From Collimonas arenae (GTDB lineage: Bacteria > Pseudomonadota > Gammaproteobacteria > Burkholderiales > Burkholderiaceae_D), in NCBI RefSeq assembly GCF_001584165.1, contig NZ_CP013233.1, positions 3,728,620 to 3,792,619 on the forward strand: 64,000 bases of DNA, in the 5' to 3' direction. This document shows, in pieces, positions 1-64,000 of the stretch. How positions within the stretch are numbered: the first letter of the stretch is position 1; the number at the start of each line of letters is the position of its first letter. Position numbers and translations under genes: made by a program. The notes beneath the pieces were generated by a model that did not search any database, was not told where the DNA came from, and saw only the letters and a list, made by a program, of their open reading frames with translations.

Positions 1-697
1 TCCAGCGGCCGGCACTGGCTGCCAACATGATCGGCGCCGACCATAGCAGCTCCCTGCCGATTGGCTTGCCCGACAATGTACCGGCGCACCTGATCGGTCG
101 CCGCCCTGACGTGATCGCCCAGCGCTGGCGCGTAGAGGCGATGAGCAAAAACATTGATGTCGCCAAGGCATCGTTCTATCCGGACATCAACATCTCCGCC
201 TTCATCGGCTTGCAAGCGCTCGGCTTCACCAATTTCCTCAGCGCCGCCTCCGGCGTGCGCGGCGCCGGGCCGGCGATTTCCCTGCCGATCTTCGACGGCG
301 GCGCTTGCGCGCCAATCTCGGCGCCCAAACTGCGGCGCTCGACGGCGCAATCGAAAGCTACAACAACACCCTGGTGCAAGCCTTGCAAAGCGTGGCCGAC
401 CAGATCGTCAAACTGAAATCGGAGCAACAGCAGCGGCAGCAATCGGAACAGGCTTTGGCGTTGGCAGGTAAATCCTACGATCTGGCCAAGCGCGGATACC
501 AGGCGGGCCTGACTGCCTACATCAACGTGATCCAGACTCAATTGACTTTGCTGCAGCAGCAACAGCGGGTGGCACAAACCCGCGCATCCTATCTGGATAG
601 CTGGGCACAGTTGATGCAGGCGCTGGGTGGCGGATTAGGCGACGACCTGCCGCAGCCGGGCATGACGGATGTCACCGCCGTCGATGCAAAAAAATGA
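1..697 (+). pseudogene. RND-type outer-membrane efflux factor (NodT family), 5' partial, frameshifted
   Basis: C-terminal part of a TolC-like outer-membrane channel lipoprotein of the NodT family, which would complete the efflux pump encoded just downstream. The reading frame is open from the window edge and shows family features: an RRPDV segment, then periplasmic helices and a PIFDGG motif. Right after PIFDGG, near position 300, the frame breaks. The expected continuation RLRANLGAQ is found in another frame and runs to the stop at 695-697. One extra C in the GGCGGC-GCTTG stretch would join the two frames. This is either a real single-base deletion or a sequencing indel. The start lies outside the window. 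The stop is only 12 bases before the FUSC gene, which supports one operon. Family assignment is secure; functional status is not. Confidence 0.85.
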
Positions 698-709
698 CCC
701 GCGCCGACC

Positions 710-2806
710 ATGAGTGACCTTGCAAGCAGCCGTGAAAACTGGCTCAACCACCTGAAACAAGCCGCCGTCATCTGGATCGACAACCACGGCCAGAACCTGC
801 TGTATGTCAGCAAGATCCTGCTGGCGACCCTGATGGCGCTCGGGCTGTCGCTGTTGTTCAATCTGTCCAAACCCGGTACAGCCATGGTCACGGTAATCAT
901 CGTGCTGCAGCCGCGCAGCGGCCTGGTATTGGCCAAGGGCTTTTACCGTTTCATCGGCACCACAGTCGGCGTCATCATGTCCGTGATACTGGCCGCAGCG
1001 TTCTCGCAGCAGCCAGTGTTATTCCTGGCGGCCGGCGCCTGCTGGCTGGCATTCTGCACCGCCGGCTCGACCATATTCCGCAATTTCCAATCCTATGCAT
1101 TCGTGCTGGCCGGCTACACGCTGGTCATCGTCGGCCTGCCGGCCGCACTGCAGCCAGACCAGGCATTCGATATCGCCATGACCCGCTTGAGCGAGGTGAT
1201 GCTGGGGCTATTGTGTGCCGGCGTAGTCAGCGATGTGCTGTTTCCCAAGCATCTGTCCGATGCGCTGCTGCTGACGGTGCGCAAGCGTTTCGCCGATTTC
1301 AAGACATTCATCGCGCTGGATGACCTCGACGCCTCGGCGCGACCAGCACGCGAACGGATGGTGCTGCGCTTCATCGGCGAGGTGATCTCGCTGGAAGCGC
1401 TGCGCACCTCATCGGTATTCGAAAGCACTACCGGACACCTGCAGAGCCTGCAGCTGCGGCAATTGAACAATGCGTTCATGACCGCCTCCACTACCTTTCA
1501 CTCGCTGGATCAGCTGTACGGCCGCCTGCAATCCAGCGGCAAACAAAGCACGCTGAATGCGCTGATGATGGAATATCAGGCAATCGTGCGCGCGCTCTCC
1601 AGCAAGGATCGCAATTTGCTGAAGCAGGTGCGTAGCCAGTTGCCGCAGCGGCTGCATGCATTGCGACGCGGCCTGGCCGCCAGCCATGAAGGCGATCGCA
1701 GCAACCTGCTCGATTTCGATTCCGCTGCTGAGCTGCTGATCCGATTCGCTGGCGAGCTGCAGATCTATGCGCGCATCCACGCGGTGGTGATCCAGGCCGA
1801 AATGCACATGCCGGACGATGTCCAGCTGCCTGCGCATTATGTTACCCGTACCGATCCGACATTAATCGTCACGTCAGCGCTGCGCGCCGCGATCGGTTTC
1901 GGTATTTCATCGCTGTTCTGGATTCAATCCGGCTGGGTTTCCGGAACCGACGCGGTGGTCATGGCGACCGTCGTCAGCGCCCTTTTCGCTGCTGCGCCGT
2001 CGCCGAACAAAGTAGTACGGCAATTCTTGATCGGCGCTGCCATAGGCGGATTTTTCGGTTTTCTGTCCGCTTACTATCTGCAATCGCAAGCTGAAAATTT
2101 CACCATGCTATGCATCGCACTGGCGCCGTTCATCCTGGCCGGCGCGTGGCTCACCACCACCCGGAAATATTCCGGCATCGGTACCGGCATCCTGCTGTTT
2201 TTCTTTTCCTATGCCAGCATCGGCAGCAACTATCAGTTCGACATGCTGGAGCTACTCAATGGCATGAGTGGCGGCCTGATCGGTGTCGCGGTGGCCTCGG
2301 TCATGTACCAGATCATCGATCCGTCAGATAGCCGCTGGATCAAACGCCGCCTGGCGCGAGCCCTGCGACGTCAGGTCGAGGAAGCATGCAGCCGACCGCT
2401 GACGGGACTCGCAGGGCGTTTTGAAAGCGGCACACGCGATTTGCTGTCGCGTTTTGCGATTACGCATTCACTGGACAATCCAGACGACCGCGACATCATG
2501 ACCTGGCTCCTGTCGGTGCTGGAAATCGGCCGCGCCGTGATCCAGCTGCGCCTGGAAATGCTGGAAGTCACGGATTCGCTGGCGCACGAAAAAATAGAAC
2601 AGACCATACGCAACATCGGCAGTCTGTTTGCCCGTCCCAATCAGGCCCGCCTGCGCACAGCGCTGGATTCCGTGCTGGCGGCGATTGCTGTCTGCGATGG
2701 CTTGCCGGCGGTGCTGGCCAACCTGCATCAGATGCGCGGCGCCATGCTGGAACGGGTCACGGTGCTGACGCCGGCCGAAACCTCACCTATCACCTCAGGG
2801 AATTGA
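710..2806 (+). CDS. FUSC family inner-membrane efflux pump (AaeB-like)
   Basis: A 698-residue protein of the fusaric acid resistance / aromatic acid exporter family, expected in the inner membrane. The layout is typical: a first bundle of hydrophobic helices (about residues 30-170, with the TAMVTVIIVLQPRSG segment characteristic of the family), a long soluble region (about 175-370), a second helix bundle (about 390-530) and a soluble tail. Length matches AaeB/YccS-type proteins of 650-700 residues. It lies between an outer-membrane factor and DUF1656/HlyD genes, the usual set for exporting aromatic carboxylic acids. The substrate is inferred from the family. No adjacent LysR regulator is seen within the window. 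Confidence 0.9.
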   Translation: MSDLASSRENWLNHLKQAAVIWIDNHGQNLLYVSKILLATLMALGLSLLFNLSKPGTAMVTVIIVLQPRSGLVLAKGFYRFIGTTVGVIMSVILAAAFSQQPVLFLAAGACWLAFCTAGSTIFRNFQSYAFVLAGYTLVIVGLPAALQPDQAFDIAMTRLSEVMLGLLCAGVVSDVLFPKHLSDALLLTVRKRFADFKTFIALDDLDASARPARERMVLRFIGEVISLEALRTSSVFESTTGHLQSLQLRQLNNAFMTASTTFHSLDQLYGRLQSSGKQSTLNALMMEYQAIVRALSSKDRNLLKQVRSQLPQRLHALRRGLAASHEGDRSNLLDFDSAAELLIRFAGELQIYARIHAVVIQAEMHMPDDVQLPAHYVTRTDPTLIVTSALRAAIGFGISSLFWIQSGWVSGTDAVVMATVVSALFAAAPSPNKVVRQFLIGAAIGGFFGFLSAYYLQSQAENFTMLCIALAPFILAGAWLTTTRKYSGIGTGILLFFFSYASIGSNYQFDMLELLNGMSGGLIGVAVASVMYQIIDPSDSRWIKRRLARALRRQVEEACSRPLTGLAGRFESGTRDLLSRFAITHSLDNPDDRDIMTWLLSVLEIGRAVIQLRLEMLEVTDSLAHEKIEQTIRNIGSLFARPNQARLRTALDSVLAAIAVCDGLPAVLANLHQMRGAMLERVTVLTPAETSPITSGN

Positions 2807-2808
2807 TC

Positions 2809-3012
2809 ATGCCGCGTGAAATTGCATTATTCGATGCGCTCATTCCGACCCTATTGCTGGTCTTCATAGGTTGCCTGTTCCTGCAGATGGCCATCGATTG
2901 GGTATTCAGCCGTTTAGGCCTGTACCGTTACGTCTGGCACCCCAGCCTGTTCCGGATCGCTCTGTTCTTTTGTCTTTTCGGCAGCGTCGGGCTGCTGCTG
3001 CACGCCATTTAA
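2809..3012 (+). CDS. DUF1656 small membrane protein (AaeX-like)
   Basis: A 67-residue protein with two hydrophobic segments (about residues 10-30 and 45-65). It matches the small DUF1656/AaeX proteins that accompany FUSC pumps and HlyD adaptors. ATG 2809 is preferred over TTG 2803 because an AGGG ribosome-binding site lies 8 bases before it and only 2 bases before the TTG. The start sits just after the stop of the pump gene, so translation is probably coupled. The biochemical role of the family is poorly known, but its place in the operon is conserved. Confidence 0.85.
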   Translation: MPREIALFDALIPTLLLVFIGCLFLQMAIDWVFSRLGLYRYVWHPSLFRIALFFCLFGSVGLLLHAI

Positions 3013-3050
3013 CTTGCTAACTTGCCATAAAAATTTGCTCTAAGGTCGAC

Positions 3051-3947
3051 ATGAAATCATCCACCATTTTGAAAACCCTGCTGCAGGTTGCCATCACGCT
3101 GATTGTCGTGCTGATCGCCTTTTTGCTGACGCGCGCGCTGTGGGAGCGTTACATGAACACGCCGTGGACGCGCGACGGCCGGGTACGCGCCGATGTCATC
3201 AGCGTCGCTGCTGACGTTTCCGGCATCGTGGTGTCGGTGCCGGTGGCCGACAACAGCTACGTGCACAAGGGCGACCTGCTGATGAAAATCGATCCTGTAC
3301 GCTACACGCTGGCGCTGGCGCAGGCCGAAGCCGTGGTGACCGAACGCCGGGTTGGCCTGACCACCAAACAGCGCGACGCCGCCCGCCGCGCCAAGCTCGA
3401 CGGCGATGTCATCTCCAACGAAAACCGCGAAAACTCCAGCGCCGACGCTTCAGCAGCCCAAGCCATGTACCAAGCTGCACTGGCGGCGCGCGACAGCGCC
3501 AAGCTGAATCTGGAACGCACCGAAGTACGTGCCCCGGCCGACGGCTGGATCACCAACCTCAACGTCCACGCCGGCGATTTCGCCCAGGCCGGGACACCGA
3601 AGCTGTCGGTGATCGACGCCAATTCGTTCTGGGTCTACGGCTATTTTGAAGAGAACAAGCTGCCGCTGATGAAGGTCGGCGATGCAGTCGACATGCGTCT
3701 GCTAGGCAGCGAACAACTCATCACCGGCCACGTCGACAGCATCTCACGCGGCATCACCGACCGCGACAACGCCCTCGGCACCTACGGCCTGGCCAACGTC
3801 AACCCCAGCTTCAACTGGGTCCGCCTGGCGCAACGCGTACCGGTACGCATCCACATCGACAAAGTCCCCGATGGCATCACGCTGGCAGCCGGCATGACCT
3901 GCACCGTCATCGTCAAGCCGGGGCAACGGGTGGCAGAGAAAAAATAG
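3051..3947 (+). CDS. HlyD family periplasmic adaptor subunit (AaeA-like)
   Basis: A 298-residue membrane-fusion protein. It has one N-terminal transmembrane helix (about residues 10-30), then the family signature NTPWTRDGRVRAD and a biotinyl-lipoyl-like half (VSVPVADNSYVHKGDLL). A helical hairpin (about 85-155) is followed by the second lipoyl half (APADGWITNLNVHAGD) and a beta-barrel domain. It would bridge the FUSC pump in the inner membrane to the outer-membrane factor encoded at the window start. Length and order agree with AaeA/EmrA-type adaptors. The gene ends the four-gene efflux set. The next 40 bases hold no clear T-rich hairpin but do hold a repeat-like element. Confidence 0.9.
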   Translation: MKSSTILKTLLQVAITLIVVLIAFLLTRALWERYMNTPWTRDGRVRADVISVAADVSGIVVSVPVADNSYVHKGDLLMKIDPVRYTLALAQAEAVVTERRVGLTTKQRDAARRAKLDGDVISNENRENSSADASAAQAMYQAALAARDSAKLNLERTEVRAPADGWITNLNVHAGDFAQAGTPKLSVIDANSFWVYGYFEENKLPLMKVGDAVDMRLLGSEQLITGHVDSISRGITDRDNALGTYGLANVNPSFNWVRLAQRVPVRIHIDKVPDGITLAAGMTCTVIVKPGQRVAEKK

Positions 3948-3987
3948 TTGATAATCGAGTGCGAGTGTATGCACTCCGTGGTTCGTT

Positions 3988-4058
3988 AAATGGGGTCAGA
4001 GCTGCGCGGGAAGTGTAATTTTCGCAAAAAGCCGCGAAAAAAAACTCTGCCCCCTTTT
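3988..4058. repeat. Imperfect inverted repeat of the GGGGTCAGAG type
   Basis: The left arm AAATGGGGTCAGAG (3988-4001) pairs imperfectly with CTCTGCCCCCTTT near 4045-4057. Between them, TTTTCGC and GCCGCGAAAA give a second inner pairing. Elements that begin and end with a GGGGTCAGAG-like arm are familiar as dispersed extragenic palindromes in beta- and gammaproteobacteria, often mobilised by IS200-like (RAYT) transposases. No transposase is present here. The element lies between the HlyD gene and an epimerase remnant. Confidence 0.5.
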
Positions 4059-4137
4059 AACTAAATTGTTCGCAGTGCCTAGTGCTTATCGCATGCGAAT
4101 GTAGGCAAGGTTTTGAGCGATACGTAACAACGACGAA

Positions 4138-4395
4138 TCAATCCAGCACCGAGACATGCCGCGGCTGCCAGTGCAACTCCCTGCGCGCCCTCGCCGCACT
4201 CACCTGGCTATTCGATCCGAACGAATACACCGCGTGCCCAACACCGGCGTAATGCCCAGCGTTGCCACACGCTCAGCCTGCTCCTCGGTGCGAACCAGGC
4301 CGCGCACCCGATATCCCTCGATGAGACGCATCGCAACCGAACCGCCGATAAAGCCGCTGGCTCCCGTAACAAATGCATTCGTGATCGATCCCTCA
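4138..4395 (-). pseudogene. NAD-dependent epimerase/dehydratase remnant with internal deletion
   Basis: On the minus strand, both ends of an extended SDR / NAD-dependent epimerase survive. The N-terminal part (about 4215-4390) reads FVTGASGFIGGSVAMRL, a Rossmann GxxGxxG loop, then YRVRGLVRTEEQAERV and LGITPVLG. It then joins, in another frame, a typical C-terminus, SAARARRELHWQPRHVSVLD, ending at the TGA complementary to 4138-4140. An intact family member has about 300 residues, so roughly 200 residues of the middle are missing. No convincing start codon is left: ACG stands next to the expected first residues. This is a decayed gene with a large internal deletion; the deletion end lies near 4200-4215. 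Confidence 0.75.
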
Positions 4396-4596
4396 AGGCT
4401 AAATATCAGCTAACAGTATGGGCGACCTGTTTATTGAGAAAAATGGCCATCTCAACAAATGATATTTGACTTAAAATCAACAACCAGCCACTTGTCCATT
4501 GTTATTGCAAACAAGCGGTTTTGTTGCTCTCCAGCTTCGCGTTGTCGGAGAAACAGCATAAAATAAAAACAAGCAGGTCCACCGTCCGGGAGGCGC

Positions 4597-6303
4597 ATGA
4601 CAGTTTCACAAACACAACAAAACGACCTGAACCTGCCGCCGCCCGCCAAGCGATTCGCCATCGCCGATTTGATCGCCGGCCTGTCGATTGCTGGTTTGCT
4701 GCTGCCTGAAGCGGTCGCTTACTCCAGCATCGCCAACCTGCCGCCGCAAACCGGGGTCATTGCCCTGTTTGCCGGCTTGCTTTGCTACGGCCTGTTCGGC
4801 AGCAGCCGCTTTGCAATCGTCTCCGCGACCTCTTCATCGGCCGCAGTGCTGGCCGCCGCAACTGCCTCGCTCGCCAATGGCGACATCGGCTTGCGCATGA
4901 CGCTGGCGATCGGGCTGGTGATGATTACCGGCGTGTTTTTCCTGCTCGCCGGCTTGGCACGGATGGGCAGCGTCACTGATTTCATCGCCAAACCGGTATT
5001 GCGCGGTTTTGCTTTCGGCCTGGCCATCGTCATCATCGTCAAGCAATTGGCGAGCGTAGTCGGCGTCCAGCCTGCACACAGCGACATGACCCGCTTCATT
5101 CCAGAAATGCTGGCACAGGTAAGCCACTGGAACTGGGTCAGCGTGGCCGTCGCCGCGGCGGCGCTGGTATTGCTGTTCCTGTTCGCGCGCCTGAAGCGGG
5201 TGCCCGGTGCACTGCTGGTGATCGTCATCGGCGTAATTGCCGGCAAGTGGCTTGATTTGCCGCAGTACGGAGTCGGCCTGGTCGGCAGCATCCACCTGCA
5301 GTTGGCGACGCCGACGCTGCCCATCCTGTCGCGCGCCGACTGGCTGCGCCTGGGTGAACTGGGTTTTGCGATGGCCATGATTCTGTACGCCGAATCGTAT
5401 GGCTCGATCCGCAGCTTTGCCATCAAGCACAACGACACGGTCGCGCCCAATCGCGATCTATTGGCGCTGGGCGCATCCAATCTGCTGTCCGGTCTGTTCC
5501 ACGGCATGCCGGTCGGCGCCGGTTATTCCGCCACCTCTGCCAATGAAGCAGCAGGTGCGACGTCGCGCCTGTCGGGCTGGATTGCGGCGCTAGTGATGCT
5601 GGCGATCGTGCTGACCTTGTTGCCCGGCATTGCCTTGACGCCGGAACCAGTGCTGGCGGCAATCGTGATCCATGCGGTCAGCCACACCCTGAACCCGATG
5701 ATCTTCCGTCCCTATTTCCAATGGCGCCGCGATCGCCTGGTCGTGATCGCCTCGGTGATCGCGGTGCTGCTGCTGGGCGTGCTGGATGGCCTGCTGGCGT
5801 CGATTGCGATCAGCCTGTTCATGATGCTGCGGCAATTCTCGCAATCGACCATTTCGGTACTCGGACGGCTCGGCCAAGGCCATGACTATGTCAACATGCG
5901 CACCCATCCGGAAGCCAAGCCGGTATCCGGCGTCATCATCCTGCGCCCCAATGAACCGCTGTTCTTCGCCAATGCGGAACGTATCCTGAACCAGGCGCGC
6001 GAATCGATCCTCAACGCCGGCGACGCCGTACACACGGTCATCCTCAGCCTGGAAGAATCGCCGGATCTCGACAGTTCCAGCCTGGAATGCCTGCACGATT
6101 TTTTCAGTTTTGTCAGCAGCAAGGGCTTGCGGCTGTTGCTGGCGCGCCTCAAGGATCCGGTGTACGACATCATGAAGAACGCCGCTGCTCCGAGCTTTCC
6201 AATCGAATCGCTGAGTGCCCTGAGCGTGGCCGAAGCCGTGCACCTGGCATTGGCGGACAAACAGGCAACCAGCCATCCTACCGAGCAGCTAACCGGAGAA
6301 TAA
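4597..6303 (+). CDS. SulP family inorganic anion transporter with STAS domain
   Basis: A 568-residue inner-membrane protein of the SulP/SLC26 family, which moves sulfate, bicarbonate or related anions. The N-terminal part has the family start, with FAIADLIAGLSIAGLLLPEAVAYS-like sequence at about residues 18-40 (substrate-binding region between TM1 and TM2). About ten to twelve hydrophobic segments reach residue 410. A cytoplasmic STAS domain follows (about 440-545, with ILRPNEPLFFANAERI and the LDSSSLECLHDF stretch). Length fits bacterial SulP proteins. The start ATG 4597 follows GGGAGG. The anion cannot be told from sequence. The next gene starts 3 bases after the stop, so the two may be co-transcribed. 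Confidence 0.9.
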   Translation: MTVSQTQQNDLNLPPPAKRFAIADLIAGLSIAGLLLPEAVAYSSIANLPPQTGVIALFAGLLCYGLFGSSRFAIVSATSSSAAVLAAATASLANGDIGLRMTLAIGLVMITGVFFLLAGLARMGSVTDFIAKPVLRGFAFGLAIVIIVKQLASVVGVQPAHSDMTRFIPEMLAQVSHWNWVSVAVAAAALVLLFLFARLKRVPGALLVIVIGVIAGKWLDLPQYGVGLVGSIHLQLATPTLPILSRADWLRLGELGFAMAMILYAESYGSIRSFAIKHNDTVAPNRDLLALGASNLLSGLFHGMPVGAGYSATSANEAAGATSRLSGWIAALVMLAIVLTLLPGIALTPEPVLAAIVIHAVSHTLNPMIFRPYFQWRRDRLVVIASVIAVLLLGVLDGLLASIAISLFMMLRQFSQSTISVLGRLGQGHDYVNMRTHPEAKPVSGVIILRPNEPLFFANAERILNQARESILNAGDAVHTVILSLEESPDLDSSSLECLHDFFSFVSSKGLRLLLARLKDPVYDIMKNAAAPSFPIESLSALSVAEAVHLALADKQATSHPTEQLTGE

Positions 6304-6305
6304 TC

Positions 6306-7418
6306 ATGCGTGCATGCTGGAAAATCTTGGCCGCCTCGCTCTGTGCGGCCTATGCGCTGACAACGGCAACAACAGCGAATTCAGCGGAAATCGCCTTTTC
6401 TTCCCAGAGCGATTTCACTGAAATCAATCTGAACATCAAGGATACGTTCAACGCCAATCCGAATGCGTTGGCGCTCGAAGTCACGCTCAGCCCGGACGCC
6501 CAGCAGCGCATGCAGGCGGCGAGCAGCGCGGCGCTTGAGCAGAACCTGACTGTCATCATCAACGGCAAGGCGGTCAATACCGCACGCGTCATGAATGTCC
6601 TCGACACGCCGCAGCTGCAGATCACCGTTTCCAGGCAGGTCGCGATAGAGCTTCTGCCCGGTTTGATTGGCATCAATCCAGGTGGAAACTTGCCAGCCGA
6701 TTCGGTAACGACAGCCCCAGTGATCCCGACGCCCGGACCCGCCAGCATTCCGGTGCCTTTGCTGGCGGCAGCACCAATCGCAGTCCAGACGCAACCGGTA
6801 ACGTCGCCGTCGGTCACCGAATCAGCACCTGGCATTGCCGCAATGCCGGCCGTGGCGCCGGAGCCTCCGGCCGCCGCCACTGATGCCACAGACCCTGTCG
6901 CCACGCCGGCTGCACCGATCACATCGGAGGCAACAAACGCAACAACTGCAACAACTTCGGCAGCGTCATTATCGGCCGTCGCAGCATCGACGCCGAACCT
7001 GCCACCATCCGCAGCAGCGGTAGAACCCGCTGCCGCGCCAGTAGTCGCCGCCCTGCCGCCACCACCACCGGCACCGCCACCAGTGATTCCCGACTGGGCG
7101 CTTGGCGCATGGTTGCCAACCAGCGCCACACCTTCGCAATACGCAGATATCAATGTCGGTGATCCCGTAACCATCTTTGCCAATGCACTGGACGCCATCA
7201 CCTGCAACAAAGCCCGACTGTCGGTATTGGAAAGCAGCAATGGACGGGTCGTGCTGCAAATGGCCAGGAATAGCCAGTGCGTGATCGGCGGCGTGCTGGT
7301 TGACCGGGTGCAGATTTCGCCATCGGTGACCGGCGGCAGGATCGTGATTTCCTTCTTTGCGCAGCAGGATGACCTGAACGGGACACCGGCCAAGCAAAGC
7401 GTCTATCGCCGCAAATAA
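6306..7418 (+). CDS. Secreted Ala/Pro/Thr-rich protein of unknown function
   Basis: A 370-residue protein with a clear signal peptide (hydrophobic core about residues 5-25, cleavage likely after TTANSA). An N-terminal globular part (about 28-120) contains LEVTLSPDAQQRM and LTVIINGKAV. A long low-complexity linker rich in Ala, Pro and Thr (about 125-265) includes a PPPPPAPPP run. A C-terminal domain (about 270-370) holds two cysteines (TCNKA, SQCVIGG) that could form a disulfide. I do not recognise the family. Start ATG 6306 is preferred over the longer upstream reading because GGAGAA precedes it and the signal peptide begins there. It follows the SulP gene with almost no gap; any functional link is inference. 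Confidence 0.75.
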   Translation: MRACWKILAASLCAAYALTTATTANSAEIAFSSQSDFTEINLNIKDTFNANPNALALEVTLSPDAQQRMQAASSAALEQNLTVIINGKAVNTARVMNVLDTPQLQITVSRQVAIELLPGLIGINPGGNLPADSVTTAPVIPTPGPASIPVPLLAAAPIAVQTQPVTSPSVTESAPGIAAMPAVAPEPPAAATDATDPVATPAAPITSEATNATTATTSAASLSAVAASTPNLPPSAAAVEPAAAPVVAALPPPPPAPPPVIPDWALGAWLPTSATPSQYADINVGDPVTIFANALDAITCNKARLSVLESSNGRVVLQMARNSQCVIGGVLVDRVQISPSVTGGRIVISFFAQQDDLNGTPAKQSVYRRK

Positions 7419-7458
7419 CCCCTCCTCCTCCCGGGAATCTCCCTTATCCACACCATGC

Positions 7459-7478
7459 CGCCAGGATTATTCCTGGCG
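7459..7478. terminator. Hairpin after the 6306-7418 gene, possible terminator
   Basis: A perfect 8-bp stem, CGCCAGGA / TCCTGGCG, with a TTAT loop, lies 40 bases after the stop codon. No T-run follows on either strand, so it may act only as an RNA-end-stabilising hairpin. Confidence 0.35.
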
Positions 7479-7691
7479 ACAGCCGGCCGACAACAGCATT
7501 TGGCAATTTCCGATACCATACCGAATCCGTAGAGACATAAGTAATTACTTAAAGTGATTGTTTCAAGCGCCGCAACGGAAACTCGCGACTCTCTTGCGAG
7601 TCATACCTTATCGGCGTGCGGGAATACTCGCGTCGGTGCGCTATGCCCGCGCAGGAATCAATGCCGATAAAACCCCAAACAGATTGATAGA

Positions 7692-8249
7692 TTGATTGAA
7701 CACGTGACAACAACATCGCTCCCCTTGCAACGCTATACAGTCACGGCCATTGTTCTGCATTGGCTGGTCGCCGTCTTGATCATTGCCACCTTTGCGCTCG
7801 GTCTGACCATGGTCGACATTCCCGGCCTGACACCAACCAAGCTGAAGTATTTTTCGTGGCACAAATGGATGGGCGTGACCGTGCTCGCCTTGGCTTGCCT
7901 GCGTCTGCTCTGGCGCAAGACACAAGGCGCCCCGGCATACCCTGACAGCATGCAGCCATGGCAGCAACGCGCGGCCCATGCCTTGCATATCCTGTTGTAC
8001 GTGCTCATTTTTGCTGTACCGATCTCTGGCTATTTCTATAGCCTGGCAGCCGGCGTACCGGTCACCTACCTCGGCATTTTCCCGCTGCCTGTGCTGATCG
8101 CGCCGAATCCGGATCTCAAACCAGTGCTGAAATTGGTCCATTACACGCTCAACATGATCATGCTCGCCAGCGTCTGCGTGCATGTCCTTGCAGCGCTCAA
8201 ACATCACTTCATCGATCGCGACGGCGTGCTCAAACGCATGTTGCCCTGA
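7692..8249 (+). CDS. Cytochrome b561 family protein (CybB-like)
   Basis: A protein of up to 185 residues with four hydrophobic helices. It matches the bacterial cytochrome b561 (CybB/YodB) family, a diheme inner-membrane protein that passes electrons from quinol. Candidate heme-ligand histidines sit in the helices: LHWLVAV near residue 23, SWHKWMGV near 57, HALHILLY near 100 and LVHYTLN/VCVHVLAALKHH near 150-170. The TTG start at 7692 is uncertain; GTG 7704 in the same frame would shorten the protein by four residues. Two YceI genes follow closely. A b561 gene beside yceI is a well-known arrangement, thought to serve isoprenoid quinone or periplasmic redox chemistry. Confidence 0.88.
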   Translation: MIEHVTTTSLPLQRYTVTAIVLHWLVAVLIIATFALGLTMVDIPGLTPTKLKYFSWHKWMGVTVLALACLRLLWRKTQGAPAYPDSMQPWQQRAAHALHILLYVLIFAVPISGYFYSLAAGVPVTYLGIFPLPVLIAPNPDLKPVLKLVHYTLNMIMLASVCVHVLAALKHHFIDRDGVLKRMLP

Positions 8250-8281
8250 TCATTTTCCGCCCAATCAAAAAGGATCTTTCC

Positions 8282-8866
8282 ATGATGTCTACGCGACTCC
8301 TGTTTCGCAATACCGTTTTCTGTGCCGGCCTGATGGCCATGAGCGCCACCATGCCGGCACTCGCCGCACCGCTCAAGCCCGATCTGGCCAAGAGCAACGT
8401 CACCATCGTGTTCAAGCAGATGAACGTGCCGGTTGAAGCCAAATTCAAGCAGTTCAACGCCGTCATCGATTTCAACAGCGCGCAGCCGGAAACCGCTAAG
8501 GCTAGCGTCGAGATCGCCATCCCGAGTTTCGATCTGGGCGATCCCGAATACAACAAGGAAGTGCTGAAGAAAGAATGGTTCAACGCCCAGCAGTTTGCCA
8601 AGGCAACCTTTGTCGCCAGTTCAATCAAGCCGACCGCGGGTGCGCCGGCCGGCAGCAAATACGATGTTGCCGGCAAGCTGACCATCAAGGGCAAGACCAC
8701 CGATGTGCGCTTCCCGCTGAGCGTGAAGAAAGAAGGTAGCGCACAAGTATTCGACGGCACCTTGCCGATCAAGCGCCTGACTTATAACATCGGCGAAGGC
8801 GAATGGCAGGACACCAGCATGGTGGCCGACGAAATCACCATCAAGTTTCACCTTGTAGCGAATTAA
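8282..8866 (+). CDS. YceI family periplasmic protein (first copy)
   Basis: A 194-residue secreted lipocalin-like protein. It has a signal peptide (to about residue 31, ALA|APLKPD) and a single YceI beta-barrel domain that in structural relatives binds polyprenoid chains. Recognisable family segments are [16 protein letters not shown], the [19 protein letters not shown] stretch and [20 protein letters not shown]. The start has AAGGAT 5-10 bases upstream; a second ATG (8285) is adjacent. It lies 32 bases after cytochrome b561 and 35 bases before a second YceI gene, so the three form an operon. Confidence 0.9.
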
Positions 8867-8901
8867 TCGAATATTTTTTCTCACCGAAAGGATCACCAGC
8901 A

Positions 8902-9474
8902 ATGAAACTCAAGCTCATCATCGCCTCCCTGCTGGCTGCCAGCGCCGCCAGCGCATTTGCGGCTGCCGACACCTACACGATCGACCCAACGCATACCTAT
9001 CCGAGCTTTGCCGCCGATCACATGGGCATTTCCGTATGGCGCGGCAAGTTCGAAAAGACCAGCGGCAGCGTGACGCTGGATCGCGCCGCAAAGACCGGTT
9101 CGATCGATATCCATATCGACCCGAGCTCGATCGATTTCGGCATGGCCAAACTGAACGAACATGCATCCGGCCCGGATATGTTCGACGTCAAGAAATATCC
9201 TGACATCACCTACAAGAGCAGCTCGATCCAGTTCGACGGCGACAAGCCGGTCGCGGTCAATGGCGAACTGACGCTGCACGGCGTTACCAAGCCGGTGACG
9301 CTGACCATCAATTCGTTCAAGTGCCTCCAGCATCCAATGTACAAGCGTGAAGTATGCGGCGCCGATGCCACGGCGGAATTCAACCGCAGCGATTTCGGTA
9401 TCAGCTACGGCGTGCCAAAGTTTGCGCCGGAAGTGAAACTGGCGATTCAGGTCGAAGCGCTCAAGGCCAACTAA
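8902..9474 (+). CDS. YceI family periplasmic protein (second copy)
   Basis: A 190-residue secreted protein with a signal peptide (cleavage likely after ASAFA, about residue 19) and a complete YceI domain. It opens with the canonical [19 protein letters not shown] and continues with [15 protein letters not shown] and [16 protein letters not shown]. It resembles classical YceI more closely than the gene before it, and has two extra cysteines (KCLQ, EVCGADA). AAAGGA precedes the ATG at 8902. A strong terminator about 47 bases after the stop closes the cytochrome b561-yceI-yceI operon. Confidence 0.92.
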
Positions 9475-9521
9475 GCTGCAATCAGGCTACAACCCAGCGA
9501 CATCACCTGACAGTTCCCAAT

Positions 9522-9554
9522 AAAACCGACCAGTCCTGCTGGTCGGTTTTATTT
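9522..9554 (+). terminator. Rho-independent terminator after the YceI operon
   Basis: The stem AAAACCGACCAG / CTGGTCGGTTTT has a short loop (TCCTG) and is followed by a T-rich end (TTTTATTT). It ends the cytochrome b561-yceI-yceI transcript; with A-runs on the other side it could also work in reverse. Confidence 0.85.
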
Positions 9555-9640
9555 GGTCAACGCGCCCATTATCAATTCATCATCCCGTCATACATGGCCG
9601 ATAAAATCATTGCTCCGTTTTTCATTCAGCCGAGCAAACC

Positions 9641-11257
9641 ATGTCTTCCAGCCGTTCCCCGTTCTCCAATCGCCGCCATTTCCTGCGCAATGTCACCGCC
9701 GGCGCCGGGGCGCTGCTGACCGGTACGGCATTGGGCCCGGCCCTGGCTCAAAGCGGGGCACCGGCTCTGATTACATCAGAAAGGATGCGGCCACAACTTC
9801 CCAGCGGCGTCATGAGCGGGGATATCACACGCAACAAGGCGGTGATCTGGAGCCGTACCGACCGCCCGGCAAGGATGGTGGTCGAATATGCCAATAACCA
9901 AGCTTTCCGCGATGCCCGTACAGTGAACGGCCCGCTGGCGCTGTCCAGCAGCGATTTCACGGCGCGGGTAGATCTCGGCGGGCTACCTGTCGGTCAAACG
10001 GTTTTCTATCGGGTGCGTTTCCAGGATATCCAGAATGCAACGATCTATAGTGAGCCCTTGAGCGGCAGCCTGCCGATTCCGGGTGGCATCGAGCGCGATA
10101 TCACATTTGCCTTTTCCGGCGATGAAGCCGGCCAAGGCTGGGGTATCAACGAAGCCTGGGGCGGCTACAGAATTTATGAAACCATGCGCCGCTTCAAGCC
10201 CGATTTCTTTATTCATTCTGGCGACCAGATCTATGCCGATGGCGTGATCGAGAAAGAAGTCAAGCTGGACGACGGCACGCTGTGGCAAAACCTGGTAACT
10301 CCCGCCAAGTCGAAAGTGGCCGAGACGCTGGATGACTATCGCGGCAATTTCGCCTATAACCTGCTGGATCTGAACAAGCGCCGCTTTGCTGCCGAAGTGC
10401 CATTTCTGGTGCAGTGGGATGATCACGAGGTGCGCAACAACTGGTATCCCGGACAAACCATCGGTGCTGCCGAAAAGCGTTACCAACAGCGCGACCTGTC
10501 GACGCTGGCCGCCCACGCTAAGCGCGCGATGTTCGAATACAATCCTTATCGGATCGAACCCAGCGACCCGGAGCGGGTCTACCGCATGTTCAACTATGGG
10601 CCGTTGCTGGAAGTATTCATGCTGGACGAACGCAGCTATCGCGGCGCCAATTCGCCAAATCGCCAAACCGTGCTGAACAAGGATGCCGCTTTCCTCGGCG
10701 CCTCGCAGCTGCGCTGGATCAAGCAAGCGCTGTTGCGCTCACGCTCGACCTGGAAAGTGATCGCCAGCGACATGCCGATCTCAATCGTGGTGCCGGATCT
10801 CAACCCGGACGTGCCGACAGGCACCTACGAGGCCTGGGCTAACGGCGACAACGGCAAGCCGCTTGGACGCGAACTGGAAGTCGCGGAGTTGCTCAAATTC
10901 ATCAAACGGCACAATATCAAGAACGTGGTGTGGGTGACCGCCGACGTGCACTACGCTTCTGCTACCTACTACTCGCCGGAAAAAGCCAGCTTCACCGATT
11001 TCAAGCCGTTCTGGGAATTCGTCGGCGGACCGCTGCATGCCGGCACGTTCGGCCCCGGTGACATCGACCGCACCTTCGGTCCTGACGTGCGCTACGTCAG
11101 CATCCCCAGCGACATGAAGCAAAATCGTCCGCCCAGCGAATTGTTGCAATTTTTCGGCGTCGGCAAGATTGACGCCAGGAGCAAAATAATGAGCGTTTCC
11201 TTGCACAATGTCGATGGCAAGGATTTATTCAAGGTTGACCTGCACCCTGAAATTTAG
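9641..11257 (+). CDS. PhoD-like alkaline phosphatase, Tat-exported
   Basis: A 538-residue phosphodiesterase/phosphatase of the PhoD family. A twin-arginine signal (NRRHFLRN at about residues 10-17, hydrophobic to about 36) sends it folded to the periplasm. The N-terminal PhoD beta domain (about 45-145, with GVMSGDITRNKAVIWSR) is followed by the metallophosphatase core. Visible metal-site segments are FAFSGDEAG, FIHSGDQIYADG (SGDQIYAD type), VQWDDHEVRNNW and VVWVTADVHYASA. These indicate an Fe/Ca-dependent catalytic centre. Length is normal for the family. It would release phosphate from organic esters; no Pho box was searched for. The gene stands alone after the YceI terminator. Confidence 0.92.
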   Translation: MSSSRSPFSNRRHFLRNVTAGAGALLTGTALGPALAQSGAPALITSERMRPQLPSGVMSGDITRNKAVIWSRTDRPARMVVEYANNQAFRDARTVNGPLALSSSDFTARVDLGGLPVGQTVFYRVRFQDIQNATIYSEPLSGSLPIPGGIERDITFAFSGDEAGQGWGINEAWGGYRIYETMRRFKPDFFIHSGDQIYADGVIEKEVKLDDGTLWQNLVTPAKSKVAETLDDYRGNFAYNLLDLNKRRFAAEVPFLVQWDDHEVRNNWYPGQTIGAAEKRYQQRDLSTLAAHAKRAMFEYNPYRIEPSDPERVYRMFNYGPLLEVFMLDERSYRGANSPNRQTVLNKDAAFLGASQLRWIKQALLRSRSTWKVIASDMPISIVVPDLNPDVPTGTYEAWANGDNGKPLGRELEVAELLKFIKRHNIKNVVWVTADVHYASATYYSPEKASFTDFKPFWEFVGGPLHAGTFGPGDIDRTFGPDVRYVSIPSDMKQNRPPSELLQFFGVGKIDARSKIMSVSLHNVDGKDLFKVDLHPEI

Positions 11258-11536
11258 GAGTCCGACAGCATTAGTTTCCGTGCATGCATCAGACAAATAT
11301 CCAAAAATTTCATCAAATCAACGATTCACCGCACAAATATCACAATTGTTTTCAATTGTAGCGATAAGTTATGTCAGCCATATTGGATATGGCTGCGTTG
11401 AATACACACCTCGGTCATTTTGCCAGGTGCGGCGCACAATGCATCGTTTAGTCGTGCTGCAAGTAGACAGATTAATAACCCAGCCTGTGCCGCGTCAGCG
11501 GTACATATAAGCATCACTTACCAGATGGAGAAAAAA

Positions 11537-12046
11537 ATGAAGGCATTGTTTATTTCCGCAGCAGTCGCAGCAGCCCTCCTGACTTCCGCCACCAGCTTTG
11601 CCCAGGCGCCAGCCGCAGCACCAGCTGGCAGCACCGGCCTGTGCAAGGATGGCAGCTACTCGTCCAACGCTACCAAGAAAGGCGCCTGCGCCGGTCATAA
11701 AGGCGTGAAGGAATGGTATACAACAGCAGCAGGCGCGCCGGCCGCAGCCGCTGCGCCTGCTGCTACACCTGCTGCTACACCTGCTGCGGCACCTGCAGCA
11801 CCGGCCGCCACACCGGTAGCTCCTGCCGCCATGGCTAAACCGGCAGCCCCAGCCGCCACAGCAAAAGCTGCAGGCACTCCAGCTCCTGGCGGTGGCCCTG
11901 GCATGGTTTGGGTCAACAGCAGCAGCAAGGTGTACCACTGCCCAAATACCAAGTACTACGGCACAACCAAGGCCGGTTCCTATATGACGGAAGCCGCTGC
12001 CAAGGCAGCAGGCAATCACGCCGATCACGGCAAAGCCTGTAGCTAA
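11537..12046 (+). CDS. Secreted DUF3761-type small protein
   Basis: A 169-residue protein with a signal peptide (cleavage about residue 24, after SFAQA). Next comes a DUF3761-like module with two cysteines (GLCKDGSYSSNATKKGACAGHKG), a low-complexity Ala/Pro/Thr linker (about 70-120), and a C-terminal module (GMVWVNSSSKVYHCPNTKYYG ... HGKAC) with two further cysteines that is common in Burkholderiales. ATG 11537 is chosen because GGAG lies 6-8 bases upstream and the signal peptide starts there; longer in-frame readings are less likely. Function is unknown. A strong terminator follows directly. Confidence 0.82.
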   Translation: MKALFISAAVAAALLTSATSFAQAPAAAPAGSTGLCKDGSYSSNATKKGACAGHKGVKEWYTTAAGAPAAAAAPAATPAATPAAAPAAPAATPVAPAAMAKPAAPAATAKAAGTPAPGGGPGMVWVNSSSKVYHCPNTKYYGTTKAGSYMTEAAAKAAGNHADHGKACS

Positions 12047-12051
12047 GCAGC

Positions 12052-12091
12052 AAACGACAAACGGGGCCATTCATGGCCCCGTTTGTCGTTT
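12052..12091 (+). terminator. Strong bidirectional-looking terminator
   Basis: A long stem, AAACGACAAACGGGGCC / GGCCCCGTTTGTCGTTT, with a six-base loop begins 5 bases after the stop of the DUF3761 gene. The stem is perfect over 17 pairs. Confidence 0.85.
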
Positions 12092-12235
12092 GGCGCATCA
12101 GTCGAGAACTGATCGTCGCCGTGATTGTTCGTATCGCAGGCTCTCTGGGTTTATCTATCTTTAACAATGTCATTGCCACTTTTAGGCTACTCTTGCCTGG
12201 TGGTCAAAAGATGGTCAATATTGAAAGGAAATCTC

Positions 12236-12481
12236 ATGGGCTTTATCGCTTGGTTGATAATTGGCGCGATTGCCGGCTGGCTGGCTGGCGTTCTGGTCAA
12301 AGGCGGCGGCTTCGGCGTGCTGGTTGACATCATCGTCGGCATCGTCGGCGCTTTCATCGGCGGCTGGCTGGCGGGCGTGCTCGGCATCCATGTCGGCAGC
12401 GGCTGGATTGCATCGATCGTGACAGCTACCATTGGCGCCGTCATCCTGTTGTTCATTCTGCGGCTCATCAAACGAGCCTGA
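12236..12481 (+). CDS. GlsB/YeaQ/YmgE family membrane protein
   Basis: An 81-residue, very hydrophobic protein with three transmembrane segments and the glycine-rich repeats of the transglycosylase-associated / YeaQ family (IIGAIAGWLAG, VGIVGAFIGGWLAG, ATIGAVILLFI). Members are often stress-induced; the molecular role is unknown. AAAGGAAA lies 7-8 bases before the ATG at 12236. A terminator follows at 12508. It is a single-gene unit. Confidence 0.88.
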   Translation: MGFIAWLIIGAIAGWLAGVLVKGGGFGVLVDIIVGIVGAFIGGWLAGVLGIHVGSGWIASIVTATIGAVILLFILRLIKRA

Positions 12482-12507
12482 GTCTGACAGACAGCAAAAG
12501 ATGCATA

Positions 12508-12536
12508 AGAAACCCGCTTAACCGCGGGTTTCTTCA
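12508..12536. terminator. Rho-independent terminator between convergent genes
   Basis: The stem AAGAAACCCGC / GCGGGTTTCTT with a TTAACC loop lies between the YeaQ-like gene (plus strand) and the SDR gene (minus strand). T-rich and A-rich flanks suit termination in both directions. Confidence 0.8.
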
Positions 12537-12575
12537 TTTCAGGCTCAGGTAAACCCGGAGACGATCGCCCTCCGA

Positions 12576-13784
12576 CTAAAAGCCACAAGCCATTTGCGAC
12601 TTCAACGATAAATTCCTGATCGAGTGGTCGCACAAATTTATGTAATCGAGGAAAGAAGGAGCCGGTTGCAAGCCTTCACCGAGCACGCGCTGCTGGTCGA
12701 AAACATAATTCAAGCGGGAAAATCGCCCATACAGCCGCAGCGCCTTGCACAGCAAACGGGCATTGAACGGCTCGTAATGCGACGCCTCACCGGCCTTCTG
12801 TTGCGCCACGTGCCGCTCACCGAGCGAGAGCGCCATGTTCATCAAGTCGGCCTCCGCCACACGCATGTAGGCCTGCACCTTGCCTTTGCCGCCCAAACCC
12901 TGGAATGCCTGCAACAACTCGACCACCATGGTGCTGCTTTGCTGTCCTGCGGAGACATGGTATGCAGAAAAGCTGAGCGATTTCTTCAAGGTCAGCTCGA
13001 CAATAATGCGTGCGCAATAGTCGACCGGCACGATGTCCAGATAGGCGCTTGGCGGGCAGACAAATCGGTTCAGTTCCGAAATCACTTTCAGCACCCAGAA
13101 ATTACGGGCGGACGGCTTGCAGCCTAACCAGGAATGGCCGATGACCATCGAGGGGCGCACCGCCACCAACGGCAAGTCGGGAAAGCGCTCCCTGAGTTGA
13201 TTCTCGGCGCACGCTTTGGAGGCGGTATACGGCGCCAGATGGGCTCTTTCGACCGGCAAGCGCAACGCTTCGGTGACGAGCGGTCCGCGCGCCACGCCGC
13301 AGGCCATCGCGGCGCCCACATACACGAAGCGTTGCAAACTGCTGACGCCCGAAAAACGTTGCGCCAGCCGCAAGGTGGCGTCGACGTTGACCGCCCAGAT
13401 ATCCTGCCGATTGGCCAGCGAGGTAATTGCTGCGCCATGAATGACATGGCTAACCTGATCAAGCCTGGCGTCCAAGAATGCCTGCGGATCGTTCAGGTCT
13501 CCTACGACAACCTGGCTTTCCGACACGTGCGGCGGCATTTCCGATAAAGAAAAGCGAGCGATGGATTGACGCACCCTTTGCGCGCCTTCCGCAGCTGATT
13601 TTGCACGTACCAGAAAAAGCATCTGCTTGAAATGGGGGGTGCCGACAAGCGCTGCGGCGACCGCACCACCGACAAATCCGGTGACGCCGGTAACGAAGAT
13701 GCGGGCTGGCCCGAGCGCCGACATGCGCGCAGAAAAATCTTGCTCTTCACGCAACCACTTTGACCTTGGGAACAGATTAAACAC
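12576..13784 (-). CDS. Extended SDR, thioester-reductase-like (NAD_binding_4) protein
   Basis: A 402-residue NAD(P)-dependent protein of the male-sterility / thioester-reductase branch of extended SDRs. The cofactor loop VTGVTGFVGGAVAAAL is at about residues 31-46. VVVGDLND and HVIHGAAITSL follow, and the catalytic YTASK tetrad (Tyr-x-x-x-Lys) is at about 185. A helical C-terminal part (about 300-400) is less typical. Such enzymes reduce acyl thioesters or modify lipid or polyketide chains; the substrate is unknown. The GTG start at 13784 is the most upstream; an ATG 20 codons later is possible. It follows the MipA/OmpV gene by 27 bases on the same strand, so they may share a transcript. Confidence 0.82.
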   Translation of the reverse strand: MFNLFPRSKWLREEQDFSARMSALGPARIFVTGVTGFVGGAVAAALVGTPHFKQMLFLVRAKSAAEGAQRVRQSIARFSLSEMPPHVSESQVVVGDLNDPQAFLDARLDQVSHVIHGAAITSLANRQDIWAVNVDATLRLAQRFSGVSSLQRFVYVGAAMACGVARGPLVTEALRLPVERAHLAPYTASKACAENQLRERFPDLPLVAVRPSMVIGHSWLGCKPSARNFWVLKVISELNRFVCPPSAYLDIVPVDYCARIIVELTLKKSLSFSAYHVSAGQQSSTMVVELLQAFQGLGGKGKVQAYMRVAEADLMNMALSLGERHVAQQKAGEASHYEPFNARLLCKALRLYGRFSRLNYVFDQQRVLGEGLQPAPSFLDYINLCDHSIRNLSLKSQMACGF

Positions 13785-13811
13785 GATTTTTTACCGCCCG
13801 CTCTGATTCGA

Positions 13812-14633
13812 TCAAAATGAATAATTCACGGTTGTGAATCCACCGTAATTGGTTTTGTCCAGGACCAGCGGGCTGTCGGCCGCTTTTTGCATATAATGCG
13901 TGGCGCTTAGCATGGTCGAGACCGACCAGCTCTGGTTGAAGCTGTGGGTCCAGACAATGGAAGAGGTCAGCGCGTTCAAGCCTAAGTCGGCCTTATATGC
14001 GGCGTAGCCCGAGTTGCGGCTTTGTTCGGCGGTGACGCCGAAGAAGGTCTGGTTGTATTTGGCGCTGCCGAACTCGGCGCTGCCGCTCACGCTTACCTGA
14101 TCCTTGGCCAAGGTCAGCACGGTGCCGCTCAGTTCGGCGCGATAGGACAAGCCGCGCTCGCGATTGCTGAGCGGCTGTGAAGCGCCGATGGTGAATGTTG
14201 CTACATGGCCCAGCTTGATGCCGAGGTCCAGGTTGGCCAGCACCGAGCCCTTGATCTCGCCCATGCCTTTGAGCTTGGCCGATCCTGGCAGCAAGCCGTC
14301 GTTGGAATCCTTGCGGCCGCCCCCATAGCCAATGCCTGCGCTGGCGAAAAACAGGTCGCCGATGTCACGCCGGTAGCCGGCGCCCTGCAGGCTGTCGACG
14401 AAGAATCCGGTGGGTGTAACGATGCTTAATACCGGCACCGGCACCATCCGATATTCGTTGCTGCCGGCATAACGCGACGCGACGCCGGCGCCCAGACCTA
14501 GCGTGACCTTGCTGTCCTGCAGCCAGGATCCTGACTGCGGCTGCGATTGGGTAACCTGTTGTGCAGCGGCCATGCGTGAGGCGAAGATGCCACTCAAGGC
14601 GACGACCGCCAATAACCTGATCTGGTGTTTCAA
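13812..14633 (-). CDS. MipA/OmpV family outer-membrane protein
   Basis: A 273-residue outer-membrane beta-barrel. It has a signal peptide (about residues 1-24, MAAAQ), the family opening WLQDSKVTLGLGAGVASRYAGS and PVPVLSIVTPTGFFVDSLQG. It ends in alternating strands with the aromatic terminus TTVNYSF needed for barrel assembly. MipA/OmpV proteins were linked to murein-synthesis scaffolding and antibiotic response in relatives; the role here is inferred. Its start faces an OmpR-type two-component operon 170 bases away, an arrangement often seen when the regulator controls the porin. Confidence 0.88.
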   Translation of the reverse strand: MKHQIRLLAVVALSGIFASRMAAAQQVTQSQPQSGSWLQDSKVTLGLGAGVASRYAGSNEYRMVPVPVLSIVTPTGFFVDSLQGAGYRRDIGDLFFASAGIGYGGGRKDSNDGLLPGSAKLKGMGEIKGSVLANLDLGIKLGHVATFTIGASQPLSNRERGLSYRAELSGTVLTLAKDQVSVSGSAEFGSAKYNQTFFGVTAEQSRNSGYAAYKADLGLNALTSSIVWTHSFNQSWSVSTMLSATHYMQKAADSPLVLDKTNYGGFTTVNYSF

Positions 14634-14802
14634 ATTTTTCTCCGGTAAGTAAGTCAGGGCATATTCTCAGCAGTCCGGAGCTGTACGTCTGTGGTGCATC
14701 GGTAGGGAAACTGTGTCAGTTCACGGTGATTATGTTTTTGTTTGTAATGGCGACATTCGGCATCCGGGTGAAACGCTATGATGCGAAAAAGGGGAAAGAG
14801 CA

Positions 14803-15501
14803 ATGAAGAAGGTTTTACTGATCGAAGACGATGCGCGTCTTGCCGAACTGATATCGGAATACCTGTGCCGCTACGATTTTGAGGTGTCGCTGGTCCTGCG
14901 CGGCGATCTGGCGCTGGAAGCCATCGAGCGCGAACAACCGGACATCGTGGTGCTCGACCTGATGCTGCCGGGCATGGACGGCATGGATATCTGCCGCGCC
15001 ATCCGCAAGAATTCGACATTGCCGATATTGATGCTGACCGCGCGCGCCGACATTTTCGATCAGGTCACCGGTCTTGAGATCGGTGCTGACGATTACATGC
15101 TGAAGCCGGTCGAACCGCGCCTGTTGCTGGCACATCTGCGCGTGATCCTGCGCCGTGTCGACAGGCACGATCGCAACGCGGCCGATGCGCCGATGCGCTT
15201 CGGCGAACTGGAGGTCGACCTGTCGGCGCGCCAGGTATGCTGGAAAGGCAATGAAGTTGATCTCAAGACTGCCGACTACAACCTGTTCGTCATCCTGCTC
15301 CAGGCTGCAGGCAAGGTATTGAGCCGCGACGAACTGTTGAAGCGTTGGCGCGGCATCGGCTTCGACGGCATCGACCGCACGGTCGATGTCAGCATTTCCC
15401 GTTTGCGAAGGCGTTTCGACGACGACGCCCAGGAGCCGCGCAAGATCAAGACCGTGTGGGGACGTGGTTATTTGTTCAACCCGATCGCCTGGGAGGAGTA
15501 A
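14803..15501 (+). CDS. OmpR-type response regulator
   Basis: A 232-residue two-component regulator (RstA/OmpR class). The receiver domain (residues 1-118) has the acidic pair D9/D10, phosphoacceptor D52 in VVLDLMLPGMDG, a switch Thr in MLTARAD and the conserved Lys in MLKPVEPR. A winged-helix DNA-binding domain (about 130-230) contains SRDELLKRWRGIGFDG, ISRLRRRF and the wing VWGRGYLF. GGGGAAAGAG precedes the ATG at 14803. Its stop overlaps the start of the sensor kinase gene (TAATG), indicating translational coupling. MipA/OmpV, transcribed away from it, is the likeliest target. Confidence 0.92.
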   Translation: MKKVLLIEDDARLAELISEYLCRYDFEVSLVLRGDLALEAIEREQPDIVVLDLMLPGMDGMDICRAIRKNSTLPILMLTARADIFDQVTGLEIGADDYMLKPVEPRLLLAHLRVILRRVDRHDRNAADAPMRFGELEVDLSARQVCWKGNEVDLKTADYNLFVILLQAAGKVLSRDELLKRWRGIGFDGIDRTVDVSISRLRRRFDDDAQEPRKIKTVWGRGYLFNPIAWEE

Positions 15502-16799
15502 TGCTCAGGATTCTGATACGTCTGTATCTGATCGTCGCCACGCTCTCGATCGTTGCCATCGTGTTTGTGCAAAAGGGCTTTCCGTACCTGTTCGAATCTG
15601 AATTCAAGGCGCAGATGCTGAGCGAATACAGCAATGAAGTCACGCTGCTGCGTGACTCCCTGGCGCCGCTCAACAGCGCGGAGCAGCAGACTGCACTGGC
15701 GCGCATGAACCAGTTGAGTCCGCGGCGCTACACCCGCTTGTCTCCCGAACAAATACAGGAACTGTCGCCATCGGAACGCCGCGAACTGGCGCGTTATCAC
15801 ATGGTCTGGACTGGTCGTGGCGACCATAACCGCATCAGCATCTATGCAGCTCTGGAAGACGGCGGCGTCATAGAAATCCGCTCATACAATTTGGACAAGA
15901 CGGAAGCCATAGCCTATGTCGTCATTTTCACGGTGATGCTGGCGGCGATGCTGGTGTGGCTGATGCCGCATTGGCGTGATCTGGAAAAATTGCGCGTCAC
16001 CGCGGCACGCTTCGGCGACGGCGCGCTGGATGCGCGCGCCAAGTTGTCGGAGAATTCATCGATCAAACAGCTGTGCGCCTACTTCAACAACATGGCGGAC
16101 CGCATAGGCAGCCTGATCAAGGCGCAGCGTGACATGGTCAACGCCGCTTCCCACGAATTGCGCACGCCGCTTGCCAGGCTTGAATTCGGCTTGGTCAATC
16201 TGATGGATACGACCGAAGACAACGGCACCCACAAACGCATTCAGGCGATGCGCAAGGATGTGGAGGAACTGGATATCCTGGTCGGCGAACTGCTAACGCT
16301 GAGCATGTTGGAACAGTCCTCACTACCGGAACCGAGCGCAACAATCCCGTTGGAAGATTTCCTGCGCGGCGCCACCGGCGTCTCCCAGGAAGAATTGCAG
16401 CTACGACACAATACCGTTATCTGGTCGATCTCCCCTGTTCTACGTGAAGTCGTTACCGAACCACGCAGCCTGGCGCGCGCTTTCTCCAACCTGATGCGCA
16501 ACGCGCTGCGTTACAGCCGCAGCACTATCCGTGTGCGCACTGAAATCGACCGTGCCGGCGGCAGCTGGAACCTGATCGTCGAGGATGACGGTGTTGGCAT
16601 TCCTGAGCAGGAGCGGGAGCGTGTCTTTGATCCGTTCTACCGGCTCGATCGTAGCCGCGACCGTGCCACCGGCGGATACGGACTGGGCCTGGCCATCGTC
16701 AAGAAAATTGCCGAGCGCCTCGGTGGCAGCGCCCGCGTCGGCAGCTCCGATCTCGGTGGCGCAATGTTCGTGTTGCGCTTTCCTTTGCCTGATCGATAA
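15501..16799 (+). CDS. Sensor histidine kinase (RstB-like)
   Basis: A 432-residue inner-membrane kinase. TM1 (about residues 5-25), a periplasmic sensor region of roughly 115 residues and TM2 (about 138-158) are followed by a HAMP domain. The HisKA phospho-acceptor helix reads NAASHELRTPLARLEF. The HATPase domain shows the N box (NLMRNALRYS), G1 (VEDDGVGIPEQ), F box (VFDPFYRLDRSR) and G2 (TGGYGLGLAIVKKIAE). All catalytic boxes look intact. The start overlaps the regulator stop. The signal is unknown; its periplasmic part and the adjacent MipA/OmpV gene suggest envelope sensing. Confidence 0.92.
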   Translation: MLRILIRLYLIVATLSIVAIVFVQKGFPYLFESEFKAQMLSEYSNEVTLLRDSLAPLNSAEQQTALARMNQLSPRRYTRLSPEQIQELSPSERRELARYHMVWTGRGDHNRISIYAALEDGGVIEIRSYNLDKTEAIAYVVIFTVMLAAMLVWLMPHWRDLEKLRVTAARFGDGALDARAKLSENSSIKQLCAYFNNMADRIGSLIKAQRDMVNAASHELRTPLARLEFGLVNLMDTTEDNGTHKRIQAMRKDVEELDILVGELLTLSMLEQSSLPEPSATIPLEDFLRGATGVSQEELQLRHNTVIWSISPVLREVVTEPRSLARAFSNLMRNALRYSRSTIRVRTEIDRAGGSWNLIVEDDGVGIPEQERERVFDPFYRLDRSRDRATGGYGLGLAIVKKIAERLGGSARVGSSDLGGAMFVLRFPLPDR

Positions 16800-17016
16800 G
16801 AGTCATTTTGAGGCGCATCTATCACTTCCTGTTATTCCAAATAAGGCAATCTGACTGACATTCGCAGATTCACCGCATTTACCCGTAACCCGCCAGGGCA
16901 AATGCGCTGCGCGCAATACGCATTTCGTTTTTACTTTTTTTATTCATACTATTTCCCTGGCACATCGACGCCCTGCGCGCTAGAATCCCAAGACCAAATT
17001 TGGGAGGATTTCACTT

Positions 17017-19713
17017 GTGATGTGCACTACCCGTCGTTTCACATTAGCCGCTCTCGCTATCAGCATTACCTCATTCAACGCCGCAGCGGCGACCCCGAAT
17101 GATGCAGCTCCCCTGGGAAAATTACCGCGCTGGGTTCAACCGCTGGCCTACCATCTCGACCTCAGCATAGATCCCCGCCAGACTGATTATTCCGGCAACG
17201 CCACCATCGACATCGAACTCAAGCAAGCCGCCGATCACCTGTGGCTGCATGGCCAGGATTTGAGTGTCGGCAAGGTCACGTTGACCGATGCCGCGAAAAA
17301 AATTCACTCGGCGCAGTACAAGGCAGTGGCGCCGAAGGAAGGCGTCGCCGAACTCGATTTCGGCAAGATACTTCCAGCCGGACGCTACAGCGTCAGCCTG
17401 GAATACAGCGCGCCCTTTAATCAGCAACTGGAAGGCGTGTACAAGGTCAGCAGCCAAGGCGCGCCATACGTGATCACGCAAATGGAAGCAATCAGCGCCC
17501 GCTACGCCTTCCCCGGTTTCGACGAACCCGCTTTCAAGACGCCGTTCACGCTGAGCCTGAGCGTCCCTGAAAACCAGGTCGCGGTAGCCAACACGCAGCA
17601 GGTCGCCGAACAAAAATTGGAGAACGGTTGGCACAAGCTCAGCTTCGCACCCACCACGCCGTTGCCGACCTATCTGGTGGCGTTCGCGGTCGGTCCTTGG
17701 GATGTCGTAGACGGGCCGCAGATCCCGGCCACGCAATGGCGCAAGCAGCCAATCCCATTGCGCGGCATCGCTCCGCAGGGCGAAGGTCCGCGCATCAAAC
17801 CGGCGCTGGCGCAGACACCGGCGATCATCACCGCGCTGGAAGATTATTTCGGCTTCGGCTATCCGTTCGACAAGGTGGATCTGCTTGCAGCACCTGATTT
17901 CGCTGCCGGCGCGATGGAAAATCCCGGCCTGGTGACTTTCCGCGACTACCTGATGCTGCTGGACGCGCACTCTCCCGCCAATAATGTCCGCAGCTCATTT
18001 AACGTGGTCGCGCATGAACTCGCGCATCAATGGTTCGGCGACACGGTAACGATGCCATGGTGGGACGATCTCTGGTTGAACGAAGCTTTCGCCACCTGGA
18101 TGCAAAGCAAGATCACGCAACAGCTACATCCTGAATACCACGCCGACCTGGAATTGATCAGCAGCGCCAACCACGCAATGCAAAGCGACAGCCTGGTCAG
18201 CGTGCGCCGCATCCGCCAACCAATCACCAATAACGGCGATATCGAAACCGCGTTCGACGGCATCACCTATCAAAAAGGTGCGGCAGTACTGAACATGTTC
18301 GAACGCTATTTGGGCGCCGATGTATTCCGCCAAGGCGTCCGCACCTACATCAAGCAGCATCAGTTCGGCAATGCCACGGCGGACGACCTGGTCAGCGCGT
18401 TGGCCAAGGCATCGGGCAAAGACCAGCGCTTCGCCAAGGCCATGCGCAGCTTCCTTGACCAGTCTGGTGTGCCACTAGTAGACACCGCGCTGACCTGGGA
18501 AAGCGGCCAGGCTGTGCTGCACCTGAAGCAGCAGCGCTACCTGCCGCTCGGCTCGACCGGTGATGCCAAACGCCTGTGGGGCATTCCGGTATGCGTCCGC
18601 TATAGCGTCGACGCCGCTGCGGCCAGCAAGACAAAATGCGAATTGCTGGACCAGGAACAAGGCAAGATGGTGCTGCCGGGAGCGACCGCGGCCAGCTGGT
18701 ACATGCCGAACGCAGACGCCGCCGGCTACTATCGATTCAACATGGCGCACGCCGATCTGGCGCGTCTGACCGAGAACCTGGCATCGATTCCCGACAACGA
18801 GCAACTGGCCTACGCGGATGCCATCAATGCAGGCTTCAATCGCGGCGATCTCGATGCCTCTGCCGTGCTGGCGGCAGCGCCCCGGCTGGCACAATCGGGC
18901 AGTCGCGAAGTCGCTACTGCGCTGCTGCCGTCGCTCCAATGGCTGTCGAAATACGAAGCCAGCACCAATCTCCAGCATGCTCGACTGACCGACCTGGCGC
19001 GCAAGGTTTACCTGCCGCGCCTACAGCAGCTTGGCTATCAGCGCCGCGCCAACGAAAGCCAGGATGATGCACTGTTGCGCGCCACGCTGGCCGAATTCCT
19101 GGCGCTCGACATCAAATTGCCGGAAGTGCGCAAGGCATTGTTGGCGCAAGGCGACCAGGCACTGCAAACAGGCGCCGACGGCAAGCTGGAACTGACACGC
19201 GCCAATCCTGACCTGCTGCGCTCGGTGCTGGCGGTCAGCGCGCAGGACCGTGGCACGCCTGCCATCGACATCCTGGTCAAGGCACTCGGCAGCACCAGCG
19301 AACCGGCGCAGCGCATGGCCATTTTGGGCGGCCTGGGTGCTGCCACCACATCCGCCAATGCCGAGCGCGCCCGCAACCTAGCGCTCGATCCGCTGGTCAA
19401 GGTCGGCGAAATGAGCACCCTGCTGCGCGCCAGCAGGGAAGACGGCGAAGGCCGCGAAGCCATGTGGAAATGGTTCATTGCCAATCATGACCAACTGATC
19501 AGCCGCAGCGGCGAATCGTCCGGCGGCAGGTTGCCGGGGCTGGTAGCTGGCGATGCTTGTTCGCAAAGCGAGGCGGATCGCCTGACAGCTTTCTTCGAAC
19601 CGATGCTTGGCAAATTGACCGGCGCTGAACGCGGATTGGCGCAGACCCGCGAAAACACCTTGCTATGTACAGCATTGCGCGACAAGCAGGATCCCGCGGC
19701 GATCCTGCGTTGA
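17017..19713 (+). CDS. M1 family zinc aminopeptidase, exported
   Basis: An 898-residue gluzincin of the aminopeptidase N family. A signal peptide (about 1-25) suggests periplasmic or outer location, unlike cytosolic PepN. The M1 signatures are complete: exopeptidase motif GAMENPG (about residues 305-311), zinc motif HELAHQWFG (H333, E334, H337) and the third ligand in LNEAFATW (E356). The catalytic Tyr region lies near 415 (FDGITYQKGAA). An ERAP1-like helical C-terminal domain fills about 560-898. The start is GTG 17017 or ATG 17020; GGGAGG is 9 and 12 bases away. It removes N-terminal residues from peptides. The M13 peptidase gene follows about 200 bases later. Confidence 0.92.
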   Translation: MMCTTRRFTLAALAISITSFNAAAATPNDAAPLGKLPRWVQPLAYHLDLSIDPRQTDYSGNATIDIELKQAADHLWLHGQDLSVGKVTLTDAAKKIHSAQYKAVAPKEGVAELDFGKILPAGRYSVSLEYSAPFNQQLEGVYKVSSQGAPYVITQMEAISARYAFPGFDEPAFKTPFTLSLSVPENQVAVANTQQVAEQKLENGWHKLSFAPTTPLPTYLVAFAVGPWDVVDGPQIPATQWRKQPIPLRGIAPQGEGPRIKPALAQTPAIITALEDYFGFGYPFDKVDLLAAPDFAAGAMENPGLVTFRDYLMLLDAHSPANNVRSSFNVVAHELAHQWFGDTVTMPWWDDLWLNEAFATWMQSKITQQLHPEYHADLELISSANHAMQSDSLVSVRRIRQPITNNGDIETAFDGITYQKGAAVLNMFERYLGADVFRQGVRTYIKQHQFGNATADDLVSALAKASGKDQRFAKAMRSFLDQSGVPLVDTALTWESGQAVLHLKQQRYLPLGSTGDAKRLWGIPVCVRYSVDAAAASKTKCELLDQEQGKMVLPGATAASWYMPNADAAGYYRFNMAHADLARLTENLASIPDNEQLAYADAINAGFNRGDLDASAVLAAAPRLAQSGSREVATALLPSLQWLSKYEASTNLQHARLTDLARKVYLPRLQQLGYQRRANESQDDALLRATLAEFLALDIKLPEVRKALLAQGDQALQTGADGKLELTRANPDLLRSVLAVSAQDRGTPAIDILVKALGSTSEPAQRMAILGGLGAATTSANAERARNLALDPLVKVGEMSTLLRASREDGEGREAMWKWFIANHDQLISRSGESSGGRLPGLVAGDACSQSEADRLTAFFEPMLGKLTGAERGLAQTRENTLLCTALRDKQDPAAILR

Positions 19714-19923
19714 TAGCGGGCTAGTGTTTTCCTGAAAATGATAAAACGATATAAGATTGTGGTTTGGCTTTTTCAAAAAAGTGTTTAAAACGTGGCAACA
19801 AACGGAGTGCATCCTGGTGGGCCGCAGCAGTTCGGTTATAGCAGTCTACCAACCGCGCAATAGATTTTTCAGAATGCCTACAAGGCTGTTTTTCCGACGA
19901 CTTCTCATAAGGATTACTTACTC

Positions 19924-22011
19924 GTGAAACGATCTCTCATTTGTGCAGCAGTGCTGACCATGATTGCGGGCTACACAGCCTCCACCGCCAGCTTTGCCCA
20001 AACTCAATCGCCGTCGCCACGCACCGTTGCAGCTGCAGTAGTCGCTACAACCCTGGCCAGCGGCATCGACATGCAGAACGCCGACCTGTCGGTGCGCCCG
20101 CAGGACGATTTCTATAACTACGTCAACGGCACCTGGCTCAAGAAAACCGAAATCCCGGCGGATAAATCGTCGTGGGGCGCCTTCTACGAGCTGCGCGAAA
20201 ATTCGTTGAACCAGCTGCATACCATCGTCGATGCAGTTAGCGCTGAAAAAGATCTGACACCAGGCTCCAACAAGCAAAAGATCGCTGACCTGTACGCCAG
20301 CTACATGGATGAGCCAGCACTGGAAACGCTCGGCATCAAGCCGCTCGGCGCTGAATTCGCCAAGGTCGATGCACTGAAGGACAAGAAACAGATCGCCGGC
20401 CTGATCGCCCATCTGAACAGCATCGGCGTCAACGCACCGTTCGACATCGGCATTCACCAGGATGCCAAGGATTCAACCAGGGTCATCGCCGATCTCGGCC
20501 AGAGCGGCCTCGGCCTGCCGGACCGCGATTACTACCTGAAAGCTGACGACGCCAAGCTGAAGGACACACTGAATAAATACCGTGCGCACATCGAGACCAT
20601 GTTGACGATGTCCGGCGACAAGGCTGCAAAGAAAAATGCCGCCAGCATCGTCGCACTGGAAACCGCATTGGCGAAAGTGCAATGGACCAAGGTCGAGAAC
20701 CGCGATCCGGTCAAGACCTACAACCGGGTTGAACTGGCACAGCTGCAAACACTGGCGCCACATTTCAACTGGAATGACTACCTGTCCGACGCCGACTTGA
20801 AAGACAAGGTGACGTATCTGGTGATCAGCCAGCCAAGCTACATCAAGGGCCTGGACAAGATCATTCAAAGCACGCCGCTGCCGGTCTGGAAGGCTTATTT
20901 CAAATGGCATGTGCTGAGCAGCTTTGCCTCCGATCTGTCCAAGGAATATGTTGACCAGAACTTCGCTTTCAAAGGCACTGTGCTGCGCGGCATTCCACAA
21001 AACGAGCCACGCTGGAAGCGCGGCATGAACGTGCTGGAAGCCGGCATCGGCGAAGGCCTGGGCCAGCTGTATGTCGAACAGTTCTTCCCGCCGGAAAACA
21101 AGGCCCGCATGGAAAAACTGGTAGGCAACCTGATCGCTGCCTACCATCAAAGCATCGACGGCCTGGACTGGATGGGACCGGACACCAAGAAACAGGCGCA
21201 AAAGAAATTGTCCACCCTGATGCTGAAGATCGGCTATCCGGATAAATGGCGCGATTACTCCAGCCTGGTCATCAAGCGTGACGACCTGGTCGGCAATCTG
21301 ATCCGTGCCAACGAGTTCGAATACAAGCGCAACATCAACAAACTCGGCAAGCCGGTCGACCGTACCGAATGGGGCATGACGCCGCAAACCGTGAACGCCT
21401 ACTACAACCCGGAATTCAACGAAATCGTTTTCCCGGCAGCCATCCTGCAACCGCCGTTCTTCAACGCCAACGCTGACGATGCTGTCAACTACGGCGGCAT
21501 CGGCGCGGTCATCGGCCACGAAATCAGCCACGGCTTCGATGACCAGGGCAGCCAGTACGACGAAATCGGCAACCTGCGCGACTGGTGGACCAAGGAAGAT
21601 CACGAGAAATTCGCCGTCAAGACCAAGGCCCTGGTGGATCAGTACAGCGCCTACAGCCCCGTTCCGGGCTACAAGGTCAACGGTGAACTGACTTTAGGCG
21701 AAAACATTGCCGACAACTCCGGCCTGGCGATTGCCTACAAGGCCTATCACCTGTCGCTGGATGGCAAGCCGGCGCCAGTGATCGACGGCCTGACCGGCGA
21801 TCAGCGCCTGTATCTGGGCTGGGGCCAGGTATGGCGCGGCAAGGTACGCGACGCGCAAGCGATCGTCTACGTCAAGACCGATCCGCACTCGCCGCCACGC
21901 TTCCGCGGCAACGGCACACTGGAAAACCAACCAGGCTTCTACAGCGCATTCGATGTCAAGCCGGGCGACAAGATGTACCTGCCGCCTGAGCAACGCGTCA
22001 TCATGTGGTAA
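19924..22011 (+). CDS. M13 family metallopeptidase (neprilysin/PepO-like), exported
   Basis: A 695-residue zinc endopeptidase. A signal peptide (to about residue 26, ASFAQ) is followed by the M13 N-terminal domain beginning QDDFYNYVNGTWLKKTEIPADKSS-like (about 58-80). The catalytic domain contains NAYYNPEFNEIVFPA, the zinc motif HEISH (532-536) in IGHEISHGFDDQG, and the downstream ligand Glu593 in GENIADNSG. It ends with the family C-terminus (PGDKMYLPPEQRVIMW). All catalytic residues are present. GTG is used as start, with AAGGAT upstream. The neighbouring M1 aminopeptidase suggests combined breakdown of peptides in the periplasm (inference). A strong terminator follows. Confidence 0.93.
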   Translation: MKRSLICAAVLTMIAGYTASTASFAQTQSPSPRTVAAAVVATTLASGIDMQNADLSVRPQDDFYNYVNGTWLKKTEIPADKSSWGAFYELRENSLNQLHTIVDAVSAEKDLTPGSNKQKIADLYASYMDEPALETLGIKPLGAEFAKVDALKDKKQIAGLIAHLNSIGVNAPFDIGIHQDAKDSTRVIADLGQSGLGLPDRDYYLKADDAKLKDTLNKYRAHIETMLTMSGDKAAKKNAASIVALETALAKVQWTKVENRDPVKTYNRVELAQLQTLAPHFNWNDYLSDADLKDKVTYLVISQPSYIKGLDKIIQSTPLPVWKAYFKWHVLSSFASDLSKEYVDQNFAFKGTVLRGIPQNEPRWKRGMNVLEAGIGEGLGQLYVEQFFPPENKARMEKLVGNLIAAYHQSIDGLDWMGPDTKKQAQKKLSTLMLKIGYPDKWRDYSSLVIKRDDLVGNLIRANEFEYKRNINKLGKPVDRTEWGMTPQTVNAYYNPEFNEIVFPAAILQPPFFNANADDAVNYGGIGAVIGHEISHGFDDQGSQYDEIGNLRDWWTKEDHEKFAVKTKALVDQYSAYSPVPGYKVNGELTLGENIADNSGLAIAYKAYHLSLDGKPAPVIDGLTGDQRLYLGWGQVWRGKVRDAQAIVYVKTDPHSPPRFRGNGTLENQPGFYSAFDVKPGDKMYLPPEQRVIMW

Positions 22012-22043
22012 GCGCCTGATGCAGTAATTCTGCTCTCAAACTC

Positions 22044-22074
22044 AAAGCCACCGACTTGTCGGTGGCTTTTTTTT
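22044..22074 (+). terminator. Rho-independent terminator after the M13 peptidase gene
   Basis: The stem AAAGCCACCGAC / GTCGGTGGCTTT with a TT loop is followed by eight T residues. Confidence 0.9.
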
Positions 22075-22093
22075 GCGTCGAATCAGCTGCCGA

Positions 22094-22234
22094 TCACTCC
22101 AGATAATTGAGGCGGATCCACTGGGCATCGATGTCGGGCGCGTTGCGCAAATAATTCTCCATGCCTGCAATCAATTTAACCCGCCGGATTTCGTACTCTG
22201 CATGGAAGGTCCATTTCAGGGCATCTGCATGACG
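22094..22234 (-). pseudogene. Possible C-terminal gene remnant
   Basis: The minus strand is open for 47 codons ending at TGA (22094-22096) and reads like ordinary protein (ALKWTFHAEYEIRRVKLI, then MENYLRNAPDID and WIRLNYLE). A stop closes the frame upstream and no start with a ribosome-binding site is seen. It ends 20 bases from the terminator of the convergent M13 gene, where a gene end would be expected. I do not recognise the family. It may be the tail of a deleted gene or a chance open frame. Confidence 0.35.
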
Positions 22235-22459
22235 TCAGTTTTGGCCGCCGATTGGCCGGCCGCGGTACATGAGCCGGCACAAATACCACGATTCGCGACG
22301 TCTGGTGCAAATAAGCAAATACATTAACTGCTGCCAAACCACCCCCTTCTTTTGTTTTCTTCAAGCAATAACTCTATAATATGCGTTAGGGCAATATTGG
22401 GGGATTGCTATATTTCTCCCAACATTGCGCAGTTTGATCAACATCTGAAAGTAGCGTTC

Positions 22460-23614
22460 ATGCATCTTCACCGCCATCTCCTATCGTTTGTGCTGCCGCT
22501 GATTGTCGGCATCAGCAGCCCGCTCTCCTCCACCTTTGCCGAATCAGGCGTGACCGATCAGAAAATCGTGCTGGGACAATCTGCTGCATTTACTGGTCCG
22601 GCGGCACAATTGGGGATTCAGATGAATGCAGGCGCCAAGGCCTATTTCGATTCCGTCAATGAACAAGGCGGCGTATATGGGCGACGCATCGAGATCATCA
22701 AGGCTGACGATAAATACGAGGCAGACCTGGCTGCCGCCAACACCAAACGGTTGATCGAAAAAGACGACGTATTTGCCTTGTTCGGCTATGTCGGCACGCC
22801 GACCAGCAATGCTGCCTTACCGATTTTCACCGAAGCCGGCGTGCCGTTCTTCGCGCCGGTCACCGGCGCCCAATCGCTGCGCGAGCCGCTGAACCGCCAG
22901 GTCTTCAACATTCGCGCCGGTTACTTTGACGAAACCGAGCACCTGGTTGAAAAGCTGGCGAACGTCGGCATCAAGAGCATCGCCGTGTTCTACCAGAACG
23001 ATGCCTATGGCCGTGCCGGGCTGGAAGGCGTACAGCGCGCGATGAAAAAATTGAATCTGGAACTGGTTGAATCGGCGACGGTGGAACGCAACAGCACCGA
23101 CGTCAGCAAAGCCGTGAGCAAGATCCTGCCAAAACGCCCTGCTGCCGTGATCCAGATCAGCGCCTATGCGTCGTGCGCCGCCTACATCAAGGAAATGCGC
23201 AAGGCGGGCTATAACGGCCAGTTCTATAACGTTTCCTTCGTCGGCAGCCAGGCGCTGGCCGATGCGCTGGGCAAGGATGGCGAAGGTGTTGTGATTTCTC
23301 AGGTCGTTCCATTCCCTTGGAGCTCGTCAGCCCCGGTGGTGGTCGAATATGCCAAGCTGATGGAAAAATCCGGAGTCAAAGAACCCAATTTCTCCAGTCT
23401 GGAGGGATTCATTGCGGCCAAGATATTTGTTGAAGGCTTGAAGCGCGCCGGCAAGGATTTGACTCGGGCAAAACTGGTCAAGGCGCTGGAATCGATCAAT
23501 ATGAAGAACTACAACGGCGGCGGTTTCGACATCAACTTTAGCGGTAGCAATCATAACGGCTCGAAGTTTGTCGACATGACCATGATCACCAGGGACAAGA
23601 AATTCCTGAATTGA
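22460..23614 (+). CDS. ABC transporter substrate-binding protein (branched-chain amino acid type)
   Basis: A 384-residue periplasmic binding protein of the Peripla_BP_6 / LivK type. A signal peptide (about 1-28) is followed by DQKIVLGQSAAFTGPAAQLG, NEQGGVYGRRIEIIKADD and the segments FGYVGTPTSNAALPIF, VFYQNDAYGRAGLEGVQRA and FYNVSFVGSQALADALG. The start ATG 22460 is chosen because the signal peptide begins there. No permease or ATPase gene lies beside it, so it is an orphan. It may serve a transporter elsewhere or act as a sensor partner. The ligand (amino acid, amide or aromatic acid) cannot be read from sequence. A terminator follows. Confidence 0.88.
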   Translation: MHLHRHLLSFVLPLIVGISSPLSSTFAESGVTDQKIVLGQSAAFTGPAAQLGIQMNAGAKAYFDSVNEQGGVYGRRIEIIKADDKYEADLAAANTKRLIEKDDVFALFGYVGTPTSNAALPIFTEAGVPFFAPVTGAQSLREPLNRQVFNIRAGYFDETEHLVEKLANVGIKSIAVFYQNDAYGRAGLEGVQRAMKKLNLELVESATVERNSTDVSKAVSKILPKRPAAVIQISAYASCAAYIKEMRKAGYNGQFYNVSFVGSQALADALGKDGEGVVISQVVPFPWSSSAPVVVEYAKLMEKSGVKEPNFSSLEGFIAAKIFVEGLKRAGKDLTRAKLVKALESINMKNYNGGGFDINFSGSNHNGSKFVDMTMITRDKKFLN

Positions 23615-23672
23615 TTTGATGTGTTTTGTATTGGCGATCTGACTCCACATAAAAACCCGGTATCAAGCCGTA

Positions 23673-23707
23673 ATGCCGTTCAGTGAAGGCTGAACGGCAT
23701 TTTTATT
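23673..23707 (+). terminator. Rho-independent terminator after the binding-protein gene
   Basis: The stem AATGCCGTTCA / TGAACGGCATT with an eight-base loop is followed by TTTTTATTT. Confidence 0.82.
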
Positions 23708-23782
23708 TGTGAAAACCGTTAGGGTGTGCAAAGGCAAAGCTGACATGTCCGCTTTTTTAAGCACACCTCCAGAGTAGCGCCT

Positions 23783-23846
23783 GTCATTCCCGCGAACGCG
23801 GGAATCCACGTTACGCAACATAGATCCCCGCGTTCGCGGGGATGAC
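23783..23846. repeat. Paired inverted repeats of the GTCATTCCCGCGAACGCGGGAAT type
   Basis: The left unit GTCATTCCCGCGAACG... and the right unit ending GTTCGCGGGGATGAC are themselves palindromic (CCCGCGAACGCGGG and CCCCGCGTTCGCGGGG). Together they form a larger inverted repeat with termini GTCATTCCCGCG / CGCGGGGATGAC. The left core ATTCCC-N8-GGGAAT equals the dRS3 pattern known from Neisseria, and similar elements are widespread extragenic repeats. It lies in the 377-base gap between the binding-protein and dehydrogenase genes, which holds nothing else but the terminator. Confidence 0.65.
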
Positions 23847-23991
23847 GCAGATGGTAGTGTTATCCGATGTAAAAAATGAAACGTGGGCTTGAGTGGACAC
23901 TCGTGCGCATGCGGAACGTTGCTTAATCGATGAGAGAATCCAGCGTGAGCAGAAATCTGTCCGCGCCGCTGCCATATAAAAATGTGACGTC

Positions 23992-24924
23992 TCAAATCGG
24001 GGTTAATACCGCCTGCCCTGAAAAATGGCGGTCGGCGTTTTCCAGGAACAAACGCACCGTTTCCGCCACCGACTCCGGCGACCAGCCGGCCACATGCGGT
24101 GTCAGCACAGCGTTCGGCAAATCCAGCAGTTCCACCGGCGGCAATGGCTCGCTTTCATAGACATCGAGACCGGCGCCAGCGATCCGCCCTTCGCGCAAGG
24201 CCAGCGCCAAGGCAGCGGTATCGATCACGCTGCCGCGTGCGATATTGACGATGAAGCCGCGTGGCCCCAACGCATCCAGTATCTGCCGATTGATCAGGTG
24301 TTTGGTGCCGGCGCCGCCAGGCGTGGCGACCACCAGAAAGTCAGCCCATTGCGCCAGTTCAAGTGGAGATGCGAAATATTCAAATGGAATGTCGGCGCGC
24401 GCCGAGCGGTTGTGATAGCCGATCGTGATGTCGAAGCCGGCCGCACGTCGGGCGATTTGCCTGCCGATCGTGCCCATGCCGATAATCCCAAGCCGTTTGC
24501 CGGAAACGCTTGGCGGCAGCGGCAGCGCGTCGCGCCAGATTCCCTTATGCAAAGCCACGCCCAACTGCGGAATGCCGCGCACTGTCGCCAACAACAGACC
24601 CATCGCGTGGTCGGCAACGCAGGCATCGTTGGTGCCGGCGCCGTTGGACACGGTGATGCCGCGTTCGCGCGCTGCGGCAACATCGATATTTTCAAAACCT
24701 GCGCCCAGCGCGGAAATCAATTCCAGCTTGGGCAACGCAGCAATTTCCTGTGCCTGCAAGCCGATCGAGCCGATGGTCAGCACTACCTGTATTTCAGCAG
24801 CGTGGCTGGCAATGGCGGCACGCCGCAGCTCCGCTGTCGGCGCATACACAATGTGGAAATGCTGGCCGATACGCTGCAGGCTTTCGTCGGACAGGGGATT
24901 AAGGATCAGTAAGGTAGAGAGCAT
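23992..24924 (-). CDS. D-isomer-specific 2-hydroxyacid dehydrogenase
   Basis: A 310-residue NAD(P)-dependent enzyme of the hydroxypyruvate/glyoxylate reductase type. The cofactor loop is LGIIGMGTIGRQIARRA (about 145-161). The catalytic triad is visible: Arg in VNIARGSVID, Glu in AGLDVYESEPLP and His in LTPHVAGWSPES. The substrate-binding segment SNGAGTND is also present. It would interconvert 2-oxoacids and D-2-hydroxyacids in the cytoplasm. It stands alone, oriented toward the repeat element; its start faces the antiporter gene 250 bases away. The exact substrate is uncertain. Confidence 0.9.
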   Translation of the reverse strand: MLSTLLILNPLSDESLQRIGQHFHIVYAPTAELRRAAIASHAAEIQVVLTIGSIGLQAQEIAALPKLELISALGAGFENIDVAAARERGITVSNGAGTNDACVADHAMGLLLATVRGIPQLGVALHKGIWRDALPLPPSVSGKRLGIIGMGTIGRQIARRAAGFDITIGYHNRSARADIPFEYFASPLELAQWADFLVVATPGGAGTKHLINRQILDALGPRGFIVNIARGSVIDTAALALALREGRIAGAGLDVYESEPLPPVELLDLPNAVLTPHVAGWSPESVAETVRLFLENADRHFSGQAVLTPI

Positions 24925-25175
24925 CGGATATCGGCGAAGAGGGGTTTAAACAAGGCGCGCCATGCTGACGCTGCATGCAATGATATCCGCGAAAGGCCTT
25001 TGCCCGCTGGCCGTCGCCAATTCTGCTTTTGATCAAGCTGCGACAGGCCGGCGATGCGGCTGCATGGGTGTAATTGACAGGTATAATTCGGCGCCGCGCG
25101 GCAACGGTGGGCTGAGCCATGGCGCGACCGGTGGCGCTTGACATAACTGTAGCGAAGTCATTTTCAAGGATCGAC

Positions 25176-26438
25176 ATGCAAATCTGGTTATTGCAACTTG
25201 GCGTCATCATTCTTGCTGCGCTGATCTGCGGCGCTGTGGCTGAACGGCTGGGGCAATCGAGGGTGGTCGGAGAAATCGCCGCCGGCCTGTTGCTGGGCCC
25301 GTCGATCCTCGGCGCAGTCGATATCGATCTGTATCACTCCCTGTTTTCCAGTGCGACGATGCCGGCCATGTCGCAACTAGGCGAATTCGGCCTGATACTG
25401 CTGATGTTTCAGCTGGGCTTGCACCTGGATGTCAATAGCCTGCAAGGGCGCGCCAGGATGACTGCACCGCTAGCGATTTCGTTACTTGGAATGATTATCC
25501 CTTTCGTCCTGGGCTGCGCTATCGGCGTCATCTCCAGGCCAATCGTCGCTCCGCAGGTTACGCCATTGGGCTACATTCTGTTTTGCGGCCTCGCGCTGTC
25601 CATTTCCGCGGTGCCGGTGATGGCGCGAATAGTCATGGATCTGCGCATGACCGGCGCACCGGCGGCAACGCTTGCCATGGCGGCCGCCACGTTCACTGAT
25701 CTCCTCGGCTGGCTGATGCTGGCAGTGATTGCGGCCCTCGCCGCGGGTACATTTTCCTTCGGCCAGACGCTGCGCGATCTCGGCCTGCTGTGCGCGTTTG
25801 TCGCCGCCTCCGTGTTGATCGCCAGACCGCTGTGGCAGCGCCTGCTCAATCGTCGCAAGGAAATGGCGATGTCGCCAGCGATATTGGCATGCGTCATCTG
25901 CTATGTCCTGCTCTCCTCGTGGATCACGGCAACGATCGGTTTTCACAGCGCCTTCGGCGCATTGATGGCGGCACTGGTCCTGCGTGGCCAGCCCGAACTC
26001 GTGCAAGCCTGGCGCCAACGGATAGAAGGCTTTGTAGAGCTGGTCCTGATGCCGGTTTTTTTTGCTTATGCAGGCATCCGCGTTTCGCTGGGCAGTGTGC
26101 AATCGGCGGATTTCTGGCCGTGGTTTTTCCTGTTCCTGGCTGCTGCAATCCTGGGAAAATTCGGGGGCAGCTATCTGGGCGCGCGCCTGTCGGGCATCTC
26201 GCACCGCGACGCCAGGGTGATTGGCGCGTTAATGAATACCCGCGGCTTGATGGAACTGATCGTACTGACGATCGGTTTGCAGTTGGGCATCTTGCCGGTC
26301 CCAGTGTACTCAATGCTGGTGTTGATGGCTCTGGTGACAACAGCCATGACCGTGCCGTTGCTGCGGCGTTGGCAACGGCAGGAAAGTGTTGTTGCGGACG
26401 ATCGAAAAATGGATGAGGAAGATCCGATGCCGATCTGA
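25176..26438 (+). CDS. Kef-type cation:proton antiporter (CPA2 family)
   Basis: A 420-residue inner-membrane protein with about twelve hydrophobic helices and CPA2 signatures: AERLGQSRVVGEIAAGLLLGPS at about 19-40, FGLILLMFQLGLHLD at about 72-86 and ALSISAVPVMARIVMD at about 142-157. AAATFTDLLGWLML contains the conserved acidic residue of the ion site. There is no C-terminal RCK/TrkA-N domain, so it resembles short Na+/H+ or K+/H+ exchangers. AAGGAT precedes ATG 25176, preferred over the longer upstream reading. The transported ion is unknown. Confidence 0.88.
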   Translation: MQIWLLQLGVIILAALICGAVAERLGQSRVVGEIAAGLLLGPSILGAVDIDLYHSLFSSATMPAMSQLGEFGLILLMFQLGLHLDVNSLQGRARMTAPLAISLLGMIIPFVLGCAIGVISRPIVAPQVTPLGYILFCGLALSISAVPVMARIVMDLRMTGAPAATLAMAAATFTDLLGWLMLAVIAALAAGTFSFGQTLRDLGLLCAFVAASVLIARPLWQRLLNRRKEMAMSPAILACVICYVLLSSWITATIGFHSAFGALMAALVLRGQPELVQAWRQRIEGFVELVLMPVFFAYAGIRVSLGSVQSADFWPWFFLFLAAAILGKFGGSYLGARLSGISHRDARVIGALMNTRGLMELIVLTIGLQLGILPVPVYSMLVLMALVTTAMTVPLLRRWQRQESVVADDRKMDEEDPMPI

Positions 26439-26842
26439 GAGCGATTGCAACCGCTCTCAAGAAGCATACAAACCATTCGACATCGACACACATGCTAGTG
26501 AAGCAATGCACATCCAGCACAGCCAATTTGCGGTGTCACCTGAGCTTATATGACAATGTTTAACATAAAAATAACAATTTAATATCAAAATTGACAGTTA
26601 TTTATTATAAAATTTGCATTAAGCAGTAACGTCATCTAGACTGAATCAATGTTTCCAAGCGGAAATTAACTCTAGTGGCAATCGGCCCGCATCAGGGACT
26701 TAACGCCATCCATGCTTGCAGCCAAGGTAGCAGCGTCATTATTTTCAAGTGCAAGAGCATTTCGGCAACCGTTTCAAGCATAGAACACAGGACCTCGCGA
26801 AGCTTATCTCAACAGGGTCGCACTTAACCCGGCCAGTCGAGG
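26439..26842. other. Long AT-rich leader upstream of the polysaccharide locus
   Basis: About 400 bases without a gene. The stretch 26550-26640 is strikingly AT-rich compared with its surroundings and contains TTGACA at 26591-26596 and TATAAA at 26606-26611, but their spacing is too short for one sigma-70 promoter. About 200 bases of mixed sequence then lead to the wecB start. A regulated promoter and a long untranslated leader are likely here; I see no riboswitch. Confidence 0.5.
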
Positions 26843-28033
26843 GTGAAATTGAAAGTCCTATCCATCTTTGGTACACGCCCGGAGGCCGTCAAAATGGCTC
26901 CGGTCGTCAAGGCGCTCTCGCGCGAAGCAGGCATCGAATCGCTGGTCTGCGTCACGGGACAGCATCGACTCATGCTCCAGCAGGTACTGGACCTGTTTCA
27001 GATCAAGGTCGATCACAGCCTGGATGTCATGCTGCCGAACCAGACGCTGAACGGCTTGAGCGCACGCCTGATTTCCTTGCTCGATCCAGTGCTGGAAGCT
27101 GTCAAGCCGGATCGGATCCTGGTGCATGGCGACACCACGACGGCGATGATGGCGGCATTGGCGGCCTTTCATCGGCGCATACCGGTGGCGCATGTCGAAG
27201 CCGGTTTGCGCACCGGCGATCTGAGCCAACCCTGGCCGGAAGAAATGAACCGCCGCTTTGTCGATGTCGTCAGCGATGTGCTATTTGCCCCGACCGCCGG
27301 CGCCAAAGCCAATCTCGCCGGAGAACATCTGGCCGGCCGCATCATTATCACCGGCAATACGGTGATTGATGCATTACGCCTGACCACCGAGCAGATAAGT
27401 AAGGATGCGCGGCTGCGCCAAAACCTCGACTCTCACTTCCCCTATCTCGAATCAGGTCGCAAGCTGCTGCTGGTAACCGGGCATCGGCGTGAGAATTTTG
27501 GCAATGGTTTTGCGGAAATTTGCGACGCGCTGGCAAAGCTGGCGCGACGCTCGGATATACAGATCGTCTATCCGGTGCATCTGAATCCGAATGTGCAAGG
27601 GCCGGTACAAGCAGCGTTGTCGCACCTGCCGAACGTCCATCTGATCGAACCGCTGGATTATTTGCTGTTTGTACGTTTGATGCAGCGCGCCCATGTAATA
27701 CTGACAGATTCCGGCGGCGTGCAGGAAGAGGCGCCATCATTGGGCAAGCCGGTACTGGTAATGCGCAACGTCACCGAGCGTCCGGAAGCGGTCGCTGCCG
27801 GCACGGTACAGTTGGTTGGCACCGATTCGGCGCGTATTGCCGCTGCGGTTGACCGGCTCTACGATGACGACGACGCCTGGCAACAGGCGACCCATCGCCT
27901 TAATCCTTACGGTGACGGACGCGCATCGGAGCGGATCGTCGATGTGCTGTGCGAAAGATCCATGGATGAATTCGGGGTGGAGAAGTTTGATCAACTAGAA
28001 CAAGCGACACTGCTGGCAAAAGCATCTCAATAA
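26843..28033 (+). CDS. wecB: UDP-N-acetylglucosamine 2-epimerase (non-hydrolysing)
   Basis: A 396-residue enzyme converting UDP-GlcNAc to UDP-ManNAc in the cytoplasm. It has a GT-B-like fold: N-terminal IFGTRPEAVKMAPVVKAL, VHGDTTTAMMAALAAF, HVEAGLRTGDLSQPWPEEMNRR, GNTVIDAL, TGHRRENFG and the UDP site DSGGVQEEAPSLGKPVLVMR with TERPEA. All are hallmarks of the non-hydrolysing class. The start is GTG 26843. It opens the polysaccharide locus, followed 32 bases later by the synthase. No UDP-ManNAc dehydrogenase (wecC) is nearby, so ManNAc rather than ManNAcA would be the expected product. Confidence 0.93.
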   Translation: MKLKVLSIFGTRPEAVKMAPVVKALSREAGIESLVCVTGQHRLMLQQVLDLFQIKVDHSLDVMLPNQTLNGLSARLISLLDPVLEAVKPDRILVHGDTTTAMMAALAAFHRRIPVAHVEAGLRTGDLSQPWPEEMNRRFVDVVSDVLFAPTAGAKANLAGEHLAGRIIITGNTVIDALRLTTEQISKDARLRQNLDSHFPYLESGRKLLLVTGHRRENFGNGFAEICDALAKLARRSDIQIVYPVHLNPNVQGPVQAALSHLPNVHLIEPLDYLLFVRLMQRAHVILTDSGGVQEEAPSLGKPVLVMRNVTERPEAVAAGTVQLVGTDSARIAAAVDRLYDDDDAWQQATHRLNPYGDGRASERIVDVLCERSMDEFGVEKFDQLEQATLLAKASQ

Positions 28034-28065
28034 ATCCGGCAACCGATCAATGCAGGGAGTCGATT

Positions 28066-29535
28066 ATGCGTTACCCGCTTCATGTGCTGCGTCAGGCAGC
28101 GAGATACGGATGCTTGTCTGCTCCATGTGCATTATTTCCCGCCATTGCAACGGCATCTGAACAACAAGCACCGCCGTTGCATTTCGACCTGCGCCTGATC
28201 GAGCTGGACCTGATTACAGCCATCCTCGGCTTTCTCATCTTCCTGCTAGTCATCTATACGATGCGGCACTACCTGTTCACCGTTAACCGCCTGTTCGGCC
28301 GGCAGCGTCAGCCCTATCTCGACATTGAGCAGGCCTCCTGGCCGCAAGTGGTTGTCTGCGTTGCCGCCCACAATGAAGAACGGGTGATTGCCGACGCCTT
28401 GCATGCCCTGCTCGAAGTCGACTACCCGCGCGACAAGTTGATCATCATGCCGATGAACGACCGTTCTACCGACGGCACCCGCGAAATCATCGATCGCATC
28501 GCTGCAGAAAATCCCGACCGTTTCATGCTGTTCCATCGCAGCGAGGGACGCCCAGGCAAGGCCGCCGCATTGCGCGACGCCACAGAAAAAATCCAGGCTG
28601 AAATCATCATCGTGTTTGACGCCGATTATCTTCCGGCGCGCGGCCTGATCAAGCAGTTGGTAGCGCCATTCTTCGATCCGGAAGTCGGCGCCATCATGGG
28701 GCGGGTCGTTCCCATCAATGCCGGCGCCAACCTGTTGACACGCCTGCTCGACCTGGAGCGCGCCGGCGGTTATCAGGTCGACCAGGCGGCACGCATGAAT
28801 CTTGGCCTGGTGCCGCAGTATGGTGGTACCGTCGGCGGCGTGCGACGCTGCGCGCTGGAGGAAATCGGCGGCTGGAATATCGACATGCTGGCCGAAGATA
28901 CCGACGTCACGTTCCGTCTATTGCAGCACGGCTGGAAAACCGTGTATCAAAACCGTTCCGAATGTTATGAGGAAGTGCCCGAGGTATGGCCTGTCAGAAT
29001 CAGGCAGATTAGCAGATGGTCGCGCGGCCACAACCAGGTGATGGGCCGCAACCTGATGCGCCTGCTGAGAAATCGCCGCATCAGCCTGCGCGAAAGAATC
29101 GACGGCGCATTGTTGCTGTGCGTCTTCATCATGCCGCCGCTGCTGCTGGTTGGCTGGGCGCTGACCATCATCCAGTTCTTCATGACCTCGCACCAGTGGT
29201 TGTTCGGCTGGCTGGCTCTGAGCGGCATGGTGGCCTATGGCGCATTCGGCACCAACGCAGCCTTTTTTGAAATGGCCGCCGCCACCTACCTGGACGGCAA
29301 TCGCAACCGCATCCGCCTGCTGCCACTGAACATATTCGGCTTCTTGATCAGCCTGGTCTCCATCTCTCGTGCAGCGGTCAGCCAAATCCTCGATGCGATA
29401 CGGAAGCGCGAACTGGTCTGGCACAAAACCGAAAGATTCAGGAGCTCTCCAGCCTCGCCGATCCAGGACCTGATGTCTCCATTGGACAGCACACCGGTCA
29501 TCGCGCCGACTACGCTCAGCGAGAAGGCATCTTGA
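28066..29535 (+). CDS. Processive family 2 glycosyltransferase (polysaccharide synthase)
   Basis: A 489-residue inner-membrane synthase resembling NodC/IcaA/BcsA-type GT2 enzymes. An N-terminal hydrophobic helix (about 50-68) is followed by the catalytic domain: NDRSTDGT (131-138), DAD (185-187) for metal/UDP binding, the catalytic-base segment AEDTD (266-270) and QISRW (304-308), the Q-x-x-RW motif of processive enzymes. Three or more C-terminal helices (about 340-440) would form the translocation channel. There is no PilZ domain. It sits between the UDP-GlcNAc epimerase and the polymer-forming protein; its stop overlaps the next upstream reading. It probably polymerises a UDP-HexNAc sugar (inference). 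Confidence 0.9.
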   Translation: MRYPLHVLRQAARYGCLSAPCALFPAIATASEQQAPPLHFDLRLIELDLITAILGFLIFLLVIYTMRHYLFTVNRLFGRQRQPYLDIEQASWPQVVVCVAAHNEERVIADALHALLEVDYPRDKLIIMPMNDRSTDGTREIIDRIAAENPDRFMLFHRSEGRPGKAAALRDATEKIQAEIIIVFDADYLPARGLIKQLVAPFFDPEVGAIMGRVVPINAGANLLTRLLDLERAGGYQVDQAARMNLGLVPQYGGTVGGVRRCALEEIGGWNIDMLAEDTDVTFRLLQHGWKTVYQNRSECYEEVPEVWPVRIRQISRWSRGHNQVMGRNLMRLLRNRRISLRERIDGALLLCVFIMPPLLLVGWALTIIQFFMTSHQWLFGWLALSGMVAYGAFGTNAAFFEMAAATYLDGNRNRIRLLPLNIFGFLISLVSISRAAVSQILDAIRKRELVWHKTERFRSSPASPIQDLMSPLDSTPVIAPTTLSEKAS

Positions 29536-29537
29536 AC

Positions 29538-30605
29538 ATGTTGTTTCCGGCGCTATTGCTATTCAGCGTGATCTCCATCCTTTTCGTGCCATTCATTCCA
29601 GCTGTGGCCGAGTGGCTGCGTCCTACCGACGTTGCGCCGCTGCCGGTGCGCAGGAACGAAGTCAACAATCTGCGTTATTTTGCCGACAGCTTTCGCCAGC
29701 GCATTCTCAATATGCCAGACGTCGATTTCACAAAGCTGCGGCTTTTACAAACTGACCGCACCGTCAGCATCGGCGACAACCTGAACATCGTGCACCAGCA
29801 GGTCGGCGGCGGCAACGCCGTCGACTACCATCCTGCGACGTTGAACATACTGCAAAAAACGAACGGTATCGTCATTTTCGTGCACGATGCAGTCTTGCCG
29901 CCGGGTAGCCAGACCCAAGCTGACCTGTTCGCAGCTTCCAATCTTACCGTCGGCGAAGGCGCAAGCCTGCGCGCCTGCTCGGCGCAAGGCGTCATCACAC
30001 TTGGCGCCGAAACGGTCGTGCATCGCTGGATCGATGCGCCTTGCATCCATGTCGGCAGCAACGCATCGATTGACGGACGCATTACCGCGCTCACGGAAAT
30101 CAACTTCTCCACCAACAGCAGATTCGTGCGGGCCGGCGCGCCGGACATGCGCTTCGGCACATCCGTCAGCACCGCCGAAGCAGCACCGCCGGCGCGTTCT
30201 TTCCGGGTGCGACATGTTCTCGATGACGGTGCGCAGCAATCGCCGCAGGCTATCCAGAACGGCGATTTCGTGGTGCGCGGGCCCTACCTGATCCGCTCGG
30301 GCACAACGGTATTCGGCAACATCAAGACATATGGCGATTTGCAGCTGGAACAAGGAACTGCCATTGCCGGCAGCATCGTTTCTAACAATAATATTGTGCT
30401 GGCGCGAGGATGCTCCGTACTCGGCCCGGTGATCAGCCAGAACGATATCGTCATCGGCCCGGATTGCCGCATCGGTACGCCAGATGCCCCCACCACCATG
30501 ATCTGCAGGAAATTATCCATTGCCGCAGGCTGCATCGTGCATGGCGTGATAACGACCCAGGACGGCGCGACGGTAATACCGACGGAGACAAACCATGCGA
30601 CCTGA
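29538..30605 (+). CDS. Membrane-anchored polymer-forming (bactofilin-like) beta-helix protein
   Basis: About 355 residues. One N-terminal transmembrane helix (about 3-22) is followed by a repetitive region in which short strands and Gly/Asn turns recur: VSIGDNLNI, LTVGEGASL, IHVGSNASIDGRI, then GTTVFGNIKTYGDLQL, GTAIAGSIVSNNNIVL and CSVLGPVISQNDIVIG. This pattern is that of polymer-forming cytoskeletal / bactofilin-type left-handed or right-handed beta helices. ATG 29538 (GAGAAGG 10 bases upstream) is preferred over TTG 29532. Inside a polysaccharide operon it may scaffold the synthase complex. The family call is moderate, the role is inference. Confidence 0.7.
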   Translation: MLFPALLLFSVISILFVPFIPAVAEWLRPTDVAPLPVRRNEVNNLRYFADSFRQRILNMPDVDFTKLRLLQTDRTVSIGDNLNIVHQQVGGGNAVDYHPATLNILQKTNGIVIFVHDAVLPPGSQTQADLFAASNLTVGEGASLRACSAQGVITLGAETVVHRWIDAPCIHVGSNASIDGRITALTEINFSTNSRFVRAGAPDMRFGTSVSTAEAAPPARSFRVRHVLDDGAQQSPQAIQNGDFVVRGPYLIRSGTTVFGNIKTYGDLQLEQGTAIAGSIVSNNNIVLARGCSVLGPVISQNDIVIGPDCRIGTPDAPTTMICRKLSIAAGCIVHGVITTQDGATVIPTETNHAT

Positions 30606-31680
30606 TCCGCGTCGCGCGACACGCGTTGTGCAAGCCATGCGAACGACATCGGCGCGGCTGCTTGCAGCCATCGGCTTACTCAGTCTCTGCCACATGATGC
30701 CCGCGATCGCGGCAGACAATTCCCCGGACGCTCCCATGTTTGCCGATTTTTCTCTGCCCAATGGCGCCATCACGGTCTTCGCAAAAGGCGATTATGTCGA
30801 ACCGTATTTCGCGCTGAAAGCCTTGTTGGCAGCGCATCGCCTGGGCGTCGACGTGACCCAGACAACCTCGGCGTTCGCCCATTGGCTACTACCGTTCCAG
30901 CAGGCTAACGGCCCCTTCCCTCGGGTCTGCCGCAGCGGCGCCAACGATTGGCTGGCCTGCGGACCAGCCGACGCCGACGATTGGCTGGCCTGCGGACCAG
31001 CCGACGCCGACGATTCTCTGGATGCGCTCTGGTGCCTGGCCGTAGCGGAAATCCTGCCGGGCGATAAGGTATTGGCCGCCAGTTGCACCAGGTCGCTGGA
31101 AAACCTGGCAACCCTGTGGAATCCTGCGCAGCAAACTTTTCGTGCCTTGTCCGGCGGCAGTGCGGCCTATTTTGCCGATAACGTCGAGGTGATCGGCGCG
31201 CTCGCCTATTTGCGCCGCGATCGCGCAGCAAGCAGCCGCTTTGCCGTACAGCTGGCGGCGTTGCCCAGCGTGGCGGGCATGCAAAAAGGGCTGCGTCAAA
31301 ATTATGGCTACGATCCGAATGGTGCACTCGAGCCGGAACGCGCCAGCGTACCGCCCACGCCCTACGGCTTCTATCCGAATGCGGTGGCGCCGGTTTATCT
31401 ATGGCTGTACCAGCTACGCAGCGGCGCCAGCGGCGAGCGCTACTGGCAGGTCTGGAAAGAGCGCTACGGTGAAAAATGGCTGGCCGGTGAAAGCGATCAT
31501 TTCCCGTGGGGGTTGATCGCCTGGGCTGCCTATCTCGCGGGGGATCAGGCAAGCGCACGCGCTTGGCTCAAGAATGCCGATGCCTGGCGCCTTGCGGGCC
31601 GCTGGAATATCGTCGAAGAAGGCGTGCGGACGGGCCTGAGCCATGCACTGCAATCTTCCGCCGCGGAGAAATCGCCATGA
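30595..31680 (+). CDS. Exported helical protein of unknown function (possible alpha/alpha-toroid)
   Basis: A 361-residue protein with an export signal (hydrophobic about residues 22-40, ending AIAADN). The mature part is helical and Trp-rich, with recurring LA-x-WL, DSLDALWCLAVAEIL, FYPNAVAPVYLWLYQL and DHFPWGLIAWAAYLAGD segments. These are reminiscent of six-hairpin glycosidase-like toroids, but no catalytic signature is recognised. An 11-residue unit (DWLACGPADAD) is repeated exactly. ATG 30595 has GGAG 7-8 bases upstream and overlaps the preceding gene by 11 bases. It could process or bind the polymer in the periplasm (inference). Confidence 0.7.
   Translation: MRPDPRRATRVVQAMRTTSARLLAAIGLLSLCHMMPAIAADNSPDAPMFADFSLPNGAITVFAKGDYVEPYFALKALLAAHRLGVDVTQTTSAFAHWLLPFQQANGPFPRVCRSGANDWLACGPADADDWLACGPADADDSLDALWCLAVAEILPGDKVLAASCTRSLENLATLWNPAQQTFRALSGGSAAYFADNVEVIGALAYLRRDRAASSRFAVQLAALPSVAGMQKGLRQNYGYDPNGALEPERASVPPTPYGFYPNAVAPVYLWLYQLRSGASGERYWQVWKERYGEKWLAGESDHFPWGLIAWAAYLAGDQASARAWLKNADAWRLAGRWNIVEEGVRTGLSHALQSSAAEKSP
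30946..31011 (+). repeat. Perfect 33-bp tandem duplication inside the coding region
   Basis: Two identical 33-base units (30946-30978 and 30979-31011) encode DWLACGPADAD twice, in frame. Identity at the DNA level implies a recent duplication or ongoing slippage. Confidence 0.9.
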
Positions 31681-33530
31681 GCACCGCGGGCCGCAGCAAA
31701 TGGAACAAGGTATGGTTGACGCTATTGGTGATCGCCATCGTCGGCGCCGCCGCCATCTGGATTGAGCGCATCCGAGAAATCGCTCCGGCGCGCTGGTCGA
31801 GCGACGCCATCGCACTGATCCTACCGGACAACCTGTCTGAAGCGAACCGCCTGTATGCATCGGCGTGGCTGGACGCCGCGTCTGAAGAAGGCATCCGGCT
31901 GGAAACTGTTACGGCATCGGAATTCGCACGACGTGGCTTACAAGGTGAACGTCCGTTTGCCGGCGCGATACTGCCCGATACCATCCACCGCCAGATCAGC
32001 ACCGCCTTCGTCAACCAGGTCAGTCGTTTTGTGGAGCACGGCGGCGCACTGATGCTGGTCGGCGATGCCGGCGTACTGGATGAGAACGGCTACTATACGG
32101 AACCGGCGTCGCGCTTTTCAACGCTGGCCGGCATCCCCTATGCCCTGTATAGCAAGCTGCACGACAAGATGTCGTTCAACCCCACCATCTCCGGCAGCCC
32201 GCAGATGATGCAGGCGTTGAATCTGCCGCCGGGACGCTGGATCGAAAGCGACGGACAGGCTGTCGTATCCGGCTACGGCGAAGATACCTTGCGCTACCCG
32301 GTCCTGCACACCGGCGACACCTATACCGGCACGATACGCATGCAGGCCCAGGGAAAAACAGTGATTGCCGGTGAACATGCATTCGGCAAAGGCCAGGTGC
32401 TATTCATCAACCTGCCGCTGGGCTACCTGAAACTACGCACCGACGGTATCCTGATGCATGGCTTCCTGCATTATTTTGCCAACCGCATCATGGGCCAGCC
32501 GCAATTGTCGGCCGCGCCCGAAGCGATCGGCGGCCTGGTGCTGAACTGGCACTGCGACGCCAAGATATGCATTCCGGCTATGGAACAGCTGATCAAGGCC
32601 GGCGTATTCAAGCGCGGCCCGTTCAGCATTCATGTGACTGCCGGGCCGGACCAGCGTGAATTCGGCGATGGCCTTGGCGTCGACCTGAACAATAACAAGC
32701 CATTCCAGGAAACACTGCGCAGCCTGCTTGAGCAAGGCAATGAAATCGGCAGCCACGGTGGCTGGATCCATGACTGGTTCGGCAAGCATCTGTCCGACAG
32801 CAACGAGGCGCAAATGACCACCTATCTGGAACAGAATGCGGATGCGATCAAGCGCCTGATCGGTCACGACCAGACCGAATATTCTGCACCTACCGGCAAC
32901 CAGCCGGCCTGGGTCACCGAATGGCTCGATGCGCAGCATGTCGAAGCCTATTATTTCACCGGAAATATCGGCCAGGGGCCGACCCACACCTATCGCGACG
33001 GCCGCCGCGATGGTCATATCTGGTCGTTCCCGGTGCAGACCTACGGCCACATCAGCACCATCGAAGAAGCCTACACCGAACATATCCCGGAAAGTGAAAT
33101 CAGCAGCTGGTTGACTTCACTGGTGAAATTTACAGAGAATACCGGCCAGATACGATTGATTTACTTCCATCCGCCAGGAGCTGTCCTGTATCCCGACGCC
33201 ATCAACCAGCTGATGCTCGCCGCCGACGCCGCCACCAAGGAGGGCCGGTTCCGCTGGCGTACCATGACTGACCTGGCGAACTTCATGAGTCGCCGCGAGC
33301 AGACCGTGTGGAACATTTCCAGCGGCAACCAGGCCGTGGTGATCGACGCCGCCAATGCCGCCTCGCTGAACCAGTTGACCTGGCTATTTTCCACCTCGCT
33401 GTACGCGGAGCCGCAAATTATCGCCGGCAACGCCAAGGTAGAACAGCGTGGCGACACCTGGGCGGTGATCGCCGCCGACGTCAAGCAACTGCGCATTTCA
33501 ACACCGTTGATAAAGAAGGCACCGCATTGA
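31677..33530 (+). CDS. Membrane-anchored two-domain polysaccharide deacetylase-like protein
   Basis: A 617-residue protein. One N-terminal helix (about 12-29) anchors a periplasmic part. An alpha/beta domain (about 40-275, AIALILPDNLSEANRLYASAW, HGGALMLVGDAG, HAFGKGQVLFINLPLGY) is followed by a NodB/CE4-like barrel (about 285-535). The likely active-site residues are Asp294 (NWHCDAK) and His360/His365 (SHGGWIHD), with YSAPTGNQPAW as a third motif. A beta-rich tail (about 540-617) follows. This is an atypical member: motif 1 is not the usual TFDDG. It would de-N-acetylate the nascent polymer. The start overlaps the preceding stop (ATGA), with GGAGAAA upstream. Confidence 0.8.
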   Translation: MSTAGRSKWNKVWLTLLVIAIVGAAAIWIERIREIAPARWSSDAIALILPDNLSEANRLYASAWLDAASEEGIRLETVTASEFARRGLQGERPFAGAILPDTIHRQISTAFVNQVSRFVEHGGALMLVGDAGVLDENGYYTEPASRFSTLAGIPYALYSKLHDKMSFNPTISGSPQMMQALNLPPGRWIESDGQAVVSGYGEDTLRYPVLHTGDTYTGTIRMQAQGKTVIAGEHAFGKGQVLFINLPLGYLKLRTDGILMHGFLHYFANRIMGQPQLSAAPEAIGGLVLNWHCDAKICIPAMEQLIKAGVFKRGPFSIHVTAGPDQREFGDGLGVDLNNNKPFQETLRSLLEQGNEIGSHGGWIHDWFGKHLSDSNEAQMTTYLEQNADAIKRLIGHDQTEYSAPTGNQPAWVTEWLDAQHVEAYYFTGNIGQGPTHTYRDGRRDGHIWSFPVQTYGHISTIEEAYTEHIPESEISSWLTSLVKFTENTGQIRLIYFHPPGAVLYPDAINQLMLAADAATKEGRFRWRTMTDLANFMSRREQTVWNISSGNQAVVIDAANAASLNQLTWLFSTSLYAEPQIIAGNAKVEQRGDTWAVIAADVKQLRISTPLIKKAPH

Positions 33531-34651
33531 ATACTTTCACCCGTAACGAAGGCGTTCGCCATCCCGCTCGCCGCAAGACATCGATTGCAGCAACGGCGCT
33601 AGCCGCATTGGGCATCTCCTTCAGCTGTGCAACCTGTGCCGCCGCTGACGACGATTTCCCGGTGCAAGTGCCCGATTTCCAGCACCCACGCCTGCTGTCG
33701 ACGCAAAACGTGTCAGCAACGCCGGAGGCACAGATCGCTTCGGTTGCGGTCCCTGCTCCAGCGGTTCCGCCTACACAGCCAGCAGCGACAACAATCGATG
33801 TTCACACCAATGAAGCCACCCCAGCCGCGCCAGTCGCGCCCAGTGGAGCGCCCGCCAACGCTGTCCCGGCTGTTGCATTCGATGATCATGTCGTCCCTGT
33901 CGCGCCAGCCGAAGCGCCTGCCGCCGTACCGGTAGAACTGCCTCCCGAACGCGCTGCGCTCGAACTGATTGGCGGCGACGGCAAGATGACCAACGGCTAT
34001 GGCTATGCCCGTGCATTCTCGCTACGCGGCATGGCAGTGACGTCGGCCGGTGTGCTACAGGGAGAATTGACGCAGCAGTCCCGCTTCGGATTTTCGGGAA
34101 ACTATGGCAACGTCTCGCTGACGCACGATTTCTCCGAAGACTATTACACCAATGTCGGCGTCGGCATTGGCAATAGCCCGCTGTTCCCCAGCTGGCGCGT
34201 CGACGCCACCGGATACCGCAAATTCGGCAGCGAACGCCAGTACGTCGCCGGCGTTGGCGCTTACTATGCGAAGGGCAATGAAATCGAGCGCTCCGACCAG
34301 GGCCTGCTGTTCACCGGCCTGGCCTATTTCAGCGGCATGGTGATAGAAGGCGGCGTGCGCCTGAACTGGGCCAATCCCGGCGACATACTCGGTCCCAGCG
34401 AATACGTAGCTGCCACCTTCGGCAACGACGATCATCGCGCCATCATCATTCGTTACGAACACGCCAAGGAAACCTACAAGGTATTGCCGGGCGGTCCTGA
34501 ACTGGTGAACTTCAAGAGCAACACGATCAACGTCCAGCTGCGTCAAAGAGTAAGCCGGGACAGCATGCTTCTGGCGGGGCTGGAATACTACCTTAGCCCA
34601 GTCTACGATCGGCTCTCGCTCAATCTCGGCTGGCGCTGGAGTCTTAGATGA
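33527..34651 (+). CDS. YaiO-like outer-membrane beta-barrel protein
   Basis: A 374-residue protein. A signal peptide (about 18-40) and a Pro/Ala-rich spacer (about 55-145) are followed by a C-terminal barrel (about 150-374) of alternating strands: FGFSGNYGNVSLTHDFSEDY, VDATGYRKFG, YVAGVGAYYAKG and VIEGGVRLNWANPGD. It ends in LNLGWRWSLR. It resembles YaiO-type outer-membrane barrels found in sugar export loci. The likely start is TTG 33527, which overlaps the previous stop (TTGA) and has GAAGG 7 bases upstream. It probably provides the outer-membrane exit for the polymer, although no TPR scaffold is present, unlike BcsC, AlgK or PgaA. Confidence 0.75.
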   Translation: MNTFTRNEGVRHPARRKTSIAATALAALGISFSCATCAAADDDFPVQVPDFQHPRLLSTQNVSATPEAQIASVAVPAPAVPPTQPAATTIDVHTNEATPAAPVAPSGAPANAVPAVAFDDHVVPVAPAEAPAAVPVELPPERAALELIGGDGKMTNGYGYARAFSLRGMAVTSAGVLQGELTQQSRFGFSGNYGNVSLTHDFSEDYYTNVGVGIGNSPLFPSWRVDATGYRKFGSERQYVAGVGAYYAKGNEIERSDQGLLFTGLAYFSGMVIEGGVRLNWANPGDILGPSEYVAATFGNDDHRAIIIRYEHAKETYKVLPGGPELVNFKSNTINVQLRQRVSRDSMLLAGLEYYLSPVYDRLSLNLGWRWSLR

Positions 34652-35547
34652 AACCGAAGCAGGATGCTGCGGCCGATGCAACCGACGCGGAGCAACTGTC
34701 GGACGCGGCAAGCGGCATGCCTGACGGCGCACTGCCGATCAAACCCGGTAAAAGACAAGCACGTGACAAGCCACGCCGGCGCGCTGTGATCAACCCTCGT
34801 TTCGCCGGCTTTGGCGGCCAGTTGATACAAACGCACCGCGCCCTGCGACGTCTACCCTTCCCTCCCGGCCGCTGGGTCGATGTCTTGCTGGTACCGGCCG
34901 TCATCTTCTTTTGTACACTGCTGGCCTGGCCCTGGATTGCCGAGCTATGGGCGGCAATCATCAGGTTCTGGGCCGACGGCCTCGGTAGCGAAGTGCTGTT
35001 GAAGGCCGACAAGACGTCCTTCCCTGGAATTGACACCGTACCTTACGCCTACGTTCAGGCCGCGCTTCCCGATCCGCTGCAGTGGTGGAGCGGCATGTTG
35101 ATCACCATCGCGCTGCTGTTCGGCACCACCCTGCTTCCCGCACGCATGTTGCCGATATCGTATGCGTTGCGCGTGGTTGGCATCATCCAGGCGGCAAGCC
35201 AGTTCTATTTCTTTTTCTGGGCGGCCGAATTTCCGTATCAGTCGGCCTCGTCCATCTCCGCACTCACACAATCGTCGACCGTGCTGATCCTGCTGACGCC
35301 ATGGATCTACGCACTGTTGTACAACATCTTCGACTTTGGCATTGCGCGCAAAATACTGCTGGCGCTGATCGCCGTTCTTTATCTGATTGTGCTGACACCC
35401 TTCCAGTACACGTTCGCGGCCTGGATCATGCTGGAATATTCGCTGCTGTGGCATCCACTGATCTACCTGCTCGGTTCCAGCCTGCTGCAGTTCGGCGCCT
35501 TGGTCGGGTTTTACTCCTGGGCCATGAGCTGGAAGCGCCGCGAATGA
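34648..35547 (+). CDS. Multi-pass inner-membrane protein of the polysaccharide locus
   Basis: A 299-residue protein. A basic, disordered N-terminus (about 1-70, many Lys/Arg) precedes about six hydrophobic helices (starting near 76, 150, 178, 208, 232 and 262). The family is not recognised. The start overlaps the stop of the barrel gene (ATGA) with TGGAG upstream, so it belongs to the operon and is its last gene. A charged cytoplasmic tail plus membrane domain would suit an accessory subunit of the synthase, as PgaD is to PgaC, but the sequence shows no resemblance I can name. Confidence 0.65.
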   Translation: MKPKQDAAADATDAEQLSDAASGMPDGALPIKPGKRQARDKPRRRAVINPRFAGFGGQLIQTHRALRRLPFPPGRWVDVLLVPAVIFFCTLLAWPWIAELWAAIIRFWADGLGSEVLLKADKTSFPGIDTVPYAYVQAALPDPLQWWSGMLITIALLFGTTLLPARMLPISYALRVVGIIQAASQFYFFFWAAEFPYQSASSISALTQSSTVLILLTPWIYALLYNIFDFGIARKILLALIAVLYLIVLTPFQYTFAAWIMLEYSLLWHPLIYLLGSSLLQFGALVGFYSWAMSWKRRE

Positions 35548-35655
35548 CATGTCGTTGCTTGCCCTCGCCGTCCCCCGCTGCGCAAATAAACCTGCTGCAA
35601 AGCGGCGCGGCTTATACTGCGCGCATCAGCTATTGTTAAACGATAAGGACACGTT

Positions 35656-35922
35656 ATGAAAAAAACTGGAATGGCAAAGAGCGACGCCAAGAAACTCATG
35701 GGAAAAATGAGTGCCCCCAACTCGGCCGGATTTGGCAACGGCGAAACCGTTACGCTGGATCGGCGCGAACAACGCAAACGCGATCAGGCGCTTGGCCTGG
35801 TGCCGTTTGCGGTCAAGCTCAACAGCGGACTGGTGCTGCAACTGCAAGCACTGGCAAAGGAACGCCAGCTCGACCTCAATGAAGTGGTTGCCGATGTCCT
35901 GGCAAAAGGTCTCGCCGCCTGA
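35656..35922 (+). CDS. Small conserved-looking cytoplasmic protein, unknown function
   Basis: An 88-residue protein with a basic N-terminal half (KSDAKKLMGKM, DRREQRKRDQALGL) and a C-terminal strand-helix-helix segment (PFAVKLNSGLVLQLQALAKERQLDLNEVVADVLAKGL). The latter has the look of a ribbon-helix-helix DNA-binding fold. AAGGAC lies 7 bases before the ATG. It follows the polysaccharide locus by 108 bases and may be separate. The DNA-binding role is inference. Confidence 0.6.
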   Translation: MKKTGMAKSDAKKLMGKMSAPNSAGFGNGETVTLDRREQRKRDQALGLVPFAVKLNSGLVLQLQALAKERQLDLNEVVADVLAKGLAA

Positions 35923-36032
35923 ACCGGAAATGTGCATTGCGGGGGAGTTGGTTCTTGATGGCGCGGCGCGCTGAAGACTTGGCAGAGAGCTAGCAGGCAA
36001 GGCCGATGCGGCTTGCCTGCGGCGAGGATCGA

Positions 36033-36625
36033 TTATGAAGGCAGGTACAAGGGATAGAGAATGTTTTCTTCGCGGGTTATGCGGTCAACCAGCACCTTGC
36101 CGAGATTTTCAAACTCGCTCTTGAAACCGGTACGCGCATCCGGCCGCAGCAGCCAATCCTTGCCCTGATATTTATCGAAAAATCAAACGCAACGCGCCCG
36201 ATTCCGTCCATTTCCCTTTTATAGGAACGATACACTTCAAGCAAATTCGGCTCTTCTGCCAGATTGCGCCGCATGTACGAATACAACTTGACGCCTTCGG
36301 TCAGCAAATGGCCATACATCGCCATGCGCATTTCGCGCAATGCCCCCGGAATGCTTTCCCAGCTATCGGAGCTCATCTTGTTCGCCACCGACGAATACAT
36401 CAACAGCAATGCGGCATGATCGCCCTTTAACTGGGAAATCAGTTTTTCGTCGTATTGAATCTGGTTGTTGGCGGAGCTTGCCGCCGGTTGCAGTTCTGGC
36501 CGGGCCGGAGCGGCAGCCCTGACTGGCGGCGGGGACGAAGGGGCCGCCGGCGTTCCCGCCGCGCGCAGCCTTTCCTCATCTTGGTCAACGGTTGCGGATT
36601 TATTGAAAATGGATTTCAGCCACAT
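36033..36625 (-). pseudogene. Hemerythrin-like domain protein, frameshifted
   Basis: An N-terminal Pro/Ala linker (about 20-50) is followed by a hemerythrin-like four-helix bundle. QLKGDHAALLLMYSSV and MAMYGHLLTEGVKLYSYM carry the expected His and Glu ligands. After RVAFDF, near 36178-36182, the frame breaks in a run of T on the minus strand. Adding one T restores FFDKYQGKDWLLRPDART and a proper C-terminus with REENILYPLYLPS ending at TAA (36033-36035), including the last His/Glu-type ligand segment. As read, the protein ends in unrelated sequence (stop near 36077). Such domains bind oxygen or iron. A sequencing indel is as likely as true inactivation. Confidence 0.8.
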
Positions 36626-36895
36626 GGTTCACCTCCCCCTTTTTACCGATAGGAATTGCGCCGCTCTCGAACACGTTTCAAATTGTCGTGTTTCCGCGAA
36701 GATAATACATTAATTCCCAATGGAAACATATTTCTCAAATGTAATTTTTATGTGTGCATGCACGCCTTCCCCCATTCAGCAAATCCGCGGCCGCAGCGTA
36801 TCCGTTATCCATCTTTTTGGGCGGAGCGCCCGGGTGGAACAGTTGCAGTCCCACCCCGACAGCAGGCTAATTTCTCAGCATGCCTGGTTTACCCG

Positions 36896-37669
36896 CTACT
36901 TCGCCCGGCTTTGCAAGGCGATCAGAAGGCTGTCCCACAACTGATGCCGTTCGTTGATGGCGCTGATCCCTGCCTCCAGCACCTCCCGCAGCTGGATCGG
37001 ATCGCCCCCGGTAATCTCGTTGATCATCCGCTCCGCTGCTGGACCGTGATCCCCGGAATCCACTTCGATGTGCCGCTCCAGATAGAAATTAAGCTGCGGC
37101 ACGGCGGCCGGATCAATCTGCCAGGTATTCAACAGCGCCTGGAACATCTCCGGTATGACATTCTCCCGTCCATAAAAAAAACTGCCGACGACCTGATGCG
37201 TCTCAGCCCTTTTGCAGGTAGTGATCGTCGCGTTGACAAACCGCTGAACCGCCGGCTCCACTTCAGCCCGGCCCAATGCAGCCGAAAGTGGATCGCCTTT
37301 CTTGATGACGTTCAGGAACTGATTGATCTGTCGTGTCGACGCGCCGATTTCGGTCATCGCAGAAAGGTAAAGATCGAAATGCGTCATGGGTCCATGCGGC
37401 GTCATGTCGGACTCCTCACCCAGCACGATTTCGTTGATCAGGCGCGCTGCATTAGGATTCGCTGGCGGATACCACGGGATGGACACCGTGGTCAGGTCAC
37501 ACTGGAGCCGTTTCACCAGCGACATGAAATCCCAGACCGCAAAAACATGCCATTCCATGAACACGCGCAAATCGTCCATCGTGCGGATGGCGGAAAAAAC
37601 TGCATGGTTGGTCAGCAGCGTGTGTTTTTCCTTGATGCTCAGTTGAAGTGACTCAATGGTAGTTGCCAT
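36896..37669 (-). CDS. DUF3050 family protein (heme-oxygenase-like fold)
   Basis: A 257-residue cytoplasmic helical protein matching DUF3050, a family with a heme-oxygenase/TENA-like bundle. Typical segments are DLRVFMEWHVFAVWDFMSLVKRLQ (about 35-58), WYPPANPNAARLINEIVLGEESD (about 66-88), HFDLYLSAM, FFYGRENVIPEMF and the conserved YLERHIEVDSGDHGPAAERM. Repeated His/Glu/Asp residues in these segments could bind a metal. The start is set at ATG 37669 rather than the longer reading because the family begins here. A 14-bp perfect palindrome lies 23 bases upstream. The function of the family is not established. Confidence 0.85.
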   Translation of the reverse strand: MATTIESLQLSIKEKHTLLTNHAVFSAIRTMDDLRVFMEWHVFAVWDFMSLVKRLQCDLTTVSIPWYPPANPNAARLINEIVLGEESDMTPHGPMTHFDLYLSAMTEIGASTRQINQFLNVIKKGDPLSAALGRAEVEPAVQRFVNATITTCKRAETHQVVGSFFYGRENVIPEMFQALLNTWQIDPAAVPQLNFYLERHIEVDSGDHGPAAERMINEITGGDPIQLREVLEAGISAINERHQLWDSLLIALQSRAK

Positions 37670-37691
37670 GTTATCTCCACAAGTTAAGTTA

Positions 37692-37705
37692 CACACAATT
37701 GTGTG
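37692..37705. promoter_or_regulatory. Palindrome CACACAATTGTGTG, possible operator
   Basis: A perfect 14-bp palindrome lies 23 bases upstream of the DUF3050 start, in the region where a promoter should be. The cognate regulator is unknown. Confidence 0.4.
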
Positions 37706-37860
37706 CGTGATAACACTGGCAGATATATTTCCATGTGGCAACTAACAATTTCAAGAATGCAACAAACATCGCGACGCCAAAACTCGGTACAAGGTATTTG
37801 CGAAATCTGACATCTTCTGCAAAGATGCAGCAATGACAATCCGCAGGAAAGAGCATCCGC

Positions 37861-38109
37861 ATGAACCTGATCGACAAACTGCTATCGAGAACGGTTGAGT
37901 CAAAACCGGCACTAACCGACAAGGTGCTGGTGCGCGTCTATCTGGACACTGCCGGACACGTACGCGACGTAAAAATCAGGAAAAGCTGCGGCGACCCGGA
38001 ACGCGATGCGCAAGCGCTACGGGAAATTGCCAACATGCGCTTTCCCAGCAAGGCGCGCGGCGCAAAAACCTCTCACAACTGGCACGATCTGGCCTACACC
38101 TTTTCATGA
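37861..38109 (+). CDS. Small protein with a TonB C-terminal-like domain
   Basis: An 82-residue protein made almost entirely of a TonB-C-like module: KVLVRVYLDTAGHVRDVKIRKSCGDPERDAQALREIANMRF-type sequence at about 21-61, as seen in TonB and energy-transducer fragments. It has no transmembrane helix or signal peptide and lacks the Pro-rich spacer. It is therefore either a stand-alone domain or a shortened gene. GGAAAGAG precedes the ATG at 37861. Confidence 0.65.
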   Translation: MNLIDKLLSRTVESKPALTDKVLVRVYLDTAGHVRDVKIRKSCGDPERDAQALREIANMRFPSKARGAKTSHNWHDLAYTFS

Positions 38110-38171
38110 TGGGATTCCGGCGGCAATAGTTTGAAGCGCCATATCAAATCAGACAAAAATCAGCTTTCAAT

Positions 38172-38189
38172 TTCGCACATGCGTGCTAA
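38172..38189. promoter_or_regulatory. Probable TetR operator upstream of its own gene
   Basis: TTCGCAC-ATGC-GTGCTAA: 7-bp arms with one mismatch and a 4-base spacer. It shares the arms and spacing of the site at 38850-38867. It lies just before ATG 38200, consistent with autorepression. Confidence 0.65.
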
Positions 38190-38199
38190 ACTCCGCTTC

Positions 38200-38808
38200 A
38201 TGGATACCCACACCGAAAAAAGTGAGCTTACGCTGGCTGCGATTATCGATACCGCATTGGACATGGTTGCGACTCAAGGCATGGAAAGCCTGTCACTTGG
38301 CGAGGTCGCGAAACGGCTGGACATCAGCAAAAGCGGCGTGTTCTCCCGCGTTGGCTCACGTGAAGCCCTGCGTGAAGCAGTGCTCAACGAGTTCGACCGG
38401 CGTTTTAGCGAGGCCGTGTTCGAACCGGCGATGACCATGCCGCGCGGCTTGCCGCGCCTCAACGCTCTGGTGATGAACTGGATCGCGCGGGCCTGCAACG
38501 TGACAGGATGCATTTATGTCGCAGGCGCTTTCGAGTATGACGATGTGGATAGCCCGATCCGCGAACGCATGCAGCACAACGTGCTGCGCTGGCGCGCGGT
38601 GCTGCGCCGCGCCGTGGTGCAGGCGCTGGAGGCAGGCCACTTGCGACCCGATACCGATCCGGAGCAACTGGTGTTCGAGATTTACAGCCTGATGGTCGGG
38701 CTGATGCACGACGCCCGCTTTCTGCGCGATCCCAAAGCTCAGGAGCGGGTGCGCAACGCCTATGAACGCCTGACCTCGACGTATCGCAGTTTCAACTATC
38801 ACGGGTGA
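38200..38808 (+). CDS. TetR family transcriptional regulator
   Basis: A 202-residue repressor. The N-terminal helix-turn-helix (about 8-55: TLAAIIDTALDMVATQGMESLSLGEVAKRLDISKSGVFSRVGSREAL-like) is followed by a helical ligand-binding domain (VMNWIARACNVTGCIYVAGAFEYDD, LVFEIYSLMVGLMHDARFL). ATG 38200 is preferred over ATG 38179, which lies inside the operator. Two near-identical palindromes, one before this gene and one before the next small gene, indicate that it represses itself and the downstream membrane protein / hydrolase pair. The inducer is unknown. Confidence 0.88.
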   Translation: MDTHTEKSELTLAAIIDTALDMVATQGMESLSLGEVAKRLDISKSGVFSRVGSREALREAVLNEFDRRFSEAVFEPAMTMPRGLPRLNALVMNWIARACNVTGCIYVAGAFEYDDVDSPIRERMQHNVLRWRAVLRRAVVQALEAGHLRPDTDPEQLVFEIYSLMVGLMHDARFLRDPKAQERVRNAYERLTSTYRSFNYHG

Positions 38809-38849
38809 AGCGCCGGCTGCATCGGTGCTTCATTTTTTAACGCACAAAT

Positions 38850-38867
38850 TTCGCACACTCGTGCGAA
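38850..38867. promoter_or_regulatory. Probable TetR operator upstream of the small membrane protein gene
   Basis: TTCGCACACTCGTGCGAA: perfect 7-bp arms around a 4-base spacer. It is the same architecture as the site before tetR at 38172-38189. It ends one base before the ribosome-binding site of the 38882 gene. Confidence 0.7.
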
Positions 38868-38881
38868 TAAAGGAGTCTGCC

Positions 38882-39001
38882 ATGTTCATTCTTGCCGGAT
38901 GCATTGCCCTCGCCGTAGTTGCCAGTCTTGGCGCATGGCGCTTGCGCCACATTGCGGAATGGAATATCCCGGCCTGCAACGACGATTTCATCTTCTTTTG
39001 A
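38882..39001 (+). CDS. 39-residue membrane protein in the TetR/hydrolase unit
   Basis: A very short gene: MFILAGCIALAVVASLGAWR is a hydrophobic helix, then RLRHIAEWN and a short tail ending DDFIFF. AAAGGAG lies 7 bases before the ATG, one of the best ribosome-binding sites in the window. A perfect TetR operator lies directly upstream and the hydrolase gene starts 42 bases after the stop. Translation is therefore credible despite the size. Role unknown; it may tether or assist the hydrolase at the membrane (inference). Confidence 0.65.
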   Translation: MFILAGCIALAVVASLGAWRLRHIAEWNIPACNDDFIFF

Positions 39002-39043
39002 AGGCTGTAACCAATTCGCCATTGCCACTCTCAGAAAGCCCTC

Positions 39044-39948
39044 ATGGACATTTCCTCCAATCCGAGCAACCAGATAGCAACCGCTCCCTCAGCCCGCAGA
39101 GCGCCGCCATCCGAGCATCTGCTCACATTGTTAAGAGCCGGCTTGCGCATTTCACAAATCATGCCGCCAGATTGGGCCACGCGCGTCGCTGCGCGACTGT
39201 TCTGCACTCCGATTCCCAGCAAACTGGCATCGCGCCATTTTTCGCCGCCGCCGGCGTGCGGATTGAATCGCTGCCGTTTGAACAAGCCTCGCTCACGCTC
39301 TATCACTGGCCGGCAGCAGAAAATGCACCGCAGTTGCTGATGACGCATGGATGGGGTGGCTGGGGCTTGCAACTGGTGACGTTGGCCGAGGCGTTGGGCG
39401 CCGCCGGCTGGGCCGTCGTGCTGATCGACCAGCCCGCGCACGGACGCAGCGCCGCCTGGCGCAGCACACTGCCGCAGTTTGCGCGGGCGCTCAATTATGC
39501 AGCCGCACGCCTGGGCCGAGTGCAAGCCGTGGTTGGCCACTCGATGGGCGGCGCGGCTGCCTGCATCGCTGCGGCAAATGGATTGGCCCTGCGCAAGCTG
39601 ATCCTGATTTCCGCGCCGATTTCAATGATCCAGGTGACGCACGAGTACGCAACAACCTTCGGCCTGCGTGAAAAATTGCGCGCGAGCATGGTGTCTTACC
39701 TGGAAGGGCGCGAGGGAATGGTCTTCGAACGCATGGACGCCATCCATACCGCGCCGCGGATCAACGCTTCAACATTGGTAGTGCATGACCGCGAAGACGC
39801 CATCGTGCCTTATTCTGCTGCACAAACACTGATCGAGAACCTGCCGGACGCGCAACTGCTTGAAACCAGTGGCTTGGGACATCGGCGGGTGCTGAAAGAC
39901 CCAGGCGTAATCCATGCCGTGATGCAATTCCTCGGACCAGCCAGCTAG
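39044..39948 (+). pseudogene. Alpha/beta hydrolase, frameshifted
   Basis: The N-terminal part (ATG 39044) reads LLTLLRAGLRISQIMPPDWA and ARLFCTPIPSKLASRH in one frame. From about 39236 the frame must shift by one. The second part, FFAAAGVRIESLPFEQASL, MTHGWGGWGLQLVTLAEAL (oxyanion HGWGG), the nucleophile elbow VVGHSMGGAAA, DREDAIVPY (acid) and GLGHRRVL (His), is a complete alpha/beta hydrolase core ending at 39948. One extra T in the CCATTTTTCG run would join the two. The TetR operator and small membrane gene lie upstream. Substrate unknown, esterase or lipase-like. Indel or pseudogene cannot be separated here. Confidence 0.8.
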
Positions 39949-40180
39949 CCGCCTTCACATTGCCATCCTGCCATGCACAGCAATGTCACGACAGGCACGT
40001 TTCCATAATGCGCTCTCGGAATGCATGGAAAGCCGCAACACAACCCGCAAATCGCGGCCTGTTTGCTATCATCCTCCCTTTGCACGCCGCCGTTACCGTG
40101 GCCGCCTGCCGATCCGATATGGCGGGATTGGGGCAGCCTTCGCGACGCGTAATGCCCATACTCACCGATACGGTAACTTG

Positions 40181-41245
40181 ATGACAGCCTCCATTGCGCA
40201 CCCTGCTCCCATCAGCCCCCCTTCTGGCATGATTCCAGAAGGGGCGATCGATGCTGCGGAAAAACATCTGCGCGACATTCTTTCGCTTGCCATCAAGCAT
40301 AGCGACCGGCACCGCGCTCTGGTAGTGACGGATAGCCGCTGCGATCTCGCAGTAGCCCTCACCGAGGCCTACCGGCGCTGCCTACCAGAGGCGCACTTCA
40401 TCGATTTTGACTCGGTCACGCCGGACACGGTGCTGGCCGCATTTGCCGAATTGGGTGCCGACGATCTGGTGATACTGGTGCAGTCCACCAACTTCCGCCT
40501 TGAGGCTTTCCGCATACGCGTCGAACTCTTCAAGCGCTCGCTCAAGGTGATCGAGCATCCGCACCTGTCGCGCATGCCCTGGCCGCAATCGCTTCATTAC
40601 ATCGAGTCGCTGGCGTATGACCCTGCGTATTATCGCGGCGTCGGCCAGGCACTGAAGGCGCGCATCGACAGCGCTGGCAGCGGCATCGTTGACAGTGGCG
40701 GAGAACAACTGGTGTTTGCTTCGCCATTCGAATCGGCCAAGCTGAATATCGGCGACTATAGCGGAATGAACAACGTCGGCGGCCAGTTCCCGATCGGCGA
40801 AGTATTCACCGAAGCGCAGGATCTGGAGGCCGTCAATGGCCGTGTACGCATTTTTGTGTTTGGCGACACCTCATTCCGGGTCAACCGGCCAACCAAGCCG
40901 ATCACTCTCGTCATCAACAAAGGCCGCGTGGTCGACGTGATCGATTCCACACCGGATTTCGACCAGGTGCTCGCCAATATTCGCGCAGACGAAGGCGAAG
41001 TGTGGCTGCGTGAACTCGGCTTCGGCATGAACCGCGCTTTTTCGCAGGAGCGCATGGTCAGCGATATCGGCACATATGAACGCATGTGCGGCGTCCACTT
41101 GTCGCTCGGCGCCAAACACGGCGTCTACAGCAAACCCAACATCAAGCGTGCCAGCGCCAGATACCATATCGACGTCTTTGCAGTAACGGAAGCGGTCTAC
41201 CTGGATGACGAAATCGTGTACCGGAACGGCGCCTGGCAAGTCTGA
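40181..41245 (+). CDS. M29-like metallopeptidase family protein
   Basis: A 354-residue protein resembling the thermophilic aminopeptidase (M29) fold, a fold shared with the 2,5-dihydroxypyridine dioxygenase NicX. Possible metal-ligand segments lie in the expected order: GQFPIGEVFTE (Glu), WLRELGFGMN (Glu), LSLGAKHG (His) and ARYHIDVF (His-x-Asp). The N-terminal half (about 30-150) is an alpha/beta domain (HRALVVTDSRCDLAVAL, ADDLVILVQS). The start at ATG 40181 is chosen for the usual family length; no strong ribosome-binding site is seen. The reaction, peptide cleavage or ring opening, cannot be decided. Confidence 0.75.
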   Translation: MTASIAHPAPISPPSGMIPEGAIDAAEKHLRDILSLAIKHSDRHRALVVTDSRCDLAVALTEAYRRCLPEAHFIDFDSVTPDTVLAAFAELGADDLVILVQSTNFRLEAFRIRVELFKRSLKVIEHPHLSRMPWPQSLHYIESLAYDPAYYRGVGQALKARIDSAGSGIVDSGGEQLVFASPFESAKLNIGDYSGMNNVGGQFPIGEVFTEAQDLEAVNGRVRIFVFGDTSFRVNRPTKPITLVINKGRVVDVIDSTPDFDQVLANIRADEGEVWLRELGFGMNRAFSQERMVSDIGTYERMCGVHLSLGAKHGVYSKPNIKRASARYHIDVFAVTEAVYLDDEIVYRNGAWQV

Positions 41246-41276
41246 TCGCCCCTCGGCAGACGATGCGATTCCGGGA

Positions 41277-41710
41277 TCAGTGATGCGCCAATCCTTCCAG
41301 AGGTGATGCGGCAGCCAGCACGACCTGATTGAAATAGCGCTGCAGCGCCATGATCTCGCGCGCCACATTCACCGGAAAACCCTGCCGCCCGCCCGGTTAT
41401 CGAGCAACAGCTGCTCCAGGAATCGCATGCACGCAGCGGGCTTCTCCCATCTCTCGGCCAGATCGTTGGTAATTCTCGGAAAATATCTGGCCAACTCCCA
41501 CGGCTTTTCAGTTGCGGGAAGTTTGGCAAACCACTGGTAAGTCAGCTCGCGCAAATCCTGATCCCGCCGGTCTTCTTGGCGCCGGAAAAATTCCCAGCGC
41601 TTCACCTCGCTTTTCGGCATCGCATCGACGCCGTCGAGCACCGACTTGGCTTCAATGATGGACACCTTTTCAAATGGCAAAGCGTGCAATTCTGCATTTA
41701 TCGTTTTCAT
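41277..41710 (-). pseudogene. Conserved-looking hypothetical protein, frameshifted
   Basis: From ATG 41710 the frame reads VSIIEAKSVLDGVDAMP, KRWEFFRRQEDRRDQDLREL and PWELARYFPRITNDLAERW to LLLDNRAGG. It then stops early after a break near 41388-41392. In the adjacent frame a natural C-terminus continues: QGFPVNVAREIMALQRYFNQ, then LEGLAHH and TGA at 41277-41279. One extra G in the GCGGGCGGCAGGG stretch restores a protein of about 144 residues. Helical, rich in charged residues, with no family I can name. The last part resembles nothing outside its own frame. Confidence 0.6.
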
Positions 41711-41892
41711 GCCTATCCCGTTTAGTCTACAACTGTCACATTGAGAGTTAACGGCCAAGACACGCGGATATTTAGAGAAAATTTTCCATGATTCCACAGG
41801 GAAACAGTGAGCGCATCATCGCCCGCAACCGATGATTGCGAGAGATGATTTGGCGCTCGCTCTGCACATCATGGCAACCGAGTTCAACCACT

Positions 41893-42312
41893 TTACTTGG
41901 AATCGGAAGCAACCGATGTCGAGGAAAAGTCTCGCCGTTGGCGTCCTGCCAGGTAATGTCGACGAAGAGCAATATTGGCCGGTTCGGCAACGTAGCGCGA
42001 CACCAGCGCCGCAACCACTACCGTTAGACCAAGGAACAAAAACAACCACGGCAGGCTGGCGCCATAGCTCAGCTGATCTTTACTTAGCACGTCCCGCATC
42101 AGCCCCAGCACCACGATATGAAAAGGCAGATTTCATAGCTGTGCCGCCCCGGCCAGCGCACGGCGCCGGTCATCCACCCTGTGCTCCAGCCGAGTGCGCG
42201 ATCGTTTGCAGCGCCAAGTAAAAGCACAACGCGATCAACGAGAAGCCGAATATCTCGTGCCCCCTGATTCCGCGCAAATAGATATCCAAAGGACACATAG
42301 TTGAGTGCCAAT
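41893..42312 (-). pseudogene. Acyltransferase 3 (OafA-like) C-terminal remnant
   Basis: Three consecutive frames on the minus strand carry pieces of one membrane acyltransferase: GFSLIALCFYLALQTIAHSAG (about 42190-42260), TGAVRWPGRHSYEICLF, and HIVVLGLMRDVLSKD to PWLFLFLGLTVVVAALVSRY and AEPANIALRRHY. The RHSYEIYLFH-type segment and the final helix with a YxxEP-like motif are typical of the acyltransferase 3 family. At least two frameshifts occur, and the N-terminal two thirds, including the catalytic His, are missing. A complete relative lies at 47111-48316. Confidence 0.72.
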
Positions 42313-42384
42313 CGGGGCGATCACTAAGCGAAAATTCAACCGAATAGCCATTACACCGCCACGGAATATCACAGCTTTACACTA

Positions 42385-42966
42385 TTAATTTCGTTTCACC
42401 TCGTATTGCAGGCATACGACGCCCGACGGAAAAATTTTACTATTCACCAGCATGAGTGCGGTTTTGTCCTTGATATTTTTGAACAAGGGGATACCTTGCC
42501 CCAGCAGTATCGGATTGACGAACAGCCAGTACTCGTCGATGAGGTTTTCCGCCATCAGCGCGTGAGTGGCGGAGGGGCTGCCAAACATCAAGATCTCGCT
42601 GCCCGAGCCGTGCTTGAGCTTGTTGATTTCATCGCTCAAATTGCTACTGATGATTTGCGTATTAACGTGATTTTTTTCCGACAAAGTTTTCGACAACACC
42701 ACTTTGCGTGCAGATTTATACCAGCGTGAATGCTCATGGTCATGCGGGCTGGCGTCAGGCTTATCGGCAGCGGTTGGCCAGTACGACTCCATCATCTCGA
42801 AGGTGGTACGCCCGTATAAAGCTGTGTCGGTCTGCTGAATCCGCTGCTCCACGTATTCAAACAAATCAGTGCTGATACTTATCCAGCCGAGGCCCGCCGG
42901 GCCCTTCGCAGTGGAAGCAACAAAACCATCTAGTGACACATGTACAAACGAAACGATTTTTCTCAT
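42385..42966 (-). CDS. Dihydrofolate reductase-like (RibD_C) family protein
   Basis: A 193-residue protein of the DHFR/RibD C-terminal superfamily. It begins with KIVSFVHVSLDGFVAS, continues YGRTTFEMMESYWP, KVVLSKTLSEKN, GSGSEILMFGSPSATHALM (nucleotide-binding loop) and LIDEYWLFVNPILLGQG. It probably uses NAD(P)H; such single-domain proteins often accompany AHSA1 proteins and their physiological substrate is unknown. ATG 42966 (GGAG 7 bases upstream) is preferred to the longer reading. It is the third gene of an arsR-AHSA1-DHFR-like operon, 14 bases after the previous stop. Confidence 0.88.
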   Translation of the reverse strand: MRKIVSFVHVSLDGFVASTAKGPAGLGWISISTDLFEYVEQRIQQTDTALYGRTTFEMMESYWPTAADKPDASPHDHEHSRWYKSARKVVLSKTLSEKNHVNTQIISSNLSDEINKLKHGSGSEILMFGSPSATHALMAENLIDEYWLFVNPILLGQGIPLFKNIKDKTALMLVNSKIFPSGVVCLQYEVKRN

Positions 42967-42980
42967 GACTTTCTCCGAGC

Positions 42981-43472
42981 TCAAGTTTTGATTACATAGC
43001 CGGCAAGCCGGGCCAGAGTTTGGTTGCCGCCTTCAATCGCACCAATTCTTTCTACCGCCATATTGCGTGCCTGCGCAGTAGGAAAAAGCAGACGGATCGT
43101 CACTTTGGTTTGTCCGCCCACTGCCTCGAACGTCCACATCGCCTCAAACATGGCCTTCGGGTCGCCCTTGTATGTGCCGCCGGTGCAAAACTCGATGTGG
43201 TGAGGTTTGTCGATCGCGGTATAGACGCTGCGGCTAGGATAATCTCGTCCATCCGGCCCGTGCATGACATGGTGCCACTCGCCTCCCACGCGAAAATCCA
43301 GTTTCTCCAGCGTGTTAGTAAACCCATCCGGCCCCCACCAGTGCACGACATGTTCAGGTTTGGTCATCGCCTCCCATACCAATTCGCGCGGTGCGTCTAT
43401 CAAACGCGACATGATGATTTCGCGGTCGCTGGCATCAGCAATGTTCGCCGCGTTATTTTTTCTTTCCTGCAC
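42981..43472 (-). CDS. SRPBCC / AHSA1 family protein
   Basis: A 163-residue START-like protein. It shows the AHSA1 signatures REIIMSRLIDAPRELVWEAMT, VVHWWGPDGFTNT, DFRVGGEWHHVMHGPDG and MWTFEAVGGQTKVTIRL. It forms a helix-grip cavity for hydrophobic ligands. GTG 43472 is chosen: GGAGG lies 7-11 bases upstream, and the start overlaps the end of the arsR gene by 20 bases. Its position between an ArsR regulator and a DHFR-like gene is a very common arrangement, though the role of these operons is poorly known. Confidence 0.88.
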   Translation of the reverse strand: MQERKNNAANIADASDREIIMSRLIDAPRELVWEAMTKPEHVVHWWGPDGFTNTLEKLDFRVGGEWHHVMHGPDGRDYPSRSVYTAIDKPHHIEFCTGGTYKGDPKAMFEAMWTFEAVGGQTKVTIRLLFPTAQARNMAVERIGAIEGGNQTLARLAGYVIKT

Positions 43473-43806
43473 TTTTCGCCTCCACAGATTGAAGGTTTTT
43501 AAGATACACATCCAGACGATCGAGACTCTGCTCCCAGTGCTGGCGATATTGGCCGATAAAATCGGCAGCCTCGTGCAACGGTGCGGCATTGAGCTGGCAG
43601 GGGCGCCATTGCGCCTGGCGACCTTGTGTGATCAGTCTGGCCTGCTGCAACACCTTGAGATGCTTCGTTACGGCTGACGGGCTTATCGAAAACGGCTTGG
43701 CAAGCTCGGTAACCGATGTCTCGCCCAGTGCCAGTCGCGCAAGAATGGCGCGACGCGTTGGGTCAGCGAGCGCGGCGAAGGTGATGCTGAGCGAATCAGT
43801 ATTCAT
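43453..43806 (-). CDS. ArsR family winged-helix regulator
   Basis: A 117-residue repressor. The N-terminal ALADPTRRAILARLALGETSVTELAKPFSISPSAVTKHLKVLQ region (about 11-53) is the classic ArsR helix-turn-helix. The wing follows (LITQGRQAQWRPC). The ELCVCDL-type metal-binding cysteines of true ArsR/SmtB are absent (ETSVTELA instead). It belongs to the non-metal-sensing subgroup that accompanies AHSA1 genes. A palindrome upstream may be its operator. First gene of a three-gene operon. Confidence 0.9.
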   Translation of the reverse strand: MNTDSLSITFAALADPTRRAILARLALGETSVTELAKPFSISPSAVTKHLKVLQQARLITQGRQAQWRPCQLNAAPLHEAADFIGQYRQHWEQSLDRLDVYLKNLQSVEAKSAGKKK

Positions 43807-43815
43807 GTTTATTAT

Positions 43816-43825
43816 ACCAATTGGT
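43816..43825. promoter_or_regulatory. Palindrome ACCAATTGGT upstream of arsR-type gene
   Basis: A perfect 10-bp palindrome within AT-rich sequence, 9 bases before the regulator start. Its position suits autorepression by the ArsR-type protein. Confidence 0.45.
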
Positions 43826-44097
43826 TAATTAATCTAATGGTGTAATATTAGCGATATTAAAATCGGTGTCAATGAAAATTCGCCTATTAGCTGCCTCACA
43901 TGCGTTGGACCAATCATGAGGAAATCACCGATAGCCACATGGAGGGCTGAACCGCCGATGGCGGAAGTAGCGGCTACGTCGGCTTACGAGCAAAGCGGCC
44001 GCTGGCGAAGGATTTATTTTAAGTGTGAAGGACTGCTCATGGTCGTTTCAGGCCAGCCACGATTGCGTTGATTTCATCCCGTTGCAGTCACATCCGA

Positions 44098-44400
44098 CTA
44101 CGATCTTTGTTTGGTCCGATTCAATTTGAGATTCGGCACTAGTCCAAGCAAGCTACTGCTGATCGTTACTGGCTCAGATTCGAGCGCGGGTAGTTTTTCG
44201 CGGGCAAGAGCAATCGCTCCTGCTCTGTCGTTACAGTCAAAAATTAAATCGTCGAATTGATACCCCAGAATTACAAGCTCAGTTGACAAGTCCAGTCCGA
44301 TGCAATGGCGCGAGGCCCAGTCGACAAACTGCAATGTATCTTCTTCAGAGTTTAGGTCGACAAAGAGTGCTCTAAGCCGAAATTCCTCTTGATAGCTCAA
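44098..44400 (-). CDS. Hypothetical protein, possibly second half of a split gene
   Basis: A 100-residue acidic protein (EFRLRALFVDLNSEEDTLQF, IGLDLSTELVILGYQFDDL) of unknown family. It has no clear ribosome-binding site; the TTG start overlaps the stop of the 44397-44591 gene by four bases (TTGA). It could be coupled to that gene, or the two are one protein split by a frameshift. The second reading is favoured because the two halves are of similar composition and lie end to end. Base composition is lower in G+C than the window average. Confidence 0.5.
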   Translation of the reverse strand: MSYQEEFRLRALFVDLNSEEDTLQFVDWASRHCIGLDLSTELVILGYQFDDLIFDCNDRAGAIALAREKLPALESEPVTISSSLLGLVPNLKLNRTKQRS

Positions 44401-44591
44401 CCTGATTGGACGCGGAGGGAATACATATTCAGCTTGCTTAAGGCAGGTGGCTGGCCATCAAGCGACAAATCAATCATTTCTTGTGCTGGTATGCCGGATT
44501 TGAGGATTTCCGTATCCGCCCAAGCAATGACATCCTCGCTCGAAGTGAAACCCATTTGCCAAAAAGTTAGCGCCGCAACAATAGCGTTCAT
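44397..44591 (-). CDS. Small hypothetical protein, possibly first half of a split gene
   Basis: A 64-residue protein: ALTFWQMGFTSSEDVIAWAD, EILKSGIPAQEMIDLSL. The WAD-x-EI and IDLSL pattern is seen in small conserved hypothetical proteins of about 130-160 residues. That supports the view that this is the N-terminal half of a gene continuing at 44098-44400 after a frameshift near 44400. No strong ribosome-binding site is seen before ATG 44591. Confidence 0.45.
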   Translation of the reverse strand: MNAIVAALTFWQMGFTSSEDVIAWADTEILKSGIPAQEMIDLSLDGQPPALSKLNMYSLRVQSG

Positions 44592-44749
44592 GAAAATATC
44601 GATCTATCAAAAGGCGGATAATCAAGAGAATTCGTAAGGCTTAATCAATTTCGCCGAACACGCGAAAAATCGCAATTGTCCGCTTTATCCCGACGGCCTC
44701 ATAGTGGGTTAGGCTCCCCTCCCCCCTTTTCCAAACAAATGCATGCAGT

Positions 44750-45793
44750 TCATTCGAACAATACCAACCACTCCAACCCATTCATCCCAATGTTGCCATT
44801 CGCGATCACCAACGCACCATCATCGTTAGGAAATACCCGTTGCAACAGAGCGAAATAGGCGGCGTTGCGCACGCCGTTTAAGTGTCCGCCATTGCTGTCG
44901 TAGTACGGGAAGTTCTCCGGGTGTAGCGTCCATGCGGCAGCTTGCTGATAGGCGGCTGCCAATTTTTTGCCTTGTGGCGTTTGCCAAACACTGCGCCCTG
45001 CAATCTCAAAGATGCGCGCCGCTGCCGTGGTTGGCAGTAAGGTGTAGTGCGTGTAGCTGAGGCCGTTGACTCCCCTGTGCGCTCCTCCACAATAATTGTT
45101 TGTGTCACTGCGGCAGATTTCCAACGGCAGCGATCCGTCTGGCGCCACTTCACTGTCCATCAGCGCCAGCCAGCGCACTCTAGCCCGCTCGAGCAAGGCG
45201 GTATCGCCGGTATATGCGGCGATGGCTGCATTGAGGAAAACACCCCAGTTGGCGTGATTGTTCTTGCGGTCGCTATGCGACAGAGGCAGGGCGATGTCGG
45301 TGAGGAGGTGTCGAAATGGCCGATCGTTCCAACCACCCACATCGCGCACCATCGAAGCGGCCAGGATGTACTGCGGCAGGTCGAAATTGATTTCCGATGC
45401 CCCCTGCTCTGACTTCACCTCTCGCATGGTATCGGCCCACGCGCCAATGATGGACTGGGCGTGTTTCGCATAAAGTGGATTCTGCGACAGCGCATAGCAC
45501 AGTGCGGCGCGCCAAGCCATCGCGCCGTCGCTCGAGAAGCGCTTGGACATGTCCGTCTCAACAACCCCGCTCGAGGTGTAGTGCGGCGGCGGAGAAAATA
45601 CGGAAACGGGGGCAGCGCTCGTATCGATTTCCTTGTCGCAATGCCTGATGAGTGGCGCAATGCGAGGCGGCTGGGCGCGCAAGGACTGAATTTCAGTCTC
45701 CGTGAGCCAAAGATTTGCGGTGGCTGTATATGCGGTAGCGATTGGCGATGTCAACGCGATAACTACAGCGACAAACGCGAGGATACGAGTCAT
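44750..45793 (-). CDS. Alginate lyase family protein (PL5-like), secreted
   Basis: A 347-residue protein with a signal peptide (to about residue 21-26). It has the helical toroid of the alginate_lyase family: MAWRAALCYALSQNPLYAKHAQSII, INFDLPQYILAASMVRD, and the catalytic-site motif NNHANW (178-183). CRSDTNNYCGGAHRG and LSYTHYTLLPTTAAARIFE follow. It would cleave mannuronate-rich or related uronic-acid polymers in the periplasm or outside by beta-elimination. No alginate synthesis genes are in the window, so it may serve polymer uptake. Its start overlaps the end of the small upstream gene (ATGA). Confidence 0.88.
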   Translation of the reverse strand: MTRILAFVAVVIALTSPIATAYTATANLWLTETEIQSLRAQPPRIAPLIRHCDKEIDTSAAPVSVFSPPPHYTSSGVVETDMSKRFSSDGAMAWRAALCYALSQNPLYAKHAQSIIGAWADTMREVKSEQGASEINFDLPQYILAASMVRDVGGWNDRPFRHLLTDIALPLSHSDRKNNHANWGVFLNAAIAAYTGDTALLERARVRWLALMDSEVAPDGSLPLEICRSDTNNYCGGAHRGVNGLSYTHYTLLPTTAAARIFEIAGRSVWQTPQGKKLAAAYQQAAAWTLHPENFPYYDSNGGHLNGVRNAAYFALLQRVFPNDDGALVIANGNIGMNGLEWLVLFE

Positions 45794-46122
45794 GGGCGTG
45801 AGTCCATTCGAATCAAAGTGAGGTTACGACTTGGCAGAAATTGTTCGAACATAACCGTCAGCGAGCATATGTGGCTAAATAGCCACTGCATGGAAAAATC
45901 GCGAGAACCGGAAAATCGACACACATTTTGCATCGCACTACCACCATCCTTGGTAGAGGAGCGTTGATACAGATCGCGAACTATTGTGCCATCGAGCATC
46001 TTGAAGTCGGTCGGTATATCGCACCTATCTGCCGTGGCGTTTGCGAACGTGGAAAAACCCGCCAAAATGGCGATGATAAGAAGGGAAAAGCATCGCTTAA
46101 ATTTCACGAGCAATGCCGACAC
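45790..46122 (-). CDS. Small secreted hypothetical protein upstream of the lyase gene
   Basis: About 110 residues with a probable signal peptide (CFSLLIIAILAGFSTFANA) and a short mature part with three to four Cys (DRCDIPTDF, NVCRFSGS, HICSL). No family recognised. The stop overlaps the lyase start by four bases. GTG is the first start codon. The gene call rests on the signal peptide and coupling only. Confidence 0.5.
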   Translation of the reverse strand: MSALLVKFKRCFSLLIIAILAGFSTFANATADRCDIPTDFKMLDGTIVRDLYQRSSTKDGGSAMQNVCRFSGSRDFSMQWLFSHICSLTVMFEQFLPSRNLTLIRMDSRP

Positions 46123-46155
46123 GTAGTGGCCTGCAACTTGTGCGGTGAGTAGTGT

Positions 46156-46779
46156 TCATCGTACGCGTTCCAGGGCAACCTTGACTCCAAGACCAACAAG
46201 TATGGCACCAGAAAACTGCTGAAAGCGCTGGAAAAGCTTTGGCTTGGCTAGTAGCCAATGCCGTGCGCGGCCGCCAAGCGCGGCGGTGCAGAGGTTTACC
46301 GCGGTGCCCGATGCGATGGAGACTAGGCCAAGAATGGCCGCTTGCAGGCCAGGATTGCCCAGAGACGGATTGATAAACTGAGGAAGAATAGCGAGAAAGA
46401 AGAGAGCTACCTTCGGGTTTAGCAGATTGGATGTAGCGCCCTGTGCGAAAGGTGATGCCCGACGGATTCTGGATGGCTCCGTGGCGACAGAGACGGGGCT
46501 GCGCAGCATTTGCCAACCAAGCCAGCAGAGGTAGATAGCTCCAATGGTCTTTACAACAACAAATGCCGTGGGTACCGATGCCAGAAACGCAGTGATTCCA
46601 AAGGTCGCGGCCCCTGCATGCACTAACGCCGCACAGGCGATGCCAGCACAGACCTGTACCCCGGCGGACGCACCTCGTGAGACTGAATTAGACAGGATGC
46701 AGATGACGTCGGGTCCTGGAATCAGAGCGAAGCTCATATTGAGTAGCGTGAAAGCCAGAAGTGTGGAGAGTTCGATCAT
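46156..46779 (-). CDS. LysE/RhtB family amino-acid exporter
   Basis: A 207-residue inner-membrane protein with six hydrophobic segments. The family opening is ALIPGPDVICILSNSVSRGASAG (about 17-39), then FVVVKTIGAIYLCWLGWQML (about 72-91) and FAQGATSNLLNPKVALFFLAILPQF (about 111-135). These are diagnostic of LysE/RhtB translocators, which export amino acids or homoserine lactones. Single gene between the small secreted protein and a 331-base gap. The substrate is unknown. Confidence 0.92.
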   Translation of the reverse strand: MIELSTLLAFTLLNMSFALIPGPDVICILSNSVSRGASAGVQVCAGIACAALVHAGAATFGITAFLASVPTAFVVVKTIGAIYLCWLGWQMLRSPVSVATEPSRIRRASPFAQGATSNLLNPKVALFFLAILPQFINPSLGNPGLQAAILGLVSIASGTAVNLCTAALGGRARHWLLAKPKLFQRFQQFSGAILVGLGVKVALERVR

Positions 46780-47110
46780 CTTGAGCCTTAACGTGATTTA
46801 AAGTTCACTTTGCAAATTTTACCGGTGCCAAAAAATGGGCGGCGAGTCACTAACCTTTGAACAGTCTTGCGGGCCTAGTTTAAATCTGCCAATATTTTTT
46901 TGGACATCTGTGCAATATCTTGAATGACCGTTATTGGCTGTGGATTCAGTCGGGAACCCATGCGCGAACGGACCCATCTGATTGGGAAAGTATCTCCACT
47001 AACTAATCTCCTCATTTAACTTGAACGGTCCGCGCCGAACTTCGATTACCATCGCACCATGAAAATATTGCCAATGCAATATTAGGTAGACGTAACCCCA
47101 GAACGCCGAC
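46780..47110. other. Gene-poor gap with an AT-rich inverted repeat
   Basis: 331 bases of low G+C without a credible gene on either strand. At 47064-47083 a perfect inverted repeat, AATATTGC-CAAT-GCAATATT, lies just after the end of the acyltransferase gene (minus strand). It may be a weak transcript-end hairpin or a protein-binding site. Nothing else was seen. Confidence 0.5.
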
Positions 47111-48316
47111 TTACGGATGGTCAACGTTGCCGGAATAGGCAGTTGCCATGGCCGAATGCGGACGCGGCGAAAAATTGCTGGGAAAACGGCGATCGCGCAG
47201 GCGCATGAAAGGTCGTTCGACCAGGTTGTACATTACCCATCCAACGAGCAGTGCCGCCGCCGAGATGATCAGTATCGCGGTCACCGATCCTGGTGCAATG
47301 CCGAACGGGGCCAACTGTGTCGCGATGATCGTGGCAAGCGGCTTGTGGCTCAGGTAGATGGCATAAGACCACAACGCAAGATGGGATGCGCCGGGTACGC
47401 GGACTCTGTGCAGCAGTGATGCCGGGCTGAGTGCGGCGAGAACCAGCGCGCCGAAGCACAACGCGATCAGCGAATAGCCGAAGCCGCTCATGAAGTAGCC
47501 GTAACCATAGTTTTCGATGAAGTAAAAATTTACGATCAACCAGGCCAACAGAGCGGCGGCGACCAATCCGGCGACAAGGATTGCCTGTCCATGCCGCATC
47601 AACCGCTCCCATTGATCGCGGTGAAAATTCTTCAAGAGTGCCAGAGCTACCCCGGGCAGGAATTCGTCGCCGCGGCAGAACGTTGAGTAATACACGTTCG
47701 GATAGTAGTTGCCGATGGCGCCGTCGGCAATGCGGCCATATTTGATCCACAGCACGCTTCGCAGCACTACCCCGGCCAGCATCAGGCCGCCCAACAACAT
47801 CCAGGCCAGCCGAATCGACTTGCCGAAGCGGGCCGCCAACAACACGACGGCCGGCAACAGCAAATAGAACTGCTCTTCGATGCACAAAGACCACGCGTGC
47901 GAGAAAGCGGTGCCGGGCGTGAGCTGATAATTCTGAGTGAAAGTCAGGAACCGCCAAAGCGCCGGTGGAGAATTGCCGCCCATGACGACCGGGAACAGAA
48001 AATAAAATGCCAGCACCACGTAATAGTTCGGCAGCGTTCGCAGCAGCCGGCGCGCATAAAATGACGGGAGCGACAGTGCGCGCCCACTTGCGAGACCAGC
48101 AAATAACTGGTTGCCAATCAGGTAACCGCTCAATACGAAGAAGAGATCGACGCCGACCCAGCCTGTGACGCTCGCCCACCCGAAAGTCGCCTCATGGCTG
48201 ACGAAACACATGTAGTGATACATGAATACCAAAACAATGGCGATGCTTCTAAGCGTATCCAGGCCGTGTATGCGCGGTCGCGCCGCCGAATTGAGAGGAT
48301 TTGGTTGTAGGTTCAT
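47111..48316 (-). CDS. Acyltransferase 3 family membrane O-acyltransferase
   Basis: A 401-residue OafA/YrhL-like protein with about ten hydrophobic helices. Hallmarks are GLDTLRSIAIVLVFMYHYMCF (with the essential His of the MxHxx region), GVDLFFVLSGYLIGNQLF (FFxLSGY motif), FYARRLLRTLPNYYVVL, and SLCIEEQFYLLLPAVVLLAARF (Glu-rich EEQFY motif). It transfers acyl, usually acetyl, groups to sugars at the membrane. The start is placed at ATG 48316; the longer reading adds 40 residues without family match. Its substrate could be lipopolysaccharide, peptidoglycan or an exopolysaccharide. Confidence 0.88.
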   Translation of the reverse strand: MNLQPNPLNSAARPRIHGLDTLRSIAIVLVFMYHYMCFVSHEATFGWASVTGWVGVDLFFVLSGYLIGNQLFAGLASGRALSLPSFYARRLLRTLPNYYVVLAFYFLFPVVMGGNSPPALWRFLTFTQNYQLTPGTAFSHAWSLCIEEQFYLLLPAVVLLAARFGKSIRLAWMLLGGLMLAGVVLRSVLWIKYGRIADGAIGNYYPNVYYSTFCRGDEFLPGVALALLKNFHRDQWERLMRHGQAILVAGLVAAALLAWLIVNFYFIENYGYGYFMSGFGYSLIALCFGALVLAALSPASLLHRVRVPGASHLALWSYAIYLSHKPLATIIATQLAPFGIAPGSVTAILIISAAALLVGWVMYNLVERPFMRLRDRRFPSNFSPRPHSAMATAYSGNVDHP

Positions 48317-48560
48317 GCGCAACGGTTTGGATTGATGATTTCGGGACGTCAGATTCGAGGCTGTATGAAACCCCTCAAATAATTGTCGCACGACAATATC
48401 CTCATCGTTGATAAATATTCTGCCGCCCGCTCCCAAACAGGCATGTGCGTTTTTGTGAACTGTCTCAATTTAACAAAAAATCATAAAAATTCACAAAATT
48501 TATCGCCATTTGCGGCATTCTTACGCCGCAGGGAGAGTTTGATAAAAATCGGGGAATAAA

Positions 48561-49340
48561 ATGTCAAAAAATAATCTAACAGTCGAGGCAAGAGCGGAGT
48601 TGGGCCACGTTTCGCCCCTGACAGCATCGCTGGCCGGACTGGAAGAATTCAGGATCTCGTATCCCAAAACCATCGCCCACGTATTGCGCCAGTTCGCACG
48701 CCAAATGGATTTTCTGAATATCGCATTCGGACGGCACGGAGAACGCACCGTTACGCGCATCCTTGCGGTAGACGAAAGCAGCGGAACCTTTCATTACGAT
48801 TACGGCGCCACCGAAATGGAAAATCTGCGCCTGCAGGATTCCGAGGAAAATCTTTTATCCGGCATGCAATCCGGCGTCCATGTCCAATTTATCTGTGGTC
48901 GGCCCGAGCCTGTGCTGTACGAGGGCTTGCCGGCATTCAAATCGCAGTTTCCCGAAAGTCTGTATCGCATACAGCGACGCGAAAGTTTTCGGGTGGAAAC
49001 GCCGATTGCCAACCCTTACATCTGCACAGCCACCCTGCCCGATTCGCGGCGCGTGCGCTTCGAGATTGTCGATCTGTCTTTGACCGGCATCCGCTTGCGT
49101 TCCACCGACGCCAGCATCGGCGAACTGGAAATTGGTATGACGCTGACCGGGGCCGCGTTCGATTATCGCGATCTCGGCGTGATGGAATCGGAATTGAAAA
49201 TTACCTTCATCCACAATAGCCAGACTTTCAGCAATCCGATCTACCATCTCGGTTGCCGTTTTCTGACTTTGCCGAAAGCCAAGGAAGCGAGCTTGCAGCG
49301 CCTGATTACCTTTCTGGAACTCAGTAGAAACCGGCGCTGA
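48561..49340 (+). CDS. YcgR-type flagellar brake protein with PilZ domain
   Basis: A 259-residue cytoplasmic c-di-GMP receptor. The YcgR N-terminal domain (about 30-135) is followed by a PilZ domain (about 139-255) with both ligand motifs intact: R140-ESF-R144 (RxxxR) and D171-LSLT-G176 ((D/N)xSxxG). On binding c-di-GMP such proteins slow the flagellar motor; other effector roles are known. GGGGAA lies 5-8 bases before the ATG at 48561. No flagellar genes are in the window. A terminator follows. Confidence 0.9.
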   Translation: MSKNNLTVEARAELGHVSPLTASLAGLEEFRISYPKTIAHVLRQFARQMDFLNIAFGRHGERTVTRILAVDESSGTFHYDYGATEMENLRLQDSEENLLSGMQSGVHVQFICGRPEPVLYEGLPAFKSQFPESLYRIQRRESFRVETPIANPYICTATLPDSRRVRFEIVDLSLTGIRLRSTDASIGELEIGMTLTGAAFDYRDLGVMESELKITFIHNSQTFSNPIYHLGCRFLTLPKAKEASLQRLITFLELSRNRR

Positions 49341-49360
49341 CCCCACCATCAAGCTGTAAA

Positions 49361-49398
49361 CGGCGGCGCTTGGCTTTCAGCCAGCGTCGCTTTTTTTA
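49361..49398 (+). terminator. Rho-independent terminator after the PilZ gene
   Basis: A GC-rich stem (GGCGCTTGGCT / AGCCAGCGTCGC, one bulge, TTC loop) is followed by seven T residues. Confidence 0.75.
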
Positions 49399-49619
49399 TC
49401 CGTAGGCAGTTGGAATCAAGACCAAAACGGCTAGATCCGGAATTTCCGTTCAGCATCGAGAGCGGCTTTATTGTTGGTGTTAAAGAGAAAATCGGAACAG
49501 CGAAAGCGCATATCGGTTATGAAAAAAGGATATGAACACACGCTTGTAATCCGGTCAGGATTGAGTAGTCTGAACCTGGATTCATTGAAAGAGGGGTCAT
49601 CGAAAGATGATTCGGTTTT

Positions 49620-49724
49620 ATGGAAATCGGTCTGGTACTTGTTCTGTTGATTCCGTTCTCAATCATCGTAGCGTGGGTCGTCGATGAGGTGTATCAGGAG
49701 TATGTTCTCCACCACTACTATTGA
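49620..49724 (+). CDS. Possible 34-residue membrane protein
   Basis: A short open frame: MEIGLVLVLLIPFSIIVAWV is a clean hydrophobic helix, and a polar tail DEVYQEYVLHHYY follows. The ribosome-binding site is weak (AAAGATGA about 10 bases upstream), and a second ATG (49606) opens another frame nearby. It lies in a 450-base gap between the PilZ terminator and the autotransporter remnant. The call rests on composition only. Confidence 0.35.
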   Translation: MEIGLVLVLLIPFSIIVAWVVDEVYQEYVLHHYY

Positions 49725-49791
49725 ATGCGCGCTTGTGACTAGCCGTGATGCAAATCGCCGCGACAAAGTCGATGCTGCAAAACAAGAGCAA

Positions 49792-49823
49792 TAAAAACCC
49801 GGCACCACCATCGTGGCGCCGGG
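49792..49823 (-). terminator. Minus-strand terminator after the autotransporter remnant
   Basis: The stem CCCGGCACCAC / GTGGCGCCGGG (one mismatch, four-base loop) is followed on the minus strand by a T-run (TTTTTAT). Confidence 0.8.
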
Positions 49824-49848
49824 CTTGTTACTGATTCAGCGCTGGCAA

Positions 49849-50037
49849 TTACCAGGTAAAACGCAATCCGACCGTGGCGTTGATGCCGTCGCGCTTTTGT
49901 CCCTCTGCATTGTTCAACGCAAATTGATAGGTCGCGTTGGAATACAGGCTGAAGTTCTTGGCCACCTTGGTCGCCAGGCCGCCACCCACCTCGACACGGC
50001 CGCCGTTAGCCGCTAATGGCCCGGTCGATGTGCCATC
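49849..50037 (-). pseudogene. C-terminal remnant of an autotransporter beta-barrel protein
   Basis: The minus strand reads GRVEVGGGLATKVAKNFSLY and SNATYQFALNNAEGQKRDGI, ending NATVGLRFTW and TAA (49849-49851). This is the last strands and the aromatic C-terminus of a type V autotransporter barrel. Nothing of the passenger or the rest of the barrel is present: the reading runs into the end of the YncE-like gene. A terminator follows directly. It is therefore the tail of a gene whose body was deleted. Confidence 0.75.
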
Positions 50038-50048
50038 AAGGCATCTGT

Positions 50049-51107
50049 TTAATTTGGTTCTGCAACCAACACATTGAAGGTATCTGGCAAAAGCGCAGGA
50101 CGCGGATGAGGATTCGCTGCTGTTGGCGCCGGCACCGCACCGAATTTTCCGCTCACCAGATACACCAGATGGTTTTCTGGATTGAGCGCCAGCGTCCGTG
50201 CACCCTTTTGGGTGGCGAGATTAGTCTTTACCGTGTATTTGTTCGCGGTATCCTCATGCACTACCGTCAGCGTTCCACCGCCATTGGAAACAAAAACCAG
50301 CCCGGAAGCAGGATCAAAAGCGACGGCATCCGGCTTCTCGCCGATCCCGACAGTCGTAACGACCCGCCCCGACAAGGAATCTACAACCATCATTTTCTGG
50401 TTGGCGCACACTGAAAATAACCGATGACGCGCATCGTCGATCGCCAGGCCGCTTGGCCCATCGCACTGAGACATCGTCCAATGCTTGACGATTTTTGACG
50501 ACTGCGCGTCAATGACAGCAATTTCATTCTTGTCCTCCACATTGAAGAAGATGTGGCCCTGGCTATCGTTGACGGCAAATTCAGGCTGACCGAGGACTGA
50601 CAGCGTATCAACGACCTTGCGCGTTACGGCATCGATGATCGTCACACTTTTTCCGCGACCGTTGAAACTGTAAATCCGTTGCAATGGCGGGTAGTACAGT
50701 ATCGAATCAGGGCCTGGGCCAACTGTCTTGATGGTATCGATTGTCTTGAGGCTGTCGAGCTCGAAAACCGTTATCGTGTCCGATCGCCCATTGCTGGTGA
50801 AACCCAGTTTCAGATCCTGCGCGATCGCCACGCCGTGCACGCCCGCCGTATCGAGGATATTCGCCACCACTTCGCCCGACTTGGTATCGACAACTTGAAC
50901 ATGATCTGAGCGACTGATGAACAAACGTTCTCGCTTGCTATCGACAGCGATGTAATCCCAACCTTCCGTCCCTGATATCGGGAAACGCGAAACGATCTTG
51001 TAATTCTCGGGAGTGGCTGCCTGTGCTGGCAAGACGATCGTCATCTGCAAAAGCGCAAGAACGCCGGCCGCAGCGATGGTTGGTCTGCCGAAGGTGAGAT
51101 TTTTCAT
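50049..51107 (-). CDS. YncE-like secreted beta-propeller protein
   Basis: A 352-residue protein with a signal peptide (about 1-29, LPAQA). It is a seven-bladed YVTN/YncE-type propeller built of repeats of about 42 residues: DYIAVDSKRERLFISRSDHV, LGFTSNGRSDTITVFELDSL, IYSFNGRGKSVTIIDAVTRKV, FNVEDKNEIAVIDAQSSKIV and LVFVSNGGGTLTVVHED. Such proteins are periplasmic and may bind DNA, metals or ligands; the role is unknown. ATG 51107 starts the signal peptide; longer readings are unlikely. It ends next to the autotransporter remnant. Confidence 0.88.
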   Translation of the reverse strand: MKNLTFGRPTIAAAGVLALLQMTIVLPAQAATPENYKIVSRFPISGTEGWDYIAVDSKRERLFISRSDHVQVVDTKSGEVVANILDTAGVHGVAIAQDLKLGFTSNGRSDTITVFELDSLKTIDTIKTVGPGPDSILYYPPLQRIYSFNGRGKSVTIIDAVTRKVVDTLSVLGQPEFAVNDSQGHIFFNVEDKNEIAVIDAQSSKIVKHWTMSQCDGPSGLAIDDARHRLFSVCANQKMMVVDSLSGRVVTTVGIGEKPDAVAFDPASGLVFVSNGGGTLTVVHEDTANKYTVKTNLATQKGARTLALNPENHLVYLVSGKFGAVPAPTAANPHPRPALLPDTFNVLVAEPN

Positions 51108-51508
51108 GTATTGGGTATGAGGGTTGATGAATGCCCGGGGGCGAACGGTCGATTCCGCATCATTGCCAAGCCGGATGGCCTGACATGCCGGCATCAGGCT
51201 AAAGGGCAACAATTAGCGCAGAATTAGGAAGCGTGCCCTGATGTTCATTGATGACAGCATTGGTTGCCGCATCGCGCTCCGGTTACTTTACCTGTTTCTG
51301 CGGCCCCACACCATGTGGAGGTGCACTGAGCTCGGTCTATGTCGTCGCCGGATGCCTGATTGCGCTAGCGTTCGCACTGGCAAGGCTGTTCGAGGATGTG
51401 CCGCTGCAGAAAAAATCAAATCGTAAGATGTCGTGTTGTTATGTCTGCCGGTCTATTTGTCTGTCTGGCTGTATATTATCGATGCTTCCTTCACTCATCG
51501 AAAAAACA
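51108..51508. other. Gap without recognised gene
   Basis: About 400 bases. The plus strand is open from 51248 into the acetyltransferase gene and contains a hydrophobic, Cys-rich segment, but no family, ribosome-binding site or domain can be recognised. It would hold the promoters of the divergent YncE-like and acetyltransferase genes. Confidence 0.5.
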
Positions 51509-51988
51509 ATGACGACACACACCATCCGCACTCTGGAATCCGGGGATTACGAATATGTTTCCTCTGTCGTCGATGAATGGTGGGGTGGCCGCCCTGTTCG
51601 CGCATTGGTGCATCGCATATTTTTCGACCATTTAAACGCAACCAGTTACGCAATAGGCCCATCGGACGCGGTGCAAGCATTTCTGATCGGCTTTGTATCC
51701 CAATCCAAGCCCAACATCGCATATATCCACTTCGTCGGCGTGACCCCTGCCGCACGTGCCGACGGTCTTGCACGCATGCTCTACGAGCATTTTTTTAATG
51801 TAGTCGGCGCCCGAGGCTGCACAGAGGTGCACAGCATCACTTCTGTCGTCAATACCGCTTCTATCGCGTTTCATCGCAAGTTGGGGTTTACGCTTCTTCC
51901 CGGATCCGGCGAAATTGACGGGCTCCCGGTTGCCCTCAACTATGCAGGCGAAGGACAGCATCGCGTCCGGTTCCATAAATCGCTGTGA
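51509..51988 (+). CDS. GNAT family N-acetyltransferase
   Basis: A 159-residue acetyltransferase. The N-terminal IRTLESGDYEYVSSVVDEWWGG is followed by the acetyl-CoA site IHFVGVTPAARADGLARMLYEHFF (an unusual R-x-x-G-x-A form), ITSVVNTASIAFHRKLGFTLLPG and the C-terminal strand. ATG 51509 is chosen for family length; ATG 51482 in frame would add nine residues. The substrate is unknown. It stands alone and converges on the diguanylate cyclase gene. Confidence 0.85.
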   Translation: MTTHTIRTLESGDYEYVSSVVDEWWGGRPVRALVHRIFFDHLNATSYAIGPSDAVQAFLIGFVSQSKPNIAYIHFVGVTPAARADGLARMLYEHFFNVVGARGCTEVHSITSVVNTASIAFHRKLGFTLLPGSGEIDGLPVALNYAGEGQHRVRFHKSL

Positions 51989-52008
51989 GGCAGAGGAATA
52001 TCCACGAT

Positions 52009-53190
52009 TCAGCCCGCGGCATCCTGGCCAAGCCGCAATTCTTGCGCATCCAGTGTCCGCGATCGCCCCTGGGCTTTGGCGCTGTATAGCATGACGTCGG
52101 CACGCCGCAACATGGCTTCGAGCGTATCGTCAGCGGAGATGCGTACGGTGATGCCAGCGCTGTAGTTCAGCGCATGGCCCAGTTCGCGCGCCGTTGCATC
52201 GGCGAGATAGGCACGCATGCGCTGATCGAATGCCTTTGCTGCGGCGCGATCTGCATGATTCAGCAGCACGCAGAACTCCTCCCCGCCATATCGTCCAACG
52301 ATATCGCCGGTACGCACTGCAGCCTTGAGCGCCCTGGCGACAAACTTGAGCGCGCGGTCGCCGGCCTCGTGGCCTCGGCTGTCGTTGATCTGCTTGAAAT
52401 AATCGAGGTCCAGCATCAGCACTGCCAGCGGCTTGTCGTAACGCACGCTGTTTGCCAGCTCGACGTTGGACTGCACCAACCATGCGCGTCGGTTGAGCAC
52501 GCCGGTCAGGTCATCGAACGTCGCCAAACGATCCAGAGCGCGCGCGGCCTCGTCGCGGTGCGCCAGAAGGATACCCGTCAGCGACAGCACGGCGGTCGCA
52601 TTGGCGACCAGTGCGAAAGCGATATTCACCGGATGCGGCGTGAGAAAAGCCGGGAACTGATCGGTAAAAAACGCCCCCAGCACACCGCGCCAGGCTGTCA
52701 CCACCATCTGCGCCACCAAGGCGACGACCAGCAGCCAGCGCCATCGGCCCACAGGCACAAGTGGCTCGCGCCACAGCGTCGCCGCCACCATGGCCATCTG
52801 CAGTGCGAGCAAGCCGTTGGCCCAGCCCACCCGAAACGCATAGCTGGAAAACCCGATGCCATAGCCAAGTGTGAGCACCACGGCAATGATCGTCGGCGCC
52901 CGAGCCAGCGCCGTCCGGCCGCACCACAAGTCGAATGCGGTGGCGTTCAATGCCAAGCCGCCGGCGATGCCTGCCATCGACAGCGTAGAAAGAGCGCGGT
53001 CGGTCCACGAGCCGGCTTCGACCAACCCGGAGATCAGCAGCAGCACCCAACCTGCAGCCTGCAGGAAAATGCCAAGCTGCGCCCGCCGCGCCGCCATATT
53101 TACCTGCCCCATTACCGAAGGCAGCGCCACGGCCATGGTCAGCATGCTGACAGTCAGTGCGAACAACAGGGAAGCAACGTCGGTGGGCAT
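52009..53190 (-). CDS. Membrane-bound diguanylate cyclase (GGDEF)
   Basis: About 393 residues. An N-terminal membrane domain of six to seven helices (about 5-215) precedes a GGDEF domain (about 230-385) with FDDLTGVLNRRAWL, LMLDLDYFKQINDSRGHEAGD and an intact GGEEF active site (302-306). The inhibitory RxxD site (R293-TG-D296) lies five residues before it, so product feedback is expected. It makes c-di-GMP in response to a membrane signal. The start at ATG 53190 lacks a strong ribosome-binding site; the open frame extends further upstream. A c-di-GMP receptor gene lies 3 kb away. Confidence 0.9.
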   Translation of the reverse strand: MPTDVASLLFALTVSMLTMAVALPSVMGQVNMAARRAQLGIFLQAAGWVLLLISGLVEAGSWTDRALSTLSMAGIAGGLALNATAFDLWCGRTALARAPTIIAVVLTLGYGIGFSSYAFRVGWANGLLALQMAMVAATLWREPLVPVGRWRWLLVVALVAQMVVTAWRGVLGAFFTDQFPAFLTPHPVNIAFALVANATAVLSLTGILLAHRDEAARALDRLATFDDLTGVLNRRAWLVQSNVELANSVRYDKPLAVLMLDLDYFKQINDSRGHEAGDRALKFVARALKAAVRTGDIVGRYGGEEFCVLLNHADRAAAKAFDQRMRAYLADATARELGHALNYSAGITVRISADDTLEAMLRRADVMLYSAKAQGRSRTLDAQELRLGQDAAG

Positions 53191-53626
53191 GGGTAGGCGC
53201 GCAGGCGGCAGGATATCGGCGTGGGTATGGTAAAACGTATTCGTTTTTTTTGCATGCCGGGAAACCACATCCAGCCGCCAAAAAGACAGGCCAAAGCCGC
53301 GCAAGGATCACTTCCAAACCGGTGAATACAGCGCGAAACGGGGAAGGCATCAAGATCGGCAACGGGTACCGGTCAGAGACATTGAAGTGAAAGCCGAAGC
53401 TACTTTCAGGGATGAATCAGTCAGGACAATGCATTTAAAGCAAGCAAGTCTAAGTGCGCGTGCATTGTTTCAGGCTTTTAATCTGTTCAAATACGCGCTC
53501 GGATAAGATGTAATCGAACGACTCTTTAGCGAGTTTGATCCTACCCAAGCGCCAACTGTCGCATTCATTTTTTTGGGGCACAGAGTCCATGAAAAAACGA
53601 CAAGCGATTTGCCCACATGCCGCGGG
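53191..53626. other. Gap without recognised gene
   Basis: About 430 bases, including an open extension upstream of the cyclase start. No domain, ribosome-binding site or convincing terminator with a named structure was found on either strand. Confidence 0.5.
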
Positions 53627-54004
53627 TTATCTCTTTTGCACGGTCCAGTTTCCGTCTGCTGTCTTGCAAACTGGTATCGACAACGTCTGATCCTGGCCTT
53701 TGGCATGAAGCACAATATGTAGTCTGCGGCAGGTCTTGGCGTCTGTCTTGACTGTGTCCGTAGCACTCAACTCAGCATCAATAATCACCGAATTACCCAG
53801 GCTTTTATTGGACCATTGCTGGGTCTCGCCATCCGCTTTATTGGTCAGAACACTATCGGCTTCTGCAACCAGCGCAGTCTTGTCTTTCGGCTTCAGGTAG
53901 GTAATCGGTGTGTCATTCAAAAATCGCATGTTAGCCGCATGAGAGGCGGTAACTAAACAGCCAACTAAAACGGCACTTACAAAAAACGACGATCGCTTAT
54001 GCAT
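53627..54004 (-). CDS. Small secreted surface-antigen-like protein
   Basis: A 125-residue protein with a signal peptide (about 1-22, SHA|ANMRF). The mature part recalls the short RT0821/Lpp0805-type surface proteins: TNKADGETQQWSNKSLGN, then CRRLHIVLHAKGQDQTLSIP with two cysteines and the ending VCKTADGNWTVQK. AGGAG lies 5-8 bases before ATG 54004. Function unknown; envelope location is inferred. It stands alone. Confidence 0.72.
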   Translation of the reverse strand: MHKRSSFFVSAVLVGCLVTASHAANMRFLNDTPITYLKPKDKTALVAEADSVLTNKADGETQQWSNKSLGNSVIIDAELSATDTVKTDAKTCRRLHIVLHAKGQDQTLSIPVCKTADGNWTVQKR

Positions 54005-54124
54005 TTTTGCTCCTCTATATGGCATATTTGGCAACGAATTATTACATATAATGCATTCGAACAATGACAATCAGAAATTTCCCCGCCTCTCCGATCTTGC
54101 ATTTTTCCGCATAACGCTTGCGGC

Positions 54125-55495
54125 TCATTGCGCGTCAACGGCGTCATGGTCTTGGGCGCGCCATTCGCGCCGTAAATGCGCCATTCTGTTAAAGGTCGTC
54201 CTAGCCAATTTCCACCAGGCGAACGGACGCGGATCGGCCAGCATGCTAAGGGCCCTGGAATAATCGAGCGTCAGCCCCGGCGTCCACGCCATGGTCACCG
54301 CACGCTTCCGAATCTGCGCAGCGACCCACAACTCCGGCGTGGCCAGGATGCGAAAGAACACGCGCCACCCCGCGCGATTGCCGTACAGGCGGCCAACGGC
54401 GCCGTCAATCGCGGCTTCCAGCGCCTGGGCAACGGTGCTGGAACAATTGCGATGGGTCAGGTTGTAGGTAGCATCGCTACGATAACGCAGCCAGAACGAC
54501 TGTAGGCGGTGCGGGTCATAGTTCCGGATGCGCACCTGGACGGTTGACGGGCACCATGCTTTGGATTCCGTTGCATAGTCCGGCTGAAAGACACCGGGTA
54601 CATCGTTCTCGCGAGTAGCGCGCAGCAGGCGCCCGAAATCGTCGGGCGAACGGTCGATCTCCACTCCCGGATACAGGCTGATATAAATTCCCTCCGGCGA
54701 CTCCAACGCCGCATGCCCGGTGGAGATCACGCCGTTGACATCGACCGCCGCGATATAGCGATCGACAATCGGATAATTCTGAGTCGGCGACTTGGCTGAA
54801 CCGGTTGGCGTCCAGACATGCACCGTCAGCGCCTGTTCATGGTCTGCCGGCGGGCCGTCCCACTCTACCTGCGCGAAAGCAGAAGCAACTGTCTCATCCG
54901 GCTGCATGGCCGGATGCGCCGATTCCGACAGAGCAGGGTTGCCGTTCAAGCGACGCACGCGAGCTGCCAGCCCAATCATGTTGGCGCCACCGAACATCAG
55001 GAACAGCCCCAGGCAATACGGTAATGTACCGACATAGTGCGTCGGGTATGGCTGATAAAAGAAAATCGCCAGCAAAATCTCGGCCACGCCCCAGGAAAAC
55101 GCCACGCGCCAGCGACGATAGCGGACCATGTAGGCAGAGATGCACTGTATGAGTCCATCGGTCAGGAACAGCGTGCCAAAGATCATCGACAACAAGAAAT
55201 TACCATGGTGATGGCCGGCGAAAATGAGTATCGACGCCAGCACCACGGCGCTGCCTTTCACATATCGCAGGATGCGCTGGCCGCCGACACCAGTCCATGC
55301 CACAGCCAGCGTTGCCAAGCCTTCGATCAGGAACAGGTAAGCAAAGAAATTGATCGGGAAGTACATCGCATTGTCGAGCGCATCGACAAATACGACCAAG
55401 CCTGCGACCAGCCATATCACTCCGATTACGAGGATGCTGCGCCAGCGCTTGCGCAGATACTCAACTCCCAATAACAGCAACACCAACCGTATCAT
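54125..55495 (-). CDS. HdeD-like membrane domain fused to a papain-like (permuted NlpC/P60-type) domain
   Basis: A 456-residue two-part protein. Residues about 15-180 hold six hydrophobic helices with the DUF308/HdeD pattern (ILVIGVIWLVAGLVVFVDAL, LLSMIFGTLFLTDGLIQCIS, FSWGVAEILLAIFFYQPYP). A linker (about 181-240) leads to a soluble domain with VDVNGVISTGHAALESPEGI, giving His261, and LTHRNCSSTVAQALEAAIDG, giving Cys351. The His-before-Cys order is that of circularly permuted papain-like enzymes such as LRAT/DUF4105 relatives. These residues suggest an active hydrolase or acyltransferase at the inner membrane. HdeD proteins are tied to acid stress. The pairing of the two domains is unusual. 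Confidence 0.72.
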   Translation of the reverse strand: MIRLVLLLLGVEYLRKRWRSILVIGVIWLVAGLVVFVDALDNAMYFPINFFAYLFLIEGLATLAVAWTGVGGQRILRYVKGSAVVLASILIFAGHHHGNFLLSMIFGTLFLTDGLIQCISAYMVRYRRWRVAFSWGVAEILLAIFFYQPYPTHYVGTLPYCLGLFLMFGGANMIGLAARVRRLNGNPALSESAHPAMQPDETVASAFAQVEWDGPPADHEQALTVHVWTPTGSAKSPTQNYPIVDRYIAAVDVNGVISTGHAALESPEGIYISLYPGVEIDRSPDDFGRLLRATRENDVPGVFQPDYATESKAWCPSTVQVRIRNYDPHRLQSFWLRYRSDATYNLTHRNCSSTVAQALEAAIDGAVGRLYGNRAGWRVFFRILATPELWVAAQIRKRAVTMAWTPGLTLDYSRALSMLADPRPFAWWKLARTTFNRMAHLRREWRAQDHDAVDAQ

Positions 55496-55772
55496 GAATG
55501 CTCCTCCTGTTTTTGCCTGAGGCCGTTACGCTGGTCGATTAGACCAATGCCATTATCGTTACACATTTCATCAAATGCAGCCCCGCCCCGCCGCTAACGT
55601 TGTTTTTTGGCACCATTCCAGGGCGTTGTGCCTCATAACGCAGATTCCGAGACGTCGCAGCGCAATCCATTCAGGGCGAAGCAATGGCACGTGTTACCTT
55701 GCCTGATGCGGATATTCTTCGATTTCCGCTTTTCACAATCAGCAAGTTAAAGAGCGGGAGCAGGAGGAAGAT

Positions 55773-56522
55773 ATGTTCAGTACACCTGACCCAAATCAGA
55801 ATCATCTCCTGGCAGCGTTGCTTGACACCGAATTCGATCGCCTGGCCCCACATCTGGAATTAATCCCAATGCAGCTGGGCGACTTGCTCTACGATTCCGG
55901 CGGCAAGCTGCAGCATGTCTATTTTCCGACAACATCGATCGTCTCGCTGCAATACCTTCTGGAAAACGGCGGTTCCTCCGAAATTGCCGGCGTTGGCAAT
56001 GAAGGGATACTAGGAATTTCTCTATTCATGGGCGGCGATACCACGCCCAGCCGCGCCGTGGTGCAGACCGGCGGCCATGGCTATCGCCTCAAGTCACACA
56101 TACTGATTGAAGAATTCAACCGTGCGGGGCCGGTGATGCGCCTGCTGCTGCGCTACACCCAGGCCCTGCTCACACAAATGAGCCAGACGGCAGTGTGCAA
56201 TCGTCATCATTCGTTGGACCAGCAATTGTGTCGCTGGCTCCTGCTGACGCTGGATCGCCTGCCTTCGAACGAATTGACGATGACCCAGGAATTGATTGCC
56301 AACATGCTGGGAGTAAGGCGCGAGGGAGTCACCGAGGCGGCCGGCAAGTTGCAAAGCCTGGGCTTTATCCGCTATCGGCGCGGCCACATCACCGTGCTGA
56401 ACCGGGCTGGCCTGAACAGCAGCGTCTGCGAATGTTATGACGTCGTCAAAAAGGAATTTGCGCGCTTGCTGTCTGACGTGCACCAGCGTCAGAGTAAACC
56501 GGCAGCAATCCGCTCGGACTGA
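55773..56522 (+). CDS. Crp/Fnr family transcriptional regulator
   Basis: A 249-residue regulator. The N-terminal cyclic-nucleotide-binding-like beta-roll (about 20-140: LIPMQLGDLLYDSGGKLQHVYFP, VGNEGILGISLFMGG) lacks the clear cAMP motif of Crp and the Fe-S cysteines of Fnr. A C-terminal winged helix (about 175-235) contains LTMTQELIANMLGVRREGV and LGFIRYRRGHITVL. GGAGGAAG precedes the ATG at 55773. It belongs to the large subgroup with unknown effector. It directly precedes a hybrid kinase gene (72 bases). Confidence 0.88.
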   Translation: MFSTPDPNQNHLLAALLDTEFDRLAPHLELIPMQLGDLLYDSGGKLQHVYFPTTSIVSLQYLLENGGSSEIAGVGNEGILGISLFMGGDTTPSRAVVQTGGHGYRLKSHILIEEFNRAGPVMRLLLRYTQALLTQMSQTAVCNRHHSLDQQLCRWLLLTLDRLPSNELTMTQELIANMLGVRREGVTEAAGKLQSLGFIRYRRGHITVLNRAGLNSSVCECYDVVKKEFARLLSDVHQRQSKPAAIRSD

Positions 56523-56594
56523 CATCACAGATCACCATTACCTTGTTTGAGCCGAGGCTAGCGCTCAGTTGTAAGCCCATCAGAATCCGAATTT

Positions 56595-58688
56595 ATGCCC
56601 ACGATAGAAATGCCGTCTGCCGAACAACTACCGCAAGCCGCACAGCAACCATTGCTAAAGGCGGGCGCCTTGCAAGACGCCATTTTCAACAGCGCCAATT
56701 TTTCCTGCATCGCCACCGACGCCCAAGGGGTGATCCAGATTTTCAACGTCGGCGCTGAGCGCATGCTCGGTTATAAGGCAGAGGACGTAGTAGACAAAAT
56801 TACGCCGGCCAGTATTTCGGATGCGCAGGAACTGATTGCCCGTGCCGCGTCCCTGAGCCTTGAGCTGGATACCCCGATCACTCCAGGCTTTGAGGCGCTG
56901 GTGTTCAAGGCATCGCGTGGCATTGAAGACATCTATGAATTGACCTACATTCGCAAGGATGGCAGCCGTTTCCCGGCGATGGTGTCAGTCACAGCACTAC
57001 GCGATGCGCAAGAAAAGGTGATCGGCTACCTCTTGATCGGCACCGACAACACGGCGCGCAAACAGGTTGAAGCGGAGCAGGCGCTGCTCGATCAGCGCCT
57101 GCGCGACCAGCAGTTCTACACGCGTTCATTGATCGAATCGAATATCGACGCTTTGATGACGACCGATCCGCGCGGCATCATCAGCGACGTCAACCAGCAG
57201 ATGGAAGCGTTGACCGGCTGCACACGCGATGAATTGATAGGGGCGCCGTTCAAGAATTATTTTACCGATCCTCAACGCGCCGAAGCCGCGATCACTCGCG
57301 TGCTGCATGAAGGCAAGGTCACCAATTATGAATTGACCGCGCACGCCAGAGATGGCACGGAAACGGTCGTCTCCTACAACGCCACCACATTCCATAACCG
57401 CGACAACAAGTTGCAAGGCGTGTTCGCCGCCGCTCGCGACGTCACTGACCGCAAGCAATTCGAGCATAGGCTGCAAGAAAATAACGTCGAGCTGGAAAAT
57501 GCAAAGGCCGCCGCGGAAAAAGCCAATTTGGCGAAATCGGATTTCCTGTCCAGCATGAGCCATGAATTGCGTACTCCACTTAATGCCGTGCTCGGATTCG
57601 CGCAGTTGATGGCATCCGACATACCGCCGCCGTCATCCGCACAGAAGCTGTCGATCGACCAGATTTTGCAAGCCGGATGGTATCTGCTGCGCCTGATCAA
57701 TGAAATCCTCGATCTGGCAATGGTTGAGTCAGGCAAAGTGACGTTGTCGCAAGAATCGATGTCACTCACTGAGGTCATACAAGACTGCCAGGCCATGATT
57801 GAACCGCAGGCGCAAAAGCGCGGCGTGCAAATGACTTTTCCGCTTCTTGACGATCTCTTTTATGTGCATGCCGATCGGATCAGGGTCAAACAAGTAATGG
57901 TCAACCTGTTGTCGAATGCAATCAAATACAACCGGATCGACGGCACAGTCGTCGTCAACTGCGCGATGCGCGGCGCAGATCGAGTCCGGGTAAGCGTTAC
58001 CGACACCGGGGCAGGCCTGACGCCGGAACAGCTAACGCAACTATTCCAGCCGTTCAACCGGCTCGGGCAAGAGAGCAGTGTAGAAGAAGGCACGGGCATC
58101 GGCCTGGTGGTCACCAAACAACTGGTCGAGTTGATGGGCGGCGTTCTCGGCGTCGAAAGCAGCATCGGCGCCGGCAGTGTATTTTGGGTGGAACTGCCCT
58201 CATCCAGCGCGCCGGAATTGGCACTTGAGAGCGTCGACAATCACAACGTGGGCAAACAGGATCATGCGGTGGCGCAACCGTCGGGCTCACGGCGCACGCT
58301 GCTCTATGTCGAAGATAATCCGGCAAATCTGGTGCTGGTAGAGCAATTGATTGCGCGGCGCGGCGATTTGAAACTGCTGACGGCCATCAATGGCCATCTC
58401 GGCATACAGATGGCCCGTGCGCATCACCCCGACGTGATTTTAATGGATATCAATTTGCCCGGCATTAGTGGACATGGCGCCTTGAAAATTTTGCTCGAAG
58501 ATGTAACAACAGCCCACATCCCGATCATGGCGCTGTCGGCCAACGCCGTCCCGCGCGATATCCAGAAAGGCATCGAGGCCGGCTTCTTCCGCTATTTGAC
58601 AAAACCAATTGAGGTCATGGAGTTCATGGATGCTCTCGACGTTGCGCTGCGCCACGCAGAACAACATGGCTTGTCGAATAGAACCTAG
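56595..58688 (+). CDS. PAS-containing hybrid sensor histidine kinase / response regulator
   Basis: A 697-residue cytoplasmic kinase with no transmembrane helix. Two PAS domains (about 28-155 and 170-290; FNSANFSCIATDAQGVIQIF, ITDVNQQ-like) precede a HisKA domain with the phospho-acceptor His323 (SSMSHELRTPLNAV). The HATPase domain (VNLLSNAIKYN, TDTGAGLTPEQL, GTGIGLVVTKQLVE) is followed by a C-terminal receiver (about 570-690, TLLYVEDNPANL) with Asp618 in ILMDINLPG. All motifs are intact. It probably passes phosphate internally and to the PAS response regulator encoded 65 bases downstream. Confidence 0.92.
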   Translation: MPTIEMPSAEQLPQAAQQPLLKAGALQDAIFNSANFSCIATDAQGVIQIFNVGAERMLGYKAEDVVDKITPASISDAQELIARAASLSLELDTPITPGFEALVFKASRGIEDIYELTYIRKDGSRFPAMVSVTALRDAQEKVIGYLLIGTDNTARKQVEAEQALLDQRLRDQQFYTRSLIESNIDALMTTDPRGIISDVNQQMEALTGCTRDELIGAPFKNYFTDPQRAEAAITRVLHEGKVTNYELTAHARDGTETVVSYNATTFHNRDNKLQGVFAAARDVTDRKQFEHRLQENNVELENAKAAAEKANLAKSDFLSSMSHELRTPLNAVLGFAQLMASDIPPPSSAQKLSIDQILQAGWYLLRLINEILDLAMVESGKVTLSQESMSLTEVIQDCQAMIEPQAQKRGVQMTFPLLDDLFYVHADRIRVKQVMVNLLSNAIKYNRIDGTVVVNCAMRGADRVRVSVTDTGAGLTPEQLTQLFQPFNRLGQESSVEEGTGIGLVVTKQLVELMGGVLGVESSIGAGSVFWVELPSSSAPELALESVDNHNVGKQDHAVAQPSGSRRTLLYVEDNPANLVLVEQLIARRGDLKLLTAINGHLGIQMARAHHPDVILMDINLPGISGHGALKILLEDVTTAHIPIMALSANAVPRDIQKGIEAGFFRYLTKPIEVMEFMDALDVALRHAEQHGLSNRT

Positions 58689-58752
58689 GTAGTGATGAAA
58701 TGCCATCTGGTCTCTTTCCAGGTAGGTGAATGATTTTTTTGGGAATAACGCA

Positions 58753-59637
58753 ATGCTTGAAGCATCCGAAATTCTGCAAGCCAGCATCTTGATCGTGGAT
58801 GATCAGGAAGCGAATGTTTTGCTGTTGGAAAAAATGCTGCGCAATGCCGGTTACCAGCACATCACGTCGACAATGAATCCCCGAACGGTCTGTCCGTTAC
58901 ATCTGGCGCATCGCTACGATTTGATTTTGCTCGATTTGCAAATGCCGGAAATGGATGGATTTCAGGTCATGGAAGACTTGAAGGAAATCGAAACGACAGG
59001 ATATTTGCCCGTACTAGTCATCACCGCGCAACCCGCCCACAAGCTGCGCGCGCTGCAAGCCGGCGCCAAAGATTTTGTCAGCAAGCCGTTCGACTTGATT
59101 GAAGTGCAGACACGCATCCATAACATGTTGGAAGTGCGGCTGCTGTACAGAAAACTGGATAATTACAACAAGATACTGGAACAGACAGTCCAGGAACGCA
59201 CGGCCGAATTGCGCGAGAGCGAGTCCCGCTTCAAGAGTTTGACGGAACTGTCATCGGACTGGTATTGGGAACAGGATTCGCAAGGAAAATTTACCAAAAT
59301 CTCCGGACCAGTCTTTGAAATGCTAGGAATCGACGCAGACCACGCATCAGGTACGAGCAGCCTTGCAACGACGGGGCAATGGAATGAGACCGAACGCAAG
59401 CAGTTGAACGACAACATTGCCAATCGTCGCCCTTTTCTCGATTTTGTGTATAGCCGCACCAAAGCTGATGGAAGTCAGCAATATCTTCAGGTCAGCGGAG
59501 AACCGATGTTCAATGTAAGCAGTCTGTTTATCGGCTATCGCGGCATCGGCATGGATGTCACCGAGCGCATGCATCGCGATCAGGAAGAAAAGCATACGCG
59601 CAGTCATGCGCATAAAACCGACGACGGCACGGATTAA
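58753..59637 (+). CDS. Response regulator with PAS output domain
   Basis: About 294 residues. The receiver domain (about 8-125: ILIVDDQEANVLLLEKML, phosphoacceptor Asp61 in LILLDLQMPEMDG, Lys in FVSKPFDL) is followed by a coiled-coil linker (LYRKLDNYNKILEQTVQER) and a PAS domain (about 165-275, SRFKSLTELSSDWYWEQDSQG). There is no enzymatic or DNA-binding output domain, so it signals through protein contacts. ATG 58753 (GGGAA about 8 bases upstream) is preferred to GTG 58726. It is likely the partner of the preceding hybrid kinase. Confidence 0.88.
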   Translation: MLEASEILQASILIVDDQEANVLLLEKMLRNAGYQHITSTMNPRTVCPLHLAHRYDLILLDLQMPEMDGFQVMEDLKEIETTGYLPVLVITAQPAHKLRALQAGAKDFVSKPFDLIEVQTRIHNMLEVRLLYRKLDNYNKILEQTVQERTAELRESESRFKSLTELSSDWYWEQDSQGKFTKISGPVFEMLGIDADHASGTSSLATTGQWNETERKQLNDNIANRRPFLDFVYSRTKADGSQQYLQVSGEPMFNVSSLFIGYRGIGMDVTERMHRDQEEKHTRSHAHKTDDGTD

Positions 59638-59732
59638 TTTGAATGGACCGGCACTCCAGATGGCGTGACCGGTTTGCAGTTAGTGGCTTACTTTGGTTTT
59701 AATCCACTATTGATGCGCACTGGCAGCCACAG

Positions 59733-61436
59733 TTAAAGTTCTTCCCATTCGCCGTTGGCGATATTTTTTTTACGCGCGCTGTTACTGGCGACAAGTTCTA
59801 TCCGGCTCCGCGTAGCGCGCCGCCGAGTTTCCACCTGAGTGAACGCTTCATGTTGTCGATTGGCCATCGGCATGGCGACTACCCCGTGCTTGTCGTTGAG
59901 TTTGAACACCCTGACAACCTGCGCCAGATTGTCGGCCTGCTCTTGCAGCGACAAGGTTGCGGCGGCCGCCTCTTCCACCAATGCCGCATTCTGCTGCGTC
60001 ACCGTGTCCATCTCGCCTATGGCCTGATTGATCTGTTCGATGCCGGCGTCTTGCTCCCTGCTGGCAGAGGTAATCTCCTCCATGATGTCGGTCACCCGCT
60101 TGACGCTGGCGACGATCTCGCTCATGGTGCTGCCGGCCTGATTGACCAGATCGCTGCCGGCGTCGACTTTCTCGACCGAATCGCCAATCAACTGCTTGAT
60201 TTCTTTAGCGGCGCCGGCAGAACGCTGCGCCAGGTTGCGCACTTCCGTCGCCACCACTGCGAAACCACGCCCCTGTTCGCCCGCACGCGCCGCCTCCACC
60301 GCCGCATTCAGCGCAAGGATATTGGTTTGGAAAGCGATGCCATCGATGACGCCGATGATATCGACGATCTTCCGCGAAGAATCCTTGATCGAGCTCATCG
60401 TATCCACCACCCGAGACACGACCTCTCCGCCCCTAACCGCCACGTCCGATGCCGATATCGCCAAGCGGTTAGCTTGATTGGCATTATCTGCATTTTGTTT
60501 AACGATGGAAGTCATTTCCTCCATCGAGGACGCGGTTTCCTCCAACGAACTGGCCTGCTGCTCGGTGCGTGAAGAAAGGTCCTGATTGCCGCTGGCGATC
60601 TGTCCCGATGCGGTGGCAATGGTGTCGGTGCCGTTACGCACCTGGCTAATGATATTTTCGAGGCTGCCGTTCATATCCTTCAGCGCCGCCAGTAATTGGC
60701 CGGTTTCATCGGTCGAGTCCACCACGATGGTGCTGGTCAAGTCACCATCTGCTACCTTGCGCGCGATAGCAACGGCTCCGCGCAACGGCCGCGTAATGCT
60801 GCGCGTCACCAGCACGCCGACCAGTACGCCAATCAACGTGGCCGCGATCGAGAGTAACAACACACCCATGCGTGTTTCGCCTGCTTGTGATTCAGACGCC
60901 TTGCCAGATTCCTCCATCAGGCTGGATTGAAAATTGATCAGTTTATCGAGCGTATCCTGATAGCTCAGTTGCGCCGGACGCAAGTCGTTGAACAGTACGC
61001 TCGTTGCTTCACCGTTCTTGCCCTCCTTCACAAGCTTGAGGAAGGTCGTTCTCGTGGCGATGAATTTTTGCCTGTTTTCCGTGAGTTCCTTGAGAAGTTC
61101 GCGGCCCCTCGGGGTGGTAATGGTTTTGTCCAGTCGATCAATCGATTCGGTGATGACTTTGGAATTTTTCTCGATACCTGAAAATTCCTTATCCCGGCTG
61201 TCAGCATCTGTCATTAAAAGAAGATTACGTAGAGAGCGCGCGGTTTCATTCAGCTCATCCTTGATGGTGTGAGCCAGAACCGTTTTGGGATAACGGTCCA
61301 TATTCGTCAAATTAATATCATTGATCAACCCGCCGATACGAATGTAGGCAAGGGTCGCGAGCAATAGCAGCAATATGATGACGGCACTAAAACTCAGGAA
61401 TAACTTCTGACCAATTTTCAGGTTTCTAATATTCAT
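59733..61436 (-). CDS. Methyl-accepting chemotaxis protein
   Basis: A 567-residue transducer. TM1 (about 12-32), a periplasmic four-helix-bundle sensor (about 35-190, 4HB/TarH-type: [28 protein letters not shown]), TM2 (about 191-212), HAMP (about 214-266) and a long signalling domain follow. The conserved hairpin tip ([34 protein letters not shown] stretch) is complete. The C-terminus ends EWEEL, similar to the NWETF tether for CheR/CheB. The ligand is unknown. No che genes are nearby. GGAAAATAA precedes the ATG. Confidence 0.92.
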
Positions 61437-61639
61437 TTTATTTTCCTTAGTTGATGAAGTGATTTCATAGGCCGGCCTTTTGACGACACCGCTTCAATTG
61501 CCGACATCCGTTGACTGGTGTCAATCAGATACGGAAAGCGATCATCCAAACCGGCGATCTGCCAGACTCCTTTATCGACACAAAATGATCTCGAACCAAA
61601 ACACTCCGGGCAAGCGCAATCCCCCGGGCGAACTATCAA
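61433..61639 (-). CDS. Possible small Cys-rich protein upstream of the chemoreceptor
   Basis: An open frame of 68 residues whose stop overlaps the chemoreceptor start (ATGA). It has three Cys near the start ([15 protein letters not shown]) and a polar rest ([16 protein letters not shown]). No ribosome-binding site or family is recognised, so the call is weak; it may only be a leader region. Confidence 0.3.
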
Positions 61640-61943
61640 TTCACAGAACCAGGTACAAATGTCGTTGTCGGGCTTGCACCGTTGAATGGAAGTGGATACG
61701 CGTTCCCCACGTATTCATGTCCCACGAATACGTTAACGGCAGCATTTGTAAAAACTTTAAGGTAGGCGTCAGCCTAGATGCGGTGGATCTGTCCAGCCGA
61801 CGCACGCAAAATGAAGGCTAGCGATATTGCCAATGGGCTCTAGCTTGTAGATCAAGGTGAGACGCAAAAGAAATGACGTATTTCCGTTGCCAGAGAACTA
61901 TCTGGGAGAATCACATGACTCGACAACTTCGTTCGTGTGTCCG
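61640..61943. other. Gap without recognised gene
   Basis: About 300 bases between the chemoreceptor region and the oxidoreductase gene. No credible gene, repeat or terminator was recognised. Confidence 0.45.
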
Positions 61944-62945
61944 CTAGCGCACTTTGATCACGACCTTCCCCTTCGTACGTCCCGTTTCTACGTAGTCCAA
62001 GGCCTGTTTGGTTTCCTCGAAGGGGAAGACGCGGTCGACCACCGGCCGGATGTGGCCGGCTTCGATCAAGCTGGTGATTTCACCCAGTTGCTGGCCGTTG
62101 GCAATCATGAAGTGGAAGGAATAGCTGGCGCCGCTGCGCCTGGCCGCTTTCCGGATGCCGTAGCTGAGCAATCCCATCACCAGGCGGAGAAAGCCGTTCA
62201 TGCCGCGCAGCCTGGCGAAATCGGGATCCGGCGGGCCGGCAATGCCGATCAGCTTGCCGCCTGGCTTGAGCACGCTCAGGGATTTTTTCAGTGTATCCCC
62301 GCCCTGCGTGTCGAGCACAAGGTCATAGTCCTTCAATTTGCTCGAGAAGTCGTCCTTCTTGTAATCGATGACGATGTCGGCCCCTAGGCCCTTTAGCATG
62401 TCAGCGTTGGCTGTGCTGGCGGTGGTGGCGACCGTGGCGCCGATGTGCCTGGCCAGTTGAATCGCTATCGTGCCGACACCACCCGAACCGGCGTGAATCA
62501 GCACTTTCTGGCCCTTCTTCAGCTTACCTTTTTCGACCAGTGTCTGCCACGCGGTCAGCGCGACCAGCGGAATCGACGAGGCCTCCTCCATCGTCAGGTT
62601 GGCCGGCTTCAGGGCCAGCGATTTTTCCTTGATCGCGATGAATTCGGCAAACGTGCCGATGCGATCGTCATCCGGCCGCGCGTAGACCTCGTCACCCACC
62701 TTGAAACGGCGTACGCCCGTACCGACCCGCACTACCACACCGGCCATGTCGTTGCCCAGGATCAACGGCATCTTATATGGCAGCAACAGCTTGAATTCGC
62801 CATCCCGGATTTTATTGTCCAGCGGATTGACGCCGGCGGCGTGAATCCGCACCAGGACGTCATCATCACGCAGTCCCGGCTCGGGCAGGTCGCCCGAGGT
62901 GAGCATCTCCGATTTGCCGTAGCGCTTGATGAAGTATGCTTTCAT
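61944..62945 (-). CDS. NADP-dependent medium-chain oxidoreductase (quinone-reductase type)
   Basis: A 333-residue MDR-family enzyme without the catalytic-zinc ligands. The GroES-like N-terminus (LPEPGLRDDDVLVRIHAAGVNPLDNKIRDGE, NDMAGVVVRVGTGVRRFKVGDEVYA stretch) precedes a Rossmann domain with the cofactor loop KVLIHAGSGGVGTIAIQLAR (about 147-166) and VATTASTANADMLKGLGAD. It resembles zeta-crystallin / quinone oxidoreductase proteins that reduce quinones or alpha,beta-unsaturated carbonyls. It lies 24 bases after the SDR gene in the same operon. The substrate is unknown. Confidence 0.92.
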   Translation of the reverse strand: MKAYFIKRYGKSEMLTSGDLPEPGLRDDDVLVRIHAAGVNPLDNKIRDGEFKLLLPYKMPLILGNDMAGVVVRVGTGVRRFKVGDEVYARPDDDRIGTFAEFIAIKEKSLALKPANLTMEEASSIPLVALTAWQTLVEKGKLKKGQKVLIHAGSGGVGTIAIQLARHIGATVATTASTANADMLKGLGADIVIDYKKDDFSSKLKDYDLVLDTQGGDTLKKSLSVLKPGGKLIGIAGPPDPDFARLRGMNGFLRLVMGLLSYGIRKAARRSGASYSFHFMIANGQQLGEITSLIEAGHIRPVVDRVFPFEETKQALDYVETGRTKGKVVIKVR

Positions 62946-62969
62946 ATCTTGCTCCTGTTTTATCGTAAA

Positions 62970-63824
62970 TTATTGTGACAGGGCTGTGGCGCGTTTGCGC
63001 ACTGCCGGCTGGGAGTCAAGCCTCAAGTCCTTACGCACGCCGGCTTCGACCAGCACGGCTGGCGCGAATCGGCGCAGGAAGCTAAGGCGGCCGGCCAGGG
63101 CGCCCGAGGTGTAGCGTACTTTCGGCGTCGCCGTTCGCGCTACCTGCACCACCGTCTCGGCCACCACACCCGGAGCATCTGCGCCCTCAAGTGCTTGCTT
63201 CACGCGCAGATCCAATCCCGCTCGCAGGTCTCGATACTCGTCGAGCGCCTGGTCGGGCTGCAACTGGTTGGCGTCGAACGGCGACTTGATGTAGGCCGGT
63301 TCGACCAACGAAACGCGGATGCCCTGAGTGCGCAACTCCTGGTCTAGAGCTTCCGAATAACCTTCCATTGCGTGCTTGGTGGCCGAGTACAGCGCCATGT
63401 ACGGCATCGGCACAAAACCCAATACCGAGCTGATGTTGATAATACGCCCGCTCCTGCGCTGCCGCATGTGCGGCAGGACGGCGCGGATCATCCGGACGGC
63501 GCCGAAGAAATTGGTATCGAAGATCGCCTGCGCCTGCTGGATCGAGCTCTCTTCGGCCGCTGCAGGCGCGACGCCGAAGCCGGCGTTGTTGACCAACAGG
63601 TCGATATGCCCTTCAAGCCGCAGCACTTCGCTGACGGCGGCTGCCACGGATGCGTCGCTGGTCACATCCAGCGCCAGCATCTCGAACGTGCGCTTGCTGC
63701 TTTCTCCCTGCGCGCCACGGCGGCTGCTGCCATACACCCTGTAGCCTGCCTTGGCGAGTTGCTCGGCGGTGGCTTCGCCGATACCCGATGACGCTCCGGT
63801 CACGATTGCGATCTTGCTGCCCAT
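62970..63824 (-). CDS. Short-chain dehydrogenase/reductase (SDR)
   Basis: A 284-residue classical SDR. The cofactor loop AIVTGASSGIGEATAEQL (about 5-22), DLLVNNAGFGV (NNAG) and the catalytic Ser/Tyr/Lys in NISSVLGF and YSATKHAME are all present. The C-terminal part (about 195-284) is longer than in minimal SDRs and resembles proteins acting on retinol- or steroid-like substrates. ATG 63824 is chosen over the longer reading for the canonical SDR start. It lies between the TetR gene and the MDR gene, and is likely repressed by that TetR. Confidence 0.92.
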   Translation of the reverse strand: MGSKIAIVTGASSGIGEATAEQLAKAGYRVYGSSRRGAQGESSKRTFEMLALDVTSDASVAAAVSEVLRLEGHIDLLVNNAGFGVAPAAAEESSIQQAQAIFDTNFFGAVRMIRAVLPHMRQRRSGRIINISSVLGFVPMPYMALYSATKHAMEGYSEALDQELRTQGIRVSLVEPAYIKSPFDANQLQPDQALDEYRDLRAGLDLRVKQALEGADAPGVVAETVVQVARTATPKVRYTSGALAGRLSFLRRFAPAVLVEAGVRKDLRLDSQPAVRKRATALSQ

Positions 63825-63910
63825 AGTGCTTCTCCTCAATAGTTCCATTTATATGACGACCATCATATTTTTCATCAAAAAAACCCCCAAATTGGGCTAC
63901 CAAGCCGGCC

Positions 63911-64000
63911 TCATTTGCCAGCCTCCGAAAAATGCTTGAGCGCCGCTTTACGCAGCGCCTCGGACAACCTTGGATCATCAACCGCGCGCGCCATCATCAT
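63911..64000 (-). CDS. TetR family regulator, C-terminal end (partial)
   Basis: The minus strand is open from the window edge to TGA (63911-63913) and reads MARAVDDPRLSEALRKAALK then HFSEAGK. This matches the last helix of many TetR regulators (ARAVDDP-x-LS). The rest lies beyond the window. It is 87 bases upstream of the SDR-MDR operon on the same strand, so it is its likely regulator. Confidence 0.6.
   Translation of the reverse strand: MMMARAVDDPRLSEALRKAALKHFSEAGK

Follow-up and report, generated by a model that had tools for sequence, protein, structure and literature searches.

A seven-gene locus of Collimonas arenae as a candidate ManNAc-type synthase-dependent exopolysaccharide system

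The 64,000-nt stretch of Collimonas arenae DNA that we analysed (the window) contains seven tightly packed open reading frames, all on the plus strand between positions 26849 and 35547 (Table 1). The initial annotation had placed seven same-strand genes here, and this arrangement was borne out, with corrections to the starts of A, C, E, and F. A is separated from B by 32 nt and B from C by 2 nt, and the following genes overlap by 11, 4, 4, and 4 nt; given this spacing on a common strand, the seven genes very probably form one expression unit. The most likely start of A is the TTG at 26849 (MKVLSIFGTRPEA), which is also the start in relatives and has GAGGG just upstream; on both grounds a GTG start at 26843 is less likely. 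C starts at ATG 29538. F begins with the TTG at 33527, which shares nucleotides with the stop of E; for E itself, a start at 31506 was replaced by ATG 31677. A gene-neighbourhood search, which had been proposed with the annotation, recovered the seven genes in identical order in two Acidobacteriota metagenome-assembled genomes (MAGs), with protein identities to the window of 25-61%. Recurrence at such sequence divergence indicates a co-occurrence far beyond chance.

Table 1. Position and predicted product of the seven genes in the window.
Gene	Predicted product	Position	Strand	Basis
A	WecB-type non-hydrolysing UDP-GlcNAc 2-epimerase	26849..28033	+	TIGR00236 457.4 bits; relatives' starts
B	Processive GT2 polysaccharide synthase, inner membrane	28066..29535	+	Pfam/NCBIfam, motifs, hydrophobic segments
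C	Bactofilin-like beta-helix, N-terminal membrane anchor	29538..30605	+	Bactofilin 25.6 bits
D	Exported (alpha/alpha)-toroid glycoside-hydrolase-like protein, MGH1-like	30595..31680	+	Predicted fold
E	Membrane-anchored NodB-like deacetylase with extra N-terminal part; optional	31677..33530	+	Polysacc_deac_1
F	YaiO-family outer-membrane beta-barrel, presumed exit pore	33527..34651	+	TIGR04390, PF19413
G	Polytopic membrane protein of no known family, presumed synthase partner	34648..35547	+	Predicted helices

Profile searches of each protein assigned families to A, B, E, and F and none to G. A exceeds the cut-off of the wecB model (210 bits) and is expected to make UDP-ManNAc. B is a GT2 enzyme with D132, DAD at 185-187, ED at 277-278 (AED), and QISRW at 314-318, motifs that are invariant in 10/10 rows of alignment A8 (window included), and it shows one GT2 domain with one motif set. 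Its best named model is PgaC, at 134.7 bits far below the cut-off of 422.3, and its identity with E. coli PgaC is 29% over 251 residues. In a tree, B clusters with synthases of related loci, apart from PgaC, BcsA, and NfrB, with moderate support (89/91) and very long outgroups. No match to PilZ, TPR, BcsB, or MshEN was obtained in the seven proteins (Pfam, E ≤ 0.1), and Pel and alginate domains are absent from their Pfam and NCBIfam tables.

C had been described as a membrane-anchored bactofilin-like beta-helix. The anchor was confirmed, whereas the window's Bactofilin (PF04519) score lies just below the cut-off of 27.9; the Escherichia fergusonii copy scores above it (31.0 bits), and Bactofilin is listed for 8/9 rows of alignment A9, window included (E ≤ 0.01). 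Basic residues follow the anchor, which suggests that the beta-helix is cytoplasmic. The 'exported helical protein' of the initial annotation, D, is indeed exported and can now be described as glycoside-hydrolase-like. By itself the window's D has no family and no Pfam match, PF22422 (MGH1-like) included, a model matched by 15/45 rows of alignment A7 (E ≤ 0.1). Its predicted fold is a toroid nearest to the methylmannose polysaccharide hydrolase MmpH, which agrees with an MGH1-like assignment, and BcsZ is also among the fold matches.

E, previously called an atypical deacetylase, scores above the cut-off of Polysacc_deac_1 (PF01522; 27.5 against 23.1 bits), does not match the NCBIfam PgaB model, and is membrane-anchored and probably periplasmic. 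Its NWHxDA, HGGWIH, EYSAPxGN, and HP motifs are conserved in alignment A5 and partly varied in the wider A10, where H360 and H365 are invariant in 7/7 rows and D294 is present in 6/7 (the exception being locus L037). We take these three residues to be the metal-binding D and two H of a NodB-like enzyme, and E is accordingly a predicted deacetylase. F could be narrowed from an outer-membrane barrel to the YaiO family (TIGR04390, 163.5 bits against a cut-off of 32; PF19413, 62.2 bits), the only family it matches in Pfam and NCBIfam, with no TPR match. G has no match in either database. Its model contains seven long helices (pLDDT 83.7), four of which pass the hydropathy threshold, and a fold search gave no convincing match.

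The module was found at 23 loci with a synthase score of at least 590 bits, in Collimonas, the two Acidobacteriota MAGs, five other Burkholderiales genomes, a Cupriavidus megaplasmid, and Escherichia, the latter comprising one E. fergusonii plasmid (conjugative by typing) and 3/5426 E. coli chromosomes. C, D, F, and G are present at 23/23 loci and the epimerase at 22/23, in variable gene order; loci were found via B, via G, or, for two in E. coli, via module DNA, so that the presence of B and G partly reflects selection. Together with the families, this linkage bears out the view of a coherent synthase-dependent polysaccharide locus with its own epimerase. The deacetylase is present at 17 loci and missing at 6, and in the Escherichia modules an acyltransferase sits in its place. 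We take the core to consist of A, B, C, D, F, and G, with E as an optional tailoring slot that in other lineages is empty or holds an acyltransferase. In one Collimonas module (genome G012) the synthase is interrupted. The counts leave out a fragment (L004), a lone GT2 of 121 bits (L008), a module broken by contig ends (genome G004), and L042 and L053, duplicates of L005 and L003; scoring in two genome samples was limited to 6 and 3 candidate stretches per genome, and these samples may undercount.

No epimerase besides A was found in the window's genome, a situation shared with some of the other genomes only, as G002, G006, G014, G050, G135, G265, and G316 carry further ones. The single nucleotide-sugar dehydrogenase over the cut-off in the window's genome is nearest to the UDP-glucose type (TuaD 472 bits, WecC 136.5 bits), a WecC-like enzyme was looked for there and not found, and this genome therefore gives no sign of a ManNAcA branch. 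L001, of Collimonas sp. OK607 and the only module locus lacking an epimerase, lost it by internal deletion; elsewhere in its genome a 72% identical epimerase adjoins an NfrA_C protein and an MshEN-bearing, NfrB-like GT2 (an nfr/NGR operon), a case of natural complementation in a single genome. Within Collimonas, the epimerases of the module loci and those of the nfr operons are sister groups (support 100/100). An AU test rejected monophyly of the module epimerases (p = 1.2e-5, for a group named after the tree was seen and with long branches), which suggests exchange of the gene with its linkage preserved. The Escherichia modules, including that on the E. fergusonii plasmid, carry their own wecB, although the K-12 ECA wecB has a near match in 5375/5426 E. 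coli genomes, which may or may not include the three module strains. In E. coli, NfrB and WecB genetics point to the use of UDP-ManNAc (PMC8669469, PMC8669472). The sole epimerase of the window's genome, the lack of a WecC-like enzyme there, and the nfr epimerase in the genome of L001 fit a ManNAc-based exopolysaccharide, probably built from N-acetylmannosamine.

Beyond the observed gene content, linkage, conservation, families, and predicted fold of D, we infer a substrate, a polymer, its deacetylation, and roles for C, D, F, and G. In the cytoplasm, A would convert UDP-GlcNAc to UDP-ManNAc, and B, with G as a helper and C as a scaffold keeping it in position, would polymerise the sugar and thread the chain across the inner membrane. 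Once in the periplasm, the chain would be trimmed by D and would lose some of its N-acetyl groups to E, and F would serve as the outer-membrane exit. We consider it likely that the locus is a self-contained exopolysaccharide machine with a ManNAc-type route working in these steps.

PNAG is likewise deacetylated, and B could instead make a partly deacetylated PNAG- or chitin-like GlcNAc polymer from UDP-GlcNAc, with the epimerase acting as a metabolic valve, serving a minor sugar, or feeding another glycan. The closest named model to B, PgaC, is a GlcNAc polymer synthase and the two share the identity given above, but the score lies far below the PgaC cut-off, the epimerase is linked at nearly every locus, apparently even after swaps and also on the Escherichia plasmid, and the window's genome yielded neither another epimerase nor a WecC-like enzyme; we regard this explanation as improbable. 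A single GT2 can take two donors in known synthases such as hyaluronan synthase, so a heteropolymer of ManNAc with GlcNAc or another sugar, made by a dual-specific B, deserves consideration. The epimerase can run in either direction, with both UDP sugars present as a result (PMC8669469), but B has a single GT2 domain and motif set, and we judge a heteropolymer somewhat less probable still.

The constant presence of C also raises a glycan bound to the surface or wall (a sheath or a holdfast-like anchor) and placed by the bactofilin-like protein, in place of a secreted slime, since in other bacteria the site of envelope synthesis is set by bactofilins. An outer-membrane barrel is present, however, and no anchoring gene was recognised among the seven in Pfam or NCBIfam, which makes such a product very unlikely. 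A bound glycan is compatible with the ManNAc-type route.

Synthase-dependent polysaccharides, among them cellulose, PNAG, alginate, and Pel, form many biofilm matrices. To these the module adds a system whose export components differ and which occurs in Acidobacteriota, in Burkholderiales, and, at low frequency, in Escherichia; it suggests a role in polysaccharide export for YaiO barrels and a bactofilin-like protein. Given these hosts, and a copy on a plasmid that types as conjugative, the module may alter surface glycans and, through them, biofilm and the range of phages. It is open to experiment in a soil bacterium that has a single operon and a single known epimerase. Within the open-licence literature (subscription papers and preprints were outside the scope) we found no description of the seven-gene module, in agreement with the original view of the locus as a candidate undescribed one.

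Compared with known systems, the locus resembles cellulose bcsABZC in its GT2 synthase and in D, the fold of which recalls the (alpha/alpha) periplasmic hydrolase BcsZ, and lacks matches to PilZ, BcsB, and TPR, with B reaching 78 bits against the CelA cut-off of 699. With E. coli pgaABCD (PNAG) it shares a GT2 synthase, a predicted deacetylase, a glycosidase-like periplasmic part, and a presumed outer-membrane pore, but B falls short of PgaC, E does not match PgaB, and F has no TPR; in the K-12 pga stretch only B of six module profiles matches (132 bits). The annotated distinction from both systems holds. The K-12 yaiS-yaiP-yaiX-yaiO stretch has in common the GT2 YaiP (25% identity with B over 210 residues), a putative deacetylase, and the YaiO barrel. 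IS2 interrupts its yaiX, a fragment of which gives a weak match to the C profile (15.7 bits); the epimerase, D, and G profiles gave no match in this stretch.

ManNAc polymers have been proposed before, and the novelty lies in the machinery only: NGR/nfr (PMC8669469, PMC8669472) and PGR (PMC12507263) precede the present locus, both proposed only recently, as phage receptors. PGR of Acinetobacter baumannii shares a GT2 (PgrC), a WecB homologue (PgrF), and a putative porin (PgrG), and is proposed to make a ManNAc polymer used by a phage; its published description lists PgrD, homologous to BcsB, and PgrE, which resembles the PgaB C-terminus, and it is by this description that PGR is set apart (PMC12507263). 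Neither domain type, BcsB or PgaB C-terminal, has a Pfam match in the window's seven proteins. NGR of E. coli (nfrB-nfrA-ybcH with wecB/nfrC) shares a processive GT2, a WecB-type epimerase, which in other species is often linked, and an outer-membrane pore; NfrB carries MshEN for c-di-GMP, NfrA combines TPR with its own barrel, and YbcH is the third protein (PMC8669469). The Collimonas nfr GT2 does show MshEN, and NfrA_C with TPR was found in L049. The B profile scores only 12 bits against E. coli NfrB, and the sole match of E. coli YbcH to the seven proteins at E ≤ 10 is 11 residues long. In place of MshEN, NfrA, and YbcH, the present locus has the bactofilin-like C, the glycoside-hydrolase-like D, the deacetylase E, the YaiO barrel F, and G. 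On balance we lean slightly towards a third class, beside NGR and PGR, of ManNAc-based exopolysaccharide systems of the synthase-dependent type, one that is distinct in structure and moves horizontally, with a six-gene core (including a bactofilin-like scaffold, an MmpH-like trimming enzyme, a TPR-less YaiO pore, and a new membrane partner) and an exchangeable tailoring slot, spread between phyla and onto plasmids; if true, this would assign the YaiO barrel family a function in exopolysaccharide export.

The seven genes A to G lie head to tail in a genome assembled as a single contig of 4.72 Mb, with successive gaps or overlaps of 32, 2, -11, -4, -4 and -4 nt. Profile searches gave a family for most of their products (see table), and the functions suggested for C, D, F and G come from family, fold and place. 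Convergent to the module are a gene with a hemerythrin match below the cut-off (E 0.0026) and a DUF3050 gene.

Profile assignments of the module genes and coordinates of related features
Feature	Position	Strand	Assignment
Module A-G	window 26849-35547	+	
A		+	epimerase; wecB model, 457 bits
B		+	GT2; family by profile search
C		+	bactofilin-like; 25.6 bits, slightly under cut-off
D		+	no family found by profile search
E		+	deacetylase; 27.5 bits, over cut-off
F		+	YaiO barrel; 163.5 bits
G		+	no family found by profile search
Convergent genes	window 36077-37741	-	
OK607 module epimerase	L001 about 9800-9966		
Interrupted synthase	L022 6029-7533		
535-residue protein	L007 17204-18811		
E relative	L063 8333-10543		
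Plasmid module	L062 6581-13206		
Frameshifted deacetylase	L066 10719-11560		
nfr operon	L049 7284-13844		

A tblastn search with the seven proteins recovered all seven genes in unchanged order in two Acidobacteriota MAGs (L006 and L007), with identities of 60-61% for the GT2, 47-52% for the epimerase, 37-40% for E and 25-35% for the remaining four. Five of the eight loci from one search were from Collimonas, their synthases being 83-84% identical to B, and on this basis the window's genome is assigned to that genus. Further genomes with the module were located by profile searches, and we inspected the neighbourhoods of 23 distinct loci with a synthase score of at least 590 bits. These came from Collimonas (the window, L001, L002, L003, L005, L022 and L038-L041), Acidobacteriota (L006 and L007), five other Burkholderiales genomes of five families (L021, L033, L034, L035, L036 and L037), a Cupriavidus megaplasmid (L061), an Escherichia fergusonii plasmid (L062) and E. 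coli chromosomes (L064, L065 and L066). C, D, F and G were present at all 23 loci, an epimerase frame at 22 and E at 17 (spread over two frames in L007); since loci were retrieved via B, via G or, for two from E. coli, via module DNA, the presence of B and G is partly due to selection. The order A-B-C-D-E-F-G was found at 13 of the 23, namely the window, eight other Collimonas loci, L006, L007, L033 and L034; L001 shares it apart from its deleted A. The order is shuffled at the remaining loci, for example B-C-D-A-F-G-E in L036. Linkage that outlasts reshuffling is the strongest sign that the genes serve one function, and both the seven genes and the coupling proposed by the initial annotation are confirmed: they are a real unit. 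Its core is six genes, and the deacetylase E is an optional tailoring part.

Several loci showed individual peculiarities. Around the L036 module (genome G265) lie a pair of E-type deacetylases and an additional, weaker match of the D type; the synthase gene of L022 (G012) is interrupted by one internal stop, with the rest in another frame; the protein downstream of the L007 module has a weak match (44 bits) to the D profile; and in G050, whose module is without E, an E relative lies on a separate contig.

The module synthase was detected in 10 of the 14 other Collimonas genomes searched (G001-G014); among 5426 E. coli genomes it was detected in 3. A sample of 399 genomes from the order contained 7 with G, among them the window's genome and a second Collimonas, and a sample of 398 from the phylum contained 4 with B (the window's genome, a second Collimonas and two further Burkholderiales); both sample counts may be too low, as few candidates were scored per genome. 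The module is thus uncommon and unevenly distributed, as would be expected for a mobile gene set; the E. fergusonii copy is on a plasmid typed as conjugative. The Escherichia modules, ordered C-A-F-G-acyltransferase-D-B, have no deacetylase and adjoin a phosphoadenosine phosphosulfate reductase gene. In E. coli A41 (L066), the module is immediately followed by a gene of the polysaccharide deacetylase family that carries a frameshift according to its annotation. Each Escherichia module carries its own wecB, although in the E. coli set as a whole 5375 of 5426 genomes have a gene closely matching the ECA wecB of K-12.

Which sugar is polymerized was considered from epimerase content. A is the sole epimerase found in the window's genome, a second match spanning only query residues 198-319 (E 2.3e-5); other carriers have additional epimerases (G002, G006, G014, G050, G135, G265 and G316). 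The single nucleotide-sugar dehydrogenase over the cut-off in the window's genome is nearest the UDP-glucose type (TuaD 472 bits, WecC 136.5), giving no sign there of a ManNAcA route. In Collimonas sp. OK607 (genome G794, with the same matches as G014), the module epimerase is internally deleted, with only its two ends left, and a 72% identical epimerase is present outside the module. Together with the epimerase tree, the Escherichia wecB genes and the NGR and PGR precedents, these observations suggest a candidate ManNAc polymer. It is possible that B instead makes a GlcNAc or mixed polymer, as its best named model is a PNAG synthase.

After the outlying OK607 epimerase come a GT2 that carries MshEN and shares 39% identity with E. 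coli NfrB over 722 columns, an NfrA_C/TPR protein and, in the position of YbcH, a protein that has a DUF4434 match under the cut-off and no BLAST alignment with E. coli YbcH. This cluster is an nfr operon, and such NGR-type operons occur in four Collimonas genomes (L049, for which domains were obtained, L050, L051 and L052). At E <= 1e-40, this NfrB was found in 4 of 22 genomes queried, all Collimonas (G006, G007, G009 and G014), the window's genome being among those without a match; the module synthase and the nfr operon coexist in G006 and G014. In the epimerase tree, the sequences from Collimonas module loci and from Collimonas nfr operons formed sister groups (support 100/100), separate from the epimerases of all other module loci included; no such grouping was seen for the synthases of the two systems. 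That the module epimerases form one clade was rejected by an AU test (p 1.2e-5), the group having been named after the tree was seen and long branches being present. Epimerases thus appear to have passed between the two systems, each of which still keeps one.

In E. coli, phage N4 infection is reported to require NfrB and WecB, not WecA or WecC, and the authors proposed a ManNAc polymer (PMC8669469, PMC8669472); the Acinetobacter PGR locus has been interpreted likewise (PMC12507263). We found no description of the module in the open-licence literature, and it is of interest for its breadth, mobility and unusual export parts. Within that literature, the initial view of the locus as synthase-dependent and previously undescribed holds up, but the ManNAc idea that came with it already has precedents in NGR and PGR.
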